Assembly: GCF_000325705.1 (NCBI RefSeq)
Contig: NC_019904.1
Location: 1,620,001 to 1,684,000, forward strand
From: Echinicola vietnamensis DSM 17526
Lineage (GTDB): Bacteria > Bacteroidota > Bacteroidia > Cytophagales > Cyclobacteriaceae
Length of the DNA: 64,000 bases
Direction: 5' to 3'
The translations under genes and the position numbers were made by a program. The notes beneath the pieces were generated by a model that was not told where the DNA came from, searched no databases, and saw only the letters and a list, made by a program, of their open reading frames with translations. Shown one piece after another: positions 1 through 64,000 of the stretch (position 1 is the stretch's first letter; every line of letters starts with the position of its first letter).

Positions 1-1346
1 CGCTGGAAGAAAGCAATAATAACGGAAAACTGATTGAACAGCTACTTTTGGAAATGCCCGAGGTAGATGTAGTCACTCGAAGGACCGGACGTGCAGAACT
101 GGACGAACATGCGCAGGGGGTAAATGCGGCTGAAATAGATGTGCCCTTTACTCTTGACGGAAAGACGAAAGAGCAATTTTTTGAAGAGGTACGGACCAAA
201 CTGAGTGTAGTGCCAGGGGTAAATATCACCTTGGGTCAACCGATTGCCCACCGTATTGACCACATGCTTTCGGGTACACGTGCCAATATTGCCATCAAGG
301 TTTTCGGGGATGATCTGCAGCGACTATTTGAGTTGGGCAAAAGTGTAGAAACCAATATCAAATCCATTGAAGGGATTGCCGATGTGGCGGTAGATCAGCA
401 AATAGAAGTACCGCAAATTCGGATTACTCCGAAAAGGCAGATGTTGGCTGCTTATGGGATGAGTGTTGGCGGTTTGATGGAGCAGGTGGATGTGGCTTTT
501 GCCGGAGAAAAGGCAGGTGAAATCTATGAAGGTCAGCAGTATTTTGACCTGATAGTCCGCTTCCAAAAGCAGTCTAGAAATCGTATAGATGCTATAGAAA
601 ATGCTTTGATCGCTTTGCCGAACGGTGGTGAAATTACCTTGGATCAATTGGCAGATGTTAAGTCTGTAAGTTCTCCGAACACCATTTCAAGAGAGAATGT
701 AAAACGTAAAATTGTGGTTGCTGCCAATGTGCAGGGTCGTGATTTGCATGGGGTAGTTAATGAGATTCAGGAGATAGTAAACACCAATATTGATCTGCCT
801 GAAGGCTATCGGGTGGAGTATGGCGGTCAGTTTGAAAGTGAGGCCAAAGCTTCACAAATGCTCATGATAACTGCAGTTATCGCCATATTGATCATCTTCT
901 TGTTGCTCTATTTTGAGTTTAAAGACGTAAAACTATCGTTTATTGTACTTATTAATTTACCGCTGGCCCTGATCGGGGGGATTCTGATTGTTTACTTCAC
1001 CTCCGGGATTATCAGCATAGCGGCCACCATTGGTTTTATCAGCTTGTTCGGCATTGCTACCCGAAACGGTATTTTGTTGGTGTCCCGCTATGAAGATTTG
1101 AAGAAAGAAGGATTACTAGGATTTGAACTGCTCAAAACCGGAGCTTTGGACAGGCTAAACCCTATCTTAATGACCGCTTTTACAACCGGGCTTGCCCTGA
1201 TTCCACTTGCATTAAAAGGCGGTGAGCCAGGCAATGAAATTCAAAGCCCTATGGCGGTAGTCATTTTAGGAGGGTTGTTGTCTGCAACCTTACTAAATCT
1301 TCTGGTCATTCCTTGTGTATATGGATTGATTCCGCCCAAAAAATAA
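1..1346 (+). CDS. Heavy-metal efflux RND permease, CusA/CzcA family (5' end outside window)
   Basis: This is the C-terminal part of an inner-membrane proton-driven RND pump that, with a periplasmic adaptor and an outer-membrane channel, exports metal cations. The reading frame is open from base 3, so the start lies upstream; about 447 codons of a family that usually has about 1040 are present. The opening motif VVTRRTGRAELDEHAQGVN and the transmembrane motif ATRNGILLVSRYEDL are typical of the HME (CusA/CzcA) branch and not of the AcrB drug pumps. A long hydrophobic block lies at about 870-1100 and a second one at the C-terminus. The specific metal cannot be told from this fragment. The island boundary repeat begins 63 bp after the stop. 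Confidence 0.93.
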   Translation, partial: LEESNNNGKLIEQLLLEMPEVDVVTRRTGRAELDEHAQGVNAAEIDVPFTLDGKTKEQFFEEVRTKLSVVPGVNITLGQPIAHRIDHMLSGTRANIAIKVFGDDLQRLFELGKSVETNIKSIEGIADVAVDQQIEVPQIRITPKRQMLAAYGMSVGGLMEQVDVAFAGEKAGEIYEGQQYFDLIVRFQKQSRNRIDAIENALIALPNGGEITLDQLADVKSVSSPNTISRENVKRKIVVAANVQGRDLHGVVNEIQEIVNTNIDLPEGYRVEYGGQFESEAKASQMLMITAVIAILIIFLLLYFEFKDVKLSFIVLINLPLALIGGILIVYFTSGIISIAATIGFISLFGIATRNGILLVSRYEDLKKEGLLGFELLKTGALDRLNPILMTAFTTGLALIPLALKGGEPGNEIQSPMAVVILGGLLSATLLNLLVIPCVYGLIPPKK

Positions 1347-1360
1347 TCGTCCTCTTAAAT

Positions 1361-1402
1361 TTTCAGCCGTCTATCCTTTTATTTAAGGATAGACGGCTGA
1401 AA
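1361..1402. terminator. Strong hairpin after the RND pump gene
   Basis: An 18-bp perfect inverted repeat (arms 1361-1378 and 1385-1402, 6-nt loop) lies 14 bp after the pump stop codon. It lacks a long T-run, so it may act as an RNA-stabilising or rho-assisted 3' end instead of a classical intrinsic terminator. It directly precedes the left island repeat. Confidence 0.65.
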
Positions 1403-1409
1403 TCCTTTA

Positions 1410-1675
1410 CAATGACCAACTCAACAACCTCAAATCCTCCACCAAATGGTTCAAGTTCAGTCCAGCCAGCTCCCTAAAACAGGATTAAAGGATATTATTT
1501 GAGCTTGAGGTATTTTGGAAGGACCTCAATATCCCGGCAATTTTCTCCGGCCTGGAAATTTTATGAATGCAGCCTATGCTTAAATCAAATTTTTAGATTT
1601 AAGCATAGCATAAAGCCCCTCTAACAATCGTAAATCCCGTAGAAAAAGGTTCGACATTTGTTCAATAGAGGCTAC
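1410..1675. repeat. Left copy of the 266-bp island-flanking direct repeat
   Basis: This segment matches 11865-12130 in the same orientation over 266 bp with no gaps and about 27 mismatches by hand count (about 90 %). Read on the minus strand, its end at 1675 opens a 32-codon frame ending in LKSKNLI and a TAA. The right copy keeps this frame, and the differences are largely synonymous or conservative, so the repeat looks like it contains the 3' tail of a former gene. The rest of that gene is not present here. Together with the right copy it delimits the low-GC accessory island. Confidence 0.85.
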
Positions 1676-1677
1676 TT

Positions 1678-1711
1678 AAGGAAACGGAAAATTAGTCTGT
1701 TTCCTTTTTTT
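1678..1711 (+). terminator. Intrinsic terminator-like hairpin abutting the left repeat
   Basis: An 8-bp stem (AAGGAAAC / GTTTCCTT) is followed by a run of seven T. It starts three bases after the conserved part of the 266-bp repeat. The right copy is also followed at once by a hairpin plus T-run, but with a wholly different stem sequence. Confidence 0.6.
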
Positions 1712-1848
1712 CTACACTAAAGTGTCTTAAAGTACAGCGTGTTGTGTTAAAATGGATAGGGTTCGATAATTATCGTATGACACCCTCTTTTTTTGCTTCT
1801 ATTATACAACACCTGTCTTAAGGACTATTCTAACACATGTTTTACGGT

Positions 1849-2052
1849 TCAATTTCCGCTAAAGGATTTCTGCACACATCTCCTCCCTGGGGTATGGCCA
1901 TGGACCTTTGCAACCATGTAAAGAAAATTTAAAATAGTTGTAGCTTCGTCTTCATCGACTTTGATGTGATTTTTCGCCAGGATTGCAATGGCATGCTTTG
2001 TCGACACCTTCTTATCGCCAAAGCGTTTTGTGTCTTCATATACTGAGTTCAT
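1849..2052 (-). CDS. Small mobile-element-associated protein
   Basis: A 67-residue ORF beginning MNSVYEDTKRFGDKKVS. Small proteins of this pattern (a short helix, then DEDEA-x-x-ILNFLY and a basic C-terminus) occur next to serine recombinases in mobile elements of Bacteroidota, where they are often mislabelled as a sugar PTS subunit; this is from memory of the family. Here it follows the decayed recombinase on the same strand after 90 bp, which fits that pairing. Its function is unknown. A DNA-binding or directionality role is possible but not shown. No transmembrane segment or signal peptide is visible. Confidence 0.6.
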   Translation of the reverse strand: MNSVYEDTKRFGDKKVSTKHAIAILAKNHIKVDEDEATTILNFLYMVAKVHGHTPGRRCVQKSFSGN

Positions 2053-2142
2053 CTTTTTTAAATTTAATCATGTATTAGGGTTGGGCAGACAAGGCTGCGG
2101 ACTGATTGTTTGCGATGGTTAAAATCTTTGAAAGAGTATTGT

Positions 2143-2559
2143 TTAATACCAAAGAATCAAGATCGCCGGTTTGGTGTTTATACTTCCCGGCATTATCCCG
2201 TTTATGATTTTTCTCTGGTCACCAATATCAAAGCCTCTATATCTGCTGAAAATATCTGAATATGACTCATCTTCCATGAAATCGTATTTGCCATACAAAT
2301 GAAGTCTGGCATTAATCCTGTTCAGATTGTTTTTCAGGCCTTTTGAAGCAAGGTTGTATTCCTTTTTGAGTTCATTGAAATCCTCAAATTCTATTTTTTC
2401 ATTGATGTACAGTTTCCTGGCTTTTGACATCAATATCTCCCGTTCGTGTATTTGATCCAGCAGCAGCCTTCTCTCTCGCAAATATTCAGATTGCTACACG
2501 GATGCATTTACATCCTTAAGAATAAGTTTGAATAACTCAATTGCTCCTTGTTTAAATAC
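2143..2559 (-). pseudogene. Decayed serine recombinase, C-terminal remnant
   Basis: The minus-strand frame reads VFKQGAIELFKLI, then an in-frame TAG at about 2498, then the coiled-coil end of a Pin/resolvase-type site-specific recombinase (motifs SKARKLYINEKIEFEDF and LKKEYN, ending DIGDQRKIINGIMPGSI). Family members have an N-terminal catalytic serine domain and a zinc-ribbon region; both are absent, and a further stop lies just upstream in a run of A. The enzyme is therefore dead. It is probably the former integrase of the island or of an older element at this site. The open part is 2143-2481 (112 residues). Confidence 0.75.
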
Positions 2560-2668
2560 CAGTTTTTTTTAGCTTTTCGCCATATGAGTTGTTTATCCGA
2601 CCCGCATTGAACCTAATAGTTGTGCACCTTGTCAAGTCAAAATAGAAGGGGGTAATGGGATTCGAAGG

Positions 2669-2941
2669 CTAATTTTCCAGGTTCCACACCCATTCGTCTG
2701 CGGCCATCACCCAATCCCGTATTGGCGTACCGGTCTCATTTTTCCAGTCCATGCCCTGGTAATAAAAATAGAATACCTCGGCTTCGGCCTCGGGAATATG
2801 GAGGTAATTGAAATAGGATTTTACTTCTTCCAGTTTGGGCGGTACTTGTCTTGAAAATGATAAATTTTGAGCATCTTGTGTCATGTCGGATTTCATTTTG
2901 ATGATGCTCAAAATTCTGTAACCGTCCGTTGGAATGGTCAC
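2669..2941 (-). pseudogene. Fragment of a mobile-element protein (C-terminal tail domain)
   Basis: This 90-codon frame has only a GTG start. Its second half (PPKLEEVKSYFNYLHIPE, then EVFYFYYQGMDWKN and IRDWVMAADEWVWN) resembles a short C-terminal module found on primase or helicase-like proteins of phages and mobile elements in Bacteroidota (recall only). The frame stays open upstream of the GTG into the start region of the plus-strand gene at 2960, so it looks like the 3' remnant of a longer gene cut by the arrival of that gene. No independent function is expected. Confidence 0.45.
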
Positions 2942-2959
2942 ACTGTAATCCGAAGGGGG

Positions 2960-3766
2960 ATGGGTTTATATTTAAAAAAGATGAAGGATATGAAATTAAG
3001 TGTTTCAGAAGTTGCTAAAACTCTAAAAGTAGATCGAGAACTAATTAAATTATGGGCATACAAATTTAGTGATTACCTTAATCCTTTGGCCAATCCTCCG
3101 AAAGGAGTACCTCGTAAATTTTTGTTCTCAGACGTAAGCGTACTTGCCTATGTCTATTACCATTGGGAAAATGATCCTGATATTGAATCCATTAAGTTTG
3201 GGTTAAACGCTAGAAATCATGAAGAATATCCCTTTAATGAGATTTTCATTGAGATAGTGCCATTTTTTATGGAGCCTCCTGAGGAATTGGATGAAACATG
3301 GCGACATGGTTCCCTTAGAGGTAGTTTCGGTAATTATGTAGATCGACTTTCTTTAGCTAAGGAATATAAGTTGGCAGGAGATTTATTAGTAGAATCAGCT
3401 ATAGAAAATGGAGTTGTCTATGAAGTTCTAGCACCCATAGTGTATAATTACCGACATGCTACAGAATTATATTTAAAGTCAATTGTAAAGAAGGAGGATG
3501 AAGGGAATTCACATAATTTGAGAAGTTTATTTCAAAGACTAAAGAACTTGCTTAAAGATAAATTTGATTCAGATATACCAATTTGGTTTGAAAATCTAAT
3601 CCTTTCCCTTCATAAATTTGATCCTGACGGAATTAGCTTCAGGTATGAAGGGACTGACCCGTTTAGCAAAGAAGATGAATTATGGGTGGATGCTAGGCAA
3701 TTGCAGAAATTAATGGATATGCTGGAAAGATCGTTTTATAAAATCTTACGAGCTATTGATGCATAG
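2960..3766 (+). CDS. MerR-like helix-turn-helix protein with HEPN-like C-terminal domain
   Basis: A 268-residue protein. Residues about 11-70 (MKLSVSEVAKTLKVDRELI, then FLFSDVSVLAYVYYHW) match a MerR-type winged helix that reads a DNA site. The rest is largely helical; residues about 155-265 (NYRHATELYLKSIV, HNLRSLFQRL, ISFRY) look like a HEPN fold as found in RNase toxins and nucleotidyltransferase partners. The canonical R-X4-6-H active site is not obvious, so nuclease activity is uncertain. ATGs at 2960, 2981 and 2990 are possible starts; upstream the frame runs into the older fragment at 2669-2941, which argues against the longer form. It could regulate the methylase operon or be a separate toxin. 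Confidence 0.6.
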   Translation: MGLYLKKMKDMKLSVSEVAKTLKVDRELIKLWAYKFSDYLNPLANPPKGVPRKFLFSDVSVLAYVYYHWENDPDIESIKFGLNARNHEEYPFNEIFIEIVPFFMEPPEELDETWRHGSLRGSFGNYVDRLSLAKEYKLAGDLLVESAIENGVVYEVLAPIVYNYRHATELYLKSIVKKEDEGNSHNLRSLFQRLKNLLKDKFDSDIPIWFENLILSLHKFDPDGISFRYEGTDPFSKEDELWVDARQLQKLMDMLERSFYKILRAIDA

Positions 3767-4056
3767 TGGATTTGATATTCTTAAGTTTACTTATTTTTGA
3801 CTCAAGTATAGATAACCTTATTAGAGTTTAAAAAAAATCTTACTCATGAAAGATCGAGAGTAGTCGATTTATAACATGTTTTTTGCTCATAAAATAACAT
3901 TTCATGTGTGAAACACTCTCGTAATATTTAAAAATATGCTTTTATGGCACTTTAAAATTACTATTAATATCTATATTCACACTTAAAGTATTAATTACAA
4001 ATGAATAAAGTTTGTTTAATGCTGTTAAATTGTATAATTAGGAACACTCTATTAGG

Positions 4057-4908
4057 ATGGAATCAATAAGTACTTTACTAACAAATGATACAACTGCAAA
4101 ACCATTTTTAAGATGGGCAGGAGGAAAAACATGGCTACTCAAATATCTTGATGCTTTTTTGCCTAAAAAATTCAATAATTATCACGAACCATTTATTGGG
4201 GGAGGATCTGTGTTTATTTATTTAAAATCTACTGGGAAGATTAAAGGTAATGCTTATTTATCTGATAAGAATGAAGATTTAATAAACGCTTACAATATAT
4301 TAAAGGACCAACCAGAAGAACTCATCAAAATATTGGGTGAATATAAAAATGAAAAAGACTTTTATTACTTCATAAGAGATCAAAAATTCACAGACCAACT
4401 CAGACAAGCAGGACAATTCATCTTTCTGAACAGAACTTCATTTAATGGAATTTACAGAGTGAATTTAAAAGGGGAATACAACGTTCCTTACGGCTTCAAG
4501 AAATATAAACAATTATTTGATTTTGAAAACTTAAGAAGTCTAAGCAGATTATTAAGCAATACATCAATGAGGTTTCGGGATTTTGCAGAAACCATAAATG
4601 AAATTAAAAAGGAGGACCTAGTTTTTTTGGATCCTCCATATACCGTAGCTCATGGAAATAATGGATTTGTTAAATACAATCAAAAAATATTTTCATGGCA
4701 AGACCAAGAACGGTTAAAAGAATTTTTAGAAGAAATTGTAAAAAAAGAAGCGTATTTTATTCTTACAAATGCAGCCCATGAAAGTATATCCAACTTATTC
4801 AATGATGTAACAAAACCACATGAAATTAATCGATATAGTGTTGTCGGAGGGGTTGGAGCTGAAAGAAGAGAAATCAGTGAGTACATTTTTACAAATTGTG
4901 ATCTATGA
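4057..4908 (+). CDS. DNA adenine N6-methyltransferase, Dam/DpnM type
   Basis: A 283-residue alpha-class adenine methylase that transfers a methyl group from SAM to N6 of adenine in duplex DNA. Motif X is KPFLRWAGGK (residues 15-24), motif I is EPFIGGGSVF (44-53), and the catalytic motif IV DPPY is at 192-195; the NRTSFNGIYRVN block is also typical of Dam-like enzymes. Length is normal for the family. Its stop overlaps the next start (ATGA), so it is translationally coupled to the nuclease/DGQHR protein, as expected of a modification subunit. The 290-bp AT-rich leader (3767-4056) contains no gene but has a 7-bp inverted pair (3855-3861, 3915-3921) that might be regulatory. The site cannot be assigned; GATC is only a family-based guess. 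Confidence 0.93.
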   Translation: MESISTLLTNDTTAKPFLRWAGGKTWLLKYLDAFLPKKFNNYHEPFIGGGSVFIYLKSTGKIKGNAYLSDKNEDLINAYNILKDQPEELIKILGEYKNEKDFYYFIRDQKFTDQLRQAGQFIFLNRTSFNGIYRVNLKGEYNVPYGFKKYKQLFDFENLRSLSRLLSNTSMRFRDFAETINEIKKEDLVFLDPPYTVAHGNNGFVKYNQKIFSWQDQERLKEFLEEIVKKEAYFILTNAAHESISNLFNDVTKPHEINRYSVVGGVGAERREISEYIFTNCDL

Positions 4909-7199
4909 GTTATCAAGAAGAACTATTTAAAGAATTGCTTGACGAAAATAGTATTAAGGTTAAACTAAGGTATAGAAAATCTAAATACCAATACAAGAGC
5001 ATTAAGAAGAGTGAATTAAAGGAACATTTGGATAGTGGATGGGAAATTCAACGACGAAATAAGAACTCTTTTAGAGTTAAAACATTAAAACCAACAGATG
5101 AATGGTTTGAAGACCGAGTGTGGACACTTTTTGCAAAAATGGGATTCAATTACATGAATTCTGATAGAAATTTCCGATTAAAATATACTAAAGACAATTT
5201 AATTCCCGGTAAACAAATTGATGTATTTGCAGTAGATGATGAAACCATTTTCATAGTAGAATGCAAGACGTCAAAAAAGAGAAAATCTAAATCCTTTCAA
5301 TCAGAAATAAATGAAATTAACGGAATTAGGGGTAATATTATTCCAAAGCTGCAAAGGGCATTTGAAGGGAAAAGGAAAATAGCGTGGTTATTTTGTACAG
5401 AAAATATTGTCTTGTCAGATAATGATAAAAGTCGTTTAAAAGAACATAATATATTCTATTTGAATCAAGATGATATTAACTACTATGAACAGTTAATTGA
5501 TCAATTAGGAATTAGTGCTAAATACCAAATGTTTGCAAGGATTTTTGCAAACCAAGAAATTCCCGAAATAAAAAACAAAGTTCCGGCCATTAGAGGTAAA
5601 ATGGGAGGTTATACATATTATTCGTTTTCTATCGAACCAGATACTCTACTTAAAATATCTTATATCCTCCATAGAATCAACACCTCTGACGATACTCTAA
5701 GCACATATCAAAGAATGGTTAAGAAAAGTCGAATTAAACAAATTGATGACTTTTTAGGTGGGGAAAACAACTTTTTTCCAAATGCGATCATAATCAATAT
5801 TGATACAAAAAGAGGAAAACCCCTTGATTTCAATCTAGCCGATGCAGGTCAACATGATTCTAAATCAAAGTTAGGAGTACTTCACCTACCAAAGCGATTC
5901 AAAAGCGCCTTTGTTATTGATGGGCAACATCGTTTATACGGTTACGGAAATAATAATTACAGGTTTACGCATACTATTCCTGTAATAGCTTTTGAAAATT
6001 TACCTTCAGATAAACAAGCTAATCTTTTTGTTGAAATTAATCATAAGCAAAAATCTGTTCCTGCAAACTTATTGAAGTCGTTAGATGCAGAGCTTAAATG
6101 GGATTCCCCAATTCCTGATGATGCTATTCGGGCTTTAAAATCAAAGCTAGCCCAACGTTTAAATGAGCGAGATGAATCACCATTATATAACAGGATAATA
6201 ATTGGAGAAGAGAAAAGTACGCAAACAAAGTGTATTACTCTTACATACGTATTCGATTATGGTCTAAATAAGACTAACCTTTTCGGCGAAATAAGTAATA
6301 GAAGTTTAATTCGTACAGGTCCTCTTTATGCAGGGGATTTAGCAGAAAAAACTTTAGAAAAGGCTTATACATTTTTCAAGCTGTTTTTTGAACTCATTGA
6401 AGAGAAGCTTACAGACCAGTGGGAATTAGGAAATGGAGAAGGGGGATTTGTTGCTCGAAATATAGGAGTATCATCATTCATTGTCATCAGCTGGGATATA
6501 ATGGAATATCTAGGGAAAATTAAAAATATGGCCTTCGAAAAATCAAAAGCTGATGAAATATTTGATGAATTTAAACCCTTTTTAATACTCATAATTGAAT
6601 TTATTAGGAATTTGTCACCAGATGATTTGTATAATATGAGTAGACAATGGGGATCTACAGGGGTTAGTAAGGTTAGACGGGAATTTCAAAGAGTTATACA
6701 TGAAAAGCACGCTGATTTTACTCCTGACGGTTTATCTCAATATATTAAGGAAAGTTCTGGCGTATACAATGATGAAACCCGCGCCAATATTTTCCAAATA
6801 CAAGAAGCAATTAAGGAACATATCTTTAGTACATTGAAAAACGAATATGGAGACAGCCCCGAAAAATGGTGGAGATTAGGTATACCAAAACAAATACAAA
6901 AAGATTGTGCAGTTAAAGCCGTTGAAGCAGATCCGCCTGAACCTCCTGAGAATTTTTTGCTGGTTTTAGATTATCAAAGGATTATTAAAGATAATTGGAA
7001 GTTACTGGGAGATATTTATACCTCCCCTGATCAGAAACAGGGAAATAAAGAAGCTAAAATTTCCTGGTTTGTAAAATTTAATACTATAAGAAATCGTGTA
7101 ATGCACCCAGAGCGTAAGGATGTCACAGAGGAAGAGTATAATTTAGTTAAAGAAGTGAAAAAATGGCTTCTTGATCGAATTTCTGTTGTTTCTTCCTAA
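4905..7199 (+). CDS. Three-domain protein: PD-(D/E)XK nuclease, DGQHR (DndB-like) core, HEPN/Swt1-like tail
   Basis: A 764-residue protein. Residues about 65-190 hold a restriction-endonuclease fold: E69/D70 in WFEDRVW, then KQIDVFAVDD with D106, and the E-x-K pair in IVECKTSK (E119, K121). Residues about 225-560 are a DGQHR domain related to DndB, with DGQHR at 339-343 and the following LFVEINHKQKSV motif. The last 100 residues (WFVKFNTIRNRVMHPER, then TEEEYNLV) resemble HEPN/Swt1-type tails. DndB-like domains belong to the ParB/sulfiredoxin-related group tied to DNA modification. The methylase-coupled position and complete nuclease motif suggest the restriction half of a modification-dependent or modification-protected system. 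That role is inference; the domain calls are from motifs. Confidence 0.8.
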   Translation: MSYQEELFKELLDENSIKVKLRYRKSKYQYKSIKKSELKEHLDSGWEIQRRNKNSFRVKTLKPTDEWFEDRVWTLFAKMGFNYMNSDRNFRLKYTKDNLIPGKQIDVFAVDDETIFIVECKTSKKRKSKSFQSEINEINGIRGNIIPKLQRAFEGKRKIAWLFCTENIVLSDNDKSRLKEHNIFYLNQDDINYYEQLIDQLGISAKYQMFARIFANQEIPEIKNKVPAIRGKMGGYTYYSFSIEPDTLLKISYILHRINTSDDTLSTYQRMVKKSRIKQIDDFLGGENNFFPNAIIINIDTKRGKPLDFNLADAGQHDSKSKLGVLHLPKRFKSAFVIDGQHRLYGYGNNNYRFTHTIPVIAFENLPSDKQANLFVEINHKQKSVPANLLKSLDAELKWDSPIPDDAIRALKSKLAQRLNERDESPLYNRIIIGEEKSTQTKCITLTYVFDYGLNKTNLFGEISNRSLIRTGPLYAGDLAEKTLEKAYTFFKLFFELIEEKLTDQWELGNGEGGFVARNIGVSSFIVISWDIMEYLGKIKNMAFEKSKADEIFDEFKPFLILIIEFIRNLSPDDLYNMSRQWGSTGVSKVRREFQRVIHEKHADFTPDGLSQYIKESSGVYNDETRANIFQIQEAIKEHIFSTLKNEYGDSPEKWWRLGIPKQIQKDCAVKAVEADPPEPPENFLLVLDYQRIIKDNWKLLGDIYTSPDQKQGNKEAKISWFVKFNTIRNRVMHPERKDVTEEEYNLVKEVKKWLLDRISVVSS

Positions 7200-7296
7200 T
7201 CGCAGCTAATTTAATACGCAGATTTCTACATTAGTTTTAGAAGATATAACTCAGAACTCTCAAATTTGAAGTTTAGCTATTTTGATACATAATATT

Positions 7297-7812
7297 ATGG
7301 AGACAAATAAAATAACAGAAGTTCAAAGAGATTTAGTTAAAGAAAAGGCTCATCGAACATTATTCTATACAGTATTTGGCACAATCCTTCCTTTTATTAT
7401 TGGTGCTGTAATATTAATAGCATTTACCAAATTCAAAGAACTTGTGACATTCATTACAGATGGAACGTTTTGCCTTTTTGCTGCTGGATTACTTACTTCT
7501 GCAACATTCCTTATGAACGAAAATAGTGACTCAATTCGATCTAAATGGGATAAGAGGATTCATAAATATCTACAACCTGTCTGGATTATTGTCGCGATTG
7601 TATATGGTGCTGTATATGCCAAAGTCAACTTACCAATTAATGAAAAAATAAATACGGTATTTCTTTGGATTGTTTCAATTGTTTGTTTTTTATTTTCCAT
7701 ATACGCCTTATACAGAGCGCTTTATATTGAAGGGGTTCAGAATCCACCAAAAGTAGATGCTTTAAAAAACAGAAAGACTGATATCGATAATATAATGGAT
7801 GAAATAGGCTAA
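7297..7812 (+). CDS. Small four-helix membrane protein
   Basis: A 171-residue integral membrane protein with an amphipathic N-terminus, transmembrane helices at about 22-43, 54-73, 93-111 and 120-142, and a charged cytoplasmic tail ending DNIMDEIG. No family was recognised. ATG 7297 is preferred over an in-frame TTG at 7282. It lies 97 bp after the nuclease/DGQHR gene and ends 2 bp before the second DGQHR gene, so it is almost surely in one transcription unit with the latter. Membrane proteins in defence operons often are effectors or anchors; that is a contextual guess only. Confidence 0.75.
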   Translation: METNKITEVQRDLVKEKAHRTLFYTVFGTILPFIIGAVILIAFTKFKELVTFITDGTFCLFAAGLLTSATFLMNENSDSIRSKWDKRIHKYLQPVWIIVAIVYGAVYAKVNLPINEKINTVFLWIVSIVCFLFSIYALYRALYIEGVQNPPKVDALKNRKTDIDNIMDEIG

Positions 7813-7814
7813 GC

Positions 7815-8915
7815 ATGGATCAACAGGTAATTATAAAGTGTCTAGAAGTAATCCAGCCAATAGGCAAGTTTTATATTGGTGTTATTAATTATGACGATTT
7901 AGAATTTATTTCCTATGCTGATGTAAGGAGGTTGAAAGATGAAAAGAGAGAAGTAGAAGAATATATTGGGATTCAACGTCCTCTAAGCCCTAGGCGAGAA
8001 AAGGAAATTGGGAAGTATGTTAATCTTATTGATGCCACATTCCCAACGAGCATCATTTTAGCAATTTCATCTAAAAATGCTACATATGATCCTGAAAAGG
8101 ATGAGTTGATAATTGAAAGAAATCAAAATGTAGCCAAAGTTTTAGATGGCCAGCATCGAATCGCGGGGCTTAACAATTGTGATCTACCCGGTGACAAATT
8201 TCAATTAAATGTTACAATTTTTGTAGATATGGAATTAGAAGATCAAGCAATTGTCTTTTCTACCATTAATAAAACACATACCAAAGTAAATAAATCATTA
8301 TCCTATGATCTGTTTGAATTCGCAACTTCCAGAAGCCCCCAAAGAACGGTTCATAATATTGCGCGAGCATTAAACCAAAAGGACGGCAGCCCATTTAAAG
8401 ATAAAATAAAAATCCTTGGAGTGGCCGAAGACAATGAAAAGGAAACGATTACACAAGCTACATTTGTTGAAGCTATCTTAAGGTATATCACTAAAGATAA
8501 AATGAAAGACAGAGATCTCTATAGACGGGGTGGAAGTCCTGAAGAATACACAGGGAATGATTATGAAAAATATTTTTTAAGACCTCTGTTTTTAAATGAA
8601 GAAGATGGGAAAATTGCCCAAACAATTTGGAATTATTTCAAAACAATAGAAAATAAATGGGAAGAGGCATGGATGAAAGTAGAACCCAATAGAATCTTAA
8701 ATCGCTCCACTGGCTTTATAGCACTTAATAGATTCCTTGGAGATATTTATAAAAATCTTAATAAAACGGGGCAAGTCATTAGTTTAGAAGAATACAAAGA
8801 GATTTTCGAAAAGATCGACCTCACATCAGAAGACTTTACAAGAGATAATTATTTACCTGGATCAGGTGGTCAGTCTAAACTTTATAATGATCTTAAGGAG
8901 AAAAGTGGTATTTAA
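7815..8915 (+). CDS. DGQHR domain protein (DndB-like), stand-alone
   Basis: A 366-residue protein made almost entirely of a DGQHR/DndB-like domain. The region IQRPLSPRREKEI (53-65) and the strand before FPTSIILAI are typical, DGQHR is at 111-115, and AIVFSTINKTHTKVNKSLSYDLF follows as in DndB. It shares the core but not the nuclease or HEPN parts with the protein at 4905-7199, so the operon carries two different DGQHR paralogues. DndB controls phosphorothioation genes in Dnd systems, but no dndC, dndD, dndE or cysteine desulfurase is nearby. A role as DNA reader or nucleotide-dependent regulator is inferred. Confidence 0.85.
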   Translation: MDQQVIIKCLEVIQPIGKFYIGVINYDDLEFISYADVRRLKDEKREVEEYIGIQRPLSPRREKEIGKYVNLIDATFPTSIILAISSKNATYDPEKDELIIERNQNVAKVLDGQHRIAGLNNCDLPGDKFQLNVTIFVDMELEDQAIVFSTINKTHTKVNKSLSYDLFEFATSRSPQRTVHNIARALNQKDGSPFKDKIKILGVAEDNEKETITQATFVEAILRYITKDKMKDRDLYRRGGSPEEYTGNDYEKYFLRPLFLNEEDGKIAQTIWNYFKTIENKWEEAWMKVEPNRILNRSTGFIALNRFLGDIYKNLNKTGQVISLEEYKEIFEKIDLTSEDFTRDNYLPGSGGQSKLYNDLKEKSGI

Positions 8916-8972
8916 CAAGCTACTGGTTTTCGAGAAGAGTATATATAGGAGAAAGTTGGGAATATAAACAAG

Positions 8973-9290
8973 TTGGTGGCAATATTAGAGAGACACCGTA
9001 ACATTTTAACAAAAGATGATAATTGGATAAATAGTAATGATTTAAGGGGAGACTTTACAAGAATTTGCAACAGTATTCAGAACGACCAATTGCGAAACGA
9101 AATATATAACTATTTTCAAAAGAAGCTTCCAAAACCACCAAAAAACAAGAAGAATACCCAAAAAGAAATTACTCAAGCAATTCAGTCCACAATCAGACAA
9201 TTTCCTGAAATTATTAAGTGGTTTATCAAGCAAAAGGAAGAAAACAAAGAAGGCGCAAAGAATATTTCAAAACAGAAGGTACAAGTGTAA
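8973..9290 (+). CDS. Small protein of unknown function, 3' end altered by an IS element
   Basis: An ORF of up to 105 codons with no ATG; the frame opens after a TAG at 8946-8948 and offers TTG (8973) or GTG (8976). The product is charged and helical (motifs DLRGDFTRICNSIQ and EITQAIQSTIRQFPEIIKWF). Its stop TAA (9288-9290) lies inside the left inverted repeat of the IS3 element that begins at 9286, so the natural C-terminus was very likely lost. No homologue was recognised. It starts 57 bp after the second DGQHR gene and may be the last member of that operon. Confidence 0.45.
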   Translation: MVAILERHRNILTKDDNWINSNDLRGDFTRICNSIQNDQLRNEIYNYFQKKLPKPPKNKKNTQKEITQAIQSTIRQFPEIIKWFIKQKEENKEGAKNISKQKVQV

Positions 9291-9310
9291 TCTTCCCTAA
9301 AATTAGCTAC
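9286..9310 (+). repeat. IS3 left terminal inverted repeat
   Basis: About 25 bp starting TGTAATCTTCCCT and ending TAGCTAC. It pairs with the right end at 10494-10517 with a few mismatches and one length difference in the centre. It supplies the stop codon of the upstream small ORF. Confidence 0.85.
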
Positions 9311-9342
9311 GAATATAAATGTAGTTTAAATAAATTTAGGGT

Positions 9343-9609
9343 ATGAAAAGAAGTAATTTCAGCGAGGCTCAGATCATCAAGATTCTGGGCTCTCAGGAGG
9401 CAGGTCGTTCGGTATCGGAGATCTGCCGAGAGCATGGTATTAGCCAGGGAACATTTTACAACTGGAAGAGCAAGTATTCGGGGATGGATCTCTCCCAGCT
9501 CAAGCAGATGAAAGAAATGGAGAAAGAGCTGGCCCAGTACAAGAAGATCGTTGCCGAATTGACGCTGCAGAATACGGTATTGAAAGACGTTATCGAAAAA
9601 AAGCTTTAG
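9343..9609 (+). CDS. IS3-family transposase OrfA (helix-turn-helix)
   Basis: An 88-residue DNA-binding half of the transposase. The HTH_Tnp_1 domain covers residues 5-50 (NFSEAQIIKILGSQEAGRSV, then ISQGTFYNWKSKY), and a leucine-zipper helix follows to the end. It ends TAG at 9607 just past a canonical A AAA AAG slippery heptamer (9597-9603). A -1 slip would therefore fuse it to OrfB, the usual route to active IS3 transposase. OrfA alone normally modulates transposition and binds the terminal repeats. Confidence 0.93.
   Translation: MKRSNFSEAQIIKILGSQEAGRSVSEICREHGISQGTFYNWKSKYSGMDLSQLKQMKEMEKELAQYKKIVAELTLQNTVLKDVIEKKL
9597..9603 (+). promoter_or_regulatory. Programmed -1 frameshift heptamer of the IS3 element
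   Basis: A AAA AAG sits in the OrfA zero frame (codons GAA AAA AAG), two codons before the OrfA stop. OrfB is in the -1 frame. This is the standard slippery site of IS3-family elements. Confidence 0.8.
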
Positions 9610-9632
9610 GGCCTGCCGAGAAGCGTGAACTG

Positions 9633-10505
9633 GTGGGCTATGCTCATCAGGAGTTTAAATTGAGCCTTCGGCAGGCCTGTATGCTGTTCCATATGAGCAC
9701 CTCGGTATATTATTATCGCCCCAGGCGCAGGGACGACAGCGAGATCATTGAGCAACTTTCGGGGCTTGCGGAGCTATACAAGACGTGGGGTTTTTGGTTG
9801 ATGTACAAACGGCTTCGCAAGCTGCACTATATGTGGAATCATAAACGGGTTTACCGGGTCTACACATCCATGCGGCTGAACCTAAGGAACAAGCGGAAGA
9901 AAAGACTTCCGGTCCGGGTAAAGGCACCTTTGCTGTGTCCTCTCGGCCCCAACATCACATGGAGCCTTGATTTCATGCATGATACACTTGCCTGTGGCAG
10001 GAAAATACGCACGCTGAATATCATTGATGACTTCAGCCGTGAGGCTCTCGGCATTGTGGTCGACTCAGGTCTTCCGGCCCGGCGAGTAATACGGGAACTG
10101 GAAATGTTGGTCAGCTGGCGCGGCAAACCGGAGAAAATCCGCTCGGACAATGGTCCTGAGTTTATCTCGGCGGCTATGGAAGAATGGTGCGTGGAGAATA
10201 GTATCGAATGGGAATTTACCCAACCGGGCAAACCCACGCAGAACAGCCTGGTAGAACACTTCAACCGGACCTTTCGACATGATGTCCTTGACCGGGACAT
10301 GTTCGACAGCGTGGCTGAACTGAGGACCTATGCCAACGCATGGGCATGGATGTACAACAATGTGAGGCCGCATTCCGCACTGGGATACCTCACCCCGACG
10401 GAGTTCCTGTTGAAATATGGAAAACTCTGCGAGTTTCCCACATTACAACAGGACAACAACAATAAGTGGGATTGGAATTCTTTAGTTTTGGGTGTAGCTA
10501 GTTAA
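9633..10505 (+). CDS. IS3-family transposase OrfB (DDE integrase domain)
   Basis: A 290-residue catalytic half. An HTH_21-like segment (YKTWGFWLMYKRLRKL) precedes the rve integrase core: first D in ITWSLDFMH, second D in IRSDNGPEF, and E in NSLVEHFNR, with 35 residues between the last two, giving DD(35)E. WMYNNVRPHSALGYLTP is the usual C-terminal signature. All three acidic residues are present, so the enzyme may be active. Its natural product is probably the OrfAB fusion made by frameshift; the first ATG-type start lies 23 bp after the OrfA stop. Its own stop lies inside the right inverted repeat. Confidence 0.95.
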   Translation: MGYAHQEFKLSLRQACMLFHMSTSVYYYRPRRRDDSEIIEQLSGLAELYKTWGFWLMYKRLRKLHYMWNHKRVYRVYTSMRLNLRNKRKKRLPVRVKAPLLCPLGPNITWSLDFMHDTLACGRKIRTLNIIDDFSREALGIVVDSGLPARRVIRELEMLVSWRGKPEKIRSDNGPEFISAAMEEWCVENSIEWEFTQPGKPTQNSLVEHFNRTFRHDVLDRDMFDSVAELRTYANAWAWMYNNVRPHSALGYLTPTEFLLKYGKLCEFPTLQQDNNNKWDWNSLVLGVAS

Positions 10506-10517
10506 GGGAAGATTACA
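10494..10517 (+). repeat. IS3 right terminal inverted repeat
   Basis: Twenty-four bp from GTAGCTAG to AAGATTACA, the inverted partner of 9286-9310. The OrfB stop codon lies within it. Confidence 0.85.
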
Positions 10518-10536
10518 CTTCCAACAAGTAAAATCA

Positions 10537-11181
10537 ATGAATAACATCACTTTTATTAGCACCGTGCACAAAGAAATGGGAAAATGTAATGCTGATGCCC
10601 TGTGTGCTATTTTAGAGAAAGTAAGCCCGGAAATTATTTTTTTGGAAGCTCTCGAAAATACCTATTCAAACTATGAGAAGAATATATTTTCCTCATTTGG
10701 AGTACATCATCGAAAACTAGAGATAAAAGCTATTCAGAAATACTGCCATAGCTCCCCGTTTGAATATGTTCCTGTACTTGACAATGGACTATCTGATTCA
10801 TTTGAAAAGAAATACGACCTCGTTTGCGAGAATAGTCAGTTTCAAACGATGCTTGATGATTTTAATTCGTTAGCCAGCGAGCAAGGCTTTCTATTTCTCA
10901 ATAGTGCAAAAAGTATATATCTACAAGAGAAAATGCGAATGTTTGAATGCCATCTTTTGCTTGATAATAAGCTAAATAAAGCTGCTGATAAAGATATTGA
11001 TGCTTATGAAAATTCGATGATGCAAAATATTTATTCGTATTGCAGAAATAATCAATTTGATAAGGCTGTCTTTTTGTGTGGTGTGGCGCACAGACATTCA
11101 ATTATTGAAAAGATTGAAAGCTTTAACAGCAAAGAAAAAATAGATATTAATTGGGTAATCTACGGGAATCAAAGTGTTTGA
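10537..11181 (+). CDS. TraB/TIKI (GumN/ChaN-like) fold protein
   Basis: A 214-residue soluble protein. The N-terminus ITFISTVHKEMG (motif S-T-V-H at 8-11), the acidic residue in IIFLEAL (E37), and the C-terminal CGVAHRHSII (G182-x-x-H185) fit the EreA/ChaN/TraB/TIKI superfamily, whose members carry two GX2H motifs and are often metalloproteases or haem-binding proteins. The first glycine is replaced by serine. No signal peptide is present, so it would act in the cytoplasm. It begins 19 bp after the IS end; before the insertion it may have been cotranscribed with the DGQHR operon. The function in the island is unknown. Confidence 0.5.
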   Translation: MNNITFISTVHKEMGKCNADALCAILEKVSPEIIFLEALENTYSNYEKNIFSSFGVHHRKLEIKAIQKYCHSSPFEYVPVLDNGLSDSFEKKYDLVCENSQFQTMLDDFNSLASEQGFLFLNSAKSIYLQEKMRMFECHLLLDNKLNKAADKDIDAYENSMMQNIYSYCRNNQFDKAVFLCGVAHRHSIIEKIESFNSKEKIDINWVIYGNQSV

Positions 11182-11270
11182 AAGAAAATGAATGAGTAAC
11201 GAAATTTAGGAGAAGCTTTCAATTTCTTAGGACATAATGCTTTGACCAAGGCATCTTGGAATACTTGCAA

Positions 11271-11783
11271 ATGAAAAAGAATAACGTAAAAGATAGAATC
11301 CTCAGATATTTAATGGACAAGGATGTTCCTATGGCTCCAAGGGAGGAACTTTTAGAGAATATCAAGTTTGACAAGAATGAAATTGAATTTGCTATTCTTG
11401 AAATGGAAAGGGATGGTAATCTATCCGTTTTTGCTCCTAAATATAAAGGAGACAGCTTAAAATATAGCCTTACTCAAAATGGTGAGATCCTAATTAGAAA
11501 TTCAAGTTATTACAAGGAGTTCCAGAAAAGTAGGCAAAACACCTTTCTAAAAATTGCTGATAAGGCGATAGCAATTTTAGGTGTTTTAACAGGAATAATT
11601 TTCGGAATTCACTCCTGCTCAACCAGTTCAATTAATGACAACTTGGTCAAAATGATTGAAACCAAGGACAGCATCATTGTGAATCAAGAGAAAAGTCTTA
11701 ACCAAATGGAGAATCTAAACTCAAAAGTGGATAGTCTGTCGCAAGAAATAATTCAAATAAAAAAAGGTACCACAATTGAATAG
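11271..11783 (+). CDS. Winged-helix protein with one membrane span and a coiled-coil tail
   Basis: A 170-residue protein starting MKKNNVKDRILRYLM. Residues 1-80 look like a winged helix (ILRYLMDKDVPMAPREELL, then the wing LKYSLTQNGEILI). A single transmembrane helix covers about 100-122 (IADKAIAILGVLTGIIFGI), and the remainder is a hydrophilic coiled coil rich in N, E, Q, S and K. An upstream in-frame TTG at 11256 is less likely as start than ATG 11271. This topology, with a cytoplasmic sensor-like head and an external coiled coil, is known from uncharacterised Bacteroidota proteins; it could be a membrane-linked sensor or effector. No family name was recognised. Confidence 0.65.
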   Translation: MKKNNVKDRILRYLMDKDVPMAPREELLENIKFDKNEIEFAILEMERDGNLSVFAPKYKGDSLKYSLTQNGEILIRNSSYYKEFQKSRQNTFLKIADKAIAILGVLTGIIFGIHSCSTSSINDNLVKMIETKDSIIVNQEKSLNQMENLNSKVDSLSQEIIQIKKGTTIE

Positions 11784-11864
11784 ACAGCCCCGACTAGAAC
11801 CGCAGGAGTACACCTCTCACCAACGTACGCATGGGTTGGATATGACAGTTCATTTTTTAGCCTG
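11784..11864. other. Short spacer before the right repeat
   Basis: No gene or clear signal was found between the end of the coiled-coil protein and the right island repeat. Confidence 0.5.
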
Positions 11865-12130
11865 CAATGACCAACTCAACAACCTCAAATCCTCTGCCAA
11901 ATGGTTCGAATTCAGTCCAGTCAGCTCCTTAAAACAGGATTAAAGGATATTATATGAGCTTGAGGTATTTTGGAAAGACCTCAATATTCTGGCAATTTTC
12001 TCCGGCCTGGAAATTTTATGAAAGCAGATAATACTTAAATCAAATTTTTAGACTTAATCATATTATACAGCTCCTCCATCAACCTCAAATCCCGTAGAAA
12101 AAGGTTCGACATTTGTTCAATAGGGGCTAC
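11865..12130. repeat. Right copy of the 266-bp island-flanking direct repeat
   Basis: The direct partner of 1410-1675, at a constant offset of 10455 bp with no gaps. The minus-strand frame from 12130 reads VAPIEQMSNLFLRDLRLM and ends KSKNLI-stop, matching the left copy with several synonymous changes. Inside each copy a shorter related segment occurs twice (11879-11905 and about 12080-12110, sharing CAACCTCAAATCC and GGTTCGA), so the repeat is itself partly repetitive. Confidence 0.85.
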
Positions 12131-12131
12131 A

Positions 12132-12168
12132 AAGCCTCTCCGGATTTATTTTCGGAGAGGCTTTTTTT
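12132..12168 (+). terminator. Intrinsic terminator at the right island edge
   Basis: An 11-bp perfect stem (AAGCCTCTCCG / CGGAGAGGCTT) with a 10-nt loop and a T7 tail. It begins one base after the conserved part of the right repeat. Confidence 0.85.
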
Positions 12169-12244
12169 ATGGCCGCAAATTTAGCCGTACCTTTTTAAAT
12201 GGCCCTTTTGACAATACATCCAAATCTTTAGAGGAGCCTTCACC

Positions 12245-13645
12245 TCAATCTTTCACACATCTAATGGGTAAATGGCTGCCATAGCCGGATCGGCCGCGTA
12301 AAATCCCAGAACCGTCATAGACACCATTGCCCGTAGGGGAAATGGCTCTGCTGAGCATGGGGTTAGCACTGGATGCTTCATCTAAACTGTACCAAATGCT
12401 GACATCGTCCGTGTTGACGCCAAAATAATAGTCACTTTCATAATCAAAGTCCACCCCTCCGGTAGGATAGGCCGAAAACCTTGAAGCATTGGTGATGGTT
12501 ATGCCTGTAAGATAAGGGGGATAGTAGTCCAACCAATCATTGGCCATGATCTTATCAGCCAACTCGGCAGCAATTCCTCGAAGGTGGGAATTGCTCTCCA
12601 GCTCACTTTCGGCAATGCCCAAGTAGCGCTCCAATATCTTCCAATCTTCGTCCGTGCTTACATGCCAGTTGCACGGGCAGATGTTGTTTTCACTTGATGC
12701 CACAGAAGTCGGATAGTAGAAATTGGTAACCTGTCGCTCGGCATCCTGTCTAGTGAGGACATATGCTCCATCCTCATTGTCCTCCCATTTCATGGGAAGC
12801 GGATGCTGCGGAATGCGTTCTCCGTTACAATAGGTAGCAGAACGAAGGTTTTCCCCTAGCCAATATTGATCGCCGATTTTCACTACCGGGTAAACATTGC
12901 CTTCCGCATCCGTGACGGTTTGTCCTTCTCCATCTATATTGACATCGCTAAAATCGAAGTGAAACTCGCCCAGGTTCAGCTTGATAAGCTGCAGACCCGT
13001 TTCTTCTTTCTCCAGGTCCAATTTATAGTGGTAATGGTGGAAGCCTTTTAGGGTGATGGTTTGTTGTAGCATTTGATGGCTGAAATTTTCCACCACTGAT
13101 AGGGTCCGATTGCTGCCTTTTCTTACATATAGGTAATAGTATTTGCCGTTTTCGGTAAGCTGAAGTGCTTTTCCGTGGTCAAGGTAAGCCTCTTGTACAT
13201 GGGTGGCATCCAATGTGATCAATCCGAATTTTGTCGTGGCTTTTACCGTGATGTCCAGCGCAGCGCGATTCAGCTCAAATTCTCCACTAAGCTTATATGG
13301 CAGGTATTTTGCCTCCTCGGCTCCCCATACTTTAGTGTAGTAGGAGTATTGCCCATAGGGCAAAACGATCGTGGCTCCGGAAAGTAAATCATAAGGATTG
13401 TACGTGAGGTGATATTCCTGACCGGTCGCTTTATCGGTAAAGGTTATTTCAGCCTCTTCGGGCAAGATATGCTGCCAGGCCGAAAGCGAGGTGCTGCGGT
13501 GGTTTGGCGCATAATGCTCCATGTCCTCAAACGTAATGCTTGAGAGGTTGACGATGCCAAGTTGAGGGGCTTCATCGCTAGCTTCTTGCATGCAGCCGGA
13601 TAGGGCAAGCAAAAAGATTAACAGTAGGTAGCTTGTTTTATTCAT
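12245..13645 (-). CDS. FISUMP-domain lipoprotein
   Basis: A 466-residue exported lipoprotein with signal sequence MNKTSYLLLIFLLALSGC (lipobox LSGC, Cys18). Residues about 20-230 form a beta-rich N-terminal part of fimbrillin or carbohydrate-binding type without a clear name. Residues about 240-466 are a FISUMP domain (VTDAEGNVYPVVKIGDQYWL, then NLRSATYCNGERIP, NNICPCNWHVST and a closing LPIRCVKD). FISUMP domains are common on surface proteins of Bacteroidota; their role is undefined. The gene stands alone next to the island edge and its 3' end faces the terminator at 12132-12168. Confidence 0.85.
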   Translation of the reverse strand: MNKTSYLLLIFLLALSGCMQEASDEAPQLGIVNLSSITFEDMEHYAPNHRSTSLSAWQHILPEEAEITFTDKATGQEYHLTYNPYDLLSGATIVLPYGQYSYYTKVWGAEEAKYLPYKLSGEFELNRAALDITVKATTKFGLITLDATHVQEAYLDHGKALQLTENGKYYYLYVRKGSNRTLSVVENFSHQMLQQTITLKGFHHYHYKLDLEKEETGLQLIKLNLGEFHFDFSDVNIDGEGQTVTDAEGNVYPVVKIGDQYWLGENLRSATYCNGERIPQHPLPMKWEDNEDGAYVLTRQDAERQVTNFYYPTSVASSENNICPCNWHVSTDEDWKILERYLGIAESELESNSHLRGIAAELADKIMANDWLDYYPPYLTGITITNASRFSAYPTGGVDFDYESDYYFGVNTDDVSIWYSLDEASSANPMLSRAISPTGNGVYDGSGILRGRSGYGSHLPIRCVKD

Positions 13646-13814
13646 GACAAAAAAGGTAAATGGAACAAAAAATTAACGGAATAAATTTAGACAATTATCC
13701 CTCTTTATTTTTTGAAAAGCGTAAAAATGTAAATAAAATACTAAAAAATAAATTCAAAATGTTTAAAAACAAGCATTTGTGCGATTGCTCCAGTAGAATT
13801 CCTTGGGTATCCGC

Positions 13815-14192
13815 TTAGTCCTCCAATACCGACAGAATATTTCCTTCCGGATCTTTAAACCAAGCGACTTGTGGGCCTTCTTCATTTCTGCAGATTCCCT
13901 TCGCATCGGTTTGGATATTACCGGTATATTGTTCGAAGACGATGCCTGTGGCAGTCAATGCGTCCACAGTCTTTTCGATATCATCTACTTGAAAATTCAA
14001 TACCGTAAAAACAGCCGGTTGATGGTCAGGTTTGGGGTAAATGATAATCGGCTGATTGCCGGAAGTTTCCACTTCCAAAATGCCCATATCATTTTCGGTG
14101 ACCGTTAGCCCTAGTACATCTCCATAAAATTTGCGGGCTTTTTTGATGTCCTTAACGGCGAAACTGCTGAATGCGAGATGAGATTGTAACAT
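13815..14192 (-). CDS. VOC-family (glyoxalase/bleomycin-resistance fold) protein
   Basis: A 125-residue protein of the vicinal oxygen chelate fold, beginning MLQSHLAFSSFAVKDIKKAR and ending FKDPEGNILSVLED. The pattern of two beta-alpha-beta-beta-beta modules and the terminal DPEGN motif are typical. The ATG at 14192 is the true start, as the longer upstream frame overlaps the next gene out of phase. It is the last gene of a compact six-gene minus-strand operon. Members may be lyases, dioxygenases or drug-binding proteins; the substrate cannot be told. Confidence 0.85.
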   Translation of the reverse strand: MLQSHLAFSSFAVKDIKKARKFYGDVLGLTVTENDMGILEVETSGNQPIIIYPKPDHQPAVFTVLNFQVDDIEKTVDALTATGIVFEQYTGNIQTDAKGICRNEEGPQVAWFKDPEGNILSVLED

Positions 14193-14211
14193 GATTAAAT
14201 TGGTTTTGGGT

Positions 14212-14565
14212 TCAACTGACTTCTTGGACAAAAGAAACCATTTTCTTGATTTTGGGATTTTTGAATCCACTGAAGACATAGGTGTCACAAAAGGCAAACC
14301 TCCTGACCTTTTCCGCTTCCATGATGATCGTGCCCCTGACGGCAGCTTCCTTGCCGTGGGTGATCACTTGCTCGATTTCGGCCTTTCCGGTCGTATCTAC
14401 GGCCATCTTTTCGAGTTCTTCGATGAAGGCGGATTTCCCCGTAAGGGTCTTGTCTCCTATGATCGTCCACTCGACATCGTCGGTAACTTGTGCTGCAATG
14501 TAGTTTACATCACTGGCCGCAAAGGCCTCGTTAAACTTTTTTAAAAACTTTCCTTTTTCAGTCAT
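14212..14565 (-). CDS. NTF2-like (SnoaL-fold) protein
   Basis: A 117-residue protein with the NTF2/SnoaL cone fold pattern: N-terminal helices (FLKKFNEAFAASDVNYIAAQ), the DDVEWTIIGDKTLTGKSAF segment, and a beta-rich end. Such proteins are small isomerase-like or ligand-binding proteins; this type is common in stress-response gene clusters of Bacteroidota. It is separated by 19 bp from the VOC gene downstream and by 21 bp from the RibD-like gene upstream, so cotranscription is very likely. Confidence 0.8.
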   Translation of the reverse strand: MTEKGKFLKKFNEAFAASDVNYIAAQVTDDVEWTIIGDKTLTGKSAFIEELEKMAVDTTGKAEIEQVITHGKEAAVRGTIIMEAEKVRRFAFCDTYVFSGFKNPKIKKMVSFVQEVS

Positions 14566-14586
14566 TTCTTTGTGATGTTTGGGTTA

Positions 14587-15147
14587 TCATGCTAGTGGGT
14601 CAATGTAATGAAGTAACGTATTCCCACATGAAAATTGTCTCGATGCCTTTAGTTCCAAAGCCAAAGGTCCCTTTATTTTCTGGAATAGATCATTCCCTTT
14701 CCCTAATACAACGGGGTTTATGATGAAGCGGTATTCGTCGATCAGATGATGGCGGATAAAACTCCCCGCCAGATTGGCTCCTGCAAAGAGCACCAGGTCC
14801 TTTCCCTGTTGAGCTTTGAGTTGATGTATGAATTGGGGATTAACGTCTTCTATGATGCTGCCGTTCCAACGGGCTTCTTCTAGGGTTTTTGAAAATACCA
14901 GTTTCGGTGTGTCATTCATCACCTGCGCAAATTCCCCTTTCTGATCCGGCCAGTATTCCAGCATCAGCTCATAGGATTTGCGGCCATAGATAAAGGTATC
15001 CACAGCAGGAAAGAAATCCATCATATAGGCATCCATCTCCTCATTCCATCGGTGCCAGCTAATGTCCCCTTCCTCCCCTTCGGAATAGCCATCGAGGGAG
15101 ACCATCATGGACAAAATGATTTTGCGTGGATGAGCATGATTAGACAT
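14587..15147 (-). CDS. RibD C-terminal / dihydrofolate-reductase-like protein
   Basis: A 186-residue protein of the RibD_C/DHFR-like superfamily: KIILSMMVSLDGYSEG at the N-terminus, then TFIYGRKSYELMLEYWP, KLVFSKTLEEARWNG, and LVLFAGANLAGSFIRHHLID with INPVVLGKGNDLF. The family binds NADPH and reduces pterin or pyrimidine substrates, but these stand-alone members are of unknown substrate. The start at 15147 overlaps the stop of the DinB gene by 8 bp (ATGTCTAA), which supports coupling and argues against the longer frame to 15303. Confidence 0.87.
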   Translation of the reverse strand: MSNHAHPRKIILSMMVSLDGYSEGEEGDISWHRWNEEMDAYMMDFFPAVDTFIYGRKSYELMLEYWPDQKGEFAQVMNDTPKLVFSKTLEEARWNGSIIEDVNPQFIHQLKAQQGKDLVLFAGANLAGSFIRHHLIDEYRFIINPVVLGKGNDLFQKIKGPLALELKASRQFSCGNTLLHYIDPLA

Positions 15148-15664
15148 GATGAACGAAGTTTTTGGGGAGGTTACCCATGATCTTTTCAAGCTGATAGACA
15201 TGTCTCCGCGTATGGAAAACGGTAAACCACATCCATTCCAATCGGGTAAATTCACCATATTCTGGAATAATGAAGTCCAGACACACCTGCTGAAGATCTT
15301 CATCTTTTAGCGCTTTCAGTTGCTCGATTCGTTCGGTTAATTGACCGATGAGTTGAGCTTTGGAAATGGGGCTGGTTTCAGGAAGGATCGCTTCTGGTGA
15401 TGCCATCTTTATCGTGAAATCCAAAAAGACGTTTTTGATATCCCATACTTTTTGGTCCACTTTTCGGTCGCATGCCGTGGTGTTACCTTTCAAGGTGTGC
15501 ACCACCGCATAAGACTTGAAGAGATGGTCCCCAACCTGGGCGGCCGTCCACGAGCCCTCGAAAGGAATGGCGTTCAGCTGGTTTTCTGATAGGGCCTTTA
15601 AGTGGGAAATCAACTGTGAGCTGATTTCCTCAAAGGCTTCAAATACATCTTTGGCTGCTTTCAT
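15140..15664 (-). CDS. DinB/YfiT-family putative metal-dependent protein
   Basis: A 174-residue four-helix-bundle protein of the DinB superfamily. It starts MKAAKDVFEAFEEISSQL; the GSWTAAQVGDHLFKSY motif with one histidine and the C-terminal FHTRRHVYQLEKI with two more form the usual metal site. DinB-like proteins include thiol-dependent transferases such as bacillithiol transferase, and many have no known function. The ATG at 15664 is chosen because the longer frame overlaps the PhnB-like gene. It is the middle gene of the small-enzyme operon. Confidence 0.85.
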   Translation of the reverse strand: MKAAKDVFEAFEEISSQLISHLKALSENQLNAIPFEGSWTAAQVGDHLFKSYAVVHTLKGNTTACDRKVDQKVWDIKNVFLDFTIKMASPEAILPETSPISKAQLIGQLTERIEQLKALKDEDLQQVCLDFIIPEYGEFTRLEWMWFTVFHTRRHVYQLEKIMGNLPKNFVHHV

Positions 15665-15671
15665 GATTAGT

Positions 15672-16088
15672 TTATTTTTGATTTGACGGTAAGAGGACTT
15701 GCCATTTCTTACCAAATTTATCTCGGAGGACACCGAAAATATCCCCCCAAAACTGCTTCCTCACTGGTTCAAAGATTTCCCCACCTTCTGCCAGTCGGTC
15801 AAAGCATTGGTGTATTTCAGCTTCGTCATCAAAGATCAGCTGTATACCCATATCATTTCCGGGGCGGTGCCCATCGGGCCCTTGCATGTCAGTGGCCATC
15901 AATACCAGTTCCCCATTTCGGAGCTCGGCATGCATGATTTGGGTGAGCTGTTCATGAGGGGTTTCCTCTGCCATTGGGCCATCGGCCATGGTCATAAAGG
16001 AGAGCTTTCCGCCCAGGCAATGCTGGTAATAGGTCATGGCTTCTTTGCAGTTTCCATCAAAACTGAGGTATGGGTTTATTTTGATCAT
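15672..16088 (-). CDS. PhnB-like VOC protein
   Basis: A 138-residue protein beginning MIKINPYLSFDGNCKEAMTY and containing YYQHCLGGKLSFMTMADGPM and FGKKWQVLLP, features of the 3-demethylubiquinone-methyltransferase-like/PhnB branch of the VOC fold. The function is unknown despite the historical PhnB name. It lies 4 bp after the frame of the broken VOC gene and 7 bp before the DinB gene. Confidence 0.9.
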   Translation of the reverse strand: MIKINPYLSFDGNCKEAMTYYQHCLGGKLSFMTMADGPMAEETPHEQLTQIMHAELRNGELVLMATDMQGPDGHRPGNDMGIQLIFDDEAEIHQCFDRLAEGGEIFEPVRKQFWGDIFGVLRDKFGKKWQVLLPSNQK

Positions 16089-16092
16089 GGTT

Positions 16093-16503
16093 TTATTCGT
16101 TAGGAATGGCGGCTACGTTCATGAAACAAAGTTCCCACTGGTGCCCATCAGGATCAGCAAAGCTATGCTGATACATCCAGCCTTGGTCAATCGGGTCTGA
16201 GTAGGTGCTTCCTCATGCATTTACTGCCTTGATGACCATCTCGTCTACGGCTTCCTTGCTGTCCATGTCTAGGGCAATGAGCACCTCGGTGGTCTTATTG
16301 GCGTCTGCGATGTCCTTTTTAGTAAATTGCTTAAAGAAAGGCTCCGTGAGCAGCATCGCATAGATATTGTCCTCATTGATGACCAGACATGCGGCTTTCT
16401 CGTCGGAAAACTGTGGGTTAAAATTAAACCCCAAATGTTCGAAAAAGGCTTTGGACCGAGAGAGGTCTTTAACCGGTAGGTTTACGAAAATTTTTCCAGG
16501 CAT
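16093..16503 (-). pseudogene. VOC protein gene interrupted by an in-frame TGA
   Basis: The first 96 codons (MPGKIFVNLPVKDLSRSKAF to MVIKAVNA) form the N-terminal two thirds of a VOC protein. A TGA at 16215-16213 then interrupts the frame, but the same frame continues without any shift as GSTYSDPIDQGWMYQHSFAD and DGHQWELCFMNVAAIPNE to a TAA at 16093. Related proteins typically have a glycine-rich NAGG at this point, so a single GGA to TGA change explains it. It may be a true nonsense mutation or a sequencing error; read-through is possible but unsupported. It is the promoter-proximal gene of the six-gene operon. Confidence 0.85.
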
Positions 16504-16619
16504 GGTGTTTATTGTTTTAGGTTATATACAAACTTACAAGACTATTTTATAAAAACTGGTGTGTAAATACGTCCAACTAAGGGGTTGATTGCGACAGTTT
16601 TAGGTCGTATCTTGAAGAA

Positions 16620-17615
16620 ATGAAACGTGTAGCAATCTTAATTCCAGTGGGCCATTTTAGTGTAGTCAACATAGAAGGTACGCATCATGTGTTTTCTTGG
16701 GTAAATCAATGGCTCATCCAATCAGGGCGGCAGCCATATTTTGACTTACAGCTGGTAGGGCTTTCCAGGCCAACCCAGCAAAGTACCGGGTTATTTGAGA
16801 TCCATCCCGGCCGGCTCATCAGTGAGGTGGATAGAGTGGACTTGATTGTGATTCCTGCGATTCATGGGGATTTTGATGAGGTTTTGGAAGCCAATCGGCC
16901 GTTAATCCCTTGGATTATCAACCAGTATAAAGCAGGAGCTGAAGTGGCCAGTTTGTGCATCGGTGCTTTTTTTCTGGCAGCCACGGGGTTGCTGGATGGC
17001 AAAAGAGTGGCCACGCATTGGCAGTTTGCCAATGACTTTCGAATGCGGTTCCCAAAGGCCATAATGGTTGATGATAAGATCATTACCGATTCCGATGGGC
17101 TTTATACCAGTGGAGGGGCATTTTCCTTTACCAATTTGCTCATCTACCTTATTGAAAAATTCCTGGGCAGGGAGATGGCGGTAATGGCGGCCAAATCATT
17201 TATGATTGATATTGACCGAAACAGTCAGTCCCCATTTATCCTCTTTAACGGACAAAAGGAGCATCATGATGATGCCATACTCGGTGCCCAAAAATATATC
17301 GAAGAAAATTTTCAGGATAAGGTCCATGTGGAAGAACTTGCGCTCAAATTCGGAGTCGGGCGTAGGAGCTTTGAGCGACGGTTTAAGCAGGCTACCAGTA
17401 ATACGGTCGTGGAATATATGCAGCGCGTTAAAATTGAAGCGGCAAAAAAAGCATTGGAGAAAGGCCGGAAAAATGTCAGTGAGGTAATGTATGAGGTGGG
17501 ATATAGCGATACCAAGGCGTTTCGGACGGTGTTTAGGAAAATCACAGGGCTGTCTCCAGTACAGTACCGTAACAAGTATGCTCCCCAAGAGGTGAAAAAG
17601 ACACTTTTATCCTAA
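16620..17615 (+). CDS. GlxA-family transcriptional regulator (DJ-1/PfpI plus AraC)
   Basis: A 331-residue regulator. Residues 1-190 are a DJ-1/PfpI (class I glutamine amidotransferase-like) sensor domain, with the nucleophile-elbow region GAEVASLCIGAFFLAATGLL. Residues about 225-320 are an AraC/XylS double helix-turn-helix (LALKFGVGRRSFERRFKQAT, then VSEVMYEVGYSDTKAFRTVF). It is divergent from the VOC/DinB/RibD-like operon across a 116-bp gap (16504-16619), which suggests it controls that operon. The ligand is unknown. Confidence 0.92.
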   Translation: MKRVAILIPVGHFSVVNIEGTHHVFSWVNQWLIQSGRQPYFDLQLVGLSRPTQQSTGLFEIHPGRLISEVDRVDLIVIPAIHGDFDEVLEANRPLIPWIINQYKAGAEVASLCIGAFFLAATGLLDGKRVATHWQFANDFRMRFPKAIMVDDKIITDSDGLYTSGGAFSFTNLLIYLIEKFLGREMAVMAAKSFMIDIDRNSQSPFILFNGQKEHHDDAILGAQKYIEENFQDKVHVEELALKFGVGRRSFERRFKQATSNTVVEYMQRVKIEAAKKALEKGRKNVSEVMYEVGYSDTKAFRTVFRKITGLSPVQYRNKYAPQEVKKTLLS

Positions 17616-17664
17616 TCGTGCCGTCGATGATTAAGCCCTGCAATCATCACCTTTTATCATCTTT

Positions 17665-18435
17665 TCACCCGTAAATTTCGTTGAGAATGCCCGCCAACCG
17701 GATTCCTCCCGCGAGCAAGCGCTTTTCGATGACGGGAAAAGTGACATAATCGTATTCGTAAGACAGTCGCTTGCTGGCTGGAAGATCGTAAACACTTCCC
17801 CGAAGGTTGACGGCTTCTTTTAGCCAGTCGGCATATGGGGCGTTTTGAAGTGCTTTGACCATTTCCTTGTCCGTCTGTCGGTTCAGGTGATCTGCCAGTT
17901 CGGTATAGCTCAGCTTTTGCCGGTCGATCACTTTGGTATCCCACACGGTGTGCAGATTGGTTTTTTGGCCAAAGTATGTGACTTCCACTTCATTGCCGCC
18001 TTTGTCCTCCCCCGTGCCCACATGGAGAGGTTGATGGAGGTCACCCACGATATGGATGAGCATTTTAAGGTTTTCTTGTCTTTTGGTTAAAGATAAGGGC
18101 TTGTTTTTAAGCTCATCGATCAGGCGTAACATCACCGCATAGGCATCCCCATCTTCTTCTTGGATTTCAGGCTCATAACCTTTGCCCTCCCTGACTGTCA
18201 AGAAGTGCCAGGTATAAGCATAATCATAAGCCCTGTCCGAACGCACTTCATCCATCCAATTGGCAGCCATTCCAAGGGACTCTTGGCCAAGGATGGCCGC
18301 GATATTCCGTTGTGCCTTTTTACTCAGATGCCATTCGGCAATTTGCCCGACTACCCGGTGGCCGGTTTTGCCCCAGCCAAATGACTGGGTGTTCACCAAG
18401 GCGCAAAGCACAAACGCAAAAAAAAGTCTTTTCAT
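17665..18435 (-). CDS. S1/P1-type nuclease, secreted
   Basis: A 256-residue single-strand-preferring, zinc-dependent nuclease of the S1/P1 family, expected in the periplasm or outside. A signal peptide (MKRLFFAFVLCALVNTQSFG) is followed directly by Trp, the N-terminal zinc ligand in mature P1-type enzymes (WGKTGHRVVGQIAEWHL). Further zinc ligands lie in WHFLTVREG, HIVGDLHQPLHVG and LHTVWDTKVI. Length is normal. It could serve phosphate or nucleotide scavenging. It lies 17 bp after the amidohydrolase gene on the same strand, so read-through from the secA operon is possible. Confidence 0.93.
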   Translation of the reverse strand: MKRLFFAFVLCALVNTQSFGWGKTGHRVVGQIAEWHLSKKAQRNIAAILGQESLGMAANWMDEVRSDRAYDYAYTWHFLTVREGKGYEPEIQEEDGDAYAVMLRLIDELKNKPLSLTKRQENLKMLIHIVGDLHQPLHVGTGEDKGGNEVEVTYFGQKTNLHTVWDTKVIDRQKLSYTELADHLNRQTDKEMVKALQNAPYADWLKEAVNLRGSVYDLPASKRLSYEYDYVTFPVIEKRLLAGGIRLAGILNEIYG

Positions 18436-18452
18436 AGGTTATCAGTAATTAA

Positions 18453-19646
18453 TTAAGCTTCCGACATCAGCTCGTTGATGGCTATCCAGGCCATTAATCC
18501 TGCGCCCACTTCCAAGGCACTCTCATCAATGTCAAAGGTAGGCGTATGCACGCCACTGGTAATGCCCTTTTCCTCATTTCTGATACCAAGGCGGTAAAAA
18601 CAGCCATCCATTTCTTGGGTATAATAGCTAAAGTCCTCAGCAGCCATCCAGATATCCAAGTCTTCTACATTTTCCTCTCCTAGGTATGCTTGGGCAGCTT
18701 TATAGGCCCGGTCGGTCAGTTCAGGTGCATTTTGCAAAAAAGGATAACCTTTGCGCACTTCAAAATCCACGGATCCCCCCATGCCTTCAGCAATCCCTTC
18801 GGCTATTTTGACCATTTTCTGATGGGCTTCGGCCCGCCATGTTTCATCCAGCGTACGGAATGTACCTTGAATGTTTACCTCATTTGGGATCACATTTGTC
18901 GCTCCGAGGGCTTCGATGCGGCCAAAGGAAAGTACAGAAGGTACTTTTGGACTGGCGTTACGGCTGATGACTTGCTGTAATGCGACGATGATGTGCGAGG
19001 CAATCAATACCGGATCTACCAAGGTTTCCGGCATGGCTCCGTGGCCTCCTTTGCCGATGACTTTTAGATATAGTTCATCTGCACTGGCCATGTACATCCC
19101 TTTACGAAAACCAACTTTTCCTGCATCGATCAGCGGCATCACGTGCTGGCCTACAATACCACTTGGCCGGGGATTTTCCAGGGCCTTATCCTTGATCATC
19201 AAGGAAGCCCCTCCAGGGATTTTTTCTTCGCCAGGTTGGAAAATCAATTTTACCGTTCCCTCAAATTGGTCTTTCACGGCATGAAGGATGCTGGCCGCAC
19301 CCAAAAGGGAAGAAGTGTGCACGTCATGTCCACAAGCATGCATGACTCCTTCTTTGTTGGATTTATAAGGGACGTCGTTTTGTTCGACGATCGGAAGGGC
19401 GTCCATGTCTGCACGTAATGCGATGACTTTTTTTGATGGGTTTTTACCTTCGATCAGTGCGACGAGTCCAGTGTTGGCCTTGCGCTGGATATTCGTAATG
19501 CCGATTTCCTGCAAGTGCTTTTCCACAAAAGCGCAGGTTTGATGCTCTTCGAAGGAAAGTTCCGGATGGGCATGGATATGCCGGCGGATCGCTATCGTTT
19601 GGTTAAGCTGGTCAGCTGCCAACTTCTTGATGGTATCTTTAAGCAT
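18453..19646 (-). CDS. M20-family amidohydrolase (N-acyl-amino-acid/hippurate hydrolase type)
   Basis: A 397-residue cytoplasmic metallopeptidase-fold hydrolase that removes acyl groups from amino acids or short peptides. Metal-binding motifs are visible: ALRADMDALPI, HACGHDVHTSSLLGAA (Cys and two His) and FQPGEEKIPGGASLMI (catalytic Glu pair). The dimerisation domain lies in the middle. There is no signal peptide. It begins 5 bp after the stop of the SPOR lipoprotein gene and is the third gene of the secA-SPOR-amidohydrolase unit. The exact substrate is unknown. Confidence 0.9.
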   Translation of the reverse strand: MLKDTIKKLAADQLNQTIAIRRHIHAHPELSFEEHQTCAFVEKHLQEIGITNIQRKANTGLVALIEGKNPSKKVIALRADMDALPIVEQNDVPYKSNKEGVMHACGHDVHTSSLLGAASILHAVKDQFEGTVKLIFQPGEEKIPGGASLMIKDKALENPRPSGIVGQHVMPLIDAGKVGFRKGMYMASADELYLKVIGKGGHGAMPETLVDPVLIASHIIVALQQVISRNASPKVPSVLSFGRIEALGATNVIPNEVNIQGTFRTLDETWRAEAHQKMVKIAEGIAEGMGGSVDFEVRKGYPFLQNAPELTDRAYKAAQAYLGEENVEDLDIWMAAEDFSYYTQEMDGCFYRLGIRNEEKGITSGVHTPTFDIDESALEVGAGLMAWIAINELMSEA

Positions 19647-19651
19647 ACTGG

Positions 19652-20200
19652 CTATTTCGATTCTTCGATTTCTTCCGTCTCTTCTTCTTTTCCAAAGCGC
19701 TGCTGGATGATCCGGGCACCTGGAAATTCCTGTTTGATGGTATGGAAGAGTGATTGCGCCTCAATTCGGTTGATATACCTGCCAACCTTTACCAAGTAAC
19801 GAGGCTGCTCGTATTCCATTTCAGCTTTTACTTGCTCGGGCAAGGTGTTATAAAGCTTGTTTCGGGTAGAAAAAGCCTTTTCCCTATCCACTCCACTATA
19901 CACTAAAATGGTAAAGCCATTGTAAACACCCCGATTGGCATTGGTACGTGCAAAGTTTTTCAGAGAAGCCTGTAGGTCACTGTCCACCGGATCACCAGCT
20001 TCTGAACTTACGGGGCCATTGTTTTGGGAAGAGGACAGGCTTTCTTCTTTGGGAAGATCTGGATAGGTCTCCCGGTAGGAAGAAAGGTTTTCTTGGTAGT
20101 CATTGTAGGCAGCAGCAGATTTACTCATTTTGCTTCCACCTGCACACCCTGCCAATAGGATGACCACGAAAAGGGAAAGATAAGCGATATGCTTTTTCAT
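19652..20200 (-). CDS. SPOR-domain lipoprotein
   Basis: A 182-residue lipoprotein with signal MKKHIAYLSLFVVILLAGC (lipobox LAGC). A low-complexity linker leads to a C-terminal SPOR domain (about residues 90-165: YNGFTILVYSGVDREKAF, then YLVKVGRYINRIEAQSLFHT). SPOR domains bind denuded septal peptidoglycan, so the protein probably acts at the division site or cell wall. It sits 7 bp downstream of secA and 5 bp upstream of the amidohydrolase, which implies cotranscription. Confidence 0.85.
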   Translation of the reverse strand: MKKHIAYLSLFVVILLAGCAGGSKMSKSAAAYNDYQENLSSYRETYPDLPKEESLSSSQNNGPVSSEAGDPVDSDLQASLKNFARTNANRGVYNGFTILVYSGVDREKAFSTRNKLYNTLPEQVKAEMEYEQPRYLVKVGRYINRIEAQSLFHTIKQEFPGARIIQQRFGKEEETEEIEESK

Positions 20201-20207
20201 AGTTTTT

Positions 20208-23200
20208 TTAATCTTCTATAACAACACACTTGCCAGAAGTGATATCCTGCTCAACACTTTTGTATTTCACGTCTTTTTTCACGTTTCCATCGGTGTACTG
20301 CACCGAAACCCGGTCGTTTCGGCCATAGGCTTTTTCAGACTTGCGAGGAGCTACCGCTTGTTTTTGAGCCCCTCTGTTAGCCGCAGCGGCAGCCTGAGCA
20401 GCCCTGTTGGCATGGGGATTCAAGGTGCTATTGGCTTCCTCTTTTGATGCTTGGACTTTTGGTTCTGGTTGCTGTTGCGCTTGAGCAGCCCTCACCTGAT
20501 CGGGATTTTGCTTGGGAAGCTCTGCCTTGGCAAGGAAGGAAATGACGTCCTCATTTAGCTTGCCCACAAAGCGTTTGAACATTTCAAAAGCCTCGAATTT
20601 GTAGATCAGTAATGGATCTTTTTGCTCGTATACCGCATTCTGAACAGACTGCTTCAGGTCGTCCATATCGCGAAGGTGTTCTTTCCAGTTTTGGTCGATG
20701 ATGGCAAGGGTGACATTTTTTTCGATGGCCCGAATCAAATCACGCCCCTCATTATCAAGGGTGGATTGCAGGTTACACACCACGCCGATTTGTTTGATAC
20801 CATCAGTGATGGGCACCATGATTTCCTTTACAGTGGCTCCTCTGTTTTCGTAGACGTCCTTGAGAACAGGCAGGGCCCGGTCAGTGACACGTTGGTTTTT
20901 GGCCACGTAGTTTTTATAAGAAGCATCAAACAATTCCTGGCTTAGGACAGGGGCTGGCTTGGACTTGATGTCATCCTCGCTGAATTTGTAGTCAATGCCC
21001 AAAGAGCTATAGATGTTCATGCGGAGGCTTTCCATGTCTTCGGTGGACTTGGCCACTTCGACGATGCCCTCGCAGACGTCGTACATCACATTCAGGATGT
21101 CCAGCTCAAGCCTTTCGCCCATCAGGGCATTTTTACGGCGCTTGTAAACGACCTCCCTTTGTGAGTTCATGACATCATCGTACTCCAGCAAGCGTTTACG
21201 AACACCAAAGTTGTTTTCCTCAACCTTGCGTTGAGCCCTTTCGATGGATTTGGAAATCATCGAATGCTGGATCACTTCTCCTTCTTCCAGTCCCATTCGG
21301 TCCATCAGTTTGGCAATCCGTTCTGAGCCAAAGAGACGCATCAAGCTATCTTCAAGTGAAACGAAAAACTGTGAGGAGCCCACATCTCCTTGGCGGCCTG
21401 CACGACCACGGAGCTGCCGGTCCACCCGTCTGGATTCGTGGCGTTCGGTACCGATGATGGCAAGGCCACCGGCCTTTTTGGCCTCAGGAGTCAGCTTGAT
21501 ATCCGTTCCACGACCGGCCATGTTGGTGGCGATGGTCACGGTACCTGGCTTACCTGCCTCTGCGACGACTTCGGCTTCCTTGGCGTGCTGCTTGGCATTC
21601 AATACTTGGTGCTTGATCTTTTTGAGGGTCAGCATACGGCTGAGAACCTCGGATATTTCCACAGAGGTCGTACCCACCAGTACCGGTCTCCCAGCTTCGG
21701 TCAGCTCATTGATTTCGTCCACTACGGCGTTAAATTTCTCCCTGACGGTTTTATAGACTTTGTCGTCACGGTCATCACGCTGGATAGGCTTGTTGGTCGG
21801 GATGACCACCACATCCAATTTGTAGATCTCCCAAAACTCCCCGGCTTCGGTCTCCGCTGTACCGGTCATCCCGGACAGTTTATGGTACATCCGGAAATAA
21901 TTCTGAAGGGTAATGGTGGCATAGGTCTGGGTGGCGTCCTCTACCTTCACATTTTCCTTGGCTTCTATCGCTTGGTGTAGTCCATCGGAATACCTTCTGC
22001 CTTCCATGACACGACCAGTCTGTTCATCGACGATCTTTACCTTGCCGTCTACCAGGATGTACTCCGTGTCTTTTTCAAACATGCAGTATGCCTTCAGCAA
22101 CTGGTTGACCGTATGGATACGCTGAGCCTTGACCCCGTAATCCTTGATGATCTCCTCTTTGCGAATGAGCTTTTCTTTATCGTCTATGCTCTCATCCTTT
22201 TCCATTTCGGCGATTTCCGTACCGATGTCAGGAAGGATAAAGAAGCTGGAATCTTCATTTTTCTTGGTAATTACCTCAATACCATTATCTGTGAGATCCA
22301 CCGTGTTGGATTTTTCGTCAATGGTAAACAACAGCGGTTCGTCCGCTTCCGGCATCATTCGCTTGTTGTCCTGAAGGTAATAGTTTTCTGTTTTTTGGAG
22401 CACTACCCTTATTCCTGGCTCGGACAGGTATTTGATCAAAGGCTTGTACTTGGGCATGCCACGGTAAGCCCGAAACAGTGCCAGTCCACCTTCTTTTTGG
22501 TTGCCTTCTCCGATCAGTTTTTTGGCCGTGGAAAGGTAGCCTTGGATCAATTTCCGTTGCTCGTCCACCAAGGTGGAAACCCTTGGCTTCATCTCGTAAA
22601 ACTCATGCTCATCGCCTCTTGGGACAGGCCCAGAGATGATCAAGGGAGTTCTGGCATCATCGATCAATACGGAATCGACCTCATCGATCATGGCAAAGTG
22701 ATGCTTGCCTTGGACCAGGTCGTCTGCATTTCGCGCCATATTGTCCCGTAGGTAGTCAAAGCCAAATTCATTATTGGTTCCGTAAACGATGTCTGAATTA
22801 TAAGCCTTTCGTCTTCCGGCGGAGTTTGGCTGGTACTTATCGATACAGTCTACGGTCAGGCCATGAAATTCAAACAAGGGAGCGTTCCATTCGCTGTCCC
22901 TTTTGGCAAGGTAATCGTTTACAGTCACGATGTGTACTCCCCGGCCAGCAAGGGCATTCAAGTAGGCCGGAAGGGTGGACACGAGGGTTTTACCTTCCCC
23001 GGTGGCCATTTCGGAAATTTTTCCTTTGTGAAGGGCAATACCACCGATTAGCTGCACATCATAGTGGAGCATGTCCCAAGTGATTTCGGTTCCTGCTGCC
23101 AGCCATTGGTTGTGCCAGATCGCGTCATCACCGTTGATTTCCACATTGTCCTTTTTGGCCGAAAGCTCACGGTCATAGTCATTGGCCTTGACGACCAGCT

Positions 23201-23591
23201 TGCCATTTTCTTTAAACCTTCTGGCGGTTTCTTTAACGACAGCAAAAGCCTCAGGCAATACTTTTTCAAGTACCACTTCCAAGGCTTCGTTACGGTCTTT
23301 TTCTACTTTGTCTATCTGATTGAAAAGGGCATCTTTTTCATGCACTTTGTCCGGTGCCAATGCTTCTATCTCCGCTTTGAGCGTGGCGATGTTATCATCA
23401 AAGGTCTTTAATTCCGAATCGACCACTCCCCTGATTTCAATGGTTTTGTTTCGTAACTCCTCGTCCGTGATCGAAGAAAGTTGGTCAAAAGCGGTATTGA
23501 TCTTTCCTACGAAAGGGTATAATTCTTTTATATCTCGGTCTGACTTGGTTCCGAAAACCTTGGTCAGCCCTTTTGCGATAAAATCTAACAT
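20208..23591 (-). CDS. secA: Preprotein translocase ATPase SecA
   Basis: A 1127-residue motor ATPase that drives preproteins through SecYEG. Walker A is in ATGEGKTLVSTLPAYL, the DEAD-like box in MIDEVDSVLIDDARTPLI, and the helicase arginine finger region in HESRRVDRQLRGRAGRQGD. It is about 220 residues longer than E. coli SecA, with an enlarged region between the two ATPase halves around residues 330-420 and a Gln/Ala-rich linker near the C-terminus, as usual in Bacteroidota. The C-terminal zinc-binding cysteine motif of E. coli SecA is absent; the tail ends in a short SGKCVVIED. It is first in an operon with the SPOR lipoprotein. Confidence 0.98.
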   Translation of the reverse strand: MLDFIAKGLTKVFGTKSDRDIKELYPFVGKINTAFDQLSSITDEELRNKTIEIRGVVDSELKTFDDNIATLKAEIEALAPDKVHEKDALFNQIDKVEKDRNEALEVVLEKVLPEAFAVVKETARRFKENGKLVVKANDYDRELSAKKDNVEINGDDAIWHNQWLAAGTEITWDMLHYDVQLIGGIALHKGKISEMATGEGKTLVSTLPAYLNALAGRGVHIVTVNDYLAKRDSEWNAPLFEFHGLTVDCIDKYQPNSAGRRKAYNSDIVYGTNNEFGFDYLRDNMARNADDLVQGKHHFAMIDEVDSVLIDDARTPLIISGPVPRGDEHEFYEMKPRVSTLVDEQRKLIQGYLSTAKKLIGEGNQKEGGLALFRAYRGMPKYKPLIKYLSEPGIRVVLQKTENYYLQDNKRMMPEADEPLLFTIDEKSNTVDLTDNGIEVITKKNEDSSFFILPDIGTEIAEMEKDESIDDKEKLIRKEEIIKDYGVKAQRIHTVNQLLKAYCMFEKDTEYILVDGKVKIVDEQTGRVMEGRRYSDGLHQAIEAKENVKVEDATQTYATITLQNYFRMYHKLSGMTGTAETEAGEFWEIYKLDVVVIPTNKPIQRDDRDDKVYKTVREKFNAVVDEINELTEAGRPVLVGTTSVEISEVLSRMLTLKKIKHQVLNAKQHAKEAEVVAEAGKPGTVTIATNMAGRGTDIKLTPEAKKAGGLAIIGTERHESRRVDRQLRGRAGRQGDVGSSQFFVSLEDSLMRLFGSERIAKLMDRMGLEEGEVIQHSMISKSIERAQRKVEENNFGVRKRLLEYDDVMNSQREVVYKRRKNALMGERLELDILNVMYDVCEGIVEVAKSTEDMESLRMNIYSSLGIDYKFSEDDIKSKPAPVLSQELFDASYKNYVAKNQRVTDRALPVLKDVYENRGATVKEIMVPITDGIKQIGVVCNLQSTLDNEGRDLIRAIEKNVTLAIIDQNWKEHLRDMDDLKQSVQNAVYEQKDPLLIYKFEAFEMFKRFVGKLNEDVISFLAKAELPKQNPDQVRAAQAQQQPEPKVQASKEEANSTLNPHANRAAQAAAAANRGAQKQAVAPRKSEKAYGRNDRVSVQYTDGNVKKDVKYKSVEQDITSGKCVVIED

Positions 23592-23704
23592 AGTAGTTGT
23601 AAAATTGTAATTGGGCTTAAAATTACTTTCTTTTTATAACAATCGGTAGTTTTTCACCGTTCGATTGATCTTTGGTATAAAATGCAATTCAAATACAATG
23701 ATGG

Positions 23705-24478
23705 TCACACCGTGATGGTGCCTTTAAATACCTGCTGGGCTGGTCCTATCAATAGGATGTTTGTAAACCTTCCGTCCGGCAAGGCCTTGAATTTAACGGC
23801 AAGATTTCCACCCAAAGCCTTGATTTTTATATGATCGATTCCTTTTTGATCACCATAAATCAAAGCACAGGCCGTGACGCCCGTTCCGCAGGAAAGGGTT
23901 TCATCTTCTACGCCTCGCTCGTAAGTGCGGACATATATATGGTCTTCGGCCAAGGTGGATACAAAGTTGACATTGGTGCCTTTTGGTGTATAATGATCGC
24001 TGTAGCGGATGGATGCGCCAGTGTCCACGACAGGATAGTTTTCGACATCTTTCACAAACCGGACATGATGGGGAGAGCCGGTATTGACGTAAAAGTCGTC
24101 ATCAACACGTTCTATGGCAGTGACATCTCCCATGCCCAGCGCGATATTTCCATCTTCTATTCGTGCGTCATGAGGGCCGTCGATGGCCAGAAAATGTGCC
24201 TCCTCGGTGACGATTCCCAGAAAACTGGAGAAAGCCACGGCACAGCGGGCCCCATTGCCACACATGCTCTGAGAGCCATCCGCATTGTAGTAAATCATTT
24301 CAAAATCGTATCCTTCTTTGTTGCGAATGAGGATGAGTCCATCTGCTCCAATCCCGAATTTTCGATCACAAAGCTGGCTGACAAGTTTCAGGTTTTTTTC
24401 ATCAAAATGAGCAGATCGATCATCGATCATCACGAAATCATTCCCGGTGCCCTGATACTTATAAAATGATATTTCCAT
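23705..24478 (-). CDS. dapF: Diaminopimelate epimerase
   Basis: A 257-residue cytoplasmic enzyme converting LL- to meso-diaminopimelate for lysine and peptidoglycan synthesis. Both catalytic cysteines are present in their motifs: SQSMCGNGARCAVAF and ETLSCGTGVTACAL. N-terminal KYQGTGNDFVMIDDR and GADGLILI are also diagnostic. It is separated from secA by 113 bp on the same strand and likely has its own promoter in the 223-bp gap shared with the divergent superoxide dismutase gene. Confidence 0.97.
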   Translation of the reverse strand: MEISFYKYQGTGNDFVMIDDRSAHFDEKNLKLVSQLCDRKFGIGADGLILIRNKEGYDFEMIYYNADGSQSMCGNGARCAVAFSSFLGIVTEEAHFLAIDGPHDARIEDGNIALGMGDVTAIERVDDDFYVNTGSPHHVRFVKDVENYPVVDTGASIRYSDHYTPKGTNVNFVSTLAEDHIYVRTYERGVEDETLSCGTGVTACALIYGDQKGIDHIKIKALGGNLAVKFKALPDGRFTNILLIGPAQQVFKGTITV

Positions 24479-24701
24479 CTCGTAGTTTACATTAATAGCG
24501 TATAATGGTGTGGCTCAAAAACCAATCCATTTTCCGTTTATGTTACAAACATAACCATCTTGTCATTAATTCAGACAAATGGTCTGATTATTGGTTTTAT
24601 TTTATAAGGTATTTACTTAACTTGCTAGAATAGCAATGAAAAATAATTTCATTGGATAGTAATGAGATGTAATATATTTTCAAAATAAAATTTTACAAGA
24701 A

Positions 24702-25472
24702 ATGAAAAAGTCTTCATTTAATCCTTCTAGAAGGACTTTTATAACACAAAGTACTAAAGCCACATTGGCAGTGGGAATTGGTAGCAGTGCATTGGGTTCT
24801 GCATTCCTGACGGCTTGTGGTGCCTCCAAAGAAGAGGAAGAGAAAGCAGTGCAGCTAAGTACTGGCTTTTCCCAAGCGGGGTTGACCTATGATTATGGCG
24901 CGCTGGAGCCAAATATCGACGCTACCACCATGGAAATCCACTATACCAAACATGCTGCAGGATATGCTAGGAAGCTGAAAGCAGCCTGTGAAGAAGAAGG
25001 AGTGGACATGAGTAAGCCGTTGGAGGAAGTCCTGATGAATGTCTCAAACTACAGTACGGCCATGCGAAATAATGGTGGCGGGCACTATAATCACGAGCTT
25101 TTCTGGAGCATCATGTCACCTGAAGGAGGCGGTAAGCCAGAAGGTGAGCTGGCCTCGGCCATTGATAAAGCATTCGGCAGTTTTGATGCATTTGTGGAGA
25201 AGTTTGAAGGCGAGGCAAAAGGAAGGTTTGGTTCTGGATGGGCTTGGTTGGTCTTGGATGCCAATAAAAAGCTGAAAGTAGGTTCCACCCCAAACCAGGA
25301 CAATCCGCTGATGGATGTTTCCGATCTGCAGGGAATTCCCTTGATGGGAATTGATGTGTGGGAACATGCCTATTACCTCCACTACCAAAATGAAAGAGGA
25401 AAATATGTGTCCAATTGGTGGAATGTAGTAAACTGGGCAGCCGTACAAGAGCGCTATGTTGCCATTGTTTAG
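24702..25472 (+). CDS. Fe/Mn superoxide dismutase with Tat and lipoprotein-type signal
   Basis: A 256-residue enzyme dismutating superoxide. The metal ligands are in [25 protein letters not shown] and [14 protein letters not shown] (two His from the N-terminal helices, then Asp and His). Unusually, the protein carries an N-terminal extension with twin arginines (SRRTFITQS), a hydrophobic stretch and a lipobox-like LTAC at about residue 39. This predicts Tat export in folded, metallated form and lipid anchoring in the periplasm. It has its own terminator (25535-25568). Metal preference (Fe or Mn) cannot be decided by eye. Confidence 0.93.
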
Positions 25473-25534
25473 TTTGCCATACAGGTTGTTCCTTACTAAT
25501 ATTGCGTAAATCCTTATTGGCGTAAATTATTGTT

Positions 25535-25568
25535 AACCGGGCTGGGTAATTTCCAGCCGGGTTTTTTT
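25535..25568 (+). terminator. Terminator after the superoxide dismutase gene
   Basis: A GC-rich stem (CCGGGCTGG / CCAGCCGG with one bulge) is followed by a run of seven T, 63 bp after the stop codon. Confidence 0.8.
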
Positions 25569-25665
25569 ATTTGGTTGTTTAACTACCATTTTTATTCGGT
25601 TATGTCTTAAAACTGGCATTTTGTTTGTTTTAAGAGGTGACTGCAAAATCAACTAACAAATAATT

Positions 25666-26439
25666 ATGAAAGGAACAATGAAAATTTATGCGAAATGGAT
25701 GATGCCATTAAGTCTTGGCGTTATGTTAATGGCGTGTTCAAACGATGATGATGAGGCTCCTAAGGAAGGGTATAGTCAAGTGACTTTAAAAGCTACTGCT
25801 GAGGGAGAATCGGAGACATCCTCCGAAAATAGTCGATTGGCCGCAGGAGTCATGAGCGTCAGTTCGTTTAGTGTAGGCACTCAAGACATGGAGATGAAGT
25901 ATGTTTCGCAAGCTGAAATCGATGCGGGGATCAGTATCGGTGATGGATTGTTGGAAACCAATCTCAGTGCTGAACTCGGTACAGAAGTTTCCCAAGAGAA
26001 AAGTCTGCAATTGATCGTAGATGGGGAATCCCAAGTAACTGTAATTGGTGAGGGGCAAACCCCCAATGGGCATTACACAGAGGTTTTATTTACGCTTCAT
26101 CAGCATGCTGAAGGAAGTGCAGGGAGCGAGATGGAAAACAAATCCCTGCTCATAGAGGGAGATGTGGAAGGCAAAAGTACCCAAGTGTGGCTGGCGGCTG
26201 AAAAGCAACTGAGGGCAGTAGCCGCTTCTTCTCAAGGATATGAAGTCAAGGGCGATACCGATCTATCAGTAGTGTTTGATTTGGAGGCCATGTTTGAAGG
26301 AGTGGATATGGATGCTGCACTGGATGCTAATTCCGATGGTGTTGTGGAAGTAGGTCCTGATAATATTGACGGAAATGCCGCCCTTTACAGTCAGATAGAG
26401 AGCAACTTGGAGGGAGCGGTATGGCTTAAGAACCAATAG
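25666..26439 (+). CDS. Uncharacterised lipoprotein
   Basis: A 257-residue lipoprotein with signal sequence (MKGTMKIYAKWMMPLSLGVM, lipobox LMAC) and a DDDE acidic stretch after the Cys, which often promotes surface export in Bacteroidota. The body is beta-rich and acidic; a phrase near the end (AALDANSDGVVEVGPDN) is EF-hand-like and may bind calcium. The architecture resembles DUF4382-type proteins but the signature was not recognised. Two in-frame ATGs (25666, 25678) are close together. It is monocistronic, with an inverted repeat behind it. Confidence 0.75.
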   Translation: MKGTMKIYAKWMMPLSLGVMLMACSNDDDEAPKEGYSQVTLKATAEGESETSSENSRLAAGVMSVSSFSVGTQDMEMKYVSQAEIDAGISIGDGLLETNLSAELGTEVSQEKSLQLIVDGESQVTVIGEGQTPNGHYTEVLFTLHQHAEGSAGSEMENKSLLIEGDVEGKSTQVWLAAEKQLRAVAASSQGYEVKGDTDLSVVFDLEAMFEGVDMDAALDANSDGVVEVGPDNIDGNAALYSQIESNLEGAVWLKNQ

Positions 26440-26458
26440 ATTCATTACAGCTCATTGC

Positions 26459-26537
26459 AAGTGGCTGCTTCCAGTGTAGAATTATGTGTAACACCTTAAA
26501 CGTGTTCCATATAGCTAAACTTTGGGGGCAGCCACTT
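26459..26537. repeat. Long-loop inverted repeat after the lipoprotein gene
   Basis: Ten-bp perfect arms AAGTGGCTGC (26459-26468) and GCAGCCACTT (26528-26537) enclose 59 nt. There is no strong T-run. It may be a 3' end structure of the lipoprotein mRNA. Confidence 0.45.
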
Positions 26538-26634
26538 TGTATTTGGTCATTAATTAACTTTTTTTGCTTGAGTTATTAACTTTGAATGATCTCTGGATTC
26601 GGTTATCCAGTCTATTCTTTTACAATCTTAAACT

Positions 26635-27102
26635 ATGAAAGATCCCAAGACCCTTAGTGCGGTAGCAGCATTTCACCAAACCTTTAAGCATCCTATCTTG
26701 GATAAACCATCCATTCCAGACGAAAAAAGAAGCAAGCTCAGGGTTTCTTTGATAGCAGAAGAACTGAAGGAATTGGAAGAAGCCATCCAAAATGAGGATC
26801 TCGTAGAGGTAGCGGATGCGTTATGTGACATACAGTATGTATTGGCAGGCGCGGTGCTCGAATTTGGCTTGGCAGATAAGTTTAAAGCCCTTTTTGATGA
26901 AGTACAGCGTTCTAATATGAGCAAAGCCTGTAAATCGATCGAAGAAGCCGAAGCCACCGTTTCCCATTATCAAGGACAAGGTGTCGATTGTTTTTATGAG
27001 CAGGAGGGCGACCGTTATTTGGTATTCAGAAAAGAAGACCATAAAACACTAAAGTCGATCAATTACTCTCCCGCAGACCTAAAGGGTATCCTTACCGAGT
27101 AG
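26635..27102 (+). CDS. MazG-like nucleotide pyrophosphohydrolase (PRA-PH superfamily)
   Basis: A 155-residue all-alpha NTP pyrophosphatase-like protein. The metal-binding pattern EExxE...ExxD is visible in LIAEELKELEEAI and LVEVADALCDIQYVLAG. Members hydrolyse non-canonical or excess (d)NTPs, or phosphoribosyl-ATP. The extra C-terminal part (SHYQGQGVDCFYEQEGDRYL) with a VFRKEDHKTLKS end is typical of the stand-alone Bacteroidota version. It has a 37-bp gap to the peptidase gene downstream. Confidence 0.87.
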   Translation: MKDPKTLSAVAAFHQTFKHPILDKPSIPDEKRSKLRVSLIAEELKELEEAIQNEDLVEVADALCDIQYVLAGAVLEFGLADKFKALFDEVQRSNMSKACKSIEEAEATVSHYQGQGVDCFYEQEGDRYLVFRKEDHKTLKSINYSPADLKGILTE

Positions 27103-27141
27103 ATTCCATAAATATATCACAAACCTTAAAATCTTTTCTTG

Positions 27142-28275
27142 ATGGCTGTTCCTTCGAAATTGCTCCCAGTCTTGGCTTTTGCCTTGTGTATTATTTTTAG
27201 TGGTTATGGCCAGCAGCGGGCCAGGGATTATGGCTTTTCATTTGGCGTGCTCGCTCCAGGTGATGGGAATGCCATTACGGATGTGGCCGGCGTGAAAGTG
27301 GGCCATCAAACCCTGCTCAGAGGGGATAGTGTTCGGACAGGCGTTACGGCCATCTTGCCCCATGGCGGAAACGTCTTTCAGGAAAAGGTGCCGGGAGCAG
27401 TTTATGTCGGCAATGGTTTTGGGAAATTGGCTGGGACCACCCAGGTGGAGGAATTGGGGAATATCGAAACCCCTATCGTCCTGACCAATACCTTAAATGT
27501 GGCCTCGGGGATCGAAGGAGTGATCGATTATACATTTTTAAATCCCGAAAATGACAATGTCCGATCTGTGAATGCGCTGGTAGGAGAGACCAACGACGGC
27601 TACCTCAATGATATTCGCGGTCGGCATGTGCAGCCATCTGATGTAGTGGCAGCGATTCAGTCTGCCCAAAGCGGAGCCGTAGAAGAGGGCAACGTGGGCG
27701 CTGGCACCGGTACCGTTTGTTTTGGTTTTAAAGGTGGGATAGGCACGGCCTCCCGAAAGCTTCCGGCCGAAATGGGGGGCTACACGGTTGGGGTATTGGT
27801 GCAGACCAATTTTGGCGGAGTCCTTCAGATCGATGGGTTCCCCGTGGGAAAGGAACTTGGCCAATATGCCTTCAAAAATCAACTGGAATCTGCCGATGGT
27901 TCATGCATGATCGTCGTGGCTACCGATGCACCGATCCATGCGAGGAACTTGAAGCGAGTGGCAAAACGGGCCATGATGGGCTTGGCCAAAACCGGAGGGA
28001 TCGCCTCTAATGGATCCGGGGATTACGTGGTGGCTTTTTCTACGGCAAAGGACCTGCGAATTCCTTATGATAGCCATGGAGCGGAACGGCTGACGATGGA
28101 AGTGGTGAACAATGACTATATGAGCGGACTTTTTTTAGCGACCATAGAGGCTACTGAAGAGGCCATTATCAACTCCCTGTTTGCTGCAGAAACCATGAAG
28201 GGCTACCAAGGCCATGAGGTCAAAGCGCTTCCCATTGAACGGGTGTTAGAGATAAAGCGTCACAAAGGTTTTTAA
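27142..28275 (+). CDS. P1-family (DmpA/S58) aminopeptidase
   Basis: A 377-residue self-processing N-terminal-nucleophile hydrolase of the DmpA/BapA family, which releases D- or L-amino acids or beta-peptides. The signal peptide is MAVPSKLLPVLAFALCIIFS. Family motifs include NAITDVAGVKVGHQTL, GNVGAGTGTVCFGFKGG and the autocleavage serine region GIASNGSGDYVVAFST. The start is ATG 27142; a TTG directly before it is unlikely. It would act in the periplasm. The gene may be cotranscribed with the MazG-like gene. Confidence 0.92.
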   Translation: MAVPSKLLPVLAFALCIIFSGYGQQRARDYGFSFGVLAPGDGNAITDVAGVKVGHQTLLRGDSVRTGVTAILPHGGNVFQEKVPGAVYVGNGFGKLAGTTQVEELGNIETPIVLTNTLNVASGIEGVIDYTFLNPENDNVRSVNALVGETNDGYLNDIRGRHVQPSDVVAAIQSAQSGAVEEGNVGAGTGTVCFGFKGGIGTASRKLPAEMGGYTVGVLVQTNFGGVLQIDGFPVGKELGQYAFKNQLESADGSCMIVVATDAPIHARNLKRVAKRAMMGLAKTGGIASNGSGDYVVAFSTAKDLRIPYDSHGAERLTMEVVNNDYMSGLFLATIEATEEAIINSLFAAETMKGYQGHEVKALPIERVLEIKRHKGF

Positions 28276-28405
28276 TTTGACTGGCTGGTTTCGAACGATG
28301 GTGGCAGCACCTATTTTAATTAATGCCTAGCTATTGGCCTTAATGGCCTGTTTTACAATTTTTAACAATCCTAACATTTGAAATAGCAAAAAACCAGTTT
28401 ATATT

Positions 28406-28424
28406 TACTTTGTAATTCAAAGTA
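28406..28424. promoter_or_regulatory. Palindromic operator candidate, copy 1
   Basis: TACTTTG-TAATT-CAAAGTA, a perfect 7-bp inverted repeat with 5-nt spacer ending 6 bp before the ATG of the membrane-protein gene. A near-identical palindrome precedes creD at 29341-29361. It is probably bound by the winged-helix protein encoded between them. Confidence 0.65.
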
Positions 28425-28430
28425 CTTTCT

Positions 28431-29039
28431 ATGGATCAGCAAAAATACATGGACGATTTGCGGGAAATCCGTGAAATGATGAACAAGTCCTCCAAGTTTA
28501 TTTCCCTTAGCGGTATGTCGGGCATTGCAGCAGGGATCATAGCCTTGATAGGGGCGTTTGCGGCCTATCGGCTCGTCTATTCTGAGTGGTCGTACGATAC
28601 AGGTGTTGACGAAATGTCCATGATTTTTCGTTTGATGTGGATTGGAGGATTGATCTTGGTGGGGGCTGTTGCAGCTGGCATTTTGTTCACCAGAAATACC
28701 GCAAAGAGAAATCAGCAAAAGCTATGGGATCACCCGTCCAAACGTCTGCTAGTCAACCTGGCCATTCCGATAGTTTCAGGAGGGATTTTCTGTGTAATTC
28801 TTTTGCTTAAGGGAAATTTGGAGTGGATCGCTCCCTTGACGCTGGTGTTTTATGGATTGGCACTGATCAATGCCAGTAAATATACCGTGGGCGGAATTCG
28901 CAGTTTGGGATTCGCAGAAATAGTCTTAGGTTTGCTGGCTGCCTGTTTTACAGGGTATGGGATATGGTTTTGGGCCGTTGGTTTTGGAGTGCTCCATATT
29001 GTTTATGGATTGGTCATGCAATTAAAATATAAGTTGTGA
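28431..29039 (+). CDS. Six-helix inner-membrane protein of the CreD locus
   Basis: A 202-residue membrane protein with a short cytoplasmic N-terminus (MDQQKYMDDLREIREMMNKS) and about six hydrophobic helices (22-44, 65-87, 101-121, 124-142, 155-175, 177-196). No enzyme motif is visible. Similar proteins occur in Bacteroidota beside a winged-helix regulator and CreD, as here. Its stop overlaps the regulator start by 4 bp (GTGA), so the two are translationally coupled. A role in sensing envelope state is guessed from context only. Confidence 0.75.
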   Translation: MDQQKYMDDLREIREMMNKSSKFISLSGMSGIAAGIIALIGAFAAYRLVYSEWSYDTGVDEMSMIFRLMWIGGLILVGAVAAGILFTRNTAKRNQQKLWDHPSKRLLVNLAIPIVSGGIFCVILLLKGNLEWIAPLTLVFYGLALINASKYTVGGIRSLGFAEIVLGLLAACFTGYGIWFWAVGFGVLHIVYGLVMQLKYKL

Positions 29040-29326
29040 AAGAGCTGTTAAAGGATCTTAATAAAGCCTTTGAAAATAAAATCAGGTTGGGGATAATGTC
29101 TGCTTTGGTGGTCAATGATCACCTGGACTTTACGGCATTAAAGGACCTTTTGGGGGTGACCGATGGGAATTTGGCCAGTCACTTGAAAAACTTGGAGAAG
29201 CATAAATATATCCGATTCAAAAAGGAATTTCTCGATCGTAAGCCGAATACCAAATATGCCGCTACGCCGGAAGGAATCAAGGCGTTTGAGAAGCATATTA
29301 AGGCAATTGAACAATTATTGAAATAA
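29036..29326 (+). CDS. Winged-helix transcriptional regulator
   Basis: A 96-residue regulator starting at GTG 29036 inside the end of the preceding gene. It is a compact winged helix (LGIMSALVVNDHLDFTALKD, LGVTDGNLASHLKNLEKHKY, and a wing around FLDRKPNTKYAATPEG), of the MarR/ArsR-like type often annotated as DUF4364-like or winged helix DNA-binding. The recognition helix is TDGNLASHLKNL. The palindromes at 28406-28424 and 29341-29361 are natural candidates for its sites, which would give autoregulation plus control of creD. Confidence 0.87.
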   Translation: MKELLKDLNKAFENKIRLGIMSALVVNDHLDFTALKDLLGVTDGNLASHLKNLEKHKYIRFKKEFLDRKPNTKYAATPEGIKAFEKHIKAIEQLLK

Positions 29327-29340
29327 AAAAATTTACCCAT

Positions 29341-29361
29341 GTACTTTGAAATACAAAGTAC
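29341..29361. promoter_or_regulatory. Palindromic operator candidate, copy 2
   Basis: GTACTTTG-AAATA-CAAAGTAC, a perfect 8-bp inverted repeat with a 5-nt spacer, 18 bp upstream of the creD ATG. It differs from copy 1 at only two spacer positions over 20 bp. Confidence 0.7.
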
Positions 29362-29379
29362 TTTTAAAAACAGATAATT

Positions 29380-30729
29380 ATGAAAAATGAAAACACGTAT
29401 TTGGAAAAATTAGGTGCTTGGATCAGTAATTCCGTGAGTCTAAAATTATTGGTCATCACCATTTTGGTTTTACTGCTGCTGATTCCCTCGTCGATGATCA
29501 TGGATTTAATTTCTGAGCGCGAAGCGCTCAATGAGCAAACCAAGGCTGAAGTGAGCTCAAAATGGGCCAATAGCCAGCAAGTGAACGGTCCGGTGCTGAC
29601 CGTTCCACTGCTTTATGAATATCACGATAAGGAGGAGATCAGAGAAGAAATAAAGTACCTCTACTTACTCCCCGAGCAGCTGCAGGTAGATGGAAAAATC
29701 ACTCCAGAAACCCTTCGCCGGGGGATTTATGAAGTAGTGGTGTATACATCCCATTTGGTATTTGCAGGAGACTTCCAGCTTCAAGAGAATTTTAGCCGGA
29801 ATAACCTCAAGGAAATCCAATATGACAAAGCCTTTTTGACCATTGGAATATCCGATCTCAGGGGAATTAAGGAGGAGCTGGTGGTCAATTGGGGTGGTGA
29901 GCAACTGCAAGTGAAGCCGGGATCTAAGATTCCAGCGTTGATCCATCAGGGGATCTCGGTGGATTTGCCTCACCTGGACTTGATGAAAGGAAAGAAGATT
30001 CCTTTTTCCTTTGCGTTGAATTTGCAGGGGAGCCGTAGCATGTCGTTTGTTCCCGTGGGCGGGACGACCGAAATACAGCTGACATCGCCGTGGTCTTCAC
30101 CTAGCTTTAGTGGTAATTTTCTGCCTGATCAGCGTGAAGTTACCAACGTTGGGTTTACGGCCAATTGGAAAGTGCTGCAGTTGAACCGGAATTTTCCGCA
30201 GTTTTGGGTGGATGAGTCCCAAGGAGGAAACCTTCAAGCAGCGGCATTTGGCGTGGATTTGTTATTTCCTGTTGACAATTACCAAAAGTCCATGCGATCT
30301 GCCAAGTACGCGGTGATGACCATTGTCGTTACTTTTCTGGTTTTCTTTTTGGTAGAAGTGCTCAATAAACGGAAGATTCATCCCTTCCAATATGCTTTGG
30401 TCGGCTTAGGGCTTTGTTTGTTCTATGTATTGCTGGTATCCATCACGGAGCATTCGGATTTCAATACGGCCTATGCCATGGCCACTTTGGGCATTGTGTC
30501 GATGATTGTGCTGTATTCACTGACCGTTTTCAAAAAGAAAATGCTGAGCTTACTCTTATTGGCAGCGTTAGCGGGGGCTTTTGGATTTTTATATGTGACC
30601 TTACAGTTGACTGATTATGCGCTGCTGATGGGAAGCATTGGCCTGACGGTGATGTTGGCCATGACCATGTATTTCACGCGGAATATTGATTGGTACCAAT
30701 TGAGCATCGGAAAGCAAGAAGATAAGTGA
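29380..30729 (+). CDS. creD: Cell-envelope integrity protein CreD
   Basis: A 449-residue inner-membrane protein of the CreD family, linked in Proteobacteria to envelope stress and colicin or beta-lactam responses. An N-terminal transmembrane helix (LLVITILVLLLLIPSSMIMD) is followed by a large periplasmic domain (QVNGPVLTVPLLYEY, then PVGGTTEIQLTSPWSSPSF and FPVDNYQKSMRSAKYAV). About five C-terminal helices follow, with the typical RKIHPFQYALVGLGLCLFY motif. No CreBC two-component genes are nearby; control is more likely by the adjacent winged-helix protein. Confidence 0.93.
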   Translation: MKNENTYLEKLGAWISNSVSLKLLVITILVLLLLIPSSMIMDLISEREALNEQTKAEVSSKWANSQQVNGPVLTVPLLYEYHDKEEIREEIKYLYLLPEQLQVDGKITPETLRRGIYEVVVYTSHLVFAGDFQLQENFSRNNLKEIQYDKAFLTIGISDLRGIKEELVVNWGGEQLQVKPGSKIPALIHQGISVDLPHLDLMKGKKIPFSFALNLQGSRSMSFVPVGGTTEIQLTSPWSSPSFSGNFLPDQREVTNVGFTANWKVLQLNRNFPQFWVDESQGGNLQAAAFGVDLLFPVDNYQKSMRSAKYAVMTIVVTFLVFFLVEVLNKRKIHPFQYALVGLGLCLFYVLLVSITEHSDFNTAYAMATLGIVSMIVLYSLTVFKKKMLSLLLLAALAGAFGFLYVTLQLTDYALLMGSIGLTVMLAMTMYFTRNIDWYQLSIGKQEDK

Positions 30730-31052
30730 GTGTGTTAAACCAGCTTTGTGCCTGCCCTTTTTTGGTAAACAAGGATCATTTCCTTGCGGAAAAAACGGGG
30801 CAGGTATTGGTTTTGAGGCTTGGACGAAATTAATAGGAAGATCATTGCCAGGGGCATATTTATGGGAAGTGACCAGGTAGATGCTGCAGGCTTTTAAATA
30901 GGGAGGATTTGGATGGACGTATATGGTCACCGTTCCAAGAGGTTTAGTGCCATAAAAATTGTATAATGAGGCTTTTCGTATAAATTAATTTTTTATCCTA
31001 CGAGGAATCAATAATTTAATGCGTTCAAATCAAGTAATACCCTATAGAAAAT
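30730..31052. other. Intergenic region between creD and the GMC-oxidoreductase pair
   Basis: No convincing gene in 323 bp. A 7-bp inverted pair CCTGCCC (30751-30757) / GGGCAGG (30798-30804) with an inner AAGGA/TCCTT stem may be the creD 3' end. The AT-rich stretch at 30960-31050 probably holds the promoter of the next gene. Confidence 0.5.
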
Positions 31053-31604
31053 ATGAATAGACGCGAAGCAATGAAGGGCGTGGGGCTGCTGTTTGGCAGT
31101 GCCCTATCGGTATCTACCCTTGCGGTGTTCCAGCAGGGCTGTACCCGCTCAAAAGAAGCCGTGGCAGGTGTTTTCACCGATGAAGATGCCCAGTTAATGG
31201 CCACGATCGGGGATATCATTATCCCTGAAACACCCGACTCTCCAGGGGCCAAAGCCGTGGGGATTGGTGCATTTATGGTAAAGATGCTGGAGGACTGTTA
31301 TTCCCAAGAGGACCGGGAAAACGTCTCTTTGGCATTAGGTTATTTTGAATCGGATAAGGATTTTTCTGCGCTGTCACCTGATGAGCAGGTAGCCGCTGTA
31401 AGTGATCTGGATGGCCAAGTGTATGCCAAAAGTAACGAGCTAGAGGATGGACTCGTGCGGGGCTATAAAATCATCAAAGAGTTGACCCTTTTTGGATACT
31501 TTAGTTCGGAGGCAGGTGCCACTCAGGCGCTGCGTTACGAACTGGTGCCCGGCCGCTATGATGGCTGTGTCGATCTGAAGCCCGGAGACAAAGCCTGGGC
31601 ATAA
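31053..31604 (+). CDS. Gluconate 2-dehydrogenase subunit 3 family protein, Tat-exported
   Basis: A 183-residue small subunit of a flavin dehydrogenase. A Tat signal is present (MNRREAMKGVGLLFGSALSV) with a lipobox-like QQGC. The domain follows: FTDEDAQLMATIGDIIIPET, then SPGAKAVGIGAFMVKML and ALRYELVPGRYDGCVDL. It lies 18 bp before the GMC oxidoreductase, which has no signal of its own, so the two likely cross the membrane as a folded pair. Such pairs oxidise sugars or sugar alcohols in the periplasm. Confidence 0.92.
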   Translation: MNRREAMKGVGLLFGSALSVSTLAVFQQGCTRSKEAVAGVFTDEDAQLMATIGDIIIPETPDSPGAKAVGIGAFMVKMLEDCYSQEDRENVSLALGYFESDKDFSALSPDEQVAAVSDLDGQVYAKSNELEDGLVRGYKIIKELTLFGYFSSEAGATQALRYELVPGRYDGCVDLKPGDKAWA

Positions 31605-31622
31605 CCTAAAATAATCCTTACC

Positions 31623-33323
31623 ATGAATTTGAATATCAAAGCAACAAAAGAAAATACCTACGATGCGATCGTCGTGGGCTCCGGCATCAGTGGAGGCTGG
31701 GCAGCAAAAGAACTGTGTGAAAAGGGACTAAAAACCTTGGTGCTGGAACGCGGCAAGAATGTGGAACACATCAAGGGCTACCCCACCACAAACCTGAACC
31801 CTTGGGAACTCGATCACCGGGGATGGTCGACCAACGAAAGCAAGGAGAAGCATCCCATCCAAAGCCGCTGCTATGCCTTTGGAGAAGACACCCAACAGTT
31901 TTGGGTCAATGACCTGGAGAATCCATATAATGAAGTAAAGCCTTTCAATTGGCTCAGAGGCTACCACGTCGGAGGGAGGTCCCTGATGTGGGGAAGGCAG
32001 TGTTACCGCTTGAGTGATATTGACTTTGAAGCCAATGCTAAGGACGGATACGGTGTGGATTGGCCGGTGAGGTATAAGGACTTGGCACCGTGGTACACGT
32101 ATGTGGAAAAATTTGCGGGGATCTCTGGCCAAGCGGAAGGTTTGCCGCAGTTACCGGACAGTCATTTTTTGCCTGCCATGGAGATGAACTGTGTAGAAAA
32201 GCATGTTGCCGCTCGGGTAAAGGAGAAATTTGACGACCGGATCATTACCATCGGCAGGGCGGCACATGCGACAGCTGCCTTAAACGGTCGGGGGCCATGC
32301 CAGTATCGAAATCTCTGTGCTAGGGGTTGCCCATTTGGAGGATACTTTAGCAGTAACTCAGCTACGCTTCCAGCCGCTATGCAAACCGGAAACATGACCC
32401 TTAGGCCTTTTTCCATTGTGACGGAAGTGCTCTATGACAAAGAAACTGGTAAGGCCAATGGTGTGCGCATCATGGATGCCGAAACCAAGGAATATACCGA
32501 ATATTATGCGAAAGTAGTTTTCTTGAATGCTTCCACCTTGGGCACGGCTTGGATCCTGCTCAATTCCGTTTCGGATGCCTTTCCCAATGGGTTGGGGAAT
32601 GGTAGTGAGCAGGTCGGGCATAACCTGATGGATCATCACTATGGTGTGGGGGCTTCCGGAGCCATTGAAGGTTTTGGAGATAAATATTATTATGGCCGCA
32701 GGCCAAACGGTATTTATGTACCCCGCTTTAGAAATATCAGTGAAGCCACTGAGCGACCGGATTATGTACGTGGGTTTGGTTACCAAGGAGGTGCCGGACG
32801 CGGACGCGGTCAAGGTGGTCCTGCTGGTGTGGGAGCAGATTTCAAACTGTCCAAAACCCAACCAAGTGAAGATTGGAGCTTTGGTATCGGGTCATGGGGT
32901 GAGCATTTGCCCTATTATGATAACAAGGTAAGCCTCAATCATGATAAGTTAGATGCTTATGGACTGCCCACATTGGACATCGACTGTGAGTTTAAGGAAA
33001 ATGAAATGGCCATGCGTAAAGATATGCGCCAAAGTGCCGTGGATATCCTAGAGGCTGTCGGAGCTAAAAATATCAATTCATACGATAGTGCACCGCCTCC
33101 GGGCCATTGCATCCATGAAATGGGAACCGCCAGGATGGGCAAGGATCCGAAGACCTCAGTCCTGAACGGCTATAATCAAATGCATGAAGTGCCCAATGTC
33201 TATATCACAGATGGTGCTTTTATGGCATCTTCGGCCTGCCAAAATCCTTCCCTTACTTATATGGCTTTTACAGCCAGGGCCTGCGATCATGCGGTTAAGG
33301 AACTGAAGAAGCAGAATTTGTAA
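31623..33323 (+). CDS. GMC-family FAD oxidoreductase
   Basis: A 566-residue flavoprotein dehydrogenase. The dinucleotide-binding motif is DAIVVGSGISGGWAAKEL near the N-terminus, the GMC signature region HVGGRSLMWGRQCYR follows, and the C-terminal catalytic His/Asn region is GHCIHEMGTARMG with ACQNPSLTYMAFTARA. Length is normal. It has no signal peptide; the Tat signal of the preceding subunit probably carries it. The substrate is likely an aldose or polyol. A glycine-rich insert (YQGGAGRGRGQGGPAGVG) at about 385 is unusual. Confidence 0.94.
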   Translation: MNLNIKATKENTYDAIVVGSGISGGWAAKELCEKGLKTLVLERGKNVEHIKGYPTTNLNPWELDHRGWSTNESKEKHPIQSRCYAFGEDTQQFWVNDLENPYNEVKPFNWLRGYHVGGRSLMWGRQCYRLSDIDFEANAKDGYGVDWPVRYKDLAPWYTYVEKFAGISGQAEGLPQLPDSHFLPAMEMNCVEKHVAARVKEKFDDRIITIGRAAHATAALNGRGPCQYRNLCARGCPFGGYFSSNSATLPAAMQTGNMTLRPFSIVTEVLYDKETGKANGVRIMDAETKEYTEYYAKVVFLNASTLGTAWILLNSVSDAFPNGLGNGSEQVGHNLMDHHYGVGASGAIEGFGDKYYYGRRPNGIYVPRFRNISEATERPDYVRGFGYQGGAGRGRGQGGPAGVGADFKLSKTQPSEDWSFGIGSWGEHLPYYDNKVSLNHDKLDAYGLPTLDIDCEFKENEMAMRKDMRQSAVDILEAVGAKNINSYDSAPPPGHCIHEMGTARMGKDPKTSVLNGYNQMHEVPNVYITDGAFMASSACQNPSLTYMAFTARACDHAVKELKKQNL

Positions 33324-33420
33324 TAAATTTTCTTTATGGCCATGGATAAAATGGATGGGTATACCTCATGCATTTAATCTGTGGCTTTTTTATACGTCCA
33401 AAAAAAATGTCCGACAATCT

Positions 33421-34353
33421 ATGAAAATCCTATTGGCTACGTTGATGATGTGCTTGAGTTTCTTAAAGACCGTCGTGGCACAGACAAACCATGATTCAAC
33501 AATAGTGCTATCTGCGATCAGGAGTGAACACAGTAAAGCGGGTACAATGGCTTTTCAAGTTGATGAAGGGGATGTAAATACGGCAAAGGTGATCTTTTTG
33601 GGAGATCAAGCGGATTATTTTTCGGCCAGGAAAATGGACGTCTTGGATGATACGCTGATGATATCTGTCCAATTTACACCCAACATGGAATTTATTGGTC
33701 TTGCCGAAGCGGTCATGGAAATAAGGCTGGAGGATGAAGTATTGGCGAGCAGGCCTGTTCGTGGCTTGAGCACAAAAGCCTTGGAGGGAGAAAATGAACC
33801 GTCATTGGCTTTGGTCGTCGAGGCATTTGGTTGGAAGATTGATCTAGGATGGACTCAGCTAGCCAATCACACTAGAGCTGAGCTTCAAGGAGAAGAGTTG
33901 CACGTAACCTCTTTTAAAAAGGCAGAAGGTGCGGAGAGGGTAGAGATGATACCAATAGCACGCTATAGTCCACCGTTTGCCCTTCCTTTTGGGTATTATG
34001 AAAGGGGCAATGAAACCCCTGTTTTGAAACAGGTTGGAGTGCTGGCAAATAGTACCAGTTATCCTGAACACCAAACCATCTATCCGGCCCTTGAAGAGGG
34101 ACACCCCTCATTTGATCCGGGCAAGTTGTCATTTGGGTTTTATACCACCAGCCCAAGCCATGTGGCCTATTCAGAGGATTACTGGAATCAATCGCTTCAT
34201 CCGGATCATGCCACGCATGCCTGTAGAGTATATGCGGTGAGGGACAGTAATGGGAAAGTCCTCCCAGCGCAATATCTGGTCTGTTTTGAAGAAGCGGCCA
34301 ATGGAGATTATCAGGATTATGTCTTTTTGGTCAAGCATGTAATTGCCCAATGA
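33421..34353 (+). CDS. Secreted protein of unknown function
   Basis: A 310-residue protein with signal peptide MKILLATLMMCLSFLKTVVA; the ATG at 33421 is preferred to the upstream frame from 33355 because it gives a proper signal. The C-terminal 130 residues (FALPFGYYERGNETPVL, then FGFYTTSP, YSEDYWNQ and ACRVYAVRDSNGKVLPAQYL to EEAANGDYQDYVF) resemble a beta-sandwich module seen at the ends of large secreted sugar-dehydrogenase or malectin-type proteins of Cytophagales. No catalytic residues were recognised. It follows the GMC gene by 97 bp and may act with it. Confidence 0.7.
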   Translation: MKILLATLMMCLSFLKTVVAQTNHDSTIVLSAIRSEHSKAGTMAFQVDEGDVNTAKVIFLGDQADYFSARKMDVLDDTLMISVQFTPNMEFIGLAEAVMEIRLEDEVLASRPVRGLSTKALEGENEPSLALVVEAFGWKIDLGWTQLANHTRAELQGEELHVTSFKKAEGAERVEMIPIARYSPPFALPFGYYERGNETPVLKQVGVLANSTSYPEHQTIYPALEEGHPSFDPGKLSFGFYTTSPSHVAYSEDYWNQSLHPDHATHACRVYAVRDSNGKVLPAQYLVCFEEAANGDYQDYVFLVKHVIAQ

Positions 34354-34519
34354 TTTATAGTAACCATTTCTCTATTTTTGAGAGGATAATATTGCCCAAA
34401 CCTTCAAAATTGTGCGTTTGACCTAGTTGGTTGTTCCAGATTGATAACGTTGTCGACCCAATGTCATCATTAGATTGGGTTTTATAATTTACCTGATTTA
34501 TGTTAAAATAACTTAAATA

Positions 34520-34535
34520 TTAAACAATTGTTTAA
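34520..34535. promoter_or_regulatory. 16-bp perfect palindrome upstream of the TetR gene
   Basis: TTAAACAATTGTTTAA, perfect over 16 bp. With a second palindrome 25 bp further on (centre to centre), it is a likely TetR operator. Confidence 0.6.
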
Positions 34536-34544
34536 CCTTTTTAA

Positions 34545-34560
34545 TTAAACGTTTGTTTAA
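34545..34560. promoter_or_regulatory. Second TetR-type palindrome
   Basis: TTAAAC-GTTT-GTTTAA, with 6-bp arms identical to the outer arms of the first palindrome, ending 37 bp before the TetR start. Confidence 0.55.
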
Positions 34561-34597
34561 GATATGTTACCAAATTAATTTTGGATCATGGAACTCA

Positions 34598-35209
34598 ATG
34601 AAAAAAAAGGTGAACATCATGGAGGTAGCCGAGAAGCTTTTTGCAAAGAATGGCTTTTCCGGTACCTCAGTTAGGGAAATTGCCAAGAGGGCAGAAGTAA
34701 ACATCGCGATGATTTCCTATTATTTTGAGAGCAAAGAAAAATTGCTGGAAGCGATATTTCACTATCGAGGTGATTACTTAAATGTCATGGTAGAAAGCCT
34801 GCTTCAAAAGGATGCTTTTACCCGTTGGCAAAAACTGGATTGGCTAGTGGATGAATATGTTGACAGGTTTTTGGAACACCAATACTTGCATAGAATTATT
34901 CTCCGAGAGAGTGGCTTGCACAGCAAAGGAAGCCTCAGGGAGTTTATTGATAGGAAACGTCATGGACACTATAAAATGGTCAAACAGTTTATCGAAGAAG
35001 GGCAGGCCGCTGGAGATTTTAGAGCAGATGTTGATTTATTGATGCTCTATTCTTTATTGCCGGGCATCACCAAGCATTTACTTTTCCATGAATCCTTTAT
35101 GAACTATGTAATCAAGGAAGAATCGGGGGAAGAGCTGGGTTTGGAGGGACTTAAAGTAAGGGCACAAACCTTCCTGAAAAAAGCACTAAGGGAACTTCTT
35201 CAGAAATGA
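34598..35209 (+). CDS. TetR-family transcriptional regulator
   Basis: A 203-residue regulator starting MKKKVNIMEVAEKLFAKNGF. The N-terminal helix-turn-helix (TSVREIAKRAEVNIAMISYYF with SKEKLLEAIF) is clear, and the C-terminal ligand domain is of the AcrR/TetR_C type. The ATG at 34598 is chosen because it starts right at the DNA-binding domain; the longer frame overlaps the palindromes. Two TTAAAC...GTTTAA palindromes in the leader suggest autorepression. No efflux operon follows, so its main targets must be elsewhere or be limited to its own gene. Confidence 0.92.
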   Translation: MKKKVNIMEVAEKLFAKNGFSGTSVREIAKRAEVNIAMISYYFESKEKLLEAIFHYRGDYLNVMVESLLQKDAFTRWQKLDWLVDEYVDRFLEHQYLHRIILRESGLHSKGSLREFIDRKRHGHYKMVKQFIEEGQAAGDFRADVDLLMLYSLLPGITKHLLFHESFMNYVIKEESGEELGLEGLKVRAQTFLKKALRELLQK

Positions 35210-35282
35210 TGACTTTGGGTAAGGAAGATCCATCGCCACCTTCCACCAAGCTGCTCGAAGTATAATTTGCCATTTATCGAGA

Positions 35283-35314
35283 AAAGTATCGGTTTCAGCG
35301 CCGGTACTTTTTTT
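35283..35314 (+). terminator. Terminator after the TetR gene
   Basis: A stem AAGTATCGG / CCGGTACTT (one G-U pair) followed by T7. Confidence 0.75.
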
Positions 35315-35458
35315 ATGATCTGGCCTGTAGGCAAATCCATAGTACATTAGCTATACTGCAAATGAGAATAAATTACATGTTTATGTGTATTTTTATATAG
35401 GCTAAAACCGTATAATTTTGGTGTGAACAATACGATATGGTGTATAAACTTTGTTAAT

Positions 35459-36040
35459 ATGAATACATTAAAGAAACTACTACTCTTTGCTTTAGTGATT
35501 TTTGTAGGGGGCTGTGATATGATCAGTGATGAAGATGGATCCGATCCTTCTGATCCTGAAAACCAACCTGAAAATCAGATCCCCACCAGCTTACACTTCG
35601 CGTTTAAAACGGAAGATTGGGAACGAAAGGTGGACTGTACCCACTTGGATTTGGACGCCACAAAAAGCACGCTGCTGAAGGCAACCTCCCAATCGACTGG
35701 TTCTACCTTTTATTTTGTCGTACCATCCAGCAGCACTGAAATGGCTAAGGCTGAAAATTTCGGTAAGTATCCCATAGGGACAGAAGAATATTTTTCGATG
35801 GCACAAGTGCTCCCCGTGAGCCAAGGCAGTGACAGTCGAATAAGGTCCAAAGCTGGTTTTGATGAGGAAAACTCTTTCACTGAAATCGTGTCCATCACTC
35901 ACGCTGGCACCGCAACGGATTATGAGATTTATCGAGTCAAAGGCCACTATCAAATGCAAATGGAAGGGGTTGAGGATGAAGGATTGACCCGAACCTGCCA
36001 GGGCACTTTCCATTTCAAAATTAAAACCACGAAAGATTAA
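35459..36040 (+). CDS. Uncharacterised lipoprotein
   Basis: A 193-residue lipoprotein with signal MNTLKKLLLFALVIFVGGC and an acidic, proline-rich linker (DEDGSDPSDPENQPENQ). The rest is a beta-rich domain with two cysteines (WERKVDCTHLDLDA and TRTCQGTFHFKI) that could form a disulfide. No family was recognised. The ATG at 35459 gives a complete signal peptide; the longer frame from 35423 does not. It is monocistronic and convergent with prmC across 64 bp. Confidence 0.75.
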   Translation: MNTLKKLLLFALVIFVGGCDMISDEDGSDPSDPENQPENQIPTSLHFAFKTEDWERKVDCTHLDLDATKSTLLKATSQSTGSTFYFVVPSSSTEMAKAENFGKYPIGTEEYFSMAQVLPVSQGSDSRIRSKAGFDEENSFTEIVSITHAGTATDYEIYRVKGHYQMQMEGVEDEGLTRTCQGTFHFKIKTTKD

Positions 36041-36104
36041 TTTTTGCGATTGATTTGATTTCCCCCTTGTTCAAGCATGCGGGCTTGGGCAGGGGATTTT
36101 TTCA

Positions 36105-36944
36105 TCAAGGACGAATAGCAGACAGCATCCGAGGCTTGCCCTGTAAGTCATCATGGATGGTCACGTGGCGATAGCCCAAGCTTTCGGCCAAAGTTTCCAT
36201 TTCCTTGGCAAAGGCTTCGTTGATTTCAAAATACAGCTTGCCCCCGGGGTTTAGTGCTTTCAAGCCTTTTGTGGCAATTGTCCTGTAAAAAACTAGTGGA
36301 TCCTCATTGGAAACAAACAATGCCAGGGAAGGCTCATGCTCCAGTACATTTTTGTGCATGTGTGCTTTTTCTAGCTCACGCACATATGGAGGGTTGCTGA
36401 CCAAAATGTCAAGCTGATTTATGGGGATCTCCTTGCTGAGGATATCAGTTTGGAGAAAGGTTACCTTTGCTCCCAAGCGCTTGGCATTTTCCTGCGCCAT
36501 TTGCAATGCCTCTTTACTGATGTCCATGGCATGGACCACTGGATGGGCCATTTCCAAGAAAAGTGTAATGGGAATACAGCCACTTCCCGTACCGATATCC
36601 ATGATTTGGAGTCCAGCTTGAAGATTATCCTTGAGGATTAAATGAACAAGTTCTTCGGTTTCATTTCGAGGAATTAGGACGCTTGGGTCAACCTTAAAGT
36701 CCCGGCCATAAAAGGGTGCTTCCCCTAGGATATATTGGATAGGATGGCCTTCCATAAGCCTTTCAAAAGCCACTTGAATGTCATTGGGGAGTTCGGGTAA
36801 CGAAGCATTTCTTACAATATCTCCCCGCTTCCAGCCTAAGAAATGTTCCAATAGCCAAAAGGCCAATTGACTGGCTTCCTGTTCAGGGTACATCGGTTGC
36901 AAACTGGAATGGTAGGATTGATATAGTGCTCTTGCGCTGATCAT
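36105..36944 (-). CDS. prmC: Release-factor glutamine methyltransferase
   Basis: A 279-residue SAM-dependent enzyme that methylates the glutamine of the GGQ motif in release factors RF1 and RF2. SAM motif I is MDIGTGSGCIPI, the catalytic NPPY is in ILVSNPPYVREL, and an N-terminal helical substrate-binding domain is present (WLLEHFLGWKRGDI, then MEGHPIQYILGEAPFYGRDF). Its substrate RF1 (prfA) is encoded 1.1 kb upstream on the same strand, separated by a GNAT and a His-rich lipoprotein gene. Confidence 0.95.
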   Translation of the reverse strand: MISARALYQSYHSSLQPMYPEQEASQLAFWLLEHFLGWKRGDIVRNASLPELPNDIQVAFERLMEGHPIQYILGEAPFYGRDFKVDPSVLIPRNETEELVHLILKDNLQAGLQIMDIGTGSGCIPITLFLEMAHPVVHAMDISKEALQMAQENAKRLGAKVTFLQTDILSKEIPINQLDILVSNPPYVRELEKAHMHKNVLEHEPSLALFVSNEDPLVFYRTIATKGLKALNPGGKLYFEINEAFAKEMETLAESLGYRHVTIHDDLQGKPRMLSAIRP

Positions 36945-37074
36945 GGCATGTGAAAGTCACACAAAGGTAGCGAGAAGTTTTTAATGGACGATAGGAAAAG
37001 GAAAGTTCGAGCCTACGCGTTGTTGAGGTTAGCCTATCAGGGTGGGCAGGTGGAAAAAGGTTGTACTGGATGTA

Positions 37075-37183
37075 CTATTCCCCATAAAGTTAAATCCCAG
37101 TCCCCAGAAACAATGCTTGATCCAAAAAATGCCTAACAAATGGCCGTTGATGACTGGATTTGTTAGGCATTAAAGGGGAATAG
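37075..37183. repeat. Nested palindromic element
   Basis: Outer arms CTATTCCCC (37075-37083) and GGGGAATAG (37175-37183) enclose an inner 14-bp perfect inverted repeat (37128-37141 and 37158-37171). Between the left arms lies a 22-bp motif (37102-37123) that recurs at 48888-48909. It looks like a small non-coding palindromic element or MITE-like unit and could also end the transcript of the His-rich gene. Confidence 0.6.
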
Positions 37184-37200
37184 CAAGTTAGGTGAAGCGA

Positions 37201-37395
37201 TCACCATCTTCCCTTTTTTTGATGTTTGGGATGTATTCCATAATGTTTTTTGACCTGTCCTGGGGGCATTTTCTTATGGCTCTTTTTATAATGTTGACCA
37301 TAATGTCCGTGATGCACTACACAGGAAGTGGTCATGGTTACGGTGCCGAGCATAAAGGCTGCCGCAAAACAGAAATTTATGACAAGTCGTTTCAT
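37201..37395 (-). CDS. Small histidine-rich lipoprotein
   Basis: A 64-residue protein with signal MKRLVINFCFAAAFMLGTVT and a TTSC lipobox-like end. The mature part is only about 40 residues, rich in His and Lys (HHGHYGQHYKKSHKKMPPGQ, ending KHQKKGRW). The MPPGQVKKHYG phrase recurs in small Bacteroidota proteins loosely annotated as quinol oxidase subunits. Metal or heme binding is possible. Read from the ATG at 37395. The opposite-strand frame here is a shadow. Confidence 0.7.
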   Translation of the reverse strand: MKRLVINFCFAAAFMLGTVTMTTSCVVHHGHYGQHYKKSHKKMPPGQVKKHYGIHPKHQKKGRW

Positions 37396-37457
37396 GCCAT
37401 TAGGCTTCCAAAAACTGAACCAGTTTGATTGGTAAGCCAATTTTTTCTGCTAAAATC

Positions 37458-37985
37458 TTATATAAACTGCTCTCTTAGAACGACAAACTGAAAGATATCG
37501 CCAATTTTATTGTTTTTGATAAATCCCCCTTTGAGGATGGCTTCTTCTTCAAAACCGGCTTTTTGGAGTACTCGCATGCAGGGGATGTTGAAGTCATAAA
37601 CGGTGGCAAAGACCCGCTGTACTTCAAAGTTTTTGAACAGATAGGGAACGAAAAGCCTGACGGCTTCAGTAGCAATGCCCTGTCCCCAATAGGGCTCACC
37701 CAGCCAAAATCCGAGCTCCATGTTGGTGCGGAGTTCATTTTCTCCTTTGTGGATGCCTATTGCGCCTACCAGTTGGCCGTTTTGCTCGATTGCAAAGTTG
37801 TGGGGAGGGTTGAACTTGATATTATGCTCGATCCAGAAACGAGCATCATGCAAGGTGTAAGGTTGGGGAAAGCTATCTTTGAGGTTCTTGGCAATGGCAG
37901 GGTTGTTGGCCAATGGGTACAGTTTGTGGAAGTGCTGTCCGCCCCAGGTATGAAGAGTGATACCATTTTCTCCTTCGATTTTCAT
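37458..37985 (-). CDS. GNAT-family N-acetyltransferase (RimJ/RimL-like)
   Basis: A 175-residue acetyl-CoA-dependent acyltransferase. Motif A is MELGFWLGEPYWGQGIATEAV (first part of the acetyl-CoA site), followed by RVFATVYDFNIPCMRVLQKAGF, as in the RimJ/RimL ribosomal-protein branch, although the substrate here is unknown. The start is ATG 37985; the longer frame runs into the end of prfA. It lies between prfA and the His-rich gene on the same strand and may be cotranscribed with prfA (101 bp gap). Confidence 0.88.
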   Translation of the reverse strand: MKIEGENGITLHTWGGQHFHKLYPLANNPAIAKNLKDSFPQPYTLHDARFWIEHNIKFNPPHNFAIEQNGQLVGAIGIHKGENELRTNMELGFWLGEPYWGQGIATEAVRLFVPYLFKNFEVQRVFATVYDFNIPCMRVLQKAGFEEEAILKGGFIKNNKIGDIFQFVVLREQFI

Positions 37986-38086
37986 ATACAGCTTTTCTTT
38001 TTTTGATGAACGTATTGATGGAGCACCCACTGCATAATCCATACCTAAAATATGGCTTTCACCAAAAAAAAGAAATGGCATGGAAG

Positions 38087-39163
38087 TTAGTCTTCCATGC
38101 CGCTGTTTTTGAGCCGTTCGGCATTTTCTGCAAAGCGCAGGGCACTTGTAAATTCCTCAAGGTTGCCATCCATCACGTCAGGAAGGTTATACACGGTTTT
38201 GTTGATCCGGTGATCCGTAACCCGGCTTTGGGGATAGTTATATGTCCTGATCTTGTCTGATCTGTCCCCGCTTCCCACCATTGACTTACGCTGGGCACCT
38301 ACTTCTTCGTTATGCTTGGCCAGCTCGATTTCATAAATTCTGGACCGGAGTACTTTTAAGGCCTTTTCGAAGTTTTTGATCTGTGACTTTTGGTCTTGGC
38401 AGGTCACGACGATTCCCGTAGGTTCGTGCGTAAGCCTTACGGCCGAATAAGTCGTGTTGACCGATTGCCCCCCGGGACCTGATGAACAGTAGGTGTCTTT
38501 TCGTACATCGTTCATGTCGATCTGAACATCCACATCTTCCATTTCTGGAAGTACGGCCACGGTAGCAGCAGAGGTATGTACCCGACCTTGGGTTTCTGTG
38601 GCAGGCACCCGTTGTACACGATGGACGCCGGATTCATACTTCAGCATCCCGTACACATCGGCACCTGAAACAGTGCTGATGATTTCTTTATATCCACCGG
38701 CAGAACCAAAGGTAAGGTCGAGTACCGTGAGGCTCCAGTTTTGCTTTTCGGCATAGCGCTCGTACATGCGGAAGAGGTCTCCCGCAAAAATAGCTGCTTC
38801 ATCACCGCCCGTACCGCTTCGGATTTCCAAGATACAGTCCTTGGAATCATTGGGGTCTTTGGGAATAAGCATCTGTTTGAGCGCTTTCTCGTATTCGGTT
38901 TCCTTTTCCTTTAGCTCATCCAACTCTGCTTTGGCCATGTCCCTGAAATCAGGGTCTTTCTCGGTTTCCAAAATGGCTTTTGAACTTTTGATATTGTCCA
39001 GGACCAGTTTGTATTCATCAAACACTTTGACGATTTTCTCCAGGTCTTTGTATTCTTTGGTGAGCTTGGTGTATTTGCTCATATCGGACATTGCATCCGG
39101 CTGAATGATCAGCTGCCCCACTTCTTCAAATCGATCTTTGACGTGCTCTAATTTATCAAGCAT
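38087..39163 (-). CDS. prfA: Peptide chain release factor 1
   Basis: A 358-residue class I release factor for UAA and UAG. The GGQ peptidyl-hydrolysis motif is in SSGPGGQSVNTTYSAVRL and the PxT anticodon-like motif is within RVPATETQGRVHTSA. An N-terminal coiled-coil domain is present. The ATG at 39163 gives the standard length; the upstream frame to 39268 is not needed. The glutamine of GGQ is the target of PrmC, encoded nearby. Confidence 0.97.
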   Translation of the reverse strand: MLDKLEHVKDRFEEVGQLIIQPDAMSDMSKYTKLTKEYKDLEKIVKVFDEYKLVLDNIKSSKAILETEKDPDFRDMAKAELDELKEKETEYEKALKQMLIPKDPNDSKDCILEIRSGTGGDEAAIFAGDLFRMYERYAEKQNWSLTVLDLTFGSAGGYKEIISTVSGADVYGMLKYESGVHRVQRVPATETQGRVHTSAATVAVLPEMEDVDVQIDMNDVRKDTYCSSGPGGQSVNTTYSAVRLTHEPTGIVVTCQDQKSQIKNFEKALKVLRSRIYEIELAKHNEEVGAQRKSMVGSGDRSDKIRTYNYPQSRVTDHRINKTVYNLPDVMDGNLEEFTSALRFAENAERLKNSGMED

Positions 39164-39476
39164 ATAGTTTTTGGTCTTTGCAGGGACAAAATTAAGAAAA
39201 TAAGTGACATCGCGATAACGGTCCCCCACTTCATTCCGCTGGATAGGGGGACAGTCCTGAAGGCTCAAAGGCCCTAAGTGGGGTGTTTTGGATCCGTTGT
39301 ATCAAGTAAAACCTTGCGGCACAGTAATCACACGTTTTATGGAATCCTGTTTTACCGCTAAGATATGGGGCCCTTCATGAGCCAAAATCAATTGGACTTC
39401 TCAGGATGAATCAGCCGAAAACTGGCTTTGGAGCGGTTAATGGACTACCTTTGACCCTATACTTAACGGTGGAAAT
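39164..39476. other. Divergent intergenic region between prfA and the DUF3365 gene
   Basis: No gene was found in 313 bp. A candidate sigma-ABfr-type promoter for the rightward gene lies at 39427-39453. The prfA promoter should lie in the leftward part, but no clear element was seen. Confidence 0.5.
39427..39453 (+). promoter_or_regulatory. Candidate Bacteroidota promoter
   Basis: A TTTG at 39427-39430 and a TACCTTTG matching TAnnTTTG at 39446-39453, with a 15-bp spacer that is shorter than usual. The start codon lies 24 bp downstream at 39477. Confidence 0.45.
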
Positions 39477-40130
39477 ATGATACGGGTAATTTTATCAATA
39501 CTGGTGGCTGGAGCCTTGGTCTCATGTGGTACTCGCAAGAAAGTGGATCGGGAAGTGTTTGATGCAGTAAACGAGTCCATGGAAATCAAAAAGGTCAATG
39601 AAGTGGATATCATTAACGAAGCCATCAAATGGGGCAATGAAATCAGTACGGATGCCCAACAGGCCCTTATGGCTAAACTGACCACATCTATCGATGAGAA
39701 AGGTGTGGCCGGCGCGGTGGAATTTTGTAATGTGGCGGCATTGCCATCACTGGACGAAGTGAGCAAGAAACACAAGGTGGTCATCAGAAGGGTTTCCCAC
39801 GACTTCAGAAACCCGGTCGATCAGCCCAATGAGGCGGAGGAAATGCTGCTAAAGGCGTATGAATACAATGAGGAAAACGGCATCGAAAGCAAACCCAATG
39901 TGCAGGAAATCGAAAATGGCGAAATCCTTCTTTATACCAAGGCCATTAAAATTCCCGGAGAGATGTGCCTGAAATGCCACGGAGATCCCGCGACGGATAT
40001 TGATGAGGCGACCTTGGGGAAGCTGGAGAGCTTATATCCTGATGATAAGGCCAAAGGGCACAAAGTAGGAGGGCTTAGGGGCATGTGGAGCATTGCCATT
40101 CCTAAAAAGGAAGTGGTGCGAAAGCTGTAA
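39477..40130 (+). CDS. DUF3365 (Tll0287-like) heme-binding lipoprotein
   Basis: A 217-residue lipoprotein: signal MIRVILSILVAGALVSC with lipobox VSC, then a Tll0287-like sensor domain (DUF3365). A single c-type heme site CLKCHG is at about residues 162-167, in GEMCLKCHGDPATD. RVSHDFRNPVDQPNEAE and GGLRGMWSIAIPKK are family features. Such proteins are thought to bind heme or small ligands in the periplasm, sometimes as redox sensors. Monocistronic; it ends 19 bp before the convergent gene. Confidence 0.87.
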   Translation: MIRVILSILVAGALVSCGTRKKVDREVFDAVNESMEIKKVNEVDIINEAIKWGNEISTDAQQALMAKLTTSIDEKGVAGAVEFCNVAALPSLDEVSKKHKVVIRRVSHDFRNPVDQPNEAEEMLLKAYEYNEENGIESKPNVQEIENGEILLYTKAIKIPGEMCLKCHGDPATDIDEATLGKLESLYPDDKAKGHKVGGLRGMWSIAIPKKEVVRKL

Positions 40131-40149
40131 AGAGAGACTGTCTGCTTGC

Positions 40150-40779
40150 TCATGGTTGTGAATTTCCGTCCCCGATCATTTCTCCAATCCAGAAAGGCTG
40201 CATGGCCTGAAAGGTAATGGTCCCTTCCTCGGCTTCTACGAACGTGGCATGGGTGACCTTGATAAATTGGCTGTCGGTATCGGTTTTCATTTCGATGAGC
40301 GTTTCATCTGGGGCATGGAGCTGAATGGAGCTTTGGGGAAACCATTTTTTGAAGGTTTTTTCCCTTACTGGAAAATAGCGGATAGGGCCGTCAAAGATCA
40401 CCACGTTTATCAGGTCCAGCGTTGCTTCCAGTGCAAAAACATGACGGTGATCGTAACCAATGATGTTTACCGCGGTATGCTTGGTGGCGATAAGGTACTG
40501 AAGCCCTTCCTGCAGGTAATCGCCGGATGGACAGGTCAAGAAACGCAGGGGATACTGTTCTTCTAAAAGATTAAAATGCGCTTTTTGGTATTCGCGAGTC
40601 GCTAGGATGACATCGATTTTAATTCCCCACGAAAGCACCCTTTCTACCATCGGTTCTGCCACCAGGACCGTGGGAACCCATTCCAATAACGGAGCAATCT
40701 GCTCGTATGAAAGCTGTGCGGTATCCAAGAGGAGCAAGGCTGGTTCCTGCTGCTCTTTTACAAAATGATGAGAAGACAT
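40150..40779 (-). CDS. Thiamine-pyrophosphokinase-like protein, apparently lacking the active site
   Basis: A 209-residue protein that begins MSSHHFVKEQQEPALLLLDT and has the overall layout of the thiamine pyrophosphokinase type found in Cytophagales (N-terminal Rossmann-like half, then a beta-sandwich binding half around TDTDSQFIKVTHATFVEAEE). The GDxDS-like motif that normally binds Mg-ATP would fall near IDVILATREYQ and is not conserved, so kinase activity is doubtful. It could be a repurposed paralogue. The gene stands alone and is divergent from the kynurenine cluster. Confidence 0.5.
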   Translation of the reverse strand: MSSHHFVKEQQEPALLLLDTAQLSYEQIAPLLEWVPTVLVAEPMVERVLSWGIKIDVILATREYQKAHFNLLEEQYPLRFLTCPSGDYLQEGLQYLIATKHTAVNIIGYDHRHVFALEATLDLINVVIFDGPIRYFPVREKTFKKWFPQSSIQLHAPDETLIEMKTDTDSQFIKVTHATFVEAEEGTITFQAMQPFWIGEMIGDGNSQP

Positions 40780-41041
40780 TACTTGACTGTTTTGAAAGAA
40801 TGTTACGCTTCAAAGTAACAATAATTTTTCCGAAGATGGAAGTTGGTATGTACAGCTTACCCATTAGTGGAAGTTTTCGGATGAGGGTCCGCAATACCTG
40901 TGAATTACCACGTCTTGAATCCTAATTACTGCCAGTTTTTTTTTACTTTTATGGGGCAAATACCATCCGCTCCATCCGCGGAATGGCAGTATGGGGAAGC
41001 CGTCAAAAGAGCTTTCCTTTTTACCAAAAACTACAAATCAG

Positions 41042-41554
41042 ATGGCGTTGACAAAACCGTTTAATTTCAAGCAATGGATAGAGGATAACCGGCACTTGCT
41101 CAAGCCGCCAGTGGGTAACCAACAAGTCTACAAGGGAAATGATGATTTTATAGTGATGGTCGTAGGAGGCCCCAATTCCCGGAAGGATTACCACTATAAT
41201 GAAGGGGAGGAATTCTTTTATCAGCTGGAGGGAGACATTGTCCTGAAAGTGATCGAAGAAGGGAAGCCGAAGGATATTGAAATCAAGGAAGGCGAGATTT
41301 TCCTGTTGCCTCCCAAAGTGCACCATAGCCCCAGACGACCTGCCAATACAGTGGGACTGGTGATGGAGCGTTACCGTAAAGAAGGCGAGAAAGATGGCTT
41401 TATCTGGTACTGTGAAAATTGTGGAAATAAGCTATACGAAGAATATGCCGTGGTGACGGATATTGTAAGCCAGCTGCCGCCGATCATGGAGCGCTTTTGG
41501 AGCAATCCAGAAAATACCACTTGCCAATCCTGCGGGACCAAGATGGAAAAATAA
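41042..41554 (+). CDS. 3-hydroxyanthranilate 3,4-dioxygenase
   Basis: A 170-residue cupin dioxygenase that opens 3-hydroxyanthranilate to the quinolinate precursor in the kynurenine route to NAD. Catalytic iron ligands lie in KDYHYNEGEEFFYQLEG and the second cupin motif KVHHSPRRP. The bacterial-type C-terminal rubredoxin-like iron site is present (CENCGNKLY and CQSCGTKME). The ATG at 41042 follows MALTKPF; the upstream frame is not needed. It is first in the haao-kynU-kmo cluster (38-bp gap). Confidence 0.95.
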   Translation: MALTKPFNFKQWIEDNRHLLKPPVGNQQVYKGNDDFIVMVVGGPNSRKDYHYNEGEEFFYQLEGDIVLKVIEEGKPKDIEIKEGEIFLLPPKVHHSPRRPANTVGLVMERYRKEGEKDGFIWYCENCGNKLYEEYAVVTDIVSQLPPIMERFWSNPENTTCQSCGTKMEK

Positions 41555-41592
41555 CCTTAAGTCCCCTGCACCCTAGACTAAAACAGTAAACT

Positions 41593-42873
41593 ATGTCTTC
41601 ATACCGCTACAGCTTGGCCTTTGCCCAAGAGAGGGACCGTGAGGATCCCCTGAGGAAATTCCAAAGTCGCTTTCACTTTCCTAAAGTAAATGGGGAAGCG
41701 GCCATTTATTTTTGTGGCAATTCCCTCGGACTTCAACCAAAAGCGGTCAGAGAACACCTTGATCGAGACCTGGAAAGTTGGGCCAGCAAGGCGGTGGACG
41801 GACATTTTGAAGGGGATGCGCCATGGTTTTCCGTGCATGAAAGGTCCAAAGCAGCGCTGGCGGAGATTGTTGGTGCGAAAAAGCATGAGGTGGTCGCCAT
41901 GGGAAGTTTGACCACCAACCTCCATGCCCTGTTGGTCTCTTTTTACCAACCCAACGGAAAACGAAACAAGATTCTGACAGAAGCGGGTGCGTTCCCTTCG
42001 GACATGTATGCGCTGGAATCCCAGGTTAAATACCATGGACTGGACCCCGATGAAGCGATAGTGGAAGTTGGGCCACGACCGGGAGAGCATACGATCAGAA
42101 CCGAAGATATCCTTCAAGCGATCTCCAAACATCAAGATGAGTTGGCCTGTGTGATGATGGCAGGCTTGCAGTATTATACGGGCCAGGTTTTTGACATGAA
42201 GGCCATCGCCAGTGCTGCCCATGCGGTAGGGGCTACGGTAGGCTTTGATCTAGCGCATGCAGCAGGTAATGCTCCTTTACATTTGCATGACTGGGGAGTG
42301 GATTTTGCGGCGTGGTGCAGCTATAAGTATTTGAATTCTGGTCCAGGAAACGTGGCGGGGATTTTTGTACATGAGCGGCACGGCAATAATCCGGCCCTCA
42401 ATCGATTTGCTGGCTGGTGGGGACATGATGAGAAAGTTCGCTTTAAGATGGAAAAGGGCTTTGTGCCCATGTATGGTGCAGATGGTTGGCAAAACTCCAA
42501 TGGAAACGTCCTTGGCATGGCAGCCCACCAAGCTTCCTTGGATATCTTCCAAGAAGCAGGGATGGTGCATTTAAGGAAAAAGAGTGTGCAACTGACAGGC
42601 TTTTTAGCTTTTTTGATCCGTGAGATAAGTGGTGAAAGTGGTGTGTTGGAAGTGATTACCCCAAATGCCGAAGCGGAAAGGGGGTGTCAATTGTCATTGC
42701 TGATCCACAAAGGCGGAAAAGCGGTCTTTGATGAGTTTTATCAGAACGGGATTGTGGGGGATTGGCGAAATCCCAATGTAATCAGGATAGCACCGACCCC
42801 TCTTTACAATAGCTTTGAGGATGTGTTTAGATTTGCCAAAATACTGGAACAATCCCTTTCAAAATTCGCTTAA
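41593..42873 (+). CDS. kynU: Kynureninase
   Basis: A 426-residue PLP enzyme cleaving kynurenine or 3-hydroxykynurenine to (hydroxy)anthranilate and alanine. The PLP lysine is in AAWCSYKYLNSGPGNVAGI. ICFCGNSLGLQPK-like start (AIYFCGNSLGLQPKAVREH), AMGSLTTNLHALLVSFY and VGFDLAHAAGNAPLHLHDW are family signatures. It sits between the dioxygenase and the monooxygenase genes with gaps of 38 and 42 bp. Confidence 0.97.
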   Translation: MSSYRYSLAFAQERDREDPLRKFQSRFHFPKVNGEAAIYFCGNSLGLQPKAVREHLDRDLESWASKAVDGHFEGDAPWFSVHERSKAALAEIVGAKKHEVVAMGSLTTNLHALLVSFYQPNGKRNKILTEAGAFPSDMYALESQVKYHGLDPDEAIVEVGPRPGEHTIRTEDILQAISKHQDELACVMMAGLQYYTGQVFDMKAIASAAHAVGATVGFDLAHAAGNAPLHLHDWGVDFAAWCSYKYLNSGPGNVAGIFVHERHGNNPALNRFAGWWGHDEKVRFKMEKGFVPMYGADGWQNSNGNVLGMAAHQASLDIFQEAGMVHLRKKSVQLTGFLAFLIREISGESGVLEVITPNAEAERGCQLSLLIHKGGKAVFDEFYQNGIVGDWRNPNVIRIAPTPLYNSFEDVFRFAKILEQSLSKFA

Positions 42874-42915
42874 ATAAAGAGAACCTATTACAAACCTATT
42901 AATCTTATAAAACCG

Positions 42916-44271
42916 ATGAAGAAAAATGATGTCAGCATTATTGGTGCAGGACTGATTGGTTCATTGCTGGGGATTTACCTCCAGAAAAGAGGGCTGGATG
43001 TTTCGATTTATGAAAAGAGGCCTGATCTGAGGGATAAGAAGTATGCTCCAGCAGGCCGTTCGATCAATATGGCACTTAGTGACAGAGGGTGGAAGGCCTT
43101 GGATAAAATTGGCCTGCGTGAAATGGTAGCACCATATGTCATTCCCATGTATGGGAGAAGGGTGCATGATGAACACGGAGAAACCTCCTTTTTGCCCTAT
43201 GGAAAAGAAAACCAGGCGATTTATTCCATCTCAAGGGGAAAGTTTAACCATATGCTTGTGGATGAAGCAGAGAGGTATGGTGCTAAAATGAATTTTAACC
43301 ATAGCTGTGAAGAGATCAGCATTGCAGATACGGCCATAAAAGTGGTTTTGCCGGACGGCACCCAGGAGTACCGTGAAACAGATGTGATTATTGGTGCTGA
43401 CGGGGCGTATTCTTCCCTGCGGGACGCCATGCAGCGACAGACCAGGCTTAACTATAAACAGGAGTATATTTCCCATGGCTATAAGGAATTGACTATTCCT
43501 CCTACTGCGGAGGGGGAGTTTGCCATGGATCCCAATGCCTTGCACATTTGGCCGAGGGGGCAATTTATGCTAATTGCGCTGCCTAATCCTGATAAGTCTT
43601 TCACCTGTACGCTTTTCTTGCCGTTTGAGGGCGGAAAGGTTTGCTTTGACAAGATCAATGATGAAGAAGACTTGGAGAGTGTGTTTAAAACTTATTTTGC
43701 AGATGCTTTTGCCTTGATGCCTGACTTGAACAAGGAATATTTTGGCAATCCCACTTCATCCCTCATTAACGTAGAATGCTTCCCGTGGCTGGCCAATAAG
43801 TCAATGCTGATCGGTGATGCCTGTCATGCCATGGTGCCTTTCTTTGGTCAGGGCATGAACTGTGGGTTTGAGGATTGTTTTATCTTGGATGGCCTCATCG
43901 AAAAATATGGGACTACGTCTTGGGAATTGGTTTTTGAGAAATTCCAAAAAGTGAGAAAACCAGATACCGATGCCATCAGTGAAATGGCACGGAACAATTT
44001 TACCGAGATGCGGGACAGCGTCGCCAATCCACGTTTCCTTGTACGTAAGAAAATCGAAGCAAAGCTGCATGAACTGTATCCGACGGAGTGGATCCCGCTT
44101 TACACTATGGTGACATTTTCAGATATGAAATATGCGGATGCCTATGCCCAGGGCAAACTTCAGGATGAAGTGATGGATAAGGTGATGGAGGATCCCATGA
44201 TCATGCAAAACTGGCAACAAGTTGATTATGGGGCGATTATTTCACAGATTGAGACGGCCCGAATGGTGTAG
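42916..44271 (+). CDS. kmo: Kynurenine 3-monooxygenase
   Basis: A 451-residue FAD-dependent aromatic hydroxylase using NADPH and oxygen to make 3-hydroxykynurenine. The FAD GxGxxG motif is IIGAGLIGSLLGIYLQKRGL; the GD motif is MLIGDACHAMVPFFGQGMN. APAGRSINMALSDRGWKAL is the kmo-type signature. C-terminal helices may associate with the membrane. It completes a three-step kynurenine module; tryptophan dioxygenase and the quinolinate phosphoribosyltransferase are not in the window. Confidence 0.97.
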   Translation: MKKNDVSIIGAGLIGSLLGIYLQKRGLDVSIYEKRPDLRDKKYAPAGRSINMALSDRGWKALDKIGLREMVAPYVIPMYGRRVHDEHGETSFLPYGKENQAIYSISRGKFNHMLVDEAERYGAKMNFNHSCEEISIADTAIKVVLPDGTQEYRETDVIIGADGAYSSLRDAMQRQTRLNYKQEYISHGYKELTIPPTAEGEFAMDPNALHIWPRGQFMLIALPNPDKSFTCTLFLPFEGGKVCFDKINDEEDLESVFKTYFADAFALMPDLNKEYFGNPTSSLINVECFPWLANKSMLIGDACHAMVPFFGQGMNCGFEDCFILDGLIEKYGTTSWELVFEKFQKVRKPDTDAISEMARNNFTEMRDSVANPRFLVRKKIEAKLHELYPTEWIPLYTMVTFSDMKYADAYAQGKLQDEVMDKVMEDPMIMQNWQQVDYGAIISQIETARMV

Positions 44272-44327
44272 GATCTGTCGATATGCTACCAAAATAAAGC
44301 TATGAGAGCTGTTTATTTGATTTCCTA

Positions 44328-44401
44328 AAGAGGCTGTCTCATAATCTAAAATTCCCCATCACGAGCGGATCGTATGGCGAGGACTTATGAGGCAGCCTCT
44401 T
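44328..44401. repeat. 17-bp inverted repeat after kmo
   Basis: Arms 44328-44344 (AAGAGGCTGTCTCATAA) and 44385-44401 pair over 17 bp with one G-U position, enclosing 40 nt. The shared core AGAGGCTG also occurs in the terminator at 48991-49029. It could act as a bidirectional terminator for kmo and the convergent DoxX gene, or be a small palindromic element. Confidence 0.65.
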
Positions 44402-44491
44402 GTGATTTTAGCCAAAGAAGTCCAGCAACCAATGGGTGTTATGCTCTAGCGCTCTACTTTTTCAGCTGAAATCGATTTTTATCCGTGGGGC

Positions 44492-44911
44492 TTACCGATA
44501 CCGGTTTTTCTTCAGGATTTGTGCATCCATGGAAATACTTCCTGGACCAGAGAAGAACAGGGATACAAAGGTGGCCAAATAAAGCAGCCCAACTTCCTTG
44601 TTGCCGATGGGATCTCCTGAATGGATGATGAATACGGCCACGATCATGGTGATGGTCAGCGGGATCAATGCAAACCGGGTCATAAAACCAAGTGCCAATA
44701 AAATGGAGCAGAAAAACTCAGCGAAAATCGTTAGTTGTAAAGATACTGCAGGGCCTACGCCAATAGGGTCAGGGAATTTGGTTAATTGTTCACTGAAATT
44801 GGCGATTTTTGTCCATCCATGAGTCATCATCAAAGCGGCGGCGCCCACCCTTAGGAGTAACAATGCCAGGCTGCGTGAGATGGGACTATTGGAAAAGAGT
44901 ATCTTTTTCAT
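44492..44911 (-). CDS. DoxX-family membrane protein
   Basis: A 139-residue four-helix membrane protein of the DoxX/DoxD group: SLALLLLRVGAAALMMTHGW at the N-terminus, then FAEFFCSILLALGFMTRFAL and LLYLATFVSLFFSGPGSISM. DoxX proteins are linked to quinone or thiosulfate redox chemistry and oxidative stress, but most members are uncharacterised. Monocistronic; the upstream gene lies 80 bp away on the same strand. Confidence 0.87.
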   Translation of the reverse strand: MKKILFSNSPISRSLALLLLRVGAAALMMTHGWTKIANFSEQLTKFPDPIGVGPAVSLQLTIFAEFFCSILLALGFMTRFALIPLTITMIVAVFIIHSGDPIGNKEVGLLYLATFVSLFFSGPGSISMDAQILKKNRYR

Positions 44912-44991
44912 TTTGCTAAGCGAGATTTAGAAGTGATGTATAAAATAAAACGTAGAAATGATTAATCTATTGGAGTAGTGGTTTTGAAGTT

Positions 44992-45894
44992 TTATTCCCA
45001 AAGATGGTCGGGATAATCTCCTGCTTCATGGAGCCGCTTCAGCGCAGCTACCACTACGGGCTTATCTTCTGGGTAGGTCACGCCAAACCACGTCTTTCCG
45101 CCTTCCAAAATGGCGATATTGGCTTTTTTCTCTTCAATAAGCGTGTTGGCCACCGAGGGAATGTAAAATTCAGATTTGATATTGTCTTTGTTTTCTGGTA
45201 AGAAAGCTTTCCAAATTCTATCAGCTTCTTCGAAGAATGAAGGATGGAAACCCCAGCAATTCATACTCACGGGAGTATCTGGGGCGATAACAAGCGGATC
45301 ATTTTCCTCCCTACTAACGATTTCATCCCCTTCACGTGCGATGGCGGTACGTTCAGTCATACCAATAAGTTGGAAATGTTCATTGGTCTCACAAACTCCC
45401 CTACTGACGGTTCCGTTTTCTGAAAGCACGTTTTTAAGGGCATATCCTACCATACAGTGAAGGTTTTCCTTGACATCATCTTTAAGGAAGGTGCCTAAAG
45501 CCTCAAATGCCTCTTTACCATAGAAGTCATCTGCATTGATCACGGCAAATGGCTCATTGATCACCTCTTTGGCACAGAGTACGGCATGTCCGGTGCCGTA
45601 TGGTTTTTTTCTATCTGGAGCGCGATATTCCTCAGGCACTAAACTGTTCAGTGTTTGGACGACAAAGTCCACCTCAATTTTTCCTTCCAGTTTAGGCAAA
45701 AAAATCTCTTTGACGGTTTCAAGGATTTCTTGGCGTACGATAAAGACCACTTTACCAAATCCTGCTCGAATGGCGTCGAAAATGGAATATTCAATAATGG
45801 TCTCACCATGGGGGCCAAACCCTTCAATTTGTTTATTTCCTCCATATCGACTGCCGATGCCTGCAGCTAGGATTAAAAGTGTAGGTTTATTCAT
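44992..45894 (-). CDS. Sugar-phosphate nucleotidyltransferase-like protein
   Basis: A 300-residue nucleotidyltransferase of the glucose-1-phosphate thymidylyl/uridylyl type. The nucleotide-binding motif is LLILAAGIGSRYGGNKQIEG; AVINADDFYGKEAFEAL holds the metal-binding Asp pair. The GPHGETIIEYSIFDAIRAGF variant is common in Bacteroidota proteins of unknown sugar specificity. The ATG at 45894 is preferred to the longer frame to 45939. Its 5' region is shared with the divergent PII gene. Confidence 0.87.
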   Translation of the reverse strand: MNKPTLLILAAGIGSRYGGNKQIEGFGPHGETIIEYSIFDAIRAGFGKVVFIVRQEILETVKEIFLPKLEGKIEVDFVVQTLNSLVPEEYRAPDRKKPYGTGHAVLCAKEVINEPFAVINADDFYGKEAFEALGTFLKDDVKENLHCMVGYALKNVLSENGTVSRGVCETNEHFQLIGMTERTAIAREGDEIVSREENDPLVIAPDTPVSMNCWGFHPSFFEEADRIWKAFLPENKDNIKSEFYIPSVANTLIEEKKANIAILEGGKTWFGVTYPEDKPVVVAALKRLHEAGDYPDHLWE

Positions 45895-46197
45895 GAAGTT
45901 AAATGTTGAATTCGATATATCTGGTTTGTTTTGGCACATAAAATTAAGATAATCTTTATTAACCGCCCATAAACCGTGCTAAAATTTAAAAAACTCCAAA
46001 ATCGATGTCGATTTCACCTGTTTATGTTATAAAAATTGGTTGTTGATCATTTGAAGGTGTGTTATTGTCCCTTTTTGGTTAAAATGTCAAAAATAATTGC
46101 TTTTATGGTGTCTGAAGTAATCAAAATTATTAAGTTTGTATCCGATTATTGAAAAATCGGTTATAAAAATAACCAATCAGTTTGTCAATTAACTAAA
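45895..46197. other. Divergent intergenic region upstream of the PII-Amt operon
   Basis: No gene. It holds a TAnnTTTG-type element (46131-46138) for the rightward operon and short repeats of GGTTATAAAAA type near 46020-46170. Nothing resembling a sigma-54 site was seen. Confidence 0.5.
46131..46138 (+). promoter_or_regulatory. Candidate -7 element of the PII-Amt operon
   Basis: TAAGTTTG matches the Bacteroidota -7 consensus TAnnTTTG, 59 bp before the PII start. No good TTTG -33 partner was seen. Confidence 0.4.
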
Positions 46198-46536
46198 ATG
46201 AAAAAAGTAGAAGCAATTATTAGAACATCTCGATTTGAGGTGATTCATCAGTGTATTGCCGCGCTTGGGGTCAAATTCCTTACATTTTATGAAGTAAAAG
46301 GAATGGGGCTAGAGCACGCAAAGATTGAAAAATACAGAGGGGTAGCTTATGAACCCGCATTTATCCCCAGAACAAAGTTAGAAATAGTGGTTACCGAAGA
46401 ACTGGTAGAACCCGTGATCAACTGCATTCTAAAAGAGGGCCGAACAGGGCAAATAGGAGACGGGAAAATTTTCGTCACCGATGTGCTGGAAGCCTACAGA
46501 GTGCGAAATGATGACAAAGGAGCTGATGCCTTGTAG
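46198..46536 (+). CDS. PII nitrogen-regulatory protein (GlnK-type)
   Basis: A 112-residue trimeric signal protein that senses ATP/ADP and 2-oxoglutarate. It starts KKVEAIIRTSRFEVIHQ; the T-loop tyrosine that may be uridylylated is Tyr51 in KYRGVAYEPAFIP; GRTGQIGDGKIFV is the PII C-terminal signature. Gene order with amt (63-bp gap) indicates a GlnK that docks on and blocks the ammonium channel when nitrogen is ample. The length matches the family. Confidence 0.96.
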   Translation: MKKVEAIIRTSRFEVIHQCIAALGVKFLTFYEVKGMGLEHAKIEKYRGVAYEPAFIPRTKLEIVVTEELVEPVINCILKEGRTGQIGDGKIFVTDVLEAYRVRNDDKGADAL

Positions 46537-46599
46537 TGTATTGGTCTTCCGATTCTACCCTAACAAACGACATAAAGTAACCAAAAATTACCCATTCAG

Positions 46600-47832
46600 A
46601 TGAATCAAGAATTATTTACCGTCAACAATGTGTGGATGATGGTAGCCACTATCCTGGTATTTATCATGCACTTGGGCTTTGCTTCCTTGGAAGCAGGTCT
46701 TACCAGGGCAAAAAACACCGTCAATATTCTATTTAAAAATACGATTATCCCAGCCATGGGGCTTTTGACTTATGCTTTTGTAGGTTTTAACCTCATGTAT
46801 CCAGGAGAGGCTTTTACAGGAGGTTTCTTTGGATTGAGCGGGCTTGGCCTGAGTTTACCGGAAGGTTGGGACACCTTTAATTATAATGAAGGATATACGT
46901 TCTTCACAGATTTTATCTTTCAGGCCATGTTTGCAGCCACTGCGGCCACGATCGTTTCCGGGGCTGTGGCAGAACGAATCAAGTTGGGGCCTTTCATCAT
47001 CTTTTCTACCCTTTATGTGGCCATTTGCTACCCCATCGTAGGTATGTGGAAGTGGGGAGGAGGCTTTTTGGATAGCCTGAGCACTCCATTTTATGATTTT
47101 GCCGGTTCGACCATCGTCCATTCTGTTGGCGGATGGGGTGCACTGGTAGGGGCTTACCTGTTGGGGCCAAGGATCGGAAAATATACGGATAAAGGAATGA
47201 AGGCTATTCCTGGTCATAACATCCCTATGGCCGTTATCGGCGTGTTCTTGCTATGGTTTGGATGGTTTGGCTTTAACGGTGGGTCTGTGCTTACCGCTGA
47301 TCCAGGCACAGTTTCCAAAGTGTTTGTAACGACTTCCATCGCCGGTGCTGCCGGAGCTTTTGGTGCCTTGCTCTTCTCTTACATTAAATTCAAATCTTAC
47401 GATATTACCATGGTCCTGAATGGAATCTTGGCAGGTCTTGTTGGCATCACCGCAGGAGCAGACCTCATGGGAGTAGGCGAATCTGCCATTATCGGTTTTG
47501 TCGGAGGATCACTAGTGGTCTTTGCGGTGGTCTTCTTTGATAAGGTGAAGATTGATGATCCTGTAGGTGCCATCTCGGTCCACTTGGTAGGAGGAATCTG
47601 GGGAACATTAGCGGTAGGTTTATTCGGCGACCTGGCTGGTTTTTCCCAAGTCATGTCACAATTGATCGGTATCGGAGCAGTTGGCGTATTCTGTGTGATT
47701 TTTAGCTTTGTGGTATTCTATGCCATGAAGAAAACGGTCGGTATCCGGGTGCATGAGCAGGAAGAAGTGGAAGGACTGGATATCAACGAACATAGCATGC
47801 GTGCCTATCCTGACTTTGCCACCAAGGAATAA
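46600..47832 (+). CDS. amt: Ammonium transporter Amt
   Basis: A 410-residue channel with eleven predicted transmembrane helices conducting ammonium or ammonia. Conserved features are the SLEAGLTRAKNTVNILFKN start, the pore histidines in TIVHSVGGWGALVG and AISVHLVGGIWGTLAVG, and the aromatic gate region. The cytoplasmic C-terminal tail (RVHEQEEVEGLDINEHSMRA) is the GlnK-interacting part. It is followed by a strong terminator at 47941-47971. Confidence 0.97.
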   Translation: MNQELFTVNNVWMMVATILVFIMHLGFASLEAGLTRAKNTVNILFKNTIIPAMGLLTYAFVGFNLMYPGEAFTGGFFGLSGLGLSLPEGWDTFNYNEGYTFFTDFIFQAMFAATAATIVSGAVAERIKLGPFIIFSTLYVAICYPIVGMWKWGGGFLDSLSTPFYDFAGSTIVHSVGGWGALVGAYLLGPRIGKYTDKGMKAIPGHNIPMAVIGVFLLWFGWFGFNGGSVLTADPGTVSKVFVTTSIAGAAGAFGALLFSYIKFKSYDITMVLNGILAGLVGITAGADLMGVGESAIIGFVGGSLVVFAVVFFDKVKIDDPVGAISVHLVGGIWGTLAVGLFGDLAGFSQVMSQLIGIGAVGVFCVIFSFVVFYAMKKTVGIRVHEQEEVEGLDINEHSMRAYPDFATKE

Positions 47833-47940
47833 GTTGAGGCCCTTTATGCCAAATGAGTTGAAGCTAAACGGCTTCGCTAAGCATTTGGGATGATGGCCGT
47901 CAAATGTCAGCATAAATTTTATTGCTACCCTAACAAACCA

Positions 47941-47971
47941 AAGCCCCACCGAGTAATTCGGTGGGGCTTTT
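47941..47971 (+). terminator. Terminator of the PII-Amt operon
   Basis: A 12-bp perfect stem (AAGCCCCACCGA / TCGGTGGGGCTT) with a 5-nt loop and a TTT tail, 108 bp after the amt stop. Confidence 0.85.
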
Positions 47972-48208
47972 CTATGTAAAAGGCTGGGGATTAGCTAAGA
48001 ATTGAATCAATCGTAAGAGTTGGGAACTGGTGGCTTCCTTAATGGTAAAACCACATAACGAAAAATGCCACATCTTCCCAAAGACACCAAGTGGATGCTG
48101 TGCCTAGGCTTAAAGGAAATTATAATTGCGTTTTGCCATAGGGTCAGCGGCCTTTCATGGTTTCCGTAATCAAAGATATTGCCTCCAGGAATATGGCTTG
48201 ATCAAAAA

Positions 48209-48240
48209 AATGTCCATCTCTGATAGAAGAGATGGACATT
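48209..48240. terminator. 13-bp perfect hairpin
   Basis: Arms AATGTCCATCTCT (48209-48221) and AGAGATGGACATT (48228-48240). It follows the CTTGATC motif and an A7 run, as does the hairpin at 37128-37171. Confidence 0.55.
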
Positions 48241-48474
48241 AACGAATAGATAGACTAAAGATAAAAATCGCTAGCGATAGAAAAATGTGAACTGAGAGTA
48301 TAAATCTATGGCGAGCGTACCTTAAAATCAAACTTTCACATGCGCAGATATGCGCATTGATACGCAAATCATTCAATTGTGAATGAATAGGATTTGGACT
48401 TGTTTTGTATTACTTAAAATTGGTTTTTATAGCCAATAAGTGGTTTTAAAATTTATAGTGTGCCTTCAGCATTC

Positions 48475-48620
48475 TATCAGCGCTTATCCGTGGCGGCATA
48501 GCCACCAAAGATGTCAAGGAATAGGGATCAAGCAGAAAAGATGGGGAGTATCCTATTTCGATGGATAAATATGTTCTTCGCCACCTTTGGTTGCTGTTTG
48601 GCCACGGATGAACGCTGATA
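48475..48620. repeat. Inverted pair of a common intergenic repeat
   Basis: TATCAGCGCTTATCCGTGGC at 48475-48494 and the complement of TATCAGCGTTCATCCGTGGC at 48601-48620 match at 18 of 20 positions, enclosing 106 bp. Translations of this repeat are often mis-annotated as small proteins. Confidence 0.65.
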
Positions 48621-48990
48621 AACACGGATAGGATGCTTAAGAAATGGCAAATTAGTGTTATGGTGTATGATTTAACCTCGAAAGCTAGCCCCAAAGGGGC
48701 GGCACATTCATAGCCATGGGTGAAGCCTATGGTAAATTACCCCGTTCAACGTTTTCCGTTTTAACCGCATTGACCGCCCCATTCCCCACAACTTCCCGCT
48801 AAAACCCATTCGAGCGGATGGAGGAAAGGCATTGATTTAGCGGTGTGAAATTTTCTTTCATAAGAACATGTCGAAAATCATCCCCCCCCCCAGAAACATT
48901 GCTTGATCCAGGAACAGTGATAGACATCGAAATAGGCTAGCTCCAACTTTCCAGCTTGGTCTTGAGTTTGAATTCCATGTAGGGACAAAA

Positions 48991-49029
48991 AAAAAGAGGC
49001 TGCTCCAAGATTTGGATTAGCCTCTTTTT
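48991..49029. terminator. Bidirectional terminator
   Basis: An 11-bp stem AAAAAGAGGCT / AGCCTCTTTTT with a 17-nt loop, flanked by A and T runs; it can serve the minus-strand DUF4382 gene at 49060. Confidence 0.8.
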
Positions 49030-49059
49030 GGGTATAAAATAATAGTTGGTTGTCGTTTT

Positions 49060-49896
49060 TTAATTTCCTGCTTCGATATCTACTTCTAGATCAGCGGCCA
49101 TTTCAAGCTCCACAGGGTCCAATACTGTAATTTCACCATCCACAGCAGGAACATTTAAAAGCGTATCCGCTTCATATTCCTCAGAGGGGTCAAAAATCAC
49201 CGTATAATTACCTTCCACAAGTCCTCTTAACGCGAAGGATCCTGTTTCGTCTGCAAAAGTACTTACGGTATCTTCATTAATGACACCATAAACTACCGGG
49301 TGGGCTTCAATTGGCAATACTTGACCTTCAATGGAGGCTGACTCCTCCGCAATAACCCTAAGCACTGGTTTCAAGATATATTGACCGGAATTGCCAGCTT
49401 GAACAATGGATTTCGCAGCATCAAAATCAATGACCAAGTCGTATTGGATGCCCGCCATTAATTCTTGATCAAGCTGTAATTTTAAGCCACTTTGCTGGGC
49501 GCTGGGAGTGGTTAATGGAATTTCTTCTCCATCCATTACCAAGAAATTGTCCTCACCCAAAATCAGTCTCAGTTTAGAAATAGAGCCTGCAGAAATTTCT
49601 TCTGATCCGATGAAGGCTTCGTTTCCATTGACCAAAGATAGCAAGTTGATGTGGGCGTCTTCCTCATCATATGGAATATAAACCCAACCGTCACCCTCTT
49701 CCGGTTCATCACCAGGAAGAAGTTCTACTCCCAATACCTCAATCCATACTTCGTCGTAATCTGCTGGCGCATCTACGAGCGATACGTTTACTGTAGCTGC
49801 TCCTTCCATGGACTCTTCGTCATCCGAATTACAGGATGCCATTACGGCCAAGCCTGCGAGCCCCAGAAGACAGGTTTTAATGTGAAAATTTCGCAT
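49060..49896 (-). CDS. DUF4382 lipoprotein with carboxypeptidase-regulatory-like domain
   Basis: A 278-residue lipoprotein: signal to MASC (Cys22), an acidic linker (DDEESMEG), then a DUF4382 domain (ATVNVSLVDAPADYDEVWIE, ending LVIDFDAAKSIVQAGN). A C-terminal beta-sandwich of the carboxypeptidase-regulatory type follows (SIEGQVLPIEAHPVVYGVIN, SFALRGLVEGNYTVIFDP). DUF4382 proteins are exported and may be surface exposed, with no known enzyme activity. It has its own terminator and long upstream AT-rich DNA. Confidence 0.87.
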   Translation of the reverse strand: MRNFHIKTCLLGLAGLAVMASCNSDDEESMEGAATVNVSLVDAPADYDEVWIEVLGVELLPGDEPEEGDGWVYIPYDEEDAHINLLSLVNGNEAFIGSEEISAGSISKLRLILGEDNFLVMDGEEIPLTTPSAQQSGLKLQLDQELMAGIQYDLVIDFDAAKSIVQAGNSGQYILKPVLRVIAEESASIEGQVLPIEAHPVVYGVINEDTVSTFADETGSFALRGLVEGNYTVIFDPSEEYEADTLLNVPAVDGEITVLDPVELEMAADLEVDIEAGN

Positions 49897-50048
49897 AGCA
49901 AATGATTAGTTGGTTTGTGGTTTTTCCATGAAACAATTAACATGCCATTATCGTGGTGTTCGTGGCCGTTTTTATCCATTTCACGTATGGATATTATTTT
50001 TTCATTGATTATTTCTATTGATCAGGATGCAATGAAGTCAAGAGGCGT

Positions 50049-51266
50049 TTAACCTAAAAAGTTATGAATCACGAGCTGGTAGCCAAGTCCGACCACTATC
50101 CCGCCAATGATGATAAGGGGTGAAGGGATTTTGGTAAATTGGAGCAAGAAATAAGTGAAGGCAATGGCAGCGATATTGAAAAAGTTTGCAGGCATGGGTT
50201 CGAACAGCAAATAGGCCGCGGCGATCAGCATGCCACAGCTAACGGCATTGATGCCCTCCAGTGCGGCACGTACAGGGCGGTACTTTTTCAGTTCGTCCCA
50301 GAACCGAATGACAAAAAATATCAAAAAGGTGCCGGGCAGAAAAATCCCCGCTGCAGAGACGAGGCCTCCGATAATGGCTCCTCCGGTTCCCAAACCGGCA
50401 CTGCGCATGGACAAGGCACCAATATAAGAACTGATGCTAAAGGTGGGGCCGGGAACACCCTGTGAAATGGCATATCCTGTTAGGAACTCCTCCGAGGTAA
50501 GGTAAGCTTTAAATTCCACAAACTCTGTGTACAGGTACGGTACGAGTACTTGGCCGCCGCCAAAGATCAAACTGCCGTTACGGTAAAAATTCTCAAATAA
50601 CCTGATGGGAAGAATTTTGGTAAAATGTCCCAAGGTGGCCGCCATGATTAGGACGCCTCCCCAAAGCAAGAAATTGGCCCATTGGATTTTAATGCCGCTT
50701 TTTTCCTCAATCTTAGGTTGCTTGTTAAATTTCAAGGAAGTGGTGATGCCGCCTGCCACCAACATAAAGGGAAAGATGTAAGGCGAGTTATAGAAGAAAG
50801 CGACAAAAGCGGATAGCAGCATCAGGACCATGGCCTCGGTGGTTTTTACCATCTTGCCAATGGTTTTTTGGGCGGCGTAAATGATGAATCCAATCGCCAT
50901 AGGCTGGATAAATTTGGCGAAATTCAGGGAGCCCTTGGTTTGGGTCTGCAGAAAATCCACCAAAATGGCCGCTGCTGTCATGATGATGGTCGCAGGCAGT
51001 ATCCAAACCAAAAGCGATAAGTAGGCGAGGTTAGGGCCGCCTACGCGATAGCCTATGGCTGAAATGGTCTGCGTAGAGGTGGGGCCAGGCAGCACCTGAC
51101 AAAGGGCATGGAGTTCCCACAGCTCTTCTTCAGTGATATAGCGCCGTTTCTTGACCATGATGTCCAGGACCATGGCCAAGAAGGCCTGTGGACCACCGAA
51201 GGCCGTGACTGAAAGGGTGATGACATCCTTCAGGTAAAGGTAGTATTTTACTTTGCGGATGGTCAC
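50049..51266 (-). CDS. chrA: Chromate transporter, ChrA family
   Basis: A 405-residue fused two-domain CHR transporter that exports chromate or related oxyanions. The N-terminal signature is VTAFGGPQAFLAMVLDIMVK with CQVLPGPTSTQTISAIGYR; the second domain repeats it (FGGGQVLVPYLYTEFVEF and ISQGVPGPTFSISSYIGAL). About ten to twelve hydrophobic helices are present. The start is a GTG at 51266, 6 bp after the oxygenase stop, so the two genes are cotranscribed. Chromate is the family substrate; the physiological ion here is not proven. Confidence 0.9.
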   Translation of the reverse strand: MTIRKVKYYLYLKDVITLSVTAFGGPQAFLAMVLDIMVKKRRYITEEELWELHALCQVLPGPTSTQTISAIGYRVGGPNLAYLSLLVWILPATIIMTAAAILVDFLQTQTKGSLNFAKFIQPMAIGFIIYAAQKTIGKMVKTTEAMVLMLLSAFVAFFYNSPYIFPFMLVAGGITTSLKFNKQPKIEEKSGIKIQWANFLLWGGVLIMAATLGHFTKILPIRLFENFYRNGSLIFGGGQVLVPYLYTEFVEFKAYLTSEEFLTGYAISQGVPGPTFSISSYIGALSMRSAGLGTGGAIIGGLVSAAGIFLPGTFLIFFVIRFWDELKKYRPVRAALEGINAVSCGMLIAAAYLLFEPMPANFFNIAAIAFTYFLLQFTKIPSPLIIIGGIVVGLGYQLVIHNFLG

Positions 51267-51272
51267 CGGCGC

Positions 51273-52253
51273 CTATTTGCGAAGTCCTAATTCGCGAAGT
51301 CTTTCCTCCAAAAACTCACCTGCTGTAGCGTCTGCAAATTCCTTTGGATTATCTTCGTCTACACAGCTGTCCAGACAAGTAAGGTCCATTTCGGATCTAG
51401 GGTGCATAAAGAACGGAATGGAATAGCGGCTGCTGTTCATCTTTTCGCGTGGAGGGTTGACCACACGGTGGATGGTGGATTTTAGCTTCTTATTGGTGAG
51501 CCGTTCCAGCATGTCTCCCACATTGACGACGAGCTGGTCTGGGAGGGCTGTAATGGGAATCCACTGGCCGTCTTTTCGTAGTACTTGCAGTCCGTCTGCA
51601 CTGGCGCCCATCAGCAGGGTGATCAGGTTGATGTCTCCATGCTCCGCTGCCCGAACAGCGTCTGAAGGTACCGAAGCAGGATCTTCGATGGGAAAATAAT
51701 GAATGGGACGTAAAATGGAATTGCCATGGAGCACTTTGTCTTCAAAGTACTGCTCATCTAGTCCCAAGTGTAAGGCAATCGCCTGCAGCATGGCTTTTCC
51801 AGCGGCTTCGATGGTCTGAAAAACCTCCAATGCTGTTTCCTGAAAGTCCGAAACTTCTTCTGGCCAGACATTTGGCGGATAGTCCTTTTTGAGGGGATCC
51901 GTATCCGGAATTTTGGATAATTCTTGGCCTACATGGTAAAACTCCTTTAAGTCTCCGGTATTCCTGCCTTTGGCATGCTCCTTTCCTTTACCGGTATAGC
52001 CTCGCTGATAGCCGATCTCTGGGCGCTCATACTTGGACTTGGTCTCATCATCCAAGGCAAAAAATGTTTTGATGGCGGTATACAGTTGGTCTTGTAGTGC
52101 CTGGGTCAGGCCATGGTTTTTGATGGCCACAAACCCAATATTTTCATAGGCATCGCCAAGCTTATGCACAAATGCGGCTTTCTGTGAGGCATCGCCCGAA
52201 GTAAAGTCGGATAGGTCTAAAGAGGGTATTTCGTTATAAAGGATTTCGCTCAT
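51273..52253 (-). CDS. Isopenicillin-N-synthase-like 2-oxoglutarate/Fe(II) oxygenase
   Basis: A 326-residue non-heme iron oxygenase. The N-terminal DIOX_N-type region is IPSLDLSDFTSGD with GFVAIKNHGL; the iron triad is H-x-D in AAEHGDINLITLL and His in KSTIHRVVNPP, and the 2-oxoglutarate arginine is in NSSRYSIPFFMHP. Such enzymes hydroxylate or cyclise small molecules; a 2-oxoglutarate-dependent hydroxylase is likelier than true penicillin synthesis. It overlaps operonically with the ChrA gene, a pairing with no obvious logic. Confidence 0.9.
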   Translation of the reverse strand: MSEILYNEIPSLDLSDFTSGDASQKAAFVHKLGDAYENIGFVAIKNHGLTQALQDQLYTAIKTFFALDDETKSKYERPEIGYQRGYTGKGKEHAKGRNTGDLKEFYHVGQELSKIPDTDPLKKDYPPNVWPEEVSDFQETALEVFQTIEAAGKAMLQAIALHLGLDEQYFEDKVLHGNSILRPIHYFPIEDPASVPSDAVRAAEHGDINLITLLMGASADGLQVLRKDGQWIPITALPDQLVVNVGDMLERLTNKKLKSTIHRVVNPPREKMNSSRYSIPFFMHPRSEMDLTCLDSCVDEDNPKEFADATAGEFLEERLRELGLRK

Positions 52254-52334
52254 GACTGGATTATTTTATCCTGCAAGGTAAATATTTTATAGGAAATTTA
52301 AATATCTTTAACTTAACCCAATTATCCTCCCGCT

Positions 52335-53096
52335 ATGAAAAAGATTGTATTCGTTTGGTGTATCGCTAGTGTTTTTTGTCTTTCCTGTGCGTCGGATTCC
52401 AATAAAGAGACCACCAGCGAACTAAAAGATACTCCTGATATGGGCCAGACGGCAAAGAAGGATATAGCTTTTCACCATGAACAGCAGGAAAGTTCTTATC
52501 CAGATGCCATGTTGGAGCTGCACACTCCCCTCGAAAACCAAACGTTTGATGAAGGAGCGGTACCTTTTGAATTTAACATCAAAAATTATCCGTTTGAGCA
52601 TGGGTGGAAAGGTTTTCAGCTAAAAATGATCATCAACGGCGCAGATCCCATTGGATACAATATGCCCATTTTCAGAAAGGAATTTGAAACGGGGACGTTT
52701 AAGGTGCTGGCATTTTTGGTAGATGATGAGGGACGGGCGCTCAAGGAATACGGCAATTACGTGGAAAGGGATTTTGTGGTGGGTGATTCGCAACCATTTC
52801 CTGATTCCGAGGACCCATACATTGCGGTCAACATGCCTGAAAACGGAGCGGTTTTCCAAGCAGGAGAAGCCATCCTGATAGATTATATTTTGGTTGGCGG
52901 TGATTTGGAGGAAGATGGCCTCCAGGTGAAGGTTACGGCTGATGGTCAGGAATTCATGACGCATGAGTTGGGGACAATAAGCATCCAAGGCTTGTCCAAA
53001 GGCTCCCAAAAGATTTCGATAGCACTTGTAGACGGCAGTGGCAAGGAGTTGCCCGGAATTTTTTCCAAAAGCATCAAGCAGGTGAAGGTGGAGTAA
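52335..53096 (+). CDS. Uncharacterised lipoprotein
   Basis: A 253-residue lipoprotein: signal MKKIVFVWCIASVFCLSC, an acidic/Thr-rich linker, and two Ig-like beta domains. The first (residues about 60-145) contains LHTPLENQTFDEGAVPFEFN; the second (about 155-250) repeats the pattern as NMPENGAVFQAGEAILIDYI. The internal repeat suggests a duplicated domain. No enzymatic motif. It lies between the divergent oxygenase operon and the convergent recO gene (15-bp gap). Confidence 0.75.
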   Translation: MKKIVFVWCIASVFCLSCASDSNKETTSELKDTPDMGQTAKKDIAFHHEQQESSYPDAMLELHTPLENQTFDEGAVPFEFNIKNYPFEHGWKGFQLKMIINGADPIGYNMPIFRKEFETGTFKVLAFLVDDEGRALKEYGNYVERDFVVGDSQPFPDSEDPYIAVNMPENGAVFQAGEAILIDYILVGGDLEEDGLQVKVTADGQEFMTHELGTISIQGLSKGSQKISIALVDGSGKELPGIFSKSIKQVKVE

Positions 53097-53111
53097 AGTA
53101 GGGGTGTTAGC

Positions 53112-53798
53112 CTACCTCAAGTTTCTGAGCACTTCTAATGACCGCACTTCGAAAAAGGTGTCCAAATGGAGTTTGTAAAACGTCAACAGTTCATCCAGTA
53201 AACGCTTTCGGATGGCTGCGGGAACCTTGATGCCGGGATCGAATGGGCTTTTTAAAAGTTCAGCGAAGTATTTTTTTTCTTCCTGGGCAAAAGCCGGGCT
53301 GTTTATATCCGGGTGTATTTGTTCAAAAAATTCCCCGGCAGTATCCGGTGCAAAGCCCAGAAAGCGAGAGGTTTCTAGCAAAAATGATAAGGGATAAGTA
53401 CTCAGGCCAACTGTCTCACTGTCCAAAAAGGTGACCGATTGATAGATGAAGTCAAATAAATATTCGTTTTGATAGTTTTCGTATATGGCCTTGCTTAACA
53501 CTTCTCCCACAAACATGGCTACTCCCGAACGGTGAAAATCGAACGGTATTCGCTGGAAGGGATAGTTCAGCTTTACTTCAGAGATGCGGTTTAGGGAGGC
53601 GTTTTCTTTATCATATACGACCAAGTCAAGTAAGCTTAGGGGTTGATAAAGGGCCATTTTCGATTTGGATTTGGCACTTCTGACCCCGTTGACAATATAG
53701 CTTTTTAGCCCTAGGTCCCGCGTAAAGATCTTCACGATAATAGAAGATTCGCGGTATTTGATGTAATGGATGACGATGCCCTGGGTCTTCTTCAGCAT
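53112..53798 (-). CDS. recO: DNA repair protein RecO
   Basis: A 228-residue recombination mediator that anneals strands and, with RecR, loads RecA. The N-terminal OB fold starts GIVIHYIKYRESSIIVKIFT with LGLKSYIVNGVRS, and the C-terminal helical domain follows (FLLETSRFLGFAPDT). The cysteine zinc finger of some RecO proteins is absent. It begins 17 bp after the thymidine kinase stop on the same strand, so the two genes are probably cotranscribed. Confidence 0.92.
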   Translation of the reverse strand: MLKKTQGIVIHYIKYRESSIIVKIFTRDLGLKSYIVNGVRSAKSKSKMALYQPLSLLDLVVYDKENASLNRISEVKLNYPFQRIPFDFHRSGVAMFVGEVLSKAIYENYQNEYLFDFIYQSVTFLDSETVGLSTYPLSFLLETSRFLGFAPDTAGEFFEQIHPDINSPAFAQEEKKYFAELLKSPFDPGIKVPAAIRKRLLDELLTFYKLHLDTFFEVRSLEVLRNLR

Positions 53799-53815
53799 GG
53801 GTGGTAGTCAGTTTC

Positions 53816-54400
53816 CTAGGACTTGGTTTCGTAAAAACACGTTCTGCACCGAGCCTCATAGTTGTCTTTTTCTCCCAGCACGACCTTTTCCTTTGCAGGA
53901 GTGAGCCGGTAGCTGTAGGAGGCGAGGTCGCCACATTTCATGCAGATCGCATGTACCTTGGTGACGTATTCAGCACTGGCCAACAGCTGAGGCATAGGAT
54001 CAAAGGGTTTTCCCTCAAAGTCCATATCCAAACCAGCCATGATCACGCGTTTACCGGCGATGGCCAGTTTATTGGCGACATGGACGATTTGTTTATCGAA
54101 GAATTGGACTTCATCGATGCCCACGACATCGCAGTCACCGGCCAAAAGCATGATGTCATCGGCAAACTGGACGGGCGTGGACCTGATCACCGTTTCATTA
54201 TGAGAAACGACGTCACGATCATGGTAGCGCGTATCAAGGGAAGGTTTGAAGATTTCCACCTTTTGCTTGGCAATGAGGGCCCTGTTCAGGCGCCGGATGA
54301 GTTCTTCTGTTTTACCAGAAAACATCGATCCGCAGATTACTTCTATGTGCCCCTTTTTATCTTTAAGGGTATTATTTCCTATGACGGGTTCTATGAACAT
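53816..54400 (-). CDS. tdk: Thymidine kinase
   Basis: A 194-residue type II thymidine kinase for nucleoside salvage. The P-loop is [17 protein letters not shown], the catalytic acid is in [14 protein letters not shown], and the structural zinc is held by CMKCG and CRTCF near the C-terminus. It precedes recO by 17 bp. Length is standard. Confidence 0.96.
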
Positions 54401-54509
54401 GGTTTTACAATGTTAAGGAAAATTACTGAACGATAACCCATAAAAGGCGTTGACTTTGAGGTGTCCGCTGCCTTTAGTAGGGACTAGCTTGATCCACCGT
54501 TATAGCGCT

Positions 54510-54836
54510 TCATTCGCCATAATCCATATGAGGTAGCTTATACGCGTCGTTAACCCGAATATGGATTTCCCCTTCTTTTAACTGGGTTTGACAGGTCAGC
54601 CGTTGATGGGGCTTGAGCTTTCCCAGGTTTCGAAAATACAATTCCCGATCGGTCGGTTCGGAGAGGTTTTCCATTCCCGCTGTCACGATCATCATGCAGG
54701 TGGTACACCGTCCTTTTTTTCCACAAGCATGCATCCAATCTACATTATTATCATGGATAATTTCGATAACTTTACGATCGGTTCCTTTTGAAGAAATCTC
54801 CTTGTGGTATAGGTTTTCAATTATTATTTTAGGCAT
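54510..54836 (-). CDS. 2Fe-2S ferredoxin
   Basis: A 108-residue plant/adrenodoxin-type ferredoxin domain. The cluster cysteines lie in MHACGKKGRCTTCMMI and, distally, in HQRLTCQTQL, giving a C-x5-C-x2-C...C pattern. A role as electron donor to an oxygenase or in Fe-S assembly is possible. ATG 54836 is preferred over the directly preceding TTG. No partner reductase is adjacent. Confidence 0.87.
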   Translation of the reverse strand: MPKIIIENLYHKEISSKGTDRKVIEIIHDNNVDWMHACGKKGRCTTCMMIVTAGMENLSEPTDRELYFRNLGKLKPHQRLTCQTQLKEGEIHIRVNDAYKLPHMDYGE

Positions 54837-54870
54837 CAATCTCTAACGACTACAGCAAATACAACAACTA

Positions 54871-55932
54871 ATGAACGATAAAATTAACCTCAATTATTTA
54901 GAAAACTATGCTCATGATGTATCAGCAAAGATATGTGCTGAATATTTCGGTACCAAAAAGTACATGTCAGGGCAAGAAATCATCCAATTGACCCCCAGCT
55001 CGCAGGTTAATTTTATGGTGATCAAAACCTTGTTTGAAAAGTGGAATGAAGAGGTGGAGAAGATGAAGGCCAACCCTTTCTTTGACTACAGGGATATAGC
55101 CGTGTCCGAAGCCTTGAAGGAGTTTATGAATGTCCTTTCCCGTGCGATCAAAATCGAACATCAGCATTTTTTGCCACTGCTGGAGATCGCCGTGATGGAT
55201 ACCGTGCTCTTGGCCATAGATCCGATGGTTTATTTTTGGGGGGAAATTGAAAAAAGTAATGGGGCAAGTCCACATGCTCGCCTGAAGGCTTCCAAAAAGT
55301 ACATCAAGTGGCATGAGAAATTCTTGAATGCGCTGATGGAAAAAGGGGGACAAGGGGATGCCGAAGTGTACCAAAAATCCTTAAGCGATACTTACCAGCA
55401 ATTTCAAGAGCAGCTCGAATCTCCAAAAGCATTGCTGGAAAGCTTGGAACAAGTGGTGTCCATTGACTGGGGAGAGCTTATTCCTGAAGTGGAATCCCCT
55501 GAACCGGCTGATGCCTCAGCGGATAGCCAAGAGGAAGCTACAGCCATCCCATCCGATTCGGAGAGTGCCCCGGAAGAGCCTGCCGCTATTTCACAAGAAA
55601 GTGGTTCCTTTACTTCCCACGGGGACGGTATTGACCCCGCATTGGCTTGGGCGAGATTTGAAGCCGAGCAGAGTGGTGTGCTGAAAGGCCCTATCACCTC
55701 CATGGATGAGGGACTGGCCATTAACCAACGATTTATGTTTACCAAAAAGCTTTTTGACAGCAATCCAGACCTGATGGGACATGCACTGAAATCGATTGAT
55801 GAATGCGATAGCTTTGTGGAAGCCATAGAACTTGTCAATGATCGCTATGTCACAAAGCTGGACTGGGATAAAGATTCCGATGAGGTCGCAGAATTTTTGC
55901 AGTTGATCTATCGGAAGTTTGACGAAAAATAG
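54871..55932 (+). CDS. Conserved hypothetical protein
   Basis: A 353-residue cytoplasmic protein with two helical parts (residues 1-205 and about 240-353) joined by a Pro/Ala/Glu/Ser-rich linker (about 207-245). The first part includes FFGTKK-like EYFGTKKYMSGQEIIQLTPS; the second part contains INQRFMFTKKLFDSNPDLMG. The second block resembles a short helical repeat found in Cytophagales proteins of unknown function. No catalytic motif, signal peptide or membrane span is visible. Divergent from the ferredoxin gene across 34 bp. Confidence 0.7.
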   Translation: MNDKINLNYLENYAHDVSAKICAEYFGTKKYMSGQEIIQLTPSSQVNFMVIKTLFEKWNEEVEKMKANPFFDYRDIAVSEALKEFMNVLSRAIKIEHQHFLPLLEIAVMDTVLLAIDPMVYFWGEIEKSNGASPHARLKASKKYIKWHEKFLNALMEKGGQGDAEVYQKSLSDTYQQFQEQLESPKALLESLEQVVSIDWGELIPEVESPEPADASADSQEEATAIPSDSESAPEEPAAISQESGSFTSHGDGIDPALAWARFEAEQSGVLKGPITSMDEGLAINQRFMFTKKLFDSNPDLMGHALKSIDECDSFVEAIELVNDRYVTKLDWDKDSDEVAEFLQLIYRKFDEK

Positions 55933-56042
55933 TATCTTACTGACCCTAACTCACCCGATATTCATTATTCAGATTTCATAGTCTTGCCATCCTGTTCACA
56001 ATGGGAATGATGGGACTTTATTGCTTACTATAAAAAGTGAAA

Positions 56043-57455
56043 ATGTATAAAATCGGTTGTTTCCTATTTCTCCAAAGCCTATTGATATTCTCCTTGTCGG
56101 CTCAAATAATTTCCACTCCTTCCACTTCAGGAAGAAATTCCCATCCCAACTTCGTGCTTATTGTAGCTGATGACCTAGGGTATGGCGATTTAAGTTTTAC
56201 TGGCAGCACCCAAGTCAAAACCCCTCATATTGACGAGCTTGCAGCATCTGGTGTTTTTTTTCCAGAGGGCTATGTTTCCTCTGCAGTGTGTAGTCCATCT
56301 CGAGCGGGCCTACTTACCGGTCGTAATCAAGTGAGTTTTGGCTATGACAATAATCTGGCAAATAGTCAACCTGGATTTGATCCTGCTTTTTTGGGATTGC
56401 CGGTAAATGTTAAGACGGTGGGTGACCACCTAAAGAAACTGGGATATGTTACCGGCTTGGTAGGAAAATGGCATTTAGGATATGAAGATCAATTTTCTCC
56501 TTTAAATCGTGGTTTTGATGAATTTTGGGGATACCTGGGAGGAGGCCATGATTATTTTGAAGCATCGGAAGCTAAGCGTGGGTATAAGGCCAAGATTAAA
56601 TGCAATTATAAAACTCCTCAGGAAATCACTTATATTACAGATGACAAAGGAGACGAATGTATCAACTTTATTCAGCGTCATAAGGATGAGCCATTTTTCC
56701 TATATGCTTCATTCAATGCACCGCATACGCCCATGCAAGCTACGGCTGAAGATTTGGCCATCTATCAACATATCGAGGATAGAAAAAGGAGGACCTATGC
56801 CGCCATGGTGCATCGATTGGATATAAATGTGGGGAGGATTGTCGAAGCTGTGGAGGAGGCTGACTTACTTGAAAATACTATTTTCGTTTTTATCAGTGAT
56901 AATGGTGGGCCTGTGATGACCAATGGTTCCATCAATGCACCATATAATGGTAAGAAAGGCACGCTGCTGGAAGGAGGCATCAGAGTACCCTTTTTCATAA
57001 GTTGGCCTGGGCATCTTGAACCTGGAAAAGTCTTTGAGCATCCGGTAAGTTCATTGGATCTCACGCCTACCTTTGTTGCACTTGCGGGTGGGGAGTCCAA
57101 AGAGGAAGATCAATTCGATGGTCTCAACTTAATGCCTTACCTGCAAGGGGAGAAGGAAGGTGCGCCACATGATGAGATGAAGTGGAAATTTACCGTTAGT
57201 GCAGCGATCCGAGAAGGAAAATGGAAATTGGTAAGGCTCCCAGACAGGTTGCCGATGTTATTTAACCTCCAAACGGATTTTTCAGAGCAATATGATGTAG
57301 CCTTGGAAAATTTAGCAATTACCAAAAACCTTCTCAAGAAACTTGGGGATTGGGATGTTAGGTTACCACACCCGTTGTTCTTGGAGGGTGCTGAATGGCG
57401 TAAAGTACAAGTAGGCCAATACGACAAAAAATATCCCATTGTCCAACCTCGCTAA
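56043..57455 (+). CDS. Sulfatase, secreted (formylglycine-dependent)
   Basis: A 470-residue type I sulfatase. The signal peptide ends about SAQ; the metal-binding Asp pair is in FVLIVADDLGYGDLSF; the C-x-P-S-R motif, whose cysteine is oxidised to formylglycine, is VCSPSRAGLLTGRN (Cys83). GKWHLGYEDQFSPLNRGFDE and ISDNGGP are also diagnostic. It likely desulfates polysaccharides in the periplasm, in keeping with a marine lifestyle. A GTG at 56037 is an alternative start. It ends 3 bp from the convergent rodA stop. Confidence 0.94.
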   Translation: MYKIGCFLFLQSLLIFSLSAQIISTPSTSGRNSHPNFVLIVADDLGYGDLSFTGSTQVKTPHIDELAASGVFFPEGYVSSAVCSPSRAGLLTGRNQVSFGYDNNLANSQPGFDPAFLGLPVNVKTVGDHLKKLGYVTGLVGKWHLGYEDQFSPLNRGFDEFWGYLGGGHDYFEASEAKRGYKAKIKCNYKTPQEITYITDDKGDECINFIQRHKDEPFFLYASFNAPHTPMQATAEDLAIYQHIEDRKRRTYAAMVHRLDINVGRIVEAVEEADLLENTIFVFISDNGGPVMTNGSINAPYNGKKGTLLEGGIRVPFFISWPGHLEPGKVFEHPVSSLDLTPTFVALAGGESKEEDQFDGLNLMPYLQGEKEGAPHDEMKWKFTVSAAIREGKWKLVRLPDRLPMLFNLQTDFSEQYDVALENLAITKNLLKKLGDWDVRLPHPLFLEGAEWRKVQVGQYDKKYPIVQPR

Positions 57456-57458
57456 AGC

Positions 57459-58733
57459 TCAGTTCATCCTTCCAAGCAGTTGAATGCGGTGGCTGTCCAG
57501 CTTGATGAAGATAAACAGCAAAATGGTAAAAGACCATAAGGAAGATCCGCCATAGCTAAAGAAGGGCAGCGGAATTCCCACCACTGGAAACAGGCCAATG
57601 GTCATGGAGATATTGATCATAAAGTGAAAGAGCAAGATGGATATGACACAGTAGCCATACACCCTGGAAAAACGGGTCTTCTGTCGTTCGGCAAGAAAAA
57701 CCAATCTGATCAGTAGGGCTACAAATAACAACACCACTATCAAGCTGCCTATCCAACCAAATTCTTCTCCAAGGGTACAAAAGATAAAGTCGGTATGCTG
57801 TTCTGGCACAAAGTCAAACTTGGTCTGGGTACCTTCAAGATAGCCTTTTCCCCAAAAGCCGCCGGATCCGATGGCGATCTTGGACTGGGTAACGTTCCAG
57901 CCTACTCCTAGCGGGTCTATATCTGGGTTGAAGAGAACCATGATCCTGTTTTGCTGGTGCTGGGGCAGTTTGGAGACCACGAGATCCAAACTGTAGGAAT
58001 AAGCGATGATGGCGATGCCGATCATGCACAATGTCACAATGCGCTGCCAGTTCTTTTTGCCCATTAAGATCAGGACTAGGGTCAGTCCAGCCACGGGAAG
58101 AGCGATGTAGAGGTTGTTGTCTACGGCAAGGGAAAGCAATGATATGGCGATAAATACCAAGGCAAAGACATAATATTTTTGTGGCATCCCTTCCCGGTAA
58201 AGCATAATAAAAAATGCCATGTAGACCATCGCCGTACCTGTATCTGGCTGCAGCATGATGAGTGACACCGGCAACATGATGATGAGGATGGCCTGAAACT
58301 GGAATTTGGGCCGGCTAAGGTCAAAGGAAGGTTTTTCGATGAATTTGGCCAAGGCAAGTGCCGTGGCAAATTTAGCAAACTCTCCAGGCTGGAGGCGGAA
58401 CGGACCGATTTCAAACCATGCACGCTGGCCGTTGATTTCCTTGCCAATGAAGGGCGTCAGTAAGAGGATTAGCAGGAAAATGCCGTATAAGATCAGGCTG
58501 AGGTTATCAAAGAGCCGATAATCAGCGACCATGATGACCGTGATCAGCAGCACCGCGGTGCCAATCCATACCAGCTGCTTTCCACTGTTGATGCTGAAGT
58601 CAAAGATACTTTTGGCAGCTTGTTCATCGTAGACTGCCGCATAAATATTGAACCACCCGATCATGACCAAAGCGCCGTAAAGCAAAATGCTCAGCCAGTC
58701 GATTTTATTGATATATAAGTCGTTTTGTCTCAC
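57459..58733 (-). CDS. rodA: Rod-shape-determining protein RodA (SEDS glycosyltransferase)
   Basis: A 424-residue polytopic peptidoglycan polymerase of the SEDS family, partner of PBP2. FIGKEINGQRAWFEIGPFRL contains the conserved WFE region, and the C-terminal IPLPFFSYGGSSLW is the SEDS signature. The GTG start at 58733 (VRQNDLYINKID) comes one base after the PBP2 stop and is preferred to an ATG at 58763, whose extra residues would be encoded within the pbp2 frame. It is the last gene of the mre operon. Confidence 0.95.
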   Translation of the reverse strand: MRQNDLYINKIDWLSILLYGALVMIGWFNIYAAVYDEQAAKSIFDFSINSGKQLVWIGTAVLLITVIMVADYRLFDNLSLILYGIFLLILLLTPFIGKEINGQRAWFEIGPFRLQPGEFAKFATALALAKFIEKPSFDLSRPKFQFQAILIIMLPVSLIMLQPDTGTAMVYMAFFIMLYREGMPQKYYVFALVFIAISLLSLAVDNNLYIALPVAGLTLVLILMGKKNWQRIVTLCMIGIAIIAYSYSLDLVVSKLPQHQQNRIMVLFNPDIDPLGVGWNVTQSKIAIGSGGFWGKGYLEGTQTKFDFVPEQHTDFIFCTLGEEFGWIGSLIVVLLFVALLIRLVFLAERQKTRFSRVYGYCVISILLFHFMINISMTIGLFPVVGIPLPFFSYGGSSLWSFTILLFIFIKLDSHRIQLLGRMN

Positions 58734-58734
58734 G

Positions 58735-60537
58735 TCAGTCTCCGAATTCTCCAGCCAGTACATATTCTTCCAGTGCTGGTCTTTCTGTATGTCCTCTCAA
58801 ATATTTCTCGATCATCAAGCTGGCTGTGCTGGCAGCTGCTCGTCCTCCCCAGCCTGCGTTTTCTACGTAAACGGCAATGGCAATTTTGGGATCCTCCTTG
58901 GGGGCAAATGCCACGAAAACAGAGTGGTCTTCCCCATGAGGATTTTGCGCTGTTCCGGTTTTCCCTGCAATGGTGATGTCCTTGATGATTGCCCTCATGG
59001 CCGTGCCATACAATGCTTCGGCCATGGCGTCGTGCACCATGTCGAAATGATGGGCTGATACGCCTACATCGTGTTTTGTGGTATATTCTTCTGGAATATT
59101 GTTCGGGTCACCGTTAATGGCCTTGATCAGATGTGGCGTGTAATAATAACCTTTGTTCGCAAAAATAGCCGCTAAATTGGCCATCTGAAGTGGCGTTACC
59201 AACATCTCTCCCTGCCCAATGGAGAGGGAATAAATCGTACTGTATTTCCAGCGTCCTTCTCCGTAAATTCTATTGTACAGCTGACTGGAAGGAACACTGC
59301 CACTATTCTCATATGGCAAATCCACACCAAGCTTATGGCCTAGGCCAAATTTCTCTACGGCCTCATGCCACTTGTCCAAACCGATTTGTGTATCGGTATA
59401 GGTGTTGGTGGAGACATCTTGGTTGATCATCTGCCGGAAAGCTTGATAATAGTATGGATTGCAGGAGTTACGTATAGCCCCGAAGAGGTTTACCGGACTC
59501 GGGTGATTGTGGCAAGCGACCAGTGCTTTGTTACAGGCAAAGGTAGTGTTTGGTGTCAAAATGCCCCATTGCAGGCCAATAAGCGACTGGACGACCTTAA
59601 AGATAGAACCTGGAGGATATTTGGCTTGAATAGGCCTGATGAAGAGTGGTTTGGTCGTGTCTGAAAGCAGCACATTATAGTTTTTGCTGTAGGCTGCCCC
59701 TGCCAAGAGGTTTGGGTCATACACTGGTGCAGAAATCATGGAGAGGATTTCACCGGTCTTTGGCTCGATGGCCACGACCGAGCCCCTTTTTCCCTTCATC
59801 AACTTTTCCCCGTACTTCTGTAATTGCAGGTCGATGGTGGACTGGAGGTTCAGCCCTGCCACGGAGGCAGTGTCCAATGCTCCGTTTTTAAAGGATCCTT
59901 TGTCTACGCCGCGTACATTGACCATTTTGTACTTGGCTCCTTTCTTTCCCCGAAGGATTTTTTCATAATAGGATTCCAGGCCGGAATGACCGATGTAGTC
60001 CCCTTGGCTGTAGTAGTGCATGGTGTCCCGTTCGAGTTGGCGGGGGACGATCTCTGCGATGTACCCTAGGGCACTGCCGGCAATGGAGTCGGGGTAGGCC
60101 CTGACGGACCTGGTCATGACGAAAAGGCCAGGGTAATCAATCAAGTAATCCTGGATTTTGGCAAAGTCCGTGGTGGAAATCTGCTTGATCAGTGGGGAGG
60201 GTTTTACCCAAGAGTATTTTTTGGCAGCAGTGTACCGCTCGATCAGCTTTTCTTTTTCGATCTGAAAGATATCGCAAAACTTTGCGGTATCCTCAATACT
60301 GAACTCCTGCGGTATGACCATAAGGTCAAACACCGGGTTGTTATGGACCAGAAGCTCATTATGGCGATCTGATATCAATCCCCTGTAAGGATAATCCACG
60401 ATTCGTTGGACTGCATTTCGTTCGGCACGCCTGAGGAAACTATCATCGACCACTTGGATCATAAAGAGTTTGGTCAGGAGAATTACCCCGACGATAATGA
60501 TCACGATGACGATGACACTGTGTCTATTTTCGTTCAT
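58735..60537 (-). CDS. mrdA: Penicillin-binding protein 2 (elongasome transpeptidase)
   Basis: A 600-residue class B PBP that cross-links peptidoglycan during elongation. An N-terminal membrane anchor (VIVIVIIIVGVILLTKLFMI) precedes the dimerisation domain and the transpeptidase domain: SxxK in YPPGSIFKVV, SxN in IRNSCNPYYYQAF, and KTG in IAGKTGTAQN. Length is normal. It starts directly after mreD, and its stop is one base from the rodA start. Confidence 0.97.
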   Translation of the reverse strand: MNENRHSVIVIVIIIVGVILLTKLFMIQVVDDSFLRRAERNAVQRIVDYPYRGLISDRHNELLVHNNPVFDLMVIPQEFSIEDTAKFCDIFQIEKEKLIERYTAAKKYSWVKPSPLIKQISTTDFAKIQDYLIDYPGLFVMTRSVRAYPDSIAGSALGYIAEIVPRQLERDTMHYYSQGDYIGHSGLESYYEKILRGKKGAKYKMVNVRGVDKGSFKNGALDTASVAGLNLQSTIDLQLQKYGEKLMKGKRGSVVAIEPKTGEILSMISAPVYDPNLLAGAAYSKNYNVLLSDTTKPLFIRPIQAKYPPGSIFKVVQSLIGLQWGILTPNTTFACNKALVACHNHPSPVNLFGAIRNSCNPYYYQAFRQMINQDVSTNTYTDTQIGLDKWHEAVEKFGLGHKLGVDLPYENSGSVPSSQLYNRIYGEGRWKYSTIYSLSIGQGEMLVTPLQMANLAAIFANKGYYYTPHLIKAINGDPNNIPEEYTTKHDVGVSAHHFDMVHDAMAEALYGTAMRAIIKDITIAGKTGTAQNPHGEDHSVFVAFAPKEDPKIAIAVYVENAGWGGRAAASTASLMIEKYLRGHTERPALEEYVLAGEFGD

Positions 60538-61059
60538 TTAAATGCCTCTCCTTTTCTTATAGAACAATACCTGAACGATCATTCCGATGATAAACGTAAA
60601 AACCGTGCTGCTAAGGGTTTTGTAAACCATTGGAATATACAAGGAAGTCCCCAGATTATCAATTAAGAAGAAAGTCAGGTGATGCAAAAGTATTAGCGGA
60701 ACGCTGTACATCAAAAACCAGCCCATACCCATGTTGAGGAGTGTGGGAGGGGTGTTGGAGTCATAGCCTCCCGTGGGTGTGATGACCGTAATCCATGGTT
60801 TTCTGAAAAAAGCCAACATGACGGCACTGGCCGTATGGATGCCCAGGCTGTCGTAAAAAATGTCGATTGAAAAGCCCAATACAAAAGCAATGACCATCAA
60901 GGGGATGGTTTTGATTTCGATGGGAAGCAATAGCAAGTAAATGACATACAGAAAACAAAAGGCCATGCCAAATAGTACCAAGTTTTTTAGGATCAAAACT
61001 TGAACGATAAAATAGAGAAAAATACCTCCGATAGAAGCGATGACTGTTCTACTATTCAT
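60538..61059 (-). CDS. mreD: Rod-shape-determining protein MreD
   Basis: A 173-residue inner-membrane protein with about five helices (IGGIFLYFIVQVLILKNLVL, then FGMAFCFLYVIYLLLLPI, IPLMVIAFVLGFSIDIFYDS). Identification rests on operon position between mreC and pbp2, length and topology; MreD is poorly conserved in sequence. Its start overlaps the mreC stop by 8 bp, implying coupling. Confidence 0.87.
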   Translation of the reverse strand: MNSRTVIASIGGIFLYFIVQVLILKNLVLFGMAFCFLYVIYLLLLPIEIKTIPLMVIAFVLGFSIDIFYDSLGIHTASAVMLAFFRKPWITVITPTGGYDSNTPPTLLNMGMGWFLMYSVPLILLHHLTFFLIDNLGTSLYIPMVYKTLSSTVFTFIIGMIVQVLFYKKRRGI

Positions 61060-61885
61060 TGACGATTTCGGTGATTTCCTGAAGCGAATCTAGTTCTGCT
61101 TCCCGATTGTTTTCTACTAAATATACATACGTGAGGGTGCTGAAATTTGCCGCCAAATCAATGGTGATATCCAGGTAATTGGTGTCTGTGCCATTGCTGA
61201 CCGAATCCACCGTTCCCACGAGGATTCCTTCAGGGAATACCGCATTGTATCCAGAAGTGACCACGGTATCGCCATGGGCTACCTGAACGTGTCTGGGGAC
61301 ATATTTTAGCTTGGCTTTTTGTGGGTTTTTACCATCCCATTGGGTAGACCCGAATACATCTGTTGCTCTTATTTTGGAGGAGACCAGGAGGTCTGTATGG
61401 AGTAAGGAGATGACCGAAGCATAATGCCGGCTGACTCCTTTTACACGCCCGACGATACCATCTCCGTTAAAGACGCCCATGCCTTCCTTGATGCCATCTT
61501 CAGCACCTCGGTTTAGCGTGATGTGGTTATTCCTCAGGTTGATGGAGTTGTTGATGACTTTGGCGGACCTAAAATCATAGGTGCTCTCCATCAGGCTGTC
61601 CAGCGGGATGTTGACACTGTCTTTGACAGGGCTGAGGTTTGCCAGCTGCTTCATCAGCAAGGCATTCTTTTTCGCCAGTTCCTCATTGGATCTGCCCAAG
61701 GTGAAGTACTCCGTAAAATTATCTTTGGTACTGAGAAATGCTCCGGTAAAGCTATTCGAACTATTGAAGAAGACGGCCCCTTGCGGTGAATTATAAGAAA
61801 CGATCAACCAAATGGCGACAGTTTCCAAGGTGACAAACAGCAAGAAGGCCCTTATACTATATAGAAATAATAAAATGCGTTGCAT
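61052..61885 (-). CDS. mreC: Rod-shape-determining protein MreC
   Basis: A 277-residue bitopic protein: one N-terminal membrane helix (AFLLFVTLETVAIWLIV), a coiled-coil segment (SNEELAKKNALLMKQLANL), then the beta-barrel periplasmic domain (NHITLNRGAEDGIKEGMGVF, GIVGRVKGVSRHYASVISLL). It joins the cytoplasmic MreB filament to PBP2/RodA. It begins 7 bp after mreB and overlaps mreD. Confidence 0.94.
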   Translation of the reverse strand: MQRILLFLYSIRAFLLFVTLETVAIWLIVSYNSPQGAVFFNSSNSFTGAFLSTKDNFTEYFTLGRSNEELAKKNALLMKQLANLSPVKDSVNIPLDSLMESTYDFRSAKVINNSINLRNNHITLNRGAEDGIKEGMGVFNGDGIVGRVKGVSRHYASVISLLHTDLLVSSKIRATDVFGSTQWDGKNPQKAKLKYVPRHVQVAHGDTVVTSGYNAVFPEGILVGTVDSVSNGTDTNYLDITIDLAANFSTLTYVYLVENNREAELDSLQEITEIVNE

Positions 61886-61892
61886 TCAGTCA

Positions 61893-62921
61893 TCAGGTCA
61901 TCAGCACGGTTCGGAAACTATTTATGTTTTTCAGGGCAGTGCCTGTTCCTCGCACTACCGCTCTTAGCGGGTCCTCGGCGATATGAATGGGCAGCTTGGT
62001 CTTTTGATGAAGCCTTCTGTCCAAACCTTTAAGAAGCGCACCCCCGCCGGTCAAGTGAATGCCATTGTCATAAATATCGGCAGATAGCTCCGGGGGAGCA
62101 ATTTCCAAGGCCTTTAGGACAGCTTCTTCGATCTTAGAGACGGACTTATCGAGTGCAAAGGCTATTTCAGAATAGGAAACTTTGATCACTTTTGGAATGC
62201 CGGTCATCAGGTCACGACCACGGATTTCATAATCCTCCGGTGCGTCGTCAAGCTCTGTAAGGGCAGACCCAATGGCAATCTTTACCTTTTCGGCAGAGCG
62301 CTCGCCGATCAGCAAGTTGTGCTGCCTCCTCATATAATCCAAGATGTCCTTGGTGAAGGTATCGCCCGCTACCCTGATGGATTGGTCGGCGACGATGCCG
62401 GAAAGGGCTATCAAGGCAATTTCAGTGGTACCCCCACCGATATCCACGATCATTGATCCCATGGGCTTTTCTATATCGATACCGATACCAATGGCCGCGG
62501 CAATAGGTTCGTATACCATGTACACTTCCTTGGCACCGGCATGTTCGGCCGAGTCCCGTACCGCTCTTTTCTCTACTTCTGTAATCCCCGAGGGAATACA
62601 AATGACCATCCGATGAGATTGGGGAAACATTCCCTTTTTATGCCCGGGGATCATTTTGATCAGGCCACGGATCATTTGTTCCGCCGCGTAAAAGTCAGCG
62701 ATCACACCGTCTTTAAGCGGGCGGACAGTTTTAATGTTTTCATGCGTTTTTTCATGCATGTTCATGGCTTCCCTTCCCACAGCCAATATCCTGTTGCTGG
62801 ACTTGTCAATGGCTATAATGGAAGGCTCATCCACTACAATTTTTTCTTTATGAATTATAAGGGTATTTGCAGTACCTAAATCTATTGCTATATCACTTGA
62901 GAAAAAGTCAAATAATCCCAT
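61893..62921 (-). CDS. mreB: Rod-shape-determining protein MreB
   Basis: A 342-residue actin-like ATPase that directs lateral wall synthesis. Actin phosphate motifs are IAIDLGTANTLI near the N-terminus and IVDIGGGTTEIALIALSGIV; the adenosine motif is LTGGGALLKGLDRR. The length fits. It is the first gene of the operon mreB-mreC-mreD-mrdA-rodA; a candidate -7 element lies 83-90 bp upstream (63004-63011). Confidence 0.98.
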   Translation of the reverse strand: MGLFDFFSSDIAIDLGTANTLIIHKEKIVVDEPSIIAIDKSSNRILAVGREAMNMHEKTHENIKTVRPLKDGVIADFYAAEQMIRGLIKMIPGHKKGMFPQSHRMVICIPSGITEVEKRAVRDSAEHAGAKEVYMVYEPIAAAIGIGIDIEKPMGSMIVDIGGGTTEIALIALSGIVADQSIRVAGDTFTKDILDYMRRQHNLLIGERSAEKVKIAIGSALTELDDAPEDYEIRGRDLMTGIPKVIKVSYSEIAFALDKSVSKIEEAVLKALEIAPPELSADIYDNGIHLTGGGALLKGLDRRLHQKTKLPIHIAEDPLRAVVRGTGTALKNINSFRTVLMT

Positions 62922-63003
62922 CCTGGTAGTTTTACTTAGAATTTACGTTTGAGTTGATCGTTTAAAGTTAGCATTAACAATGCTTAAATAAAACGAGGGA
63001 CGA

Positions 63004-63011
63004 CAAAATTA
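63004..63011 (-). promoter_or_regulatory. Candidate -7 element of the mre operon
   Basis: TAATTTTG on the minus strand matches TAnnTTTG. No clear TTTG -33 partner. Confidence 0.35.
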
Positions 63012-63345
63012 TTACCTTAATTTGGATTTCTAATAGTGACCACTGACTTTTTTTAAGTCACTTGCACAGAGATACAAACAGCCTTGATACCAAAGCCCAC
63101 TTGAAGCAGGATAATAATTGATTTTTGGGTGATGCCAGATTGTCGAACCAAGCTTTGGCCACAACAAGCAAAAAACAGTCCAATTGTGTGTTTGGCCTGT
63201 TATTTTCCTAGAGTCAAGCCCGGTTGCCTAACGGCATGAGGGGCATTCAAAATGTGCATCTCATCAATCCACATTTCAAATGCGGATTAGATGGTGAGTG
63301 GCCTTACTGTAGGAAGGTCGTTACAAATCTCTACCCGTCAATGGC

Positions 63346-63378
63346 ACAAAAAAAATCCCCAGCAATTCTGCTGGGGAT
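63346..63378 (-). terminator. Terminator of purH
   Basis: A 10-bp perfect stem ATCCCCAGCA / TGCTGGGGAT with a 4-nt loop, followed on the minus strand by a T-run, 26 bp after the purH stop. Confidence 0.85.
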
Positions 63379-63403
63379 TGGAAAACTATTGTAGCGGGAT
63401 AGT

Positions 63404-64000
63404 TTAATGTTTGAAGTGCCTTACACCCGTCATCACCATGCTCATGCCCACCTTGTCGCAGTAGTCGATGCTGTCTTGGTCTTTGATGGATCCACCGGGT
63501 TGTACCACGGCGGCGACGCCTTCTTTGGAGGCGATTTCCACACAGTCTGGGAACGGGAAGAACGCATCGGATGCCATTACGGATCCTTTCAGGTCGAAAC
63601 CAAATGATTTGGCCTTCTCGATGGCCTGCTTTAGTGCGTCCACTCGGGAGGTCTGGCCTACACCACTGGCAAACAATTGATCTTTATTGCTCAGCACGAT
63701 GGTGTTGGATTTGGTATGCTTGCAGACCTTCGCCGCAAATACCAGTGCGTCTTTTTGCTCGTCAGTAGGGACGACTTTGGTCGCGACCTTGAAATCGTCT
63801 TTGGTTTCGGTGGCCAAGTCTTTGTCCTGCTCGATGATACCGTTAAGCAATGTTTTGATCTGCTTGGTGCCGCCGACACTGGTTTTTTGTACCAGCAAAA
63901 TCCTGTTTTTCTTGCCTTTCAGCACTTCCAGGGCATCCTCGTCAAAAGCAGGGGCGATCAAGACCTCAAAGAAAAGGCTGTGCATTTCTTCAGCGGCTGC
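63404..64000 (-). CDS. purH: Bifunctional AICAR transformylase/IMP cyclohydrolase, C-terminal part (5' end outside window)
   Basis: The last 198 codons of PurH, the final two steps of IMP synthesis. The C-terminal AICAR transformylase domain is recognised by FFEVLIAPAFDEDALEVL, KHTKSNTIVLSNKDQLFASG, GQTSRVDALKQAI, and SDAFFPFPDCVEIASKEGVA, ending SMVMTGVRHFKH. The frame continues without a break past position 64000. The full protein in this family is about 510 residues. It is followed by a terminator. Confidence 0.96.
   Translation of the reverse strand, partial: AAAEEMHSLFFEVLIAPAFDEDALEVLKGKKNRILLVQKTSVGGTKQIKTLLNGIIEQDKDLATETKDDFKVATKVVPTDEQKDALVFAAKVCKHTKSNTIVLSNKDQLFASGVGQTSRVDALKQAIEKAKSFGFDLKGSVMASDAFFPFPDCVEIASKEGVAAVVQPGGSIKDQDSIDYCDKVGMSMVMTGVRHFKH

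Follow-up and report, generated by a model that had tools for sequence, protein, structure and literature searches.

Closest described systems

DndI, SspE and GmrSD-BrxU combine a nuclease with a domain of the ParB/Srx type that bears the motif DGQ[HQ]R. According to the cited section of PMC11662687, DndI is a ParB-like ATPase (motif DGQQR) fused to a nuclease, and phosphorothioate marks stimulate the ATPase, so that the protein is released from self DNA and unmarked phage DNA is cut. GmrSD enzymes contain a ParB/Srx-fold domain to which the DGQHR domain was reported to be related (PMC4619093), and a DndB-like protein was reported to bind ATP and GTP (PMC12704722). The window, which is the whole stretch of 64,000 nucleotides from Echinicola vietnamensis DSM 17526 analysed here, harbours a locus of four genes encoding an adenine methylase, a 764-aa DGQHR protein (DGQHR1), a small membrane protein (TM) and a further DGQHR protein (DGQHR2). 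Similar to DndI, SspE and GmrSD-BrxU, DGQHR1 joins the ParB/Srx-type domain to a predicted nuclease. However, this nuclease is N-terminal and PD-(D/E)XK-like, a HEPN-like domain is added at the C-terminus, and the partner in the window is an adenine methylase, in place of phosphorothioation or glucosylated cytosine. Pfam matches to HNH, DUF1524 or DUF262 were not found in the locus proteins at E 0.1.

The locus also resembles Type II restriction-modification (R-M) of the DpnII/DpnM type (GATC), in which a D12 methylase is paired with a nuclease, and four relatives carry a DpnII enzyme. In the window, however, the methylase has a ParB-like fusion protein as its partner. A methylase gene and a nuclease gene are both present, the nuclease being assigned by conservation and predicted fold only. 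For DGQHR1 and DGQHR2, the PADLOC-DB 2023 models listed at E 0.1 include no restriction enzyme. The nearest known system in spirit is PD-lambda-5, which its authors, in the passage cited, call a compacted prophage version of an RM-plus-Abi system (PMC9519451). The window methylase matches the PD-Lambda-5_B model with 67 bits, but the DGQHR proteins match no PD-Lambda-5 model (E 0.1, among the models listed).

The DGQHR domain family is shared with DndB of Dnd and DpdB of Dpd systems. In contrast to these, the host genome, a single contig of 5.6 Mb, gave no match to DndC (TIGR03183) or DpdA (NF041059), in line with the earlier statement that no sulfur- or deazaguanine-incorporation gene accompanies the locus. 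Scores with the DpdB model NF041060 are 91.8 and 65.9 bits, below its cut-off of 300, and DGQHR2 reaches 191.7 bits with TIGR04172, below the 450-bit cut-off. A likeness to DISARM is seen in four relatives (L069, L071, L074, L078) that carry DrmA/DrmB-like genes; however, neither DrmA nor DrmB was found among the eight window proteins scanned, and one 18-bit DrmA match lies elsewhere in the genome. Kiwa consists of two genes, one for a multi-pass membrane protein, KwaA, and one for its DNA-interacting partner, KwaB, and the TM-DGQHR2 pair resembles it in this make-up. DGQHR2 has a ParB fold. The PADLOC models listed at E 0.1 for the window and at 0.001 for the relatives include none for Kiwa.

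PADLOC-DB 2023 has no model covering the 764-aa protein beyond partial matches (DpdB and CARF-nuclease models), in line with the original prediction of an undescribed system. Relatives are named 'DGQHR domain-containing protein' or 'DGQHR domain protein' in NCBI and UniRef, and 'DNA sulfur modification protein DndB' in JGI. A description of the system was not found in the excerpts covered, which come from open-licence, non-preprint literature. Among clade-associated genes of Mycobacterium abscessus, a DGQHR protein is listed together with a DpnIIA methylase and two resolvases (PMC9248903); the co-listing, for which that text offers neither a system name nor a function, agrees with the pairing described below.

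Genes of the locus in Echinicola vietnamensis

All four predicted genes are present where they had been placed (Table 1). The ATGA overlap between the methylase and DGQHR1 genes was confirmed, and prediction supports the nuclease, DGQHR and HEPN parts that had been proposed for the 764-aa protein. Gaps of 82 bases and 2 bases separate DGQHR1 from the membrane protein and the membrane protein from DGQHR2, respectively. Three hydrophobic segments were counted in the membrane protein. The host genome contains no further DGQHR gene and no second dam-family methylase, the window gene being the single one.

The closest solved structure to the methylase is 2dpm (DpnII methylase 1), with DNA adenine methylase entries at about 110 bits. 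The loop NGxYRVN...NVPxG is common to the window methylase and DpnM. Among 66 aligned methylases, 64 have DPPY, one has DPPF and one has a gap.

Directly 3' of the locus lies an IS3-type transposase pair (HTH_Tnp_1, rve; window 9343-10505), indicating a mobile neighbourhood. On the 5' side, a 299-aa protein (window 2867-3766) has an apparent N-terminal HTH, recognised by eye, and a HEPN match of 17.4 bits, below cut-off; it is not conserved with either part of the locus.

Table 1. Features of the locus in the window (positions count from the first letter of the window)
Feature	Position	Strand	Evidence or remark
D12-class adenine-N6 DNA methyltransferase, DpnM/Dam-like, 283 aa	4057..4908	+	PF02086 3.3e-49; TIGR00571 222.6 bits; 2dpm 165 bits
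DPPY catalytic motif of methylase	4630..4641	+	sequence
DGQHR1, 764 aa; predicted PD-(D/E)XK-like, ParB-like DGQHR and HEPN-like domains	4905..7199	+	
PD-(D/E)XK-like nuclease region of DGQHR1, residues ~62-195; D106, E119, K121	5088..5489	+	conservation, predicted fold
DGQHR (ParB/Srx-like) domain of DGQHR1, residues ~226-530	5580..6494	+	
DGQHR motif of DGQHR1	5919-5933	+	
C-terminal HEPN-like domain of DGQHR1	6747..7196	+	R729 (7089-7091), H734 (7104-7106)
Small multi-pass membrane protein (TM), DGQHR2 partner	7282..7812	+	ATG at 7297 is the likelier start
DGQHR2, ParB/Srx-fold protein, 366 aa	7815..8915	+	DGQHR motif at 8145-8159

Pairing of adenine methylase and DGQHR1

The methylase and DGQHR1 are a recurrent pair, as had been predicted. 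An N6-adenine methylase lies beside DGQHR1 in 68 of the best 80 of the 292 loci confirmed by a profile scan of the species-genome collection, in bacteria and archaea; these 80 are not a random sample, because they were ranked by similarity to the query. A same-strand Dam-like gene is found within about 1.1 kb of DGQHR1 in 57 of the 80, and an opposite-strand one within 2.5 kb in two more. Eight further loci have a divergent D12 methylase (PF02086 in 8/8), separated from DGQHR1 by two genes in L026, and one has an MT-A70 methylase (L050). Nine loci have no adjoining methylase, and at three a contig edge cuts off any upstream gene; the methylase of L077 is itself cut by the contig end. Since the methylase may be a divergent D12 or an MT-A70 enzyme, the link is with adenine methylation and not with one particular gene. 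Of the 59 cases with the methylase upstream on the same strand, 20 allow a -4 overlap of the ATGA type; that of L035 is spurious, since another gene lies in between.

Hosts of DGQHR1 belong to Bacteroidota, Bacillota, Actinomycetota, Pseudomonadota, Myxococcota, Spirochaetota, Thermoplasmatota, Methanobacteriota and Woesearchaeota. In IMG/VR, 34 DGQHR1 loci were found; the six at full length (L081-L086), which entered the DGQHR1 tree, all have a methylase. A separate draw of 395 genomes of the same class contained DGQHR1 in two besides the host, with the methylase directly upstream in both. Distances of methylase and DGQHR1 are correlated (Mantel r 0.44, n 66, p 0.0002; r 0.66 for the 60 co-located pairs), host phylogeny not being removed in either comparison.

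The nine DGQHR1 loci without an adjoining methylase (L002, L003, L004, L006, L007, L009, L013, L043, L068) count against strict coupling. In the DGQHR1 tree, five of them (L003, L004, L006, L007, L009) group as a single subclade of Bacteroidota close to the window. Matches to the dam family occur elsewhere in the genomes of L004 and L006, and as one 19-bit match in L009. None was found in the available assemblies of L002, L003, L007, L013 and L068 by a search that is blind to divergent D12 enzymes, as it also gave none in the genome of L026, which has a D12 by Pfam. L043 was counted as lacking a methylase with a Dam-like gene 4.2 kb from DGQHR1. The nuclease triad is kept in all nine proteins and the HEPN pair in eight, the ninth being truncated. 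In Flavobacterium paronense (L003, 8091-15056), DGQHR1 is situated between genes for B- and A-type subunits of DNA gyrase/topoisomerase IV, and in Microbacterium (L043, 7566-9314) a McrBC-component gene lies just 5' of DGQHR1.

Three of the seven plasmid matches to DGQHR1 were opened. On a Novosphingobium and a Rhizobium plasmid, no methylase is found among the annotated neighbours of DGQHR1. Because such plasmid genes and the methylase-less genome loci exist, DGQHR1 may be able to function with no adenine methylase linked to it, perhaps relying on a different mark. On both plasmids (Novosphingobium pNL1, L126:5854-12352; Rhizobium, L127:5866-12570) DGQHR1 stands beside a DGQHR gene, a weak radical-SAM match and an ATP-binding gene (HATPase_c_3 in L127), a neighbourhood which is perhaps another DNA-modification cluster.

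Conserved and lost sites of DGQHR1

The DGQHR1 alignment comprises 87 rows (80 from genomes, six from IMG/VR and the window). The DGQHR motif, a QR pair and FxxxN are invariant in all 87. With K-to-R scored as loss, 17 rows have a degenerate nuclease triad. The HEPN R/H pair is intact in 65 rows, lost in 20 and missing by truncation in two; the 20 losses all belong to Bacillota or to a viral contig nested among Bacillota. Judged from this alignment, some branches of the family can do without the nuclease and HEPN sites, and none without the DGQHR motif. An internal stop is present in four of the 87 rows, which we count against our best explanation.

Both catalytic sites are lost only in L069, L071, L074 and L078, which form one clade and have their DrmA- and DrmB-like genes 5' of the methylase and DGQHR1. 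The same gene run includes a gene of the NERD-helicase type, by a scan in L078, and a UvrD-like one, by a scan in L069. The DrmAB association and the double loss are probably a single event. Such a clade would fit a DGQHR part that is the common core, with effectors that can be supplied in trans. DpnII endonuclease and an N6_N4 methylase accompany L035, L037, L047 and L048; as the DpnII enzyme is already there, DGQHR1 need not be the restriction enzyme in these loci. Septu-like PtuA/PtuB genes adjoin the methylase and DGQHR1 in L026 and L031. The DrmAB, Septu-like and DpnII associations occur in one clade each and are therefore probably single events. On the Acinetobacter plasmid pTR3_4 (L135:427-4303), genes for a methyltransferase, a NotI-family endonuclease and a DGQHR protein stand in a row; DGQHR proteins thus accompany other R-M types too.

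Membrane protein and DGQHR2

An ORF of 165-225 aa with three to four hydrophobic segments, counted with a simple Kyte-Doolittle window, ends -11 to +14 bases from DGQHR2 in all 18 loci examined, about 15 of which are independent (L131/L132 and L129/L134 are near-duplicates, and L130 is similar). It is absent at 6/6 contrast loci, hand-picked among DGQHR genes less than 29% identical to DGQHR2, two of which (L033, L082) have no same-strand ORF upstream at all. The window membrane protein is 27% identical to that of L014 and 35% to that of L118; of the 11 small proteins aligned, eight are only 13-19% identical to the window's, too low to show homology. The small membrane proteins scanned gave no specific PADLOC-DB 2023 match.

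An N6-adenine methylase is found in 15 of the 18 loci, 14 times as D12 and once as MT-A70 about 2.6 kb away. L118 has methylase, TM and DGQHR2 (59% identical to the window's), and no DGQHR1 was found there. Seven IMG/VR loci consist of methylase, TM and DGQHR2, four of them colinear and three with the methylase convergent. Genes for tape-measure, tail, anti-repressor or primase proteins are found near L129, L130 and L134, an integrase adjoins L128 and L131, and the single neighbour gene checked in L133 had no match. Three of the 29 plasmid matches to DGQHR2 were opened. A Roseateles plasmid has TM-DGQHR2 with Dam and no annotated nuclease in the stretch shown, an Acinetobacter plasmid (L123) has it with an annotated BglII/BstYI-family enzyme and an adenine methylase, and a Rhizobium plasmid (L125) with MT-A70 and an annotated BglII/BstYI enzyme. 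In three loci tblastn found no Dam-like gene in the fetched stretch: TM-DGQHR2 stands alone in L155, follows a SLFN_AlbA_2 protein in L154 (4732-7412), and follows a HerA-like (DUF87) ATPase in L156 (4695-9988).

The membrane protein belongs with DGQHR2, since the two are paired in 18/18 loci and also occur without the 764-aa protein (L118, plasmids, IMG/VR). The synteny check suggested with the original prediction showed that the four genes recur in window order in Mucilaginibacter (L014) and Pedobacter (L042), and with the second part inverted in L029. The proposal of a single system is corrected here: the window locus is composed of two separable modules, methylase with DGQHR1 and TM with DGQHR2, sharing one methylase. 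The fused nuclease and the membrane protein had also been proposed as effectors; the membrane protein pairs with DGQHR2, and parts of the family lack an intact nuclease site.

Proposed function and alternative explanations

On balance, the locus probably serves a restriction-modification-like defence in which a ParB-like DGQHR switch, and not a classical restriction enzyme, is the common element. Methylation-gated defence, with ParB-like switches that would read the DNA state, appears the most likely reading, supported by the pairing, the correlated distances, the company of GATC-type restriction enzymes, the 18/18 pairing with TM and the precedent of DndI. The methylase would mark host DNA, probably at GATC, given its likeness to DpnM and the presence of DpnII and BglII/BstYI-type enzymes in related loci; the frequency of GATC in the window, which shows no avoidance (observed/expected 0.98), counts against this explanation. 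By analogy with DndI, DGQHR1 is likely an NTP-driven reader which would scan DNA through its DGQHR NTPase domain, its nuclease being restrained on methylated self DNA. On unmarked DNA the predicted PD-(D/E)XK nuclease would stay active, and on methylated self DNA the protein would be released. The HEPN domain would be a likely further output, in which RNA is cleaved as a second response or to kill the cell. In TM-DGQHR2 a reader is likely linked to a membrane effector, forming a second and separately mobile arm that would read the same mark and act at the membrane, and both arms may contribute to protection.

A rather unlikely alternative is that the methylase is mainly a guard, and that DGQHR1 and TM-DGQHR2 sense methylation loss or the attack of another enzyme and kill the cell, through HEPN RNase and membrane damage, with no direct restriction of DNA. 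The intact HEPN pair in 65/87 rows, as against a nuclease site that is degenerate in 17, the presence of DGQHR1 beside DpnII, the trio of Dam, small membrane protein and DGQHR2 in Roseateles and on IMG/VR contigs (part of whose surrounding genes was scanned for nucleases), and the RM-plus-Abi description of PD-lambda-5 all agree with such abortive infection, but, with the HEPN pair lost in 20 rows, RNA cleavage cannot be the way of killing throughout the family. That the DGQHR proteins regulate methylase expression or activity is improbable, although DndB, the best-known DGQHR protein, was reported as a transcriptional regulator that binds to the promoter of its own gene and reduces phosphorothioation (PMC4507180, passage cited), which speaks against our preferred reading, and although DGQHR2 has its sub-threshold match to TIGR04172. 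A regulator would hardly be fused to predicted nuclease and HEPN domains like DGQHR1, or be tied to a membrane protein and occur with HerA-like or AlbA_2 proteins where tblastn found no Dam-like gene, and one methylase would need two regulators here. The IS3-type transposase after the locus and the non-conserved HEPN-like gene before it would also suit mere neighbours in a defence island, with the methylase an orphan Dam in a housekeeping role. Overlapping or near-overlapping genes across phyla, correlated divergence and the single dam-family gene of the host make this highly improbable.

A broader version of methylation-gated defence is possible but doubtful. In it, DGQHR/ParB-like NTPases would be a general reader of adenine methylation with interchangeable effectors, namely the fused PD-(D/E)XK and HEPN domains, DISARM-like DrmAB with helicases, Septu-like PtuAB, DpnII, and the membrane protein. 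Methylase, membrane protein and DGQHR2 would then be a nuclease-free, membrane-acting form of restriction, which rejects or kills on unmethylated DNA.

Implications

The recurrence of both pairings at related loci elsewhere suggests, from sequence comparison, an undescribed kind of self/non-self DNA defence. The cassette of methylase, membrane protein and DGQHR2 is its strangest part. If the proposed reading is true, adenine methylation would guard immunity via an NTP-driven ParB-like switch, and not through a restriction enzyme that just does not cut methylated sites. DGQHR/DndB-like proteins, so far familiar mostly from sulfur and deazaguanine systems, would gain a role as readers of adenine methylation, and Type II R-M would be connected with DISARM-like and prophage-borne loci by one part. 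It would also become a testable question whether a membrane-based response to methylation state is possible with no nuclease involved.
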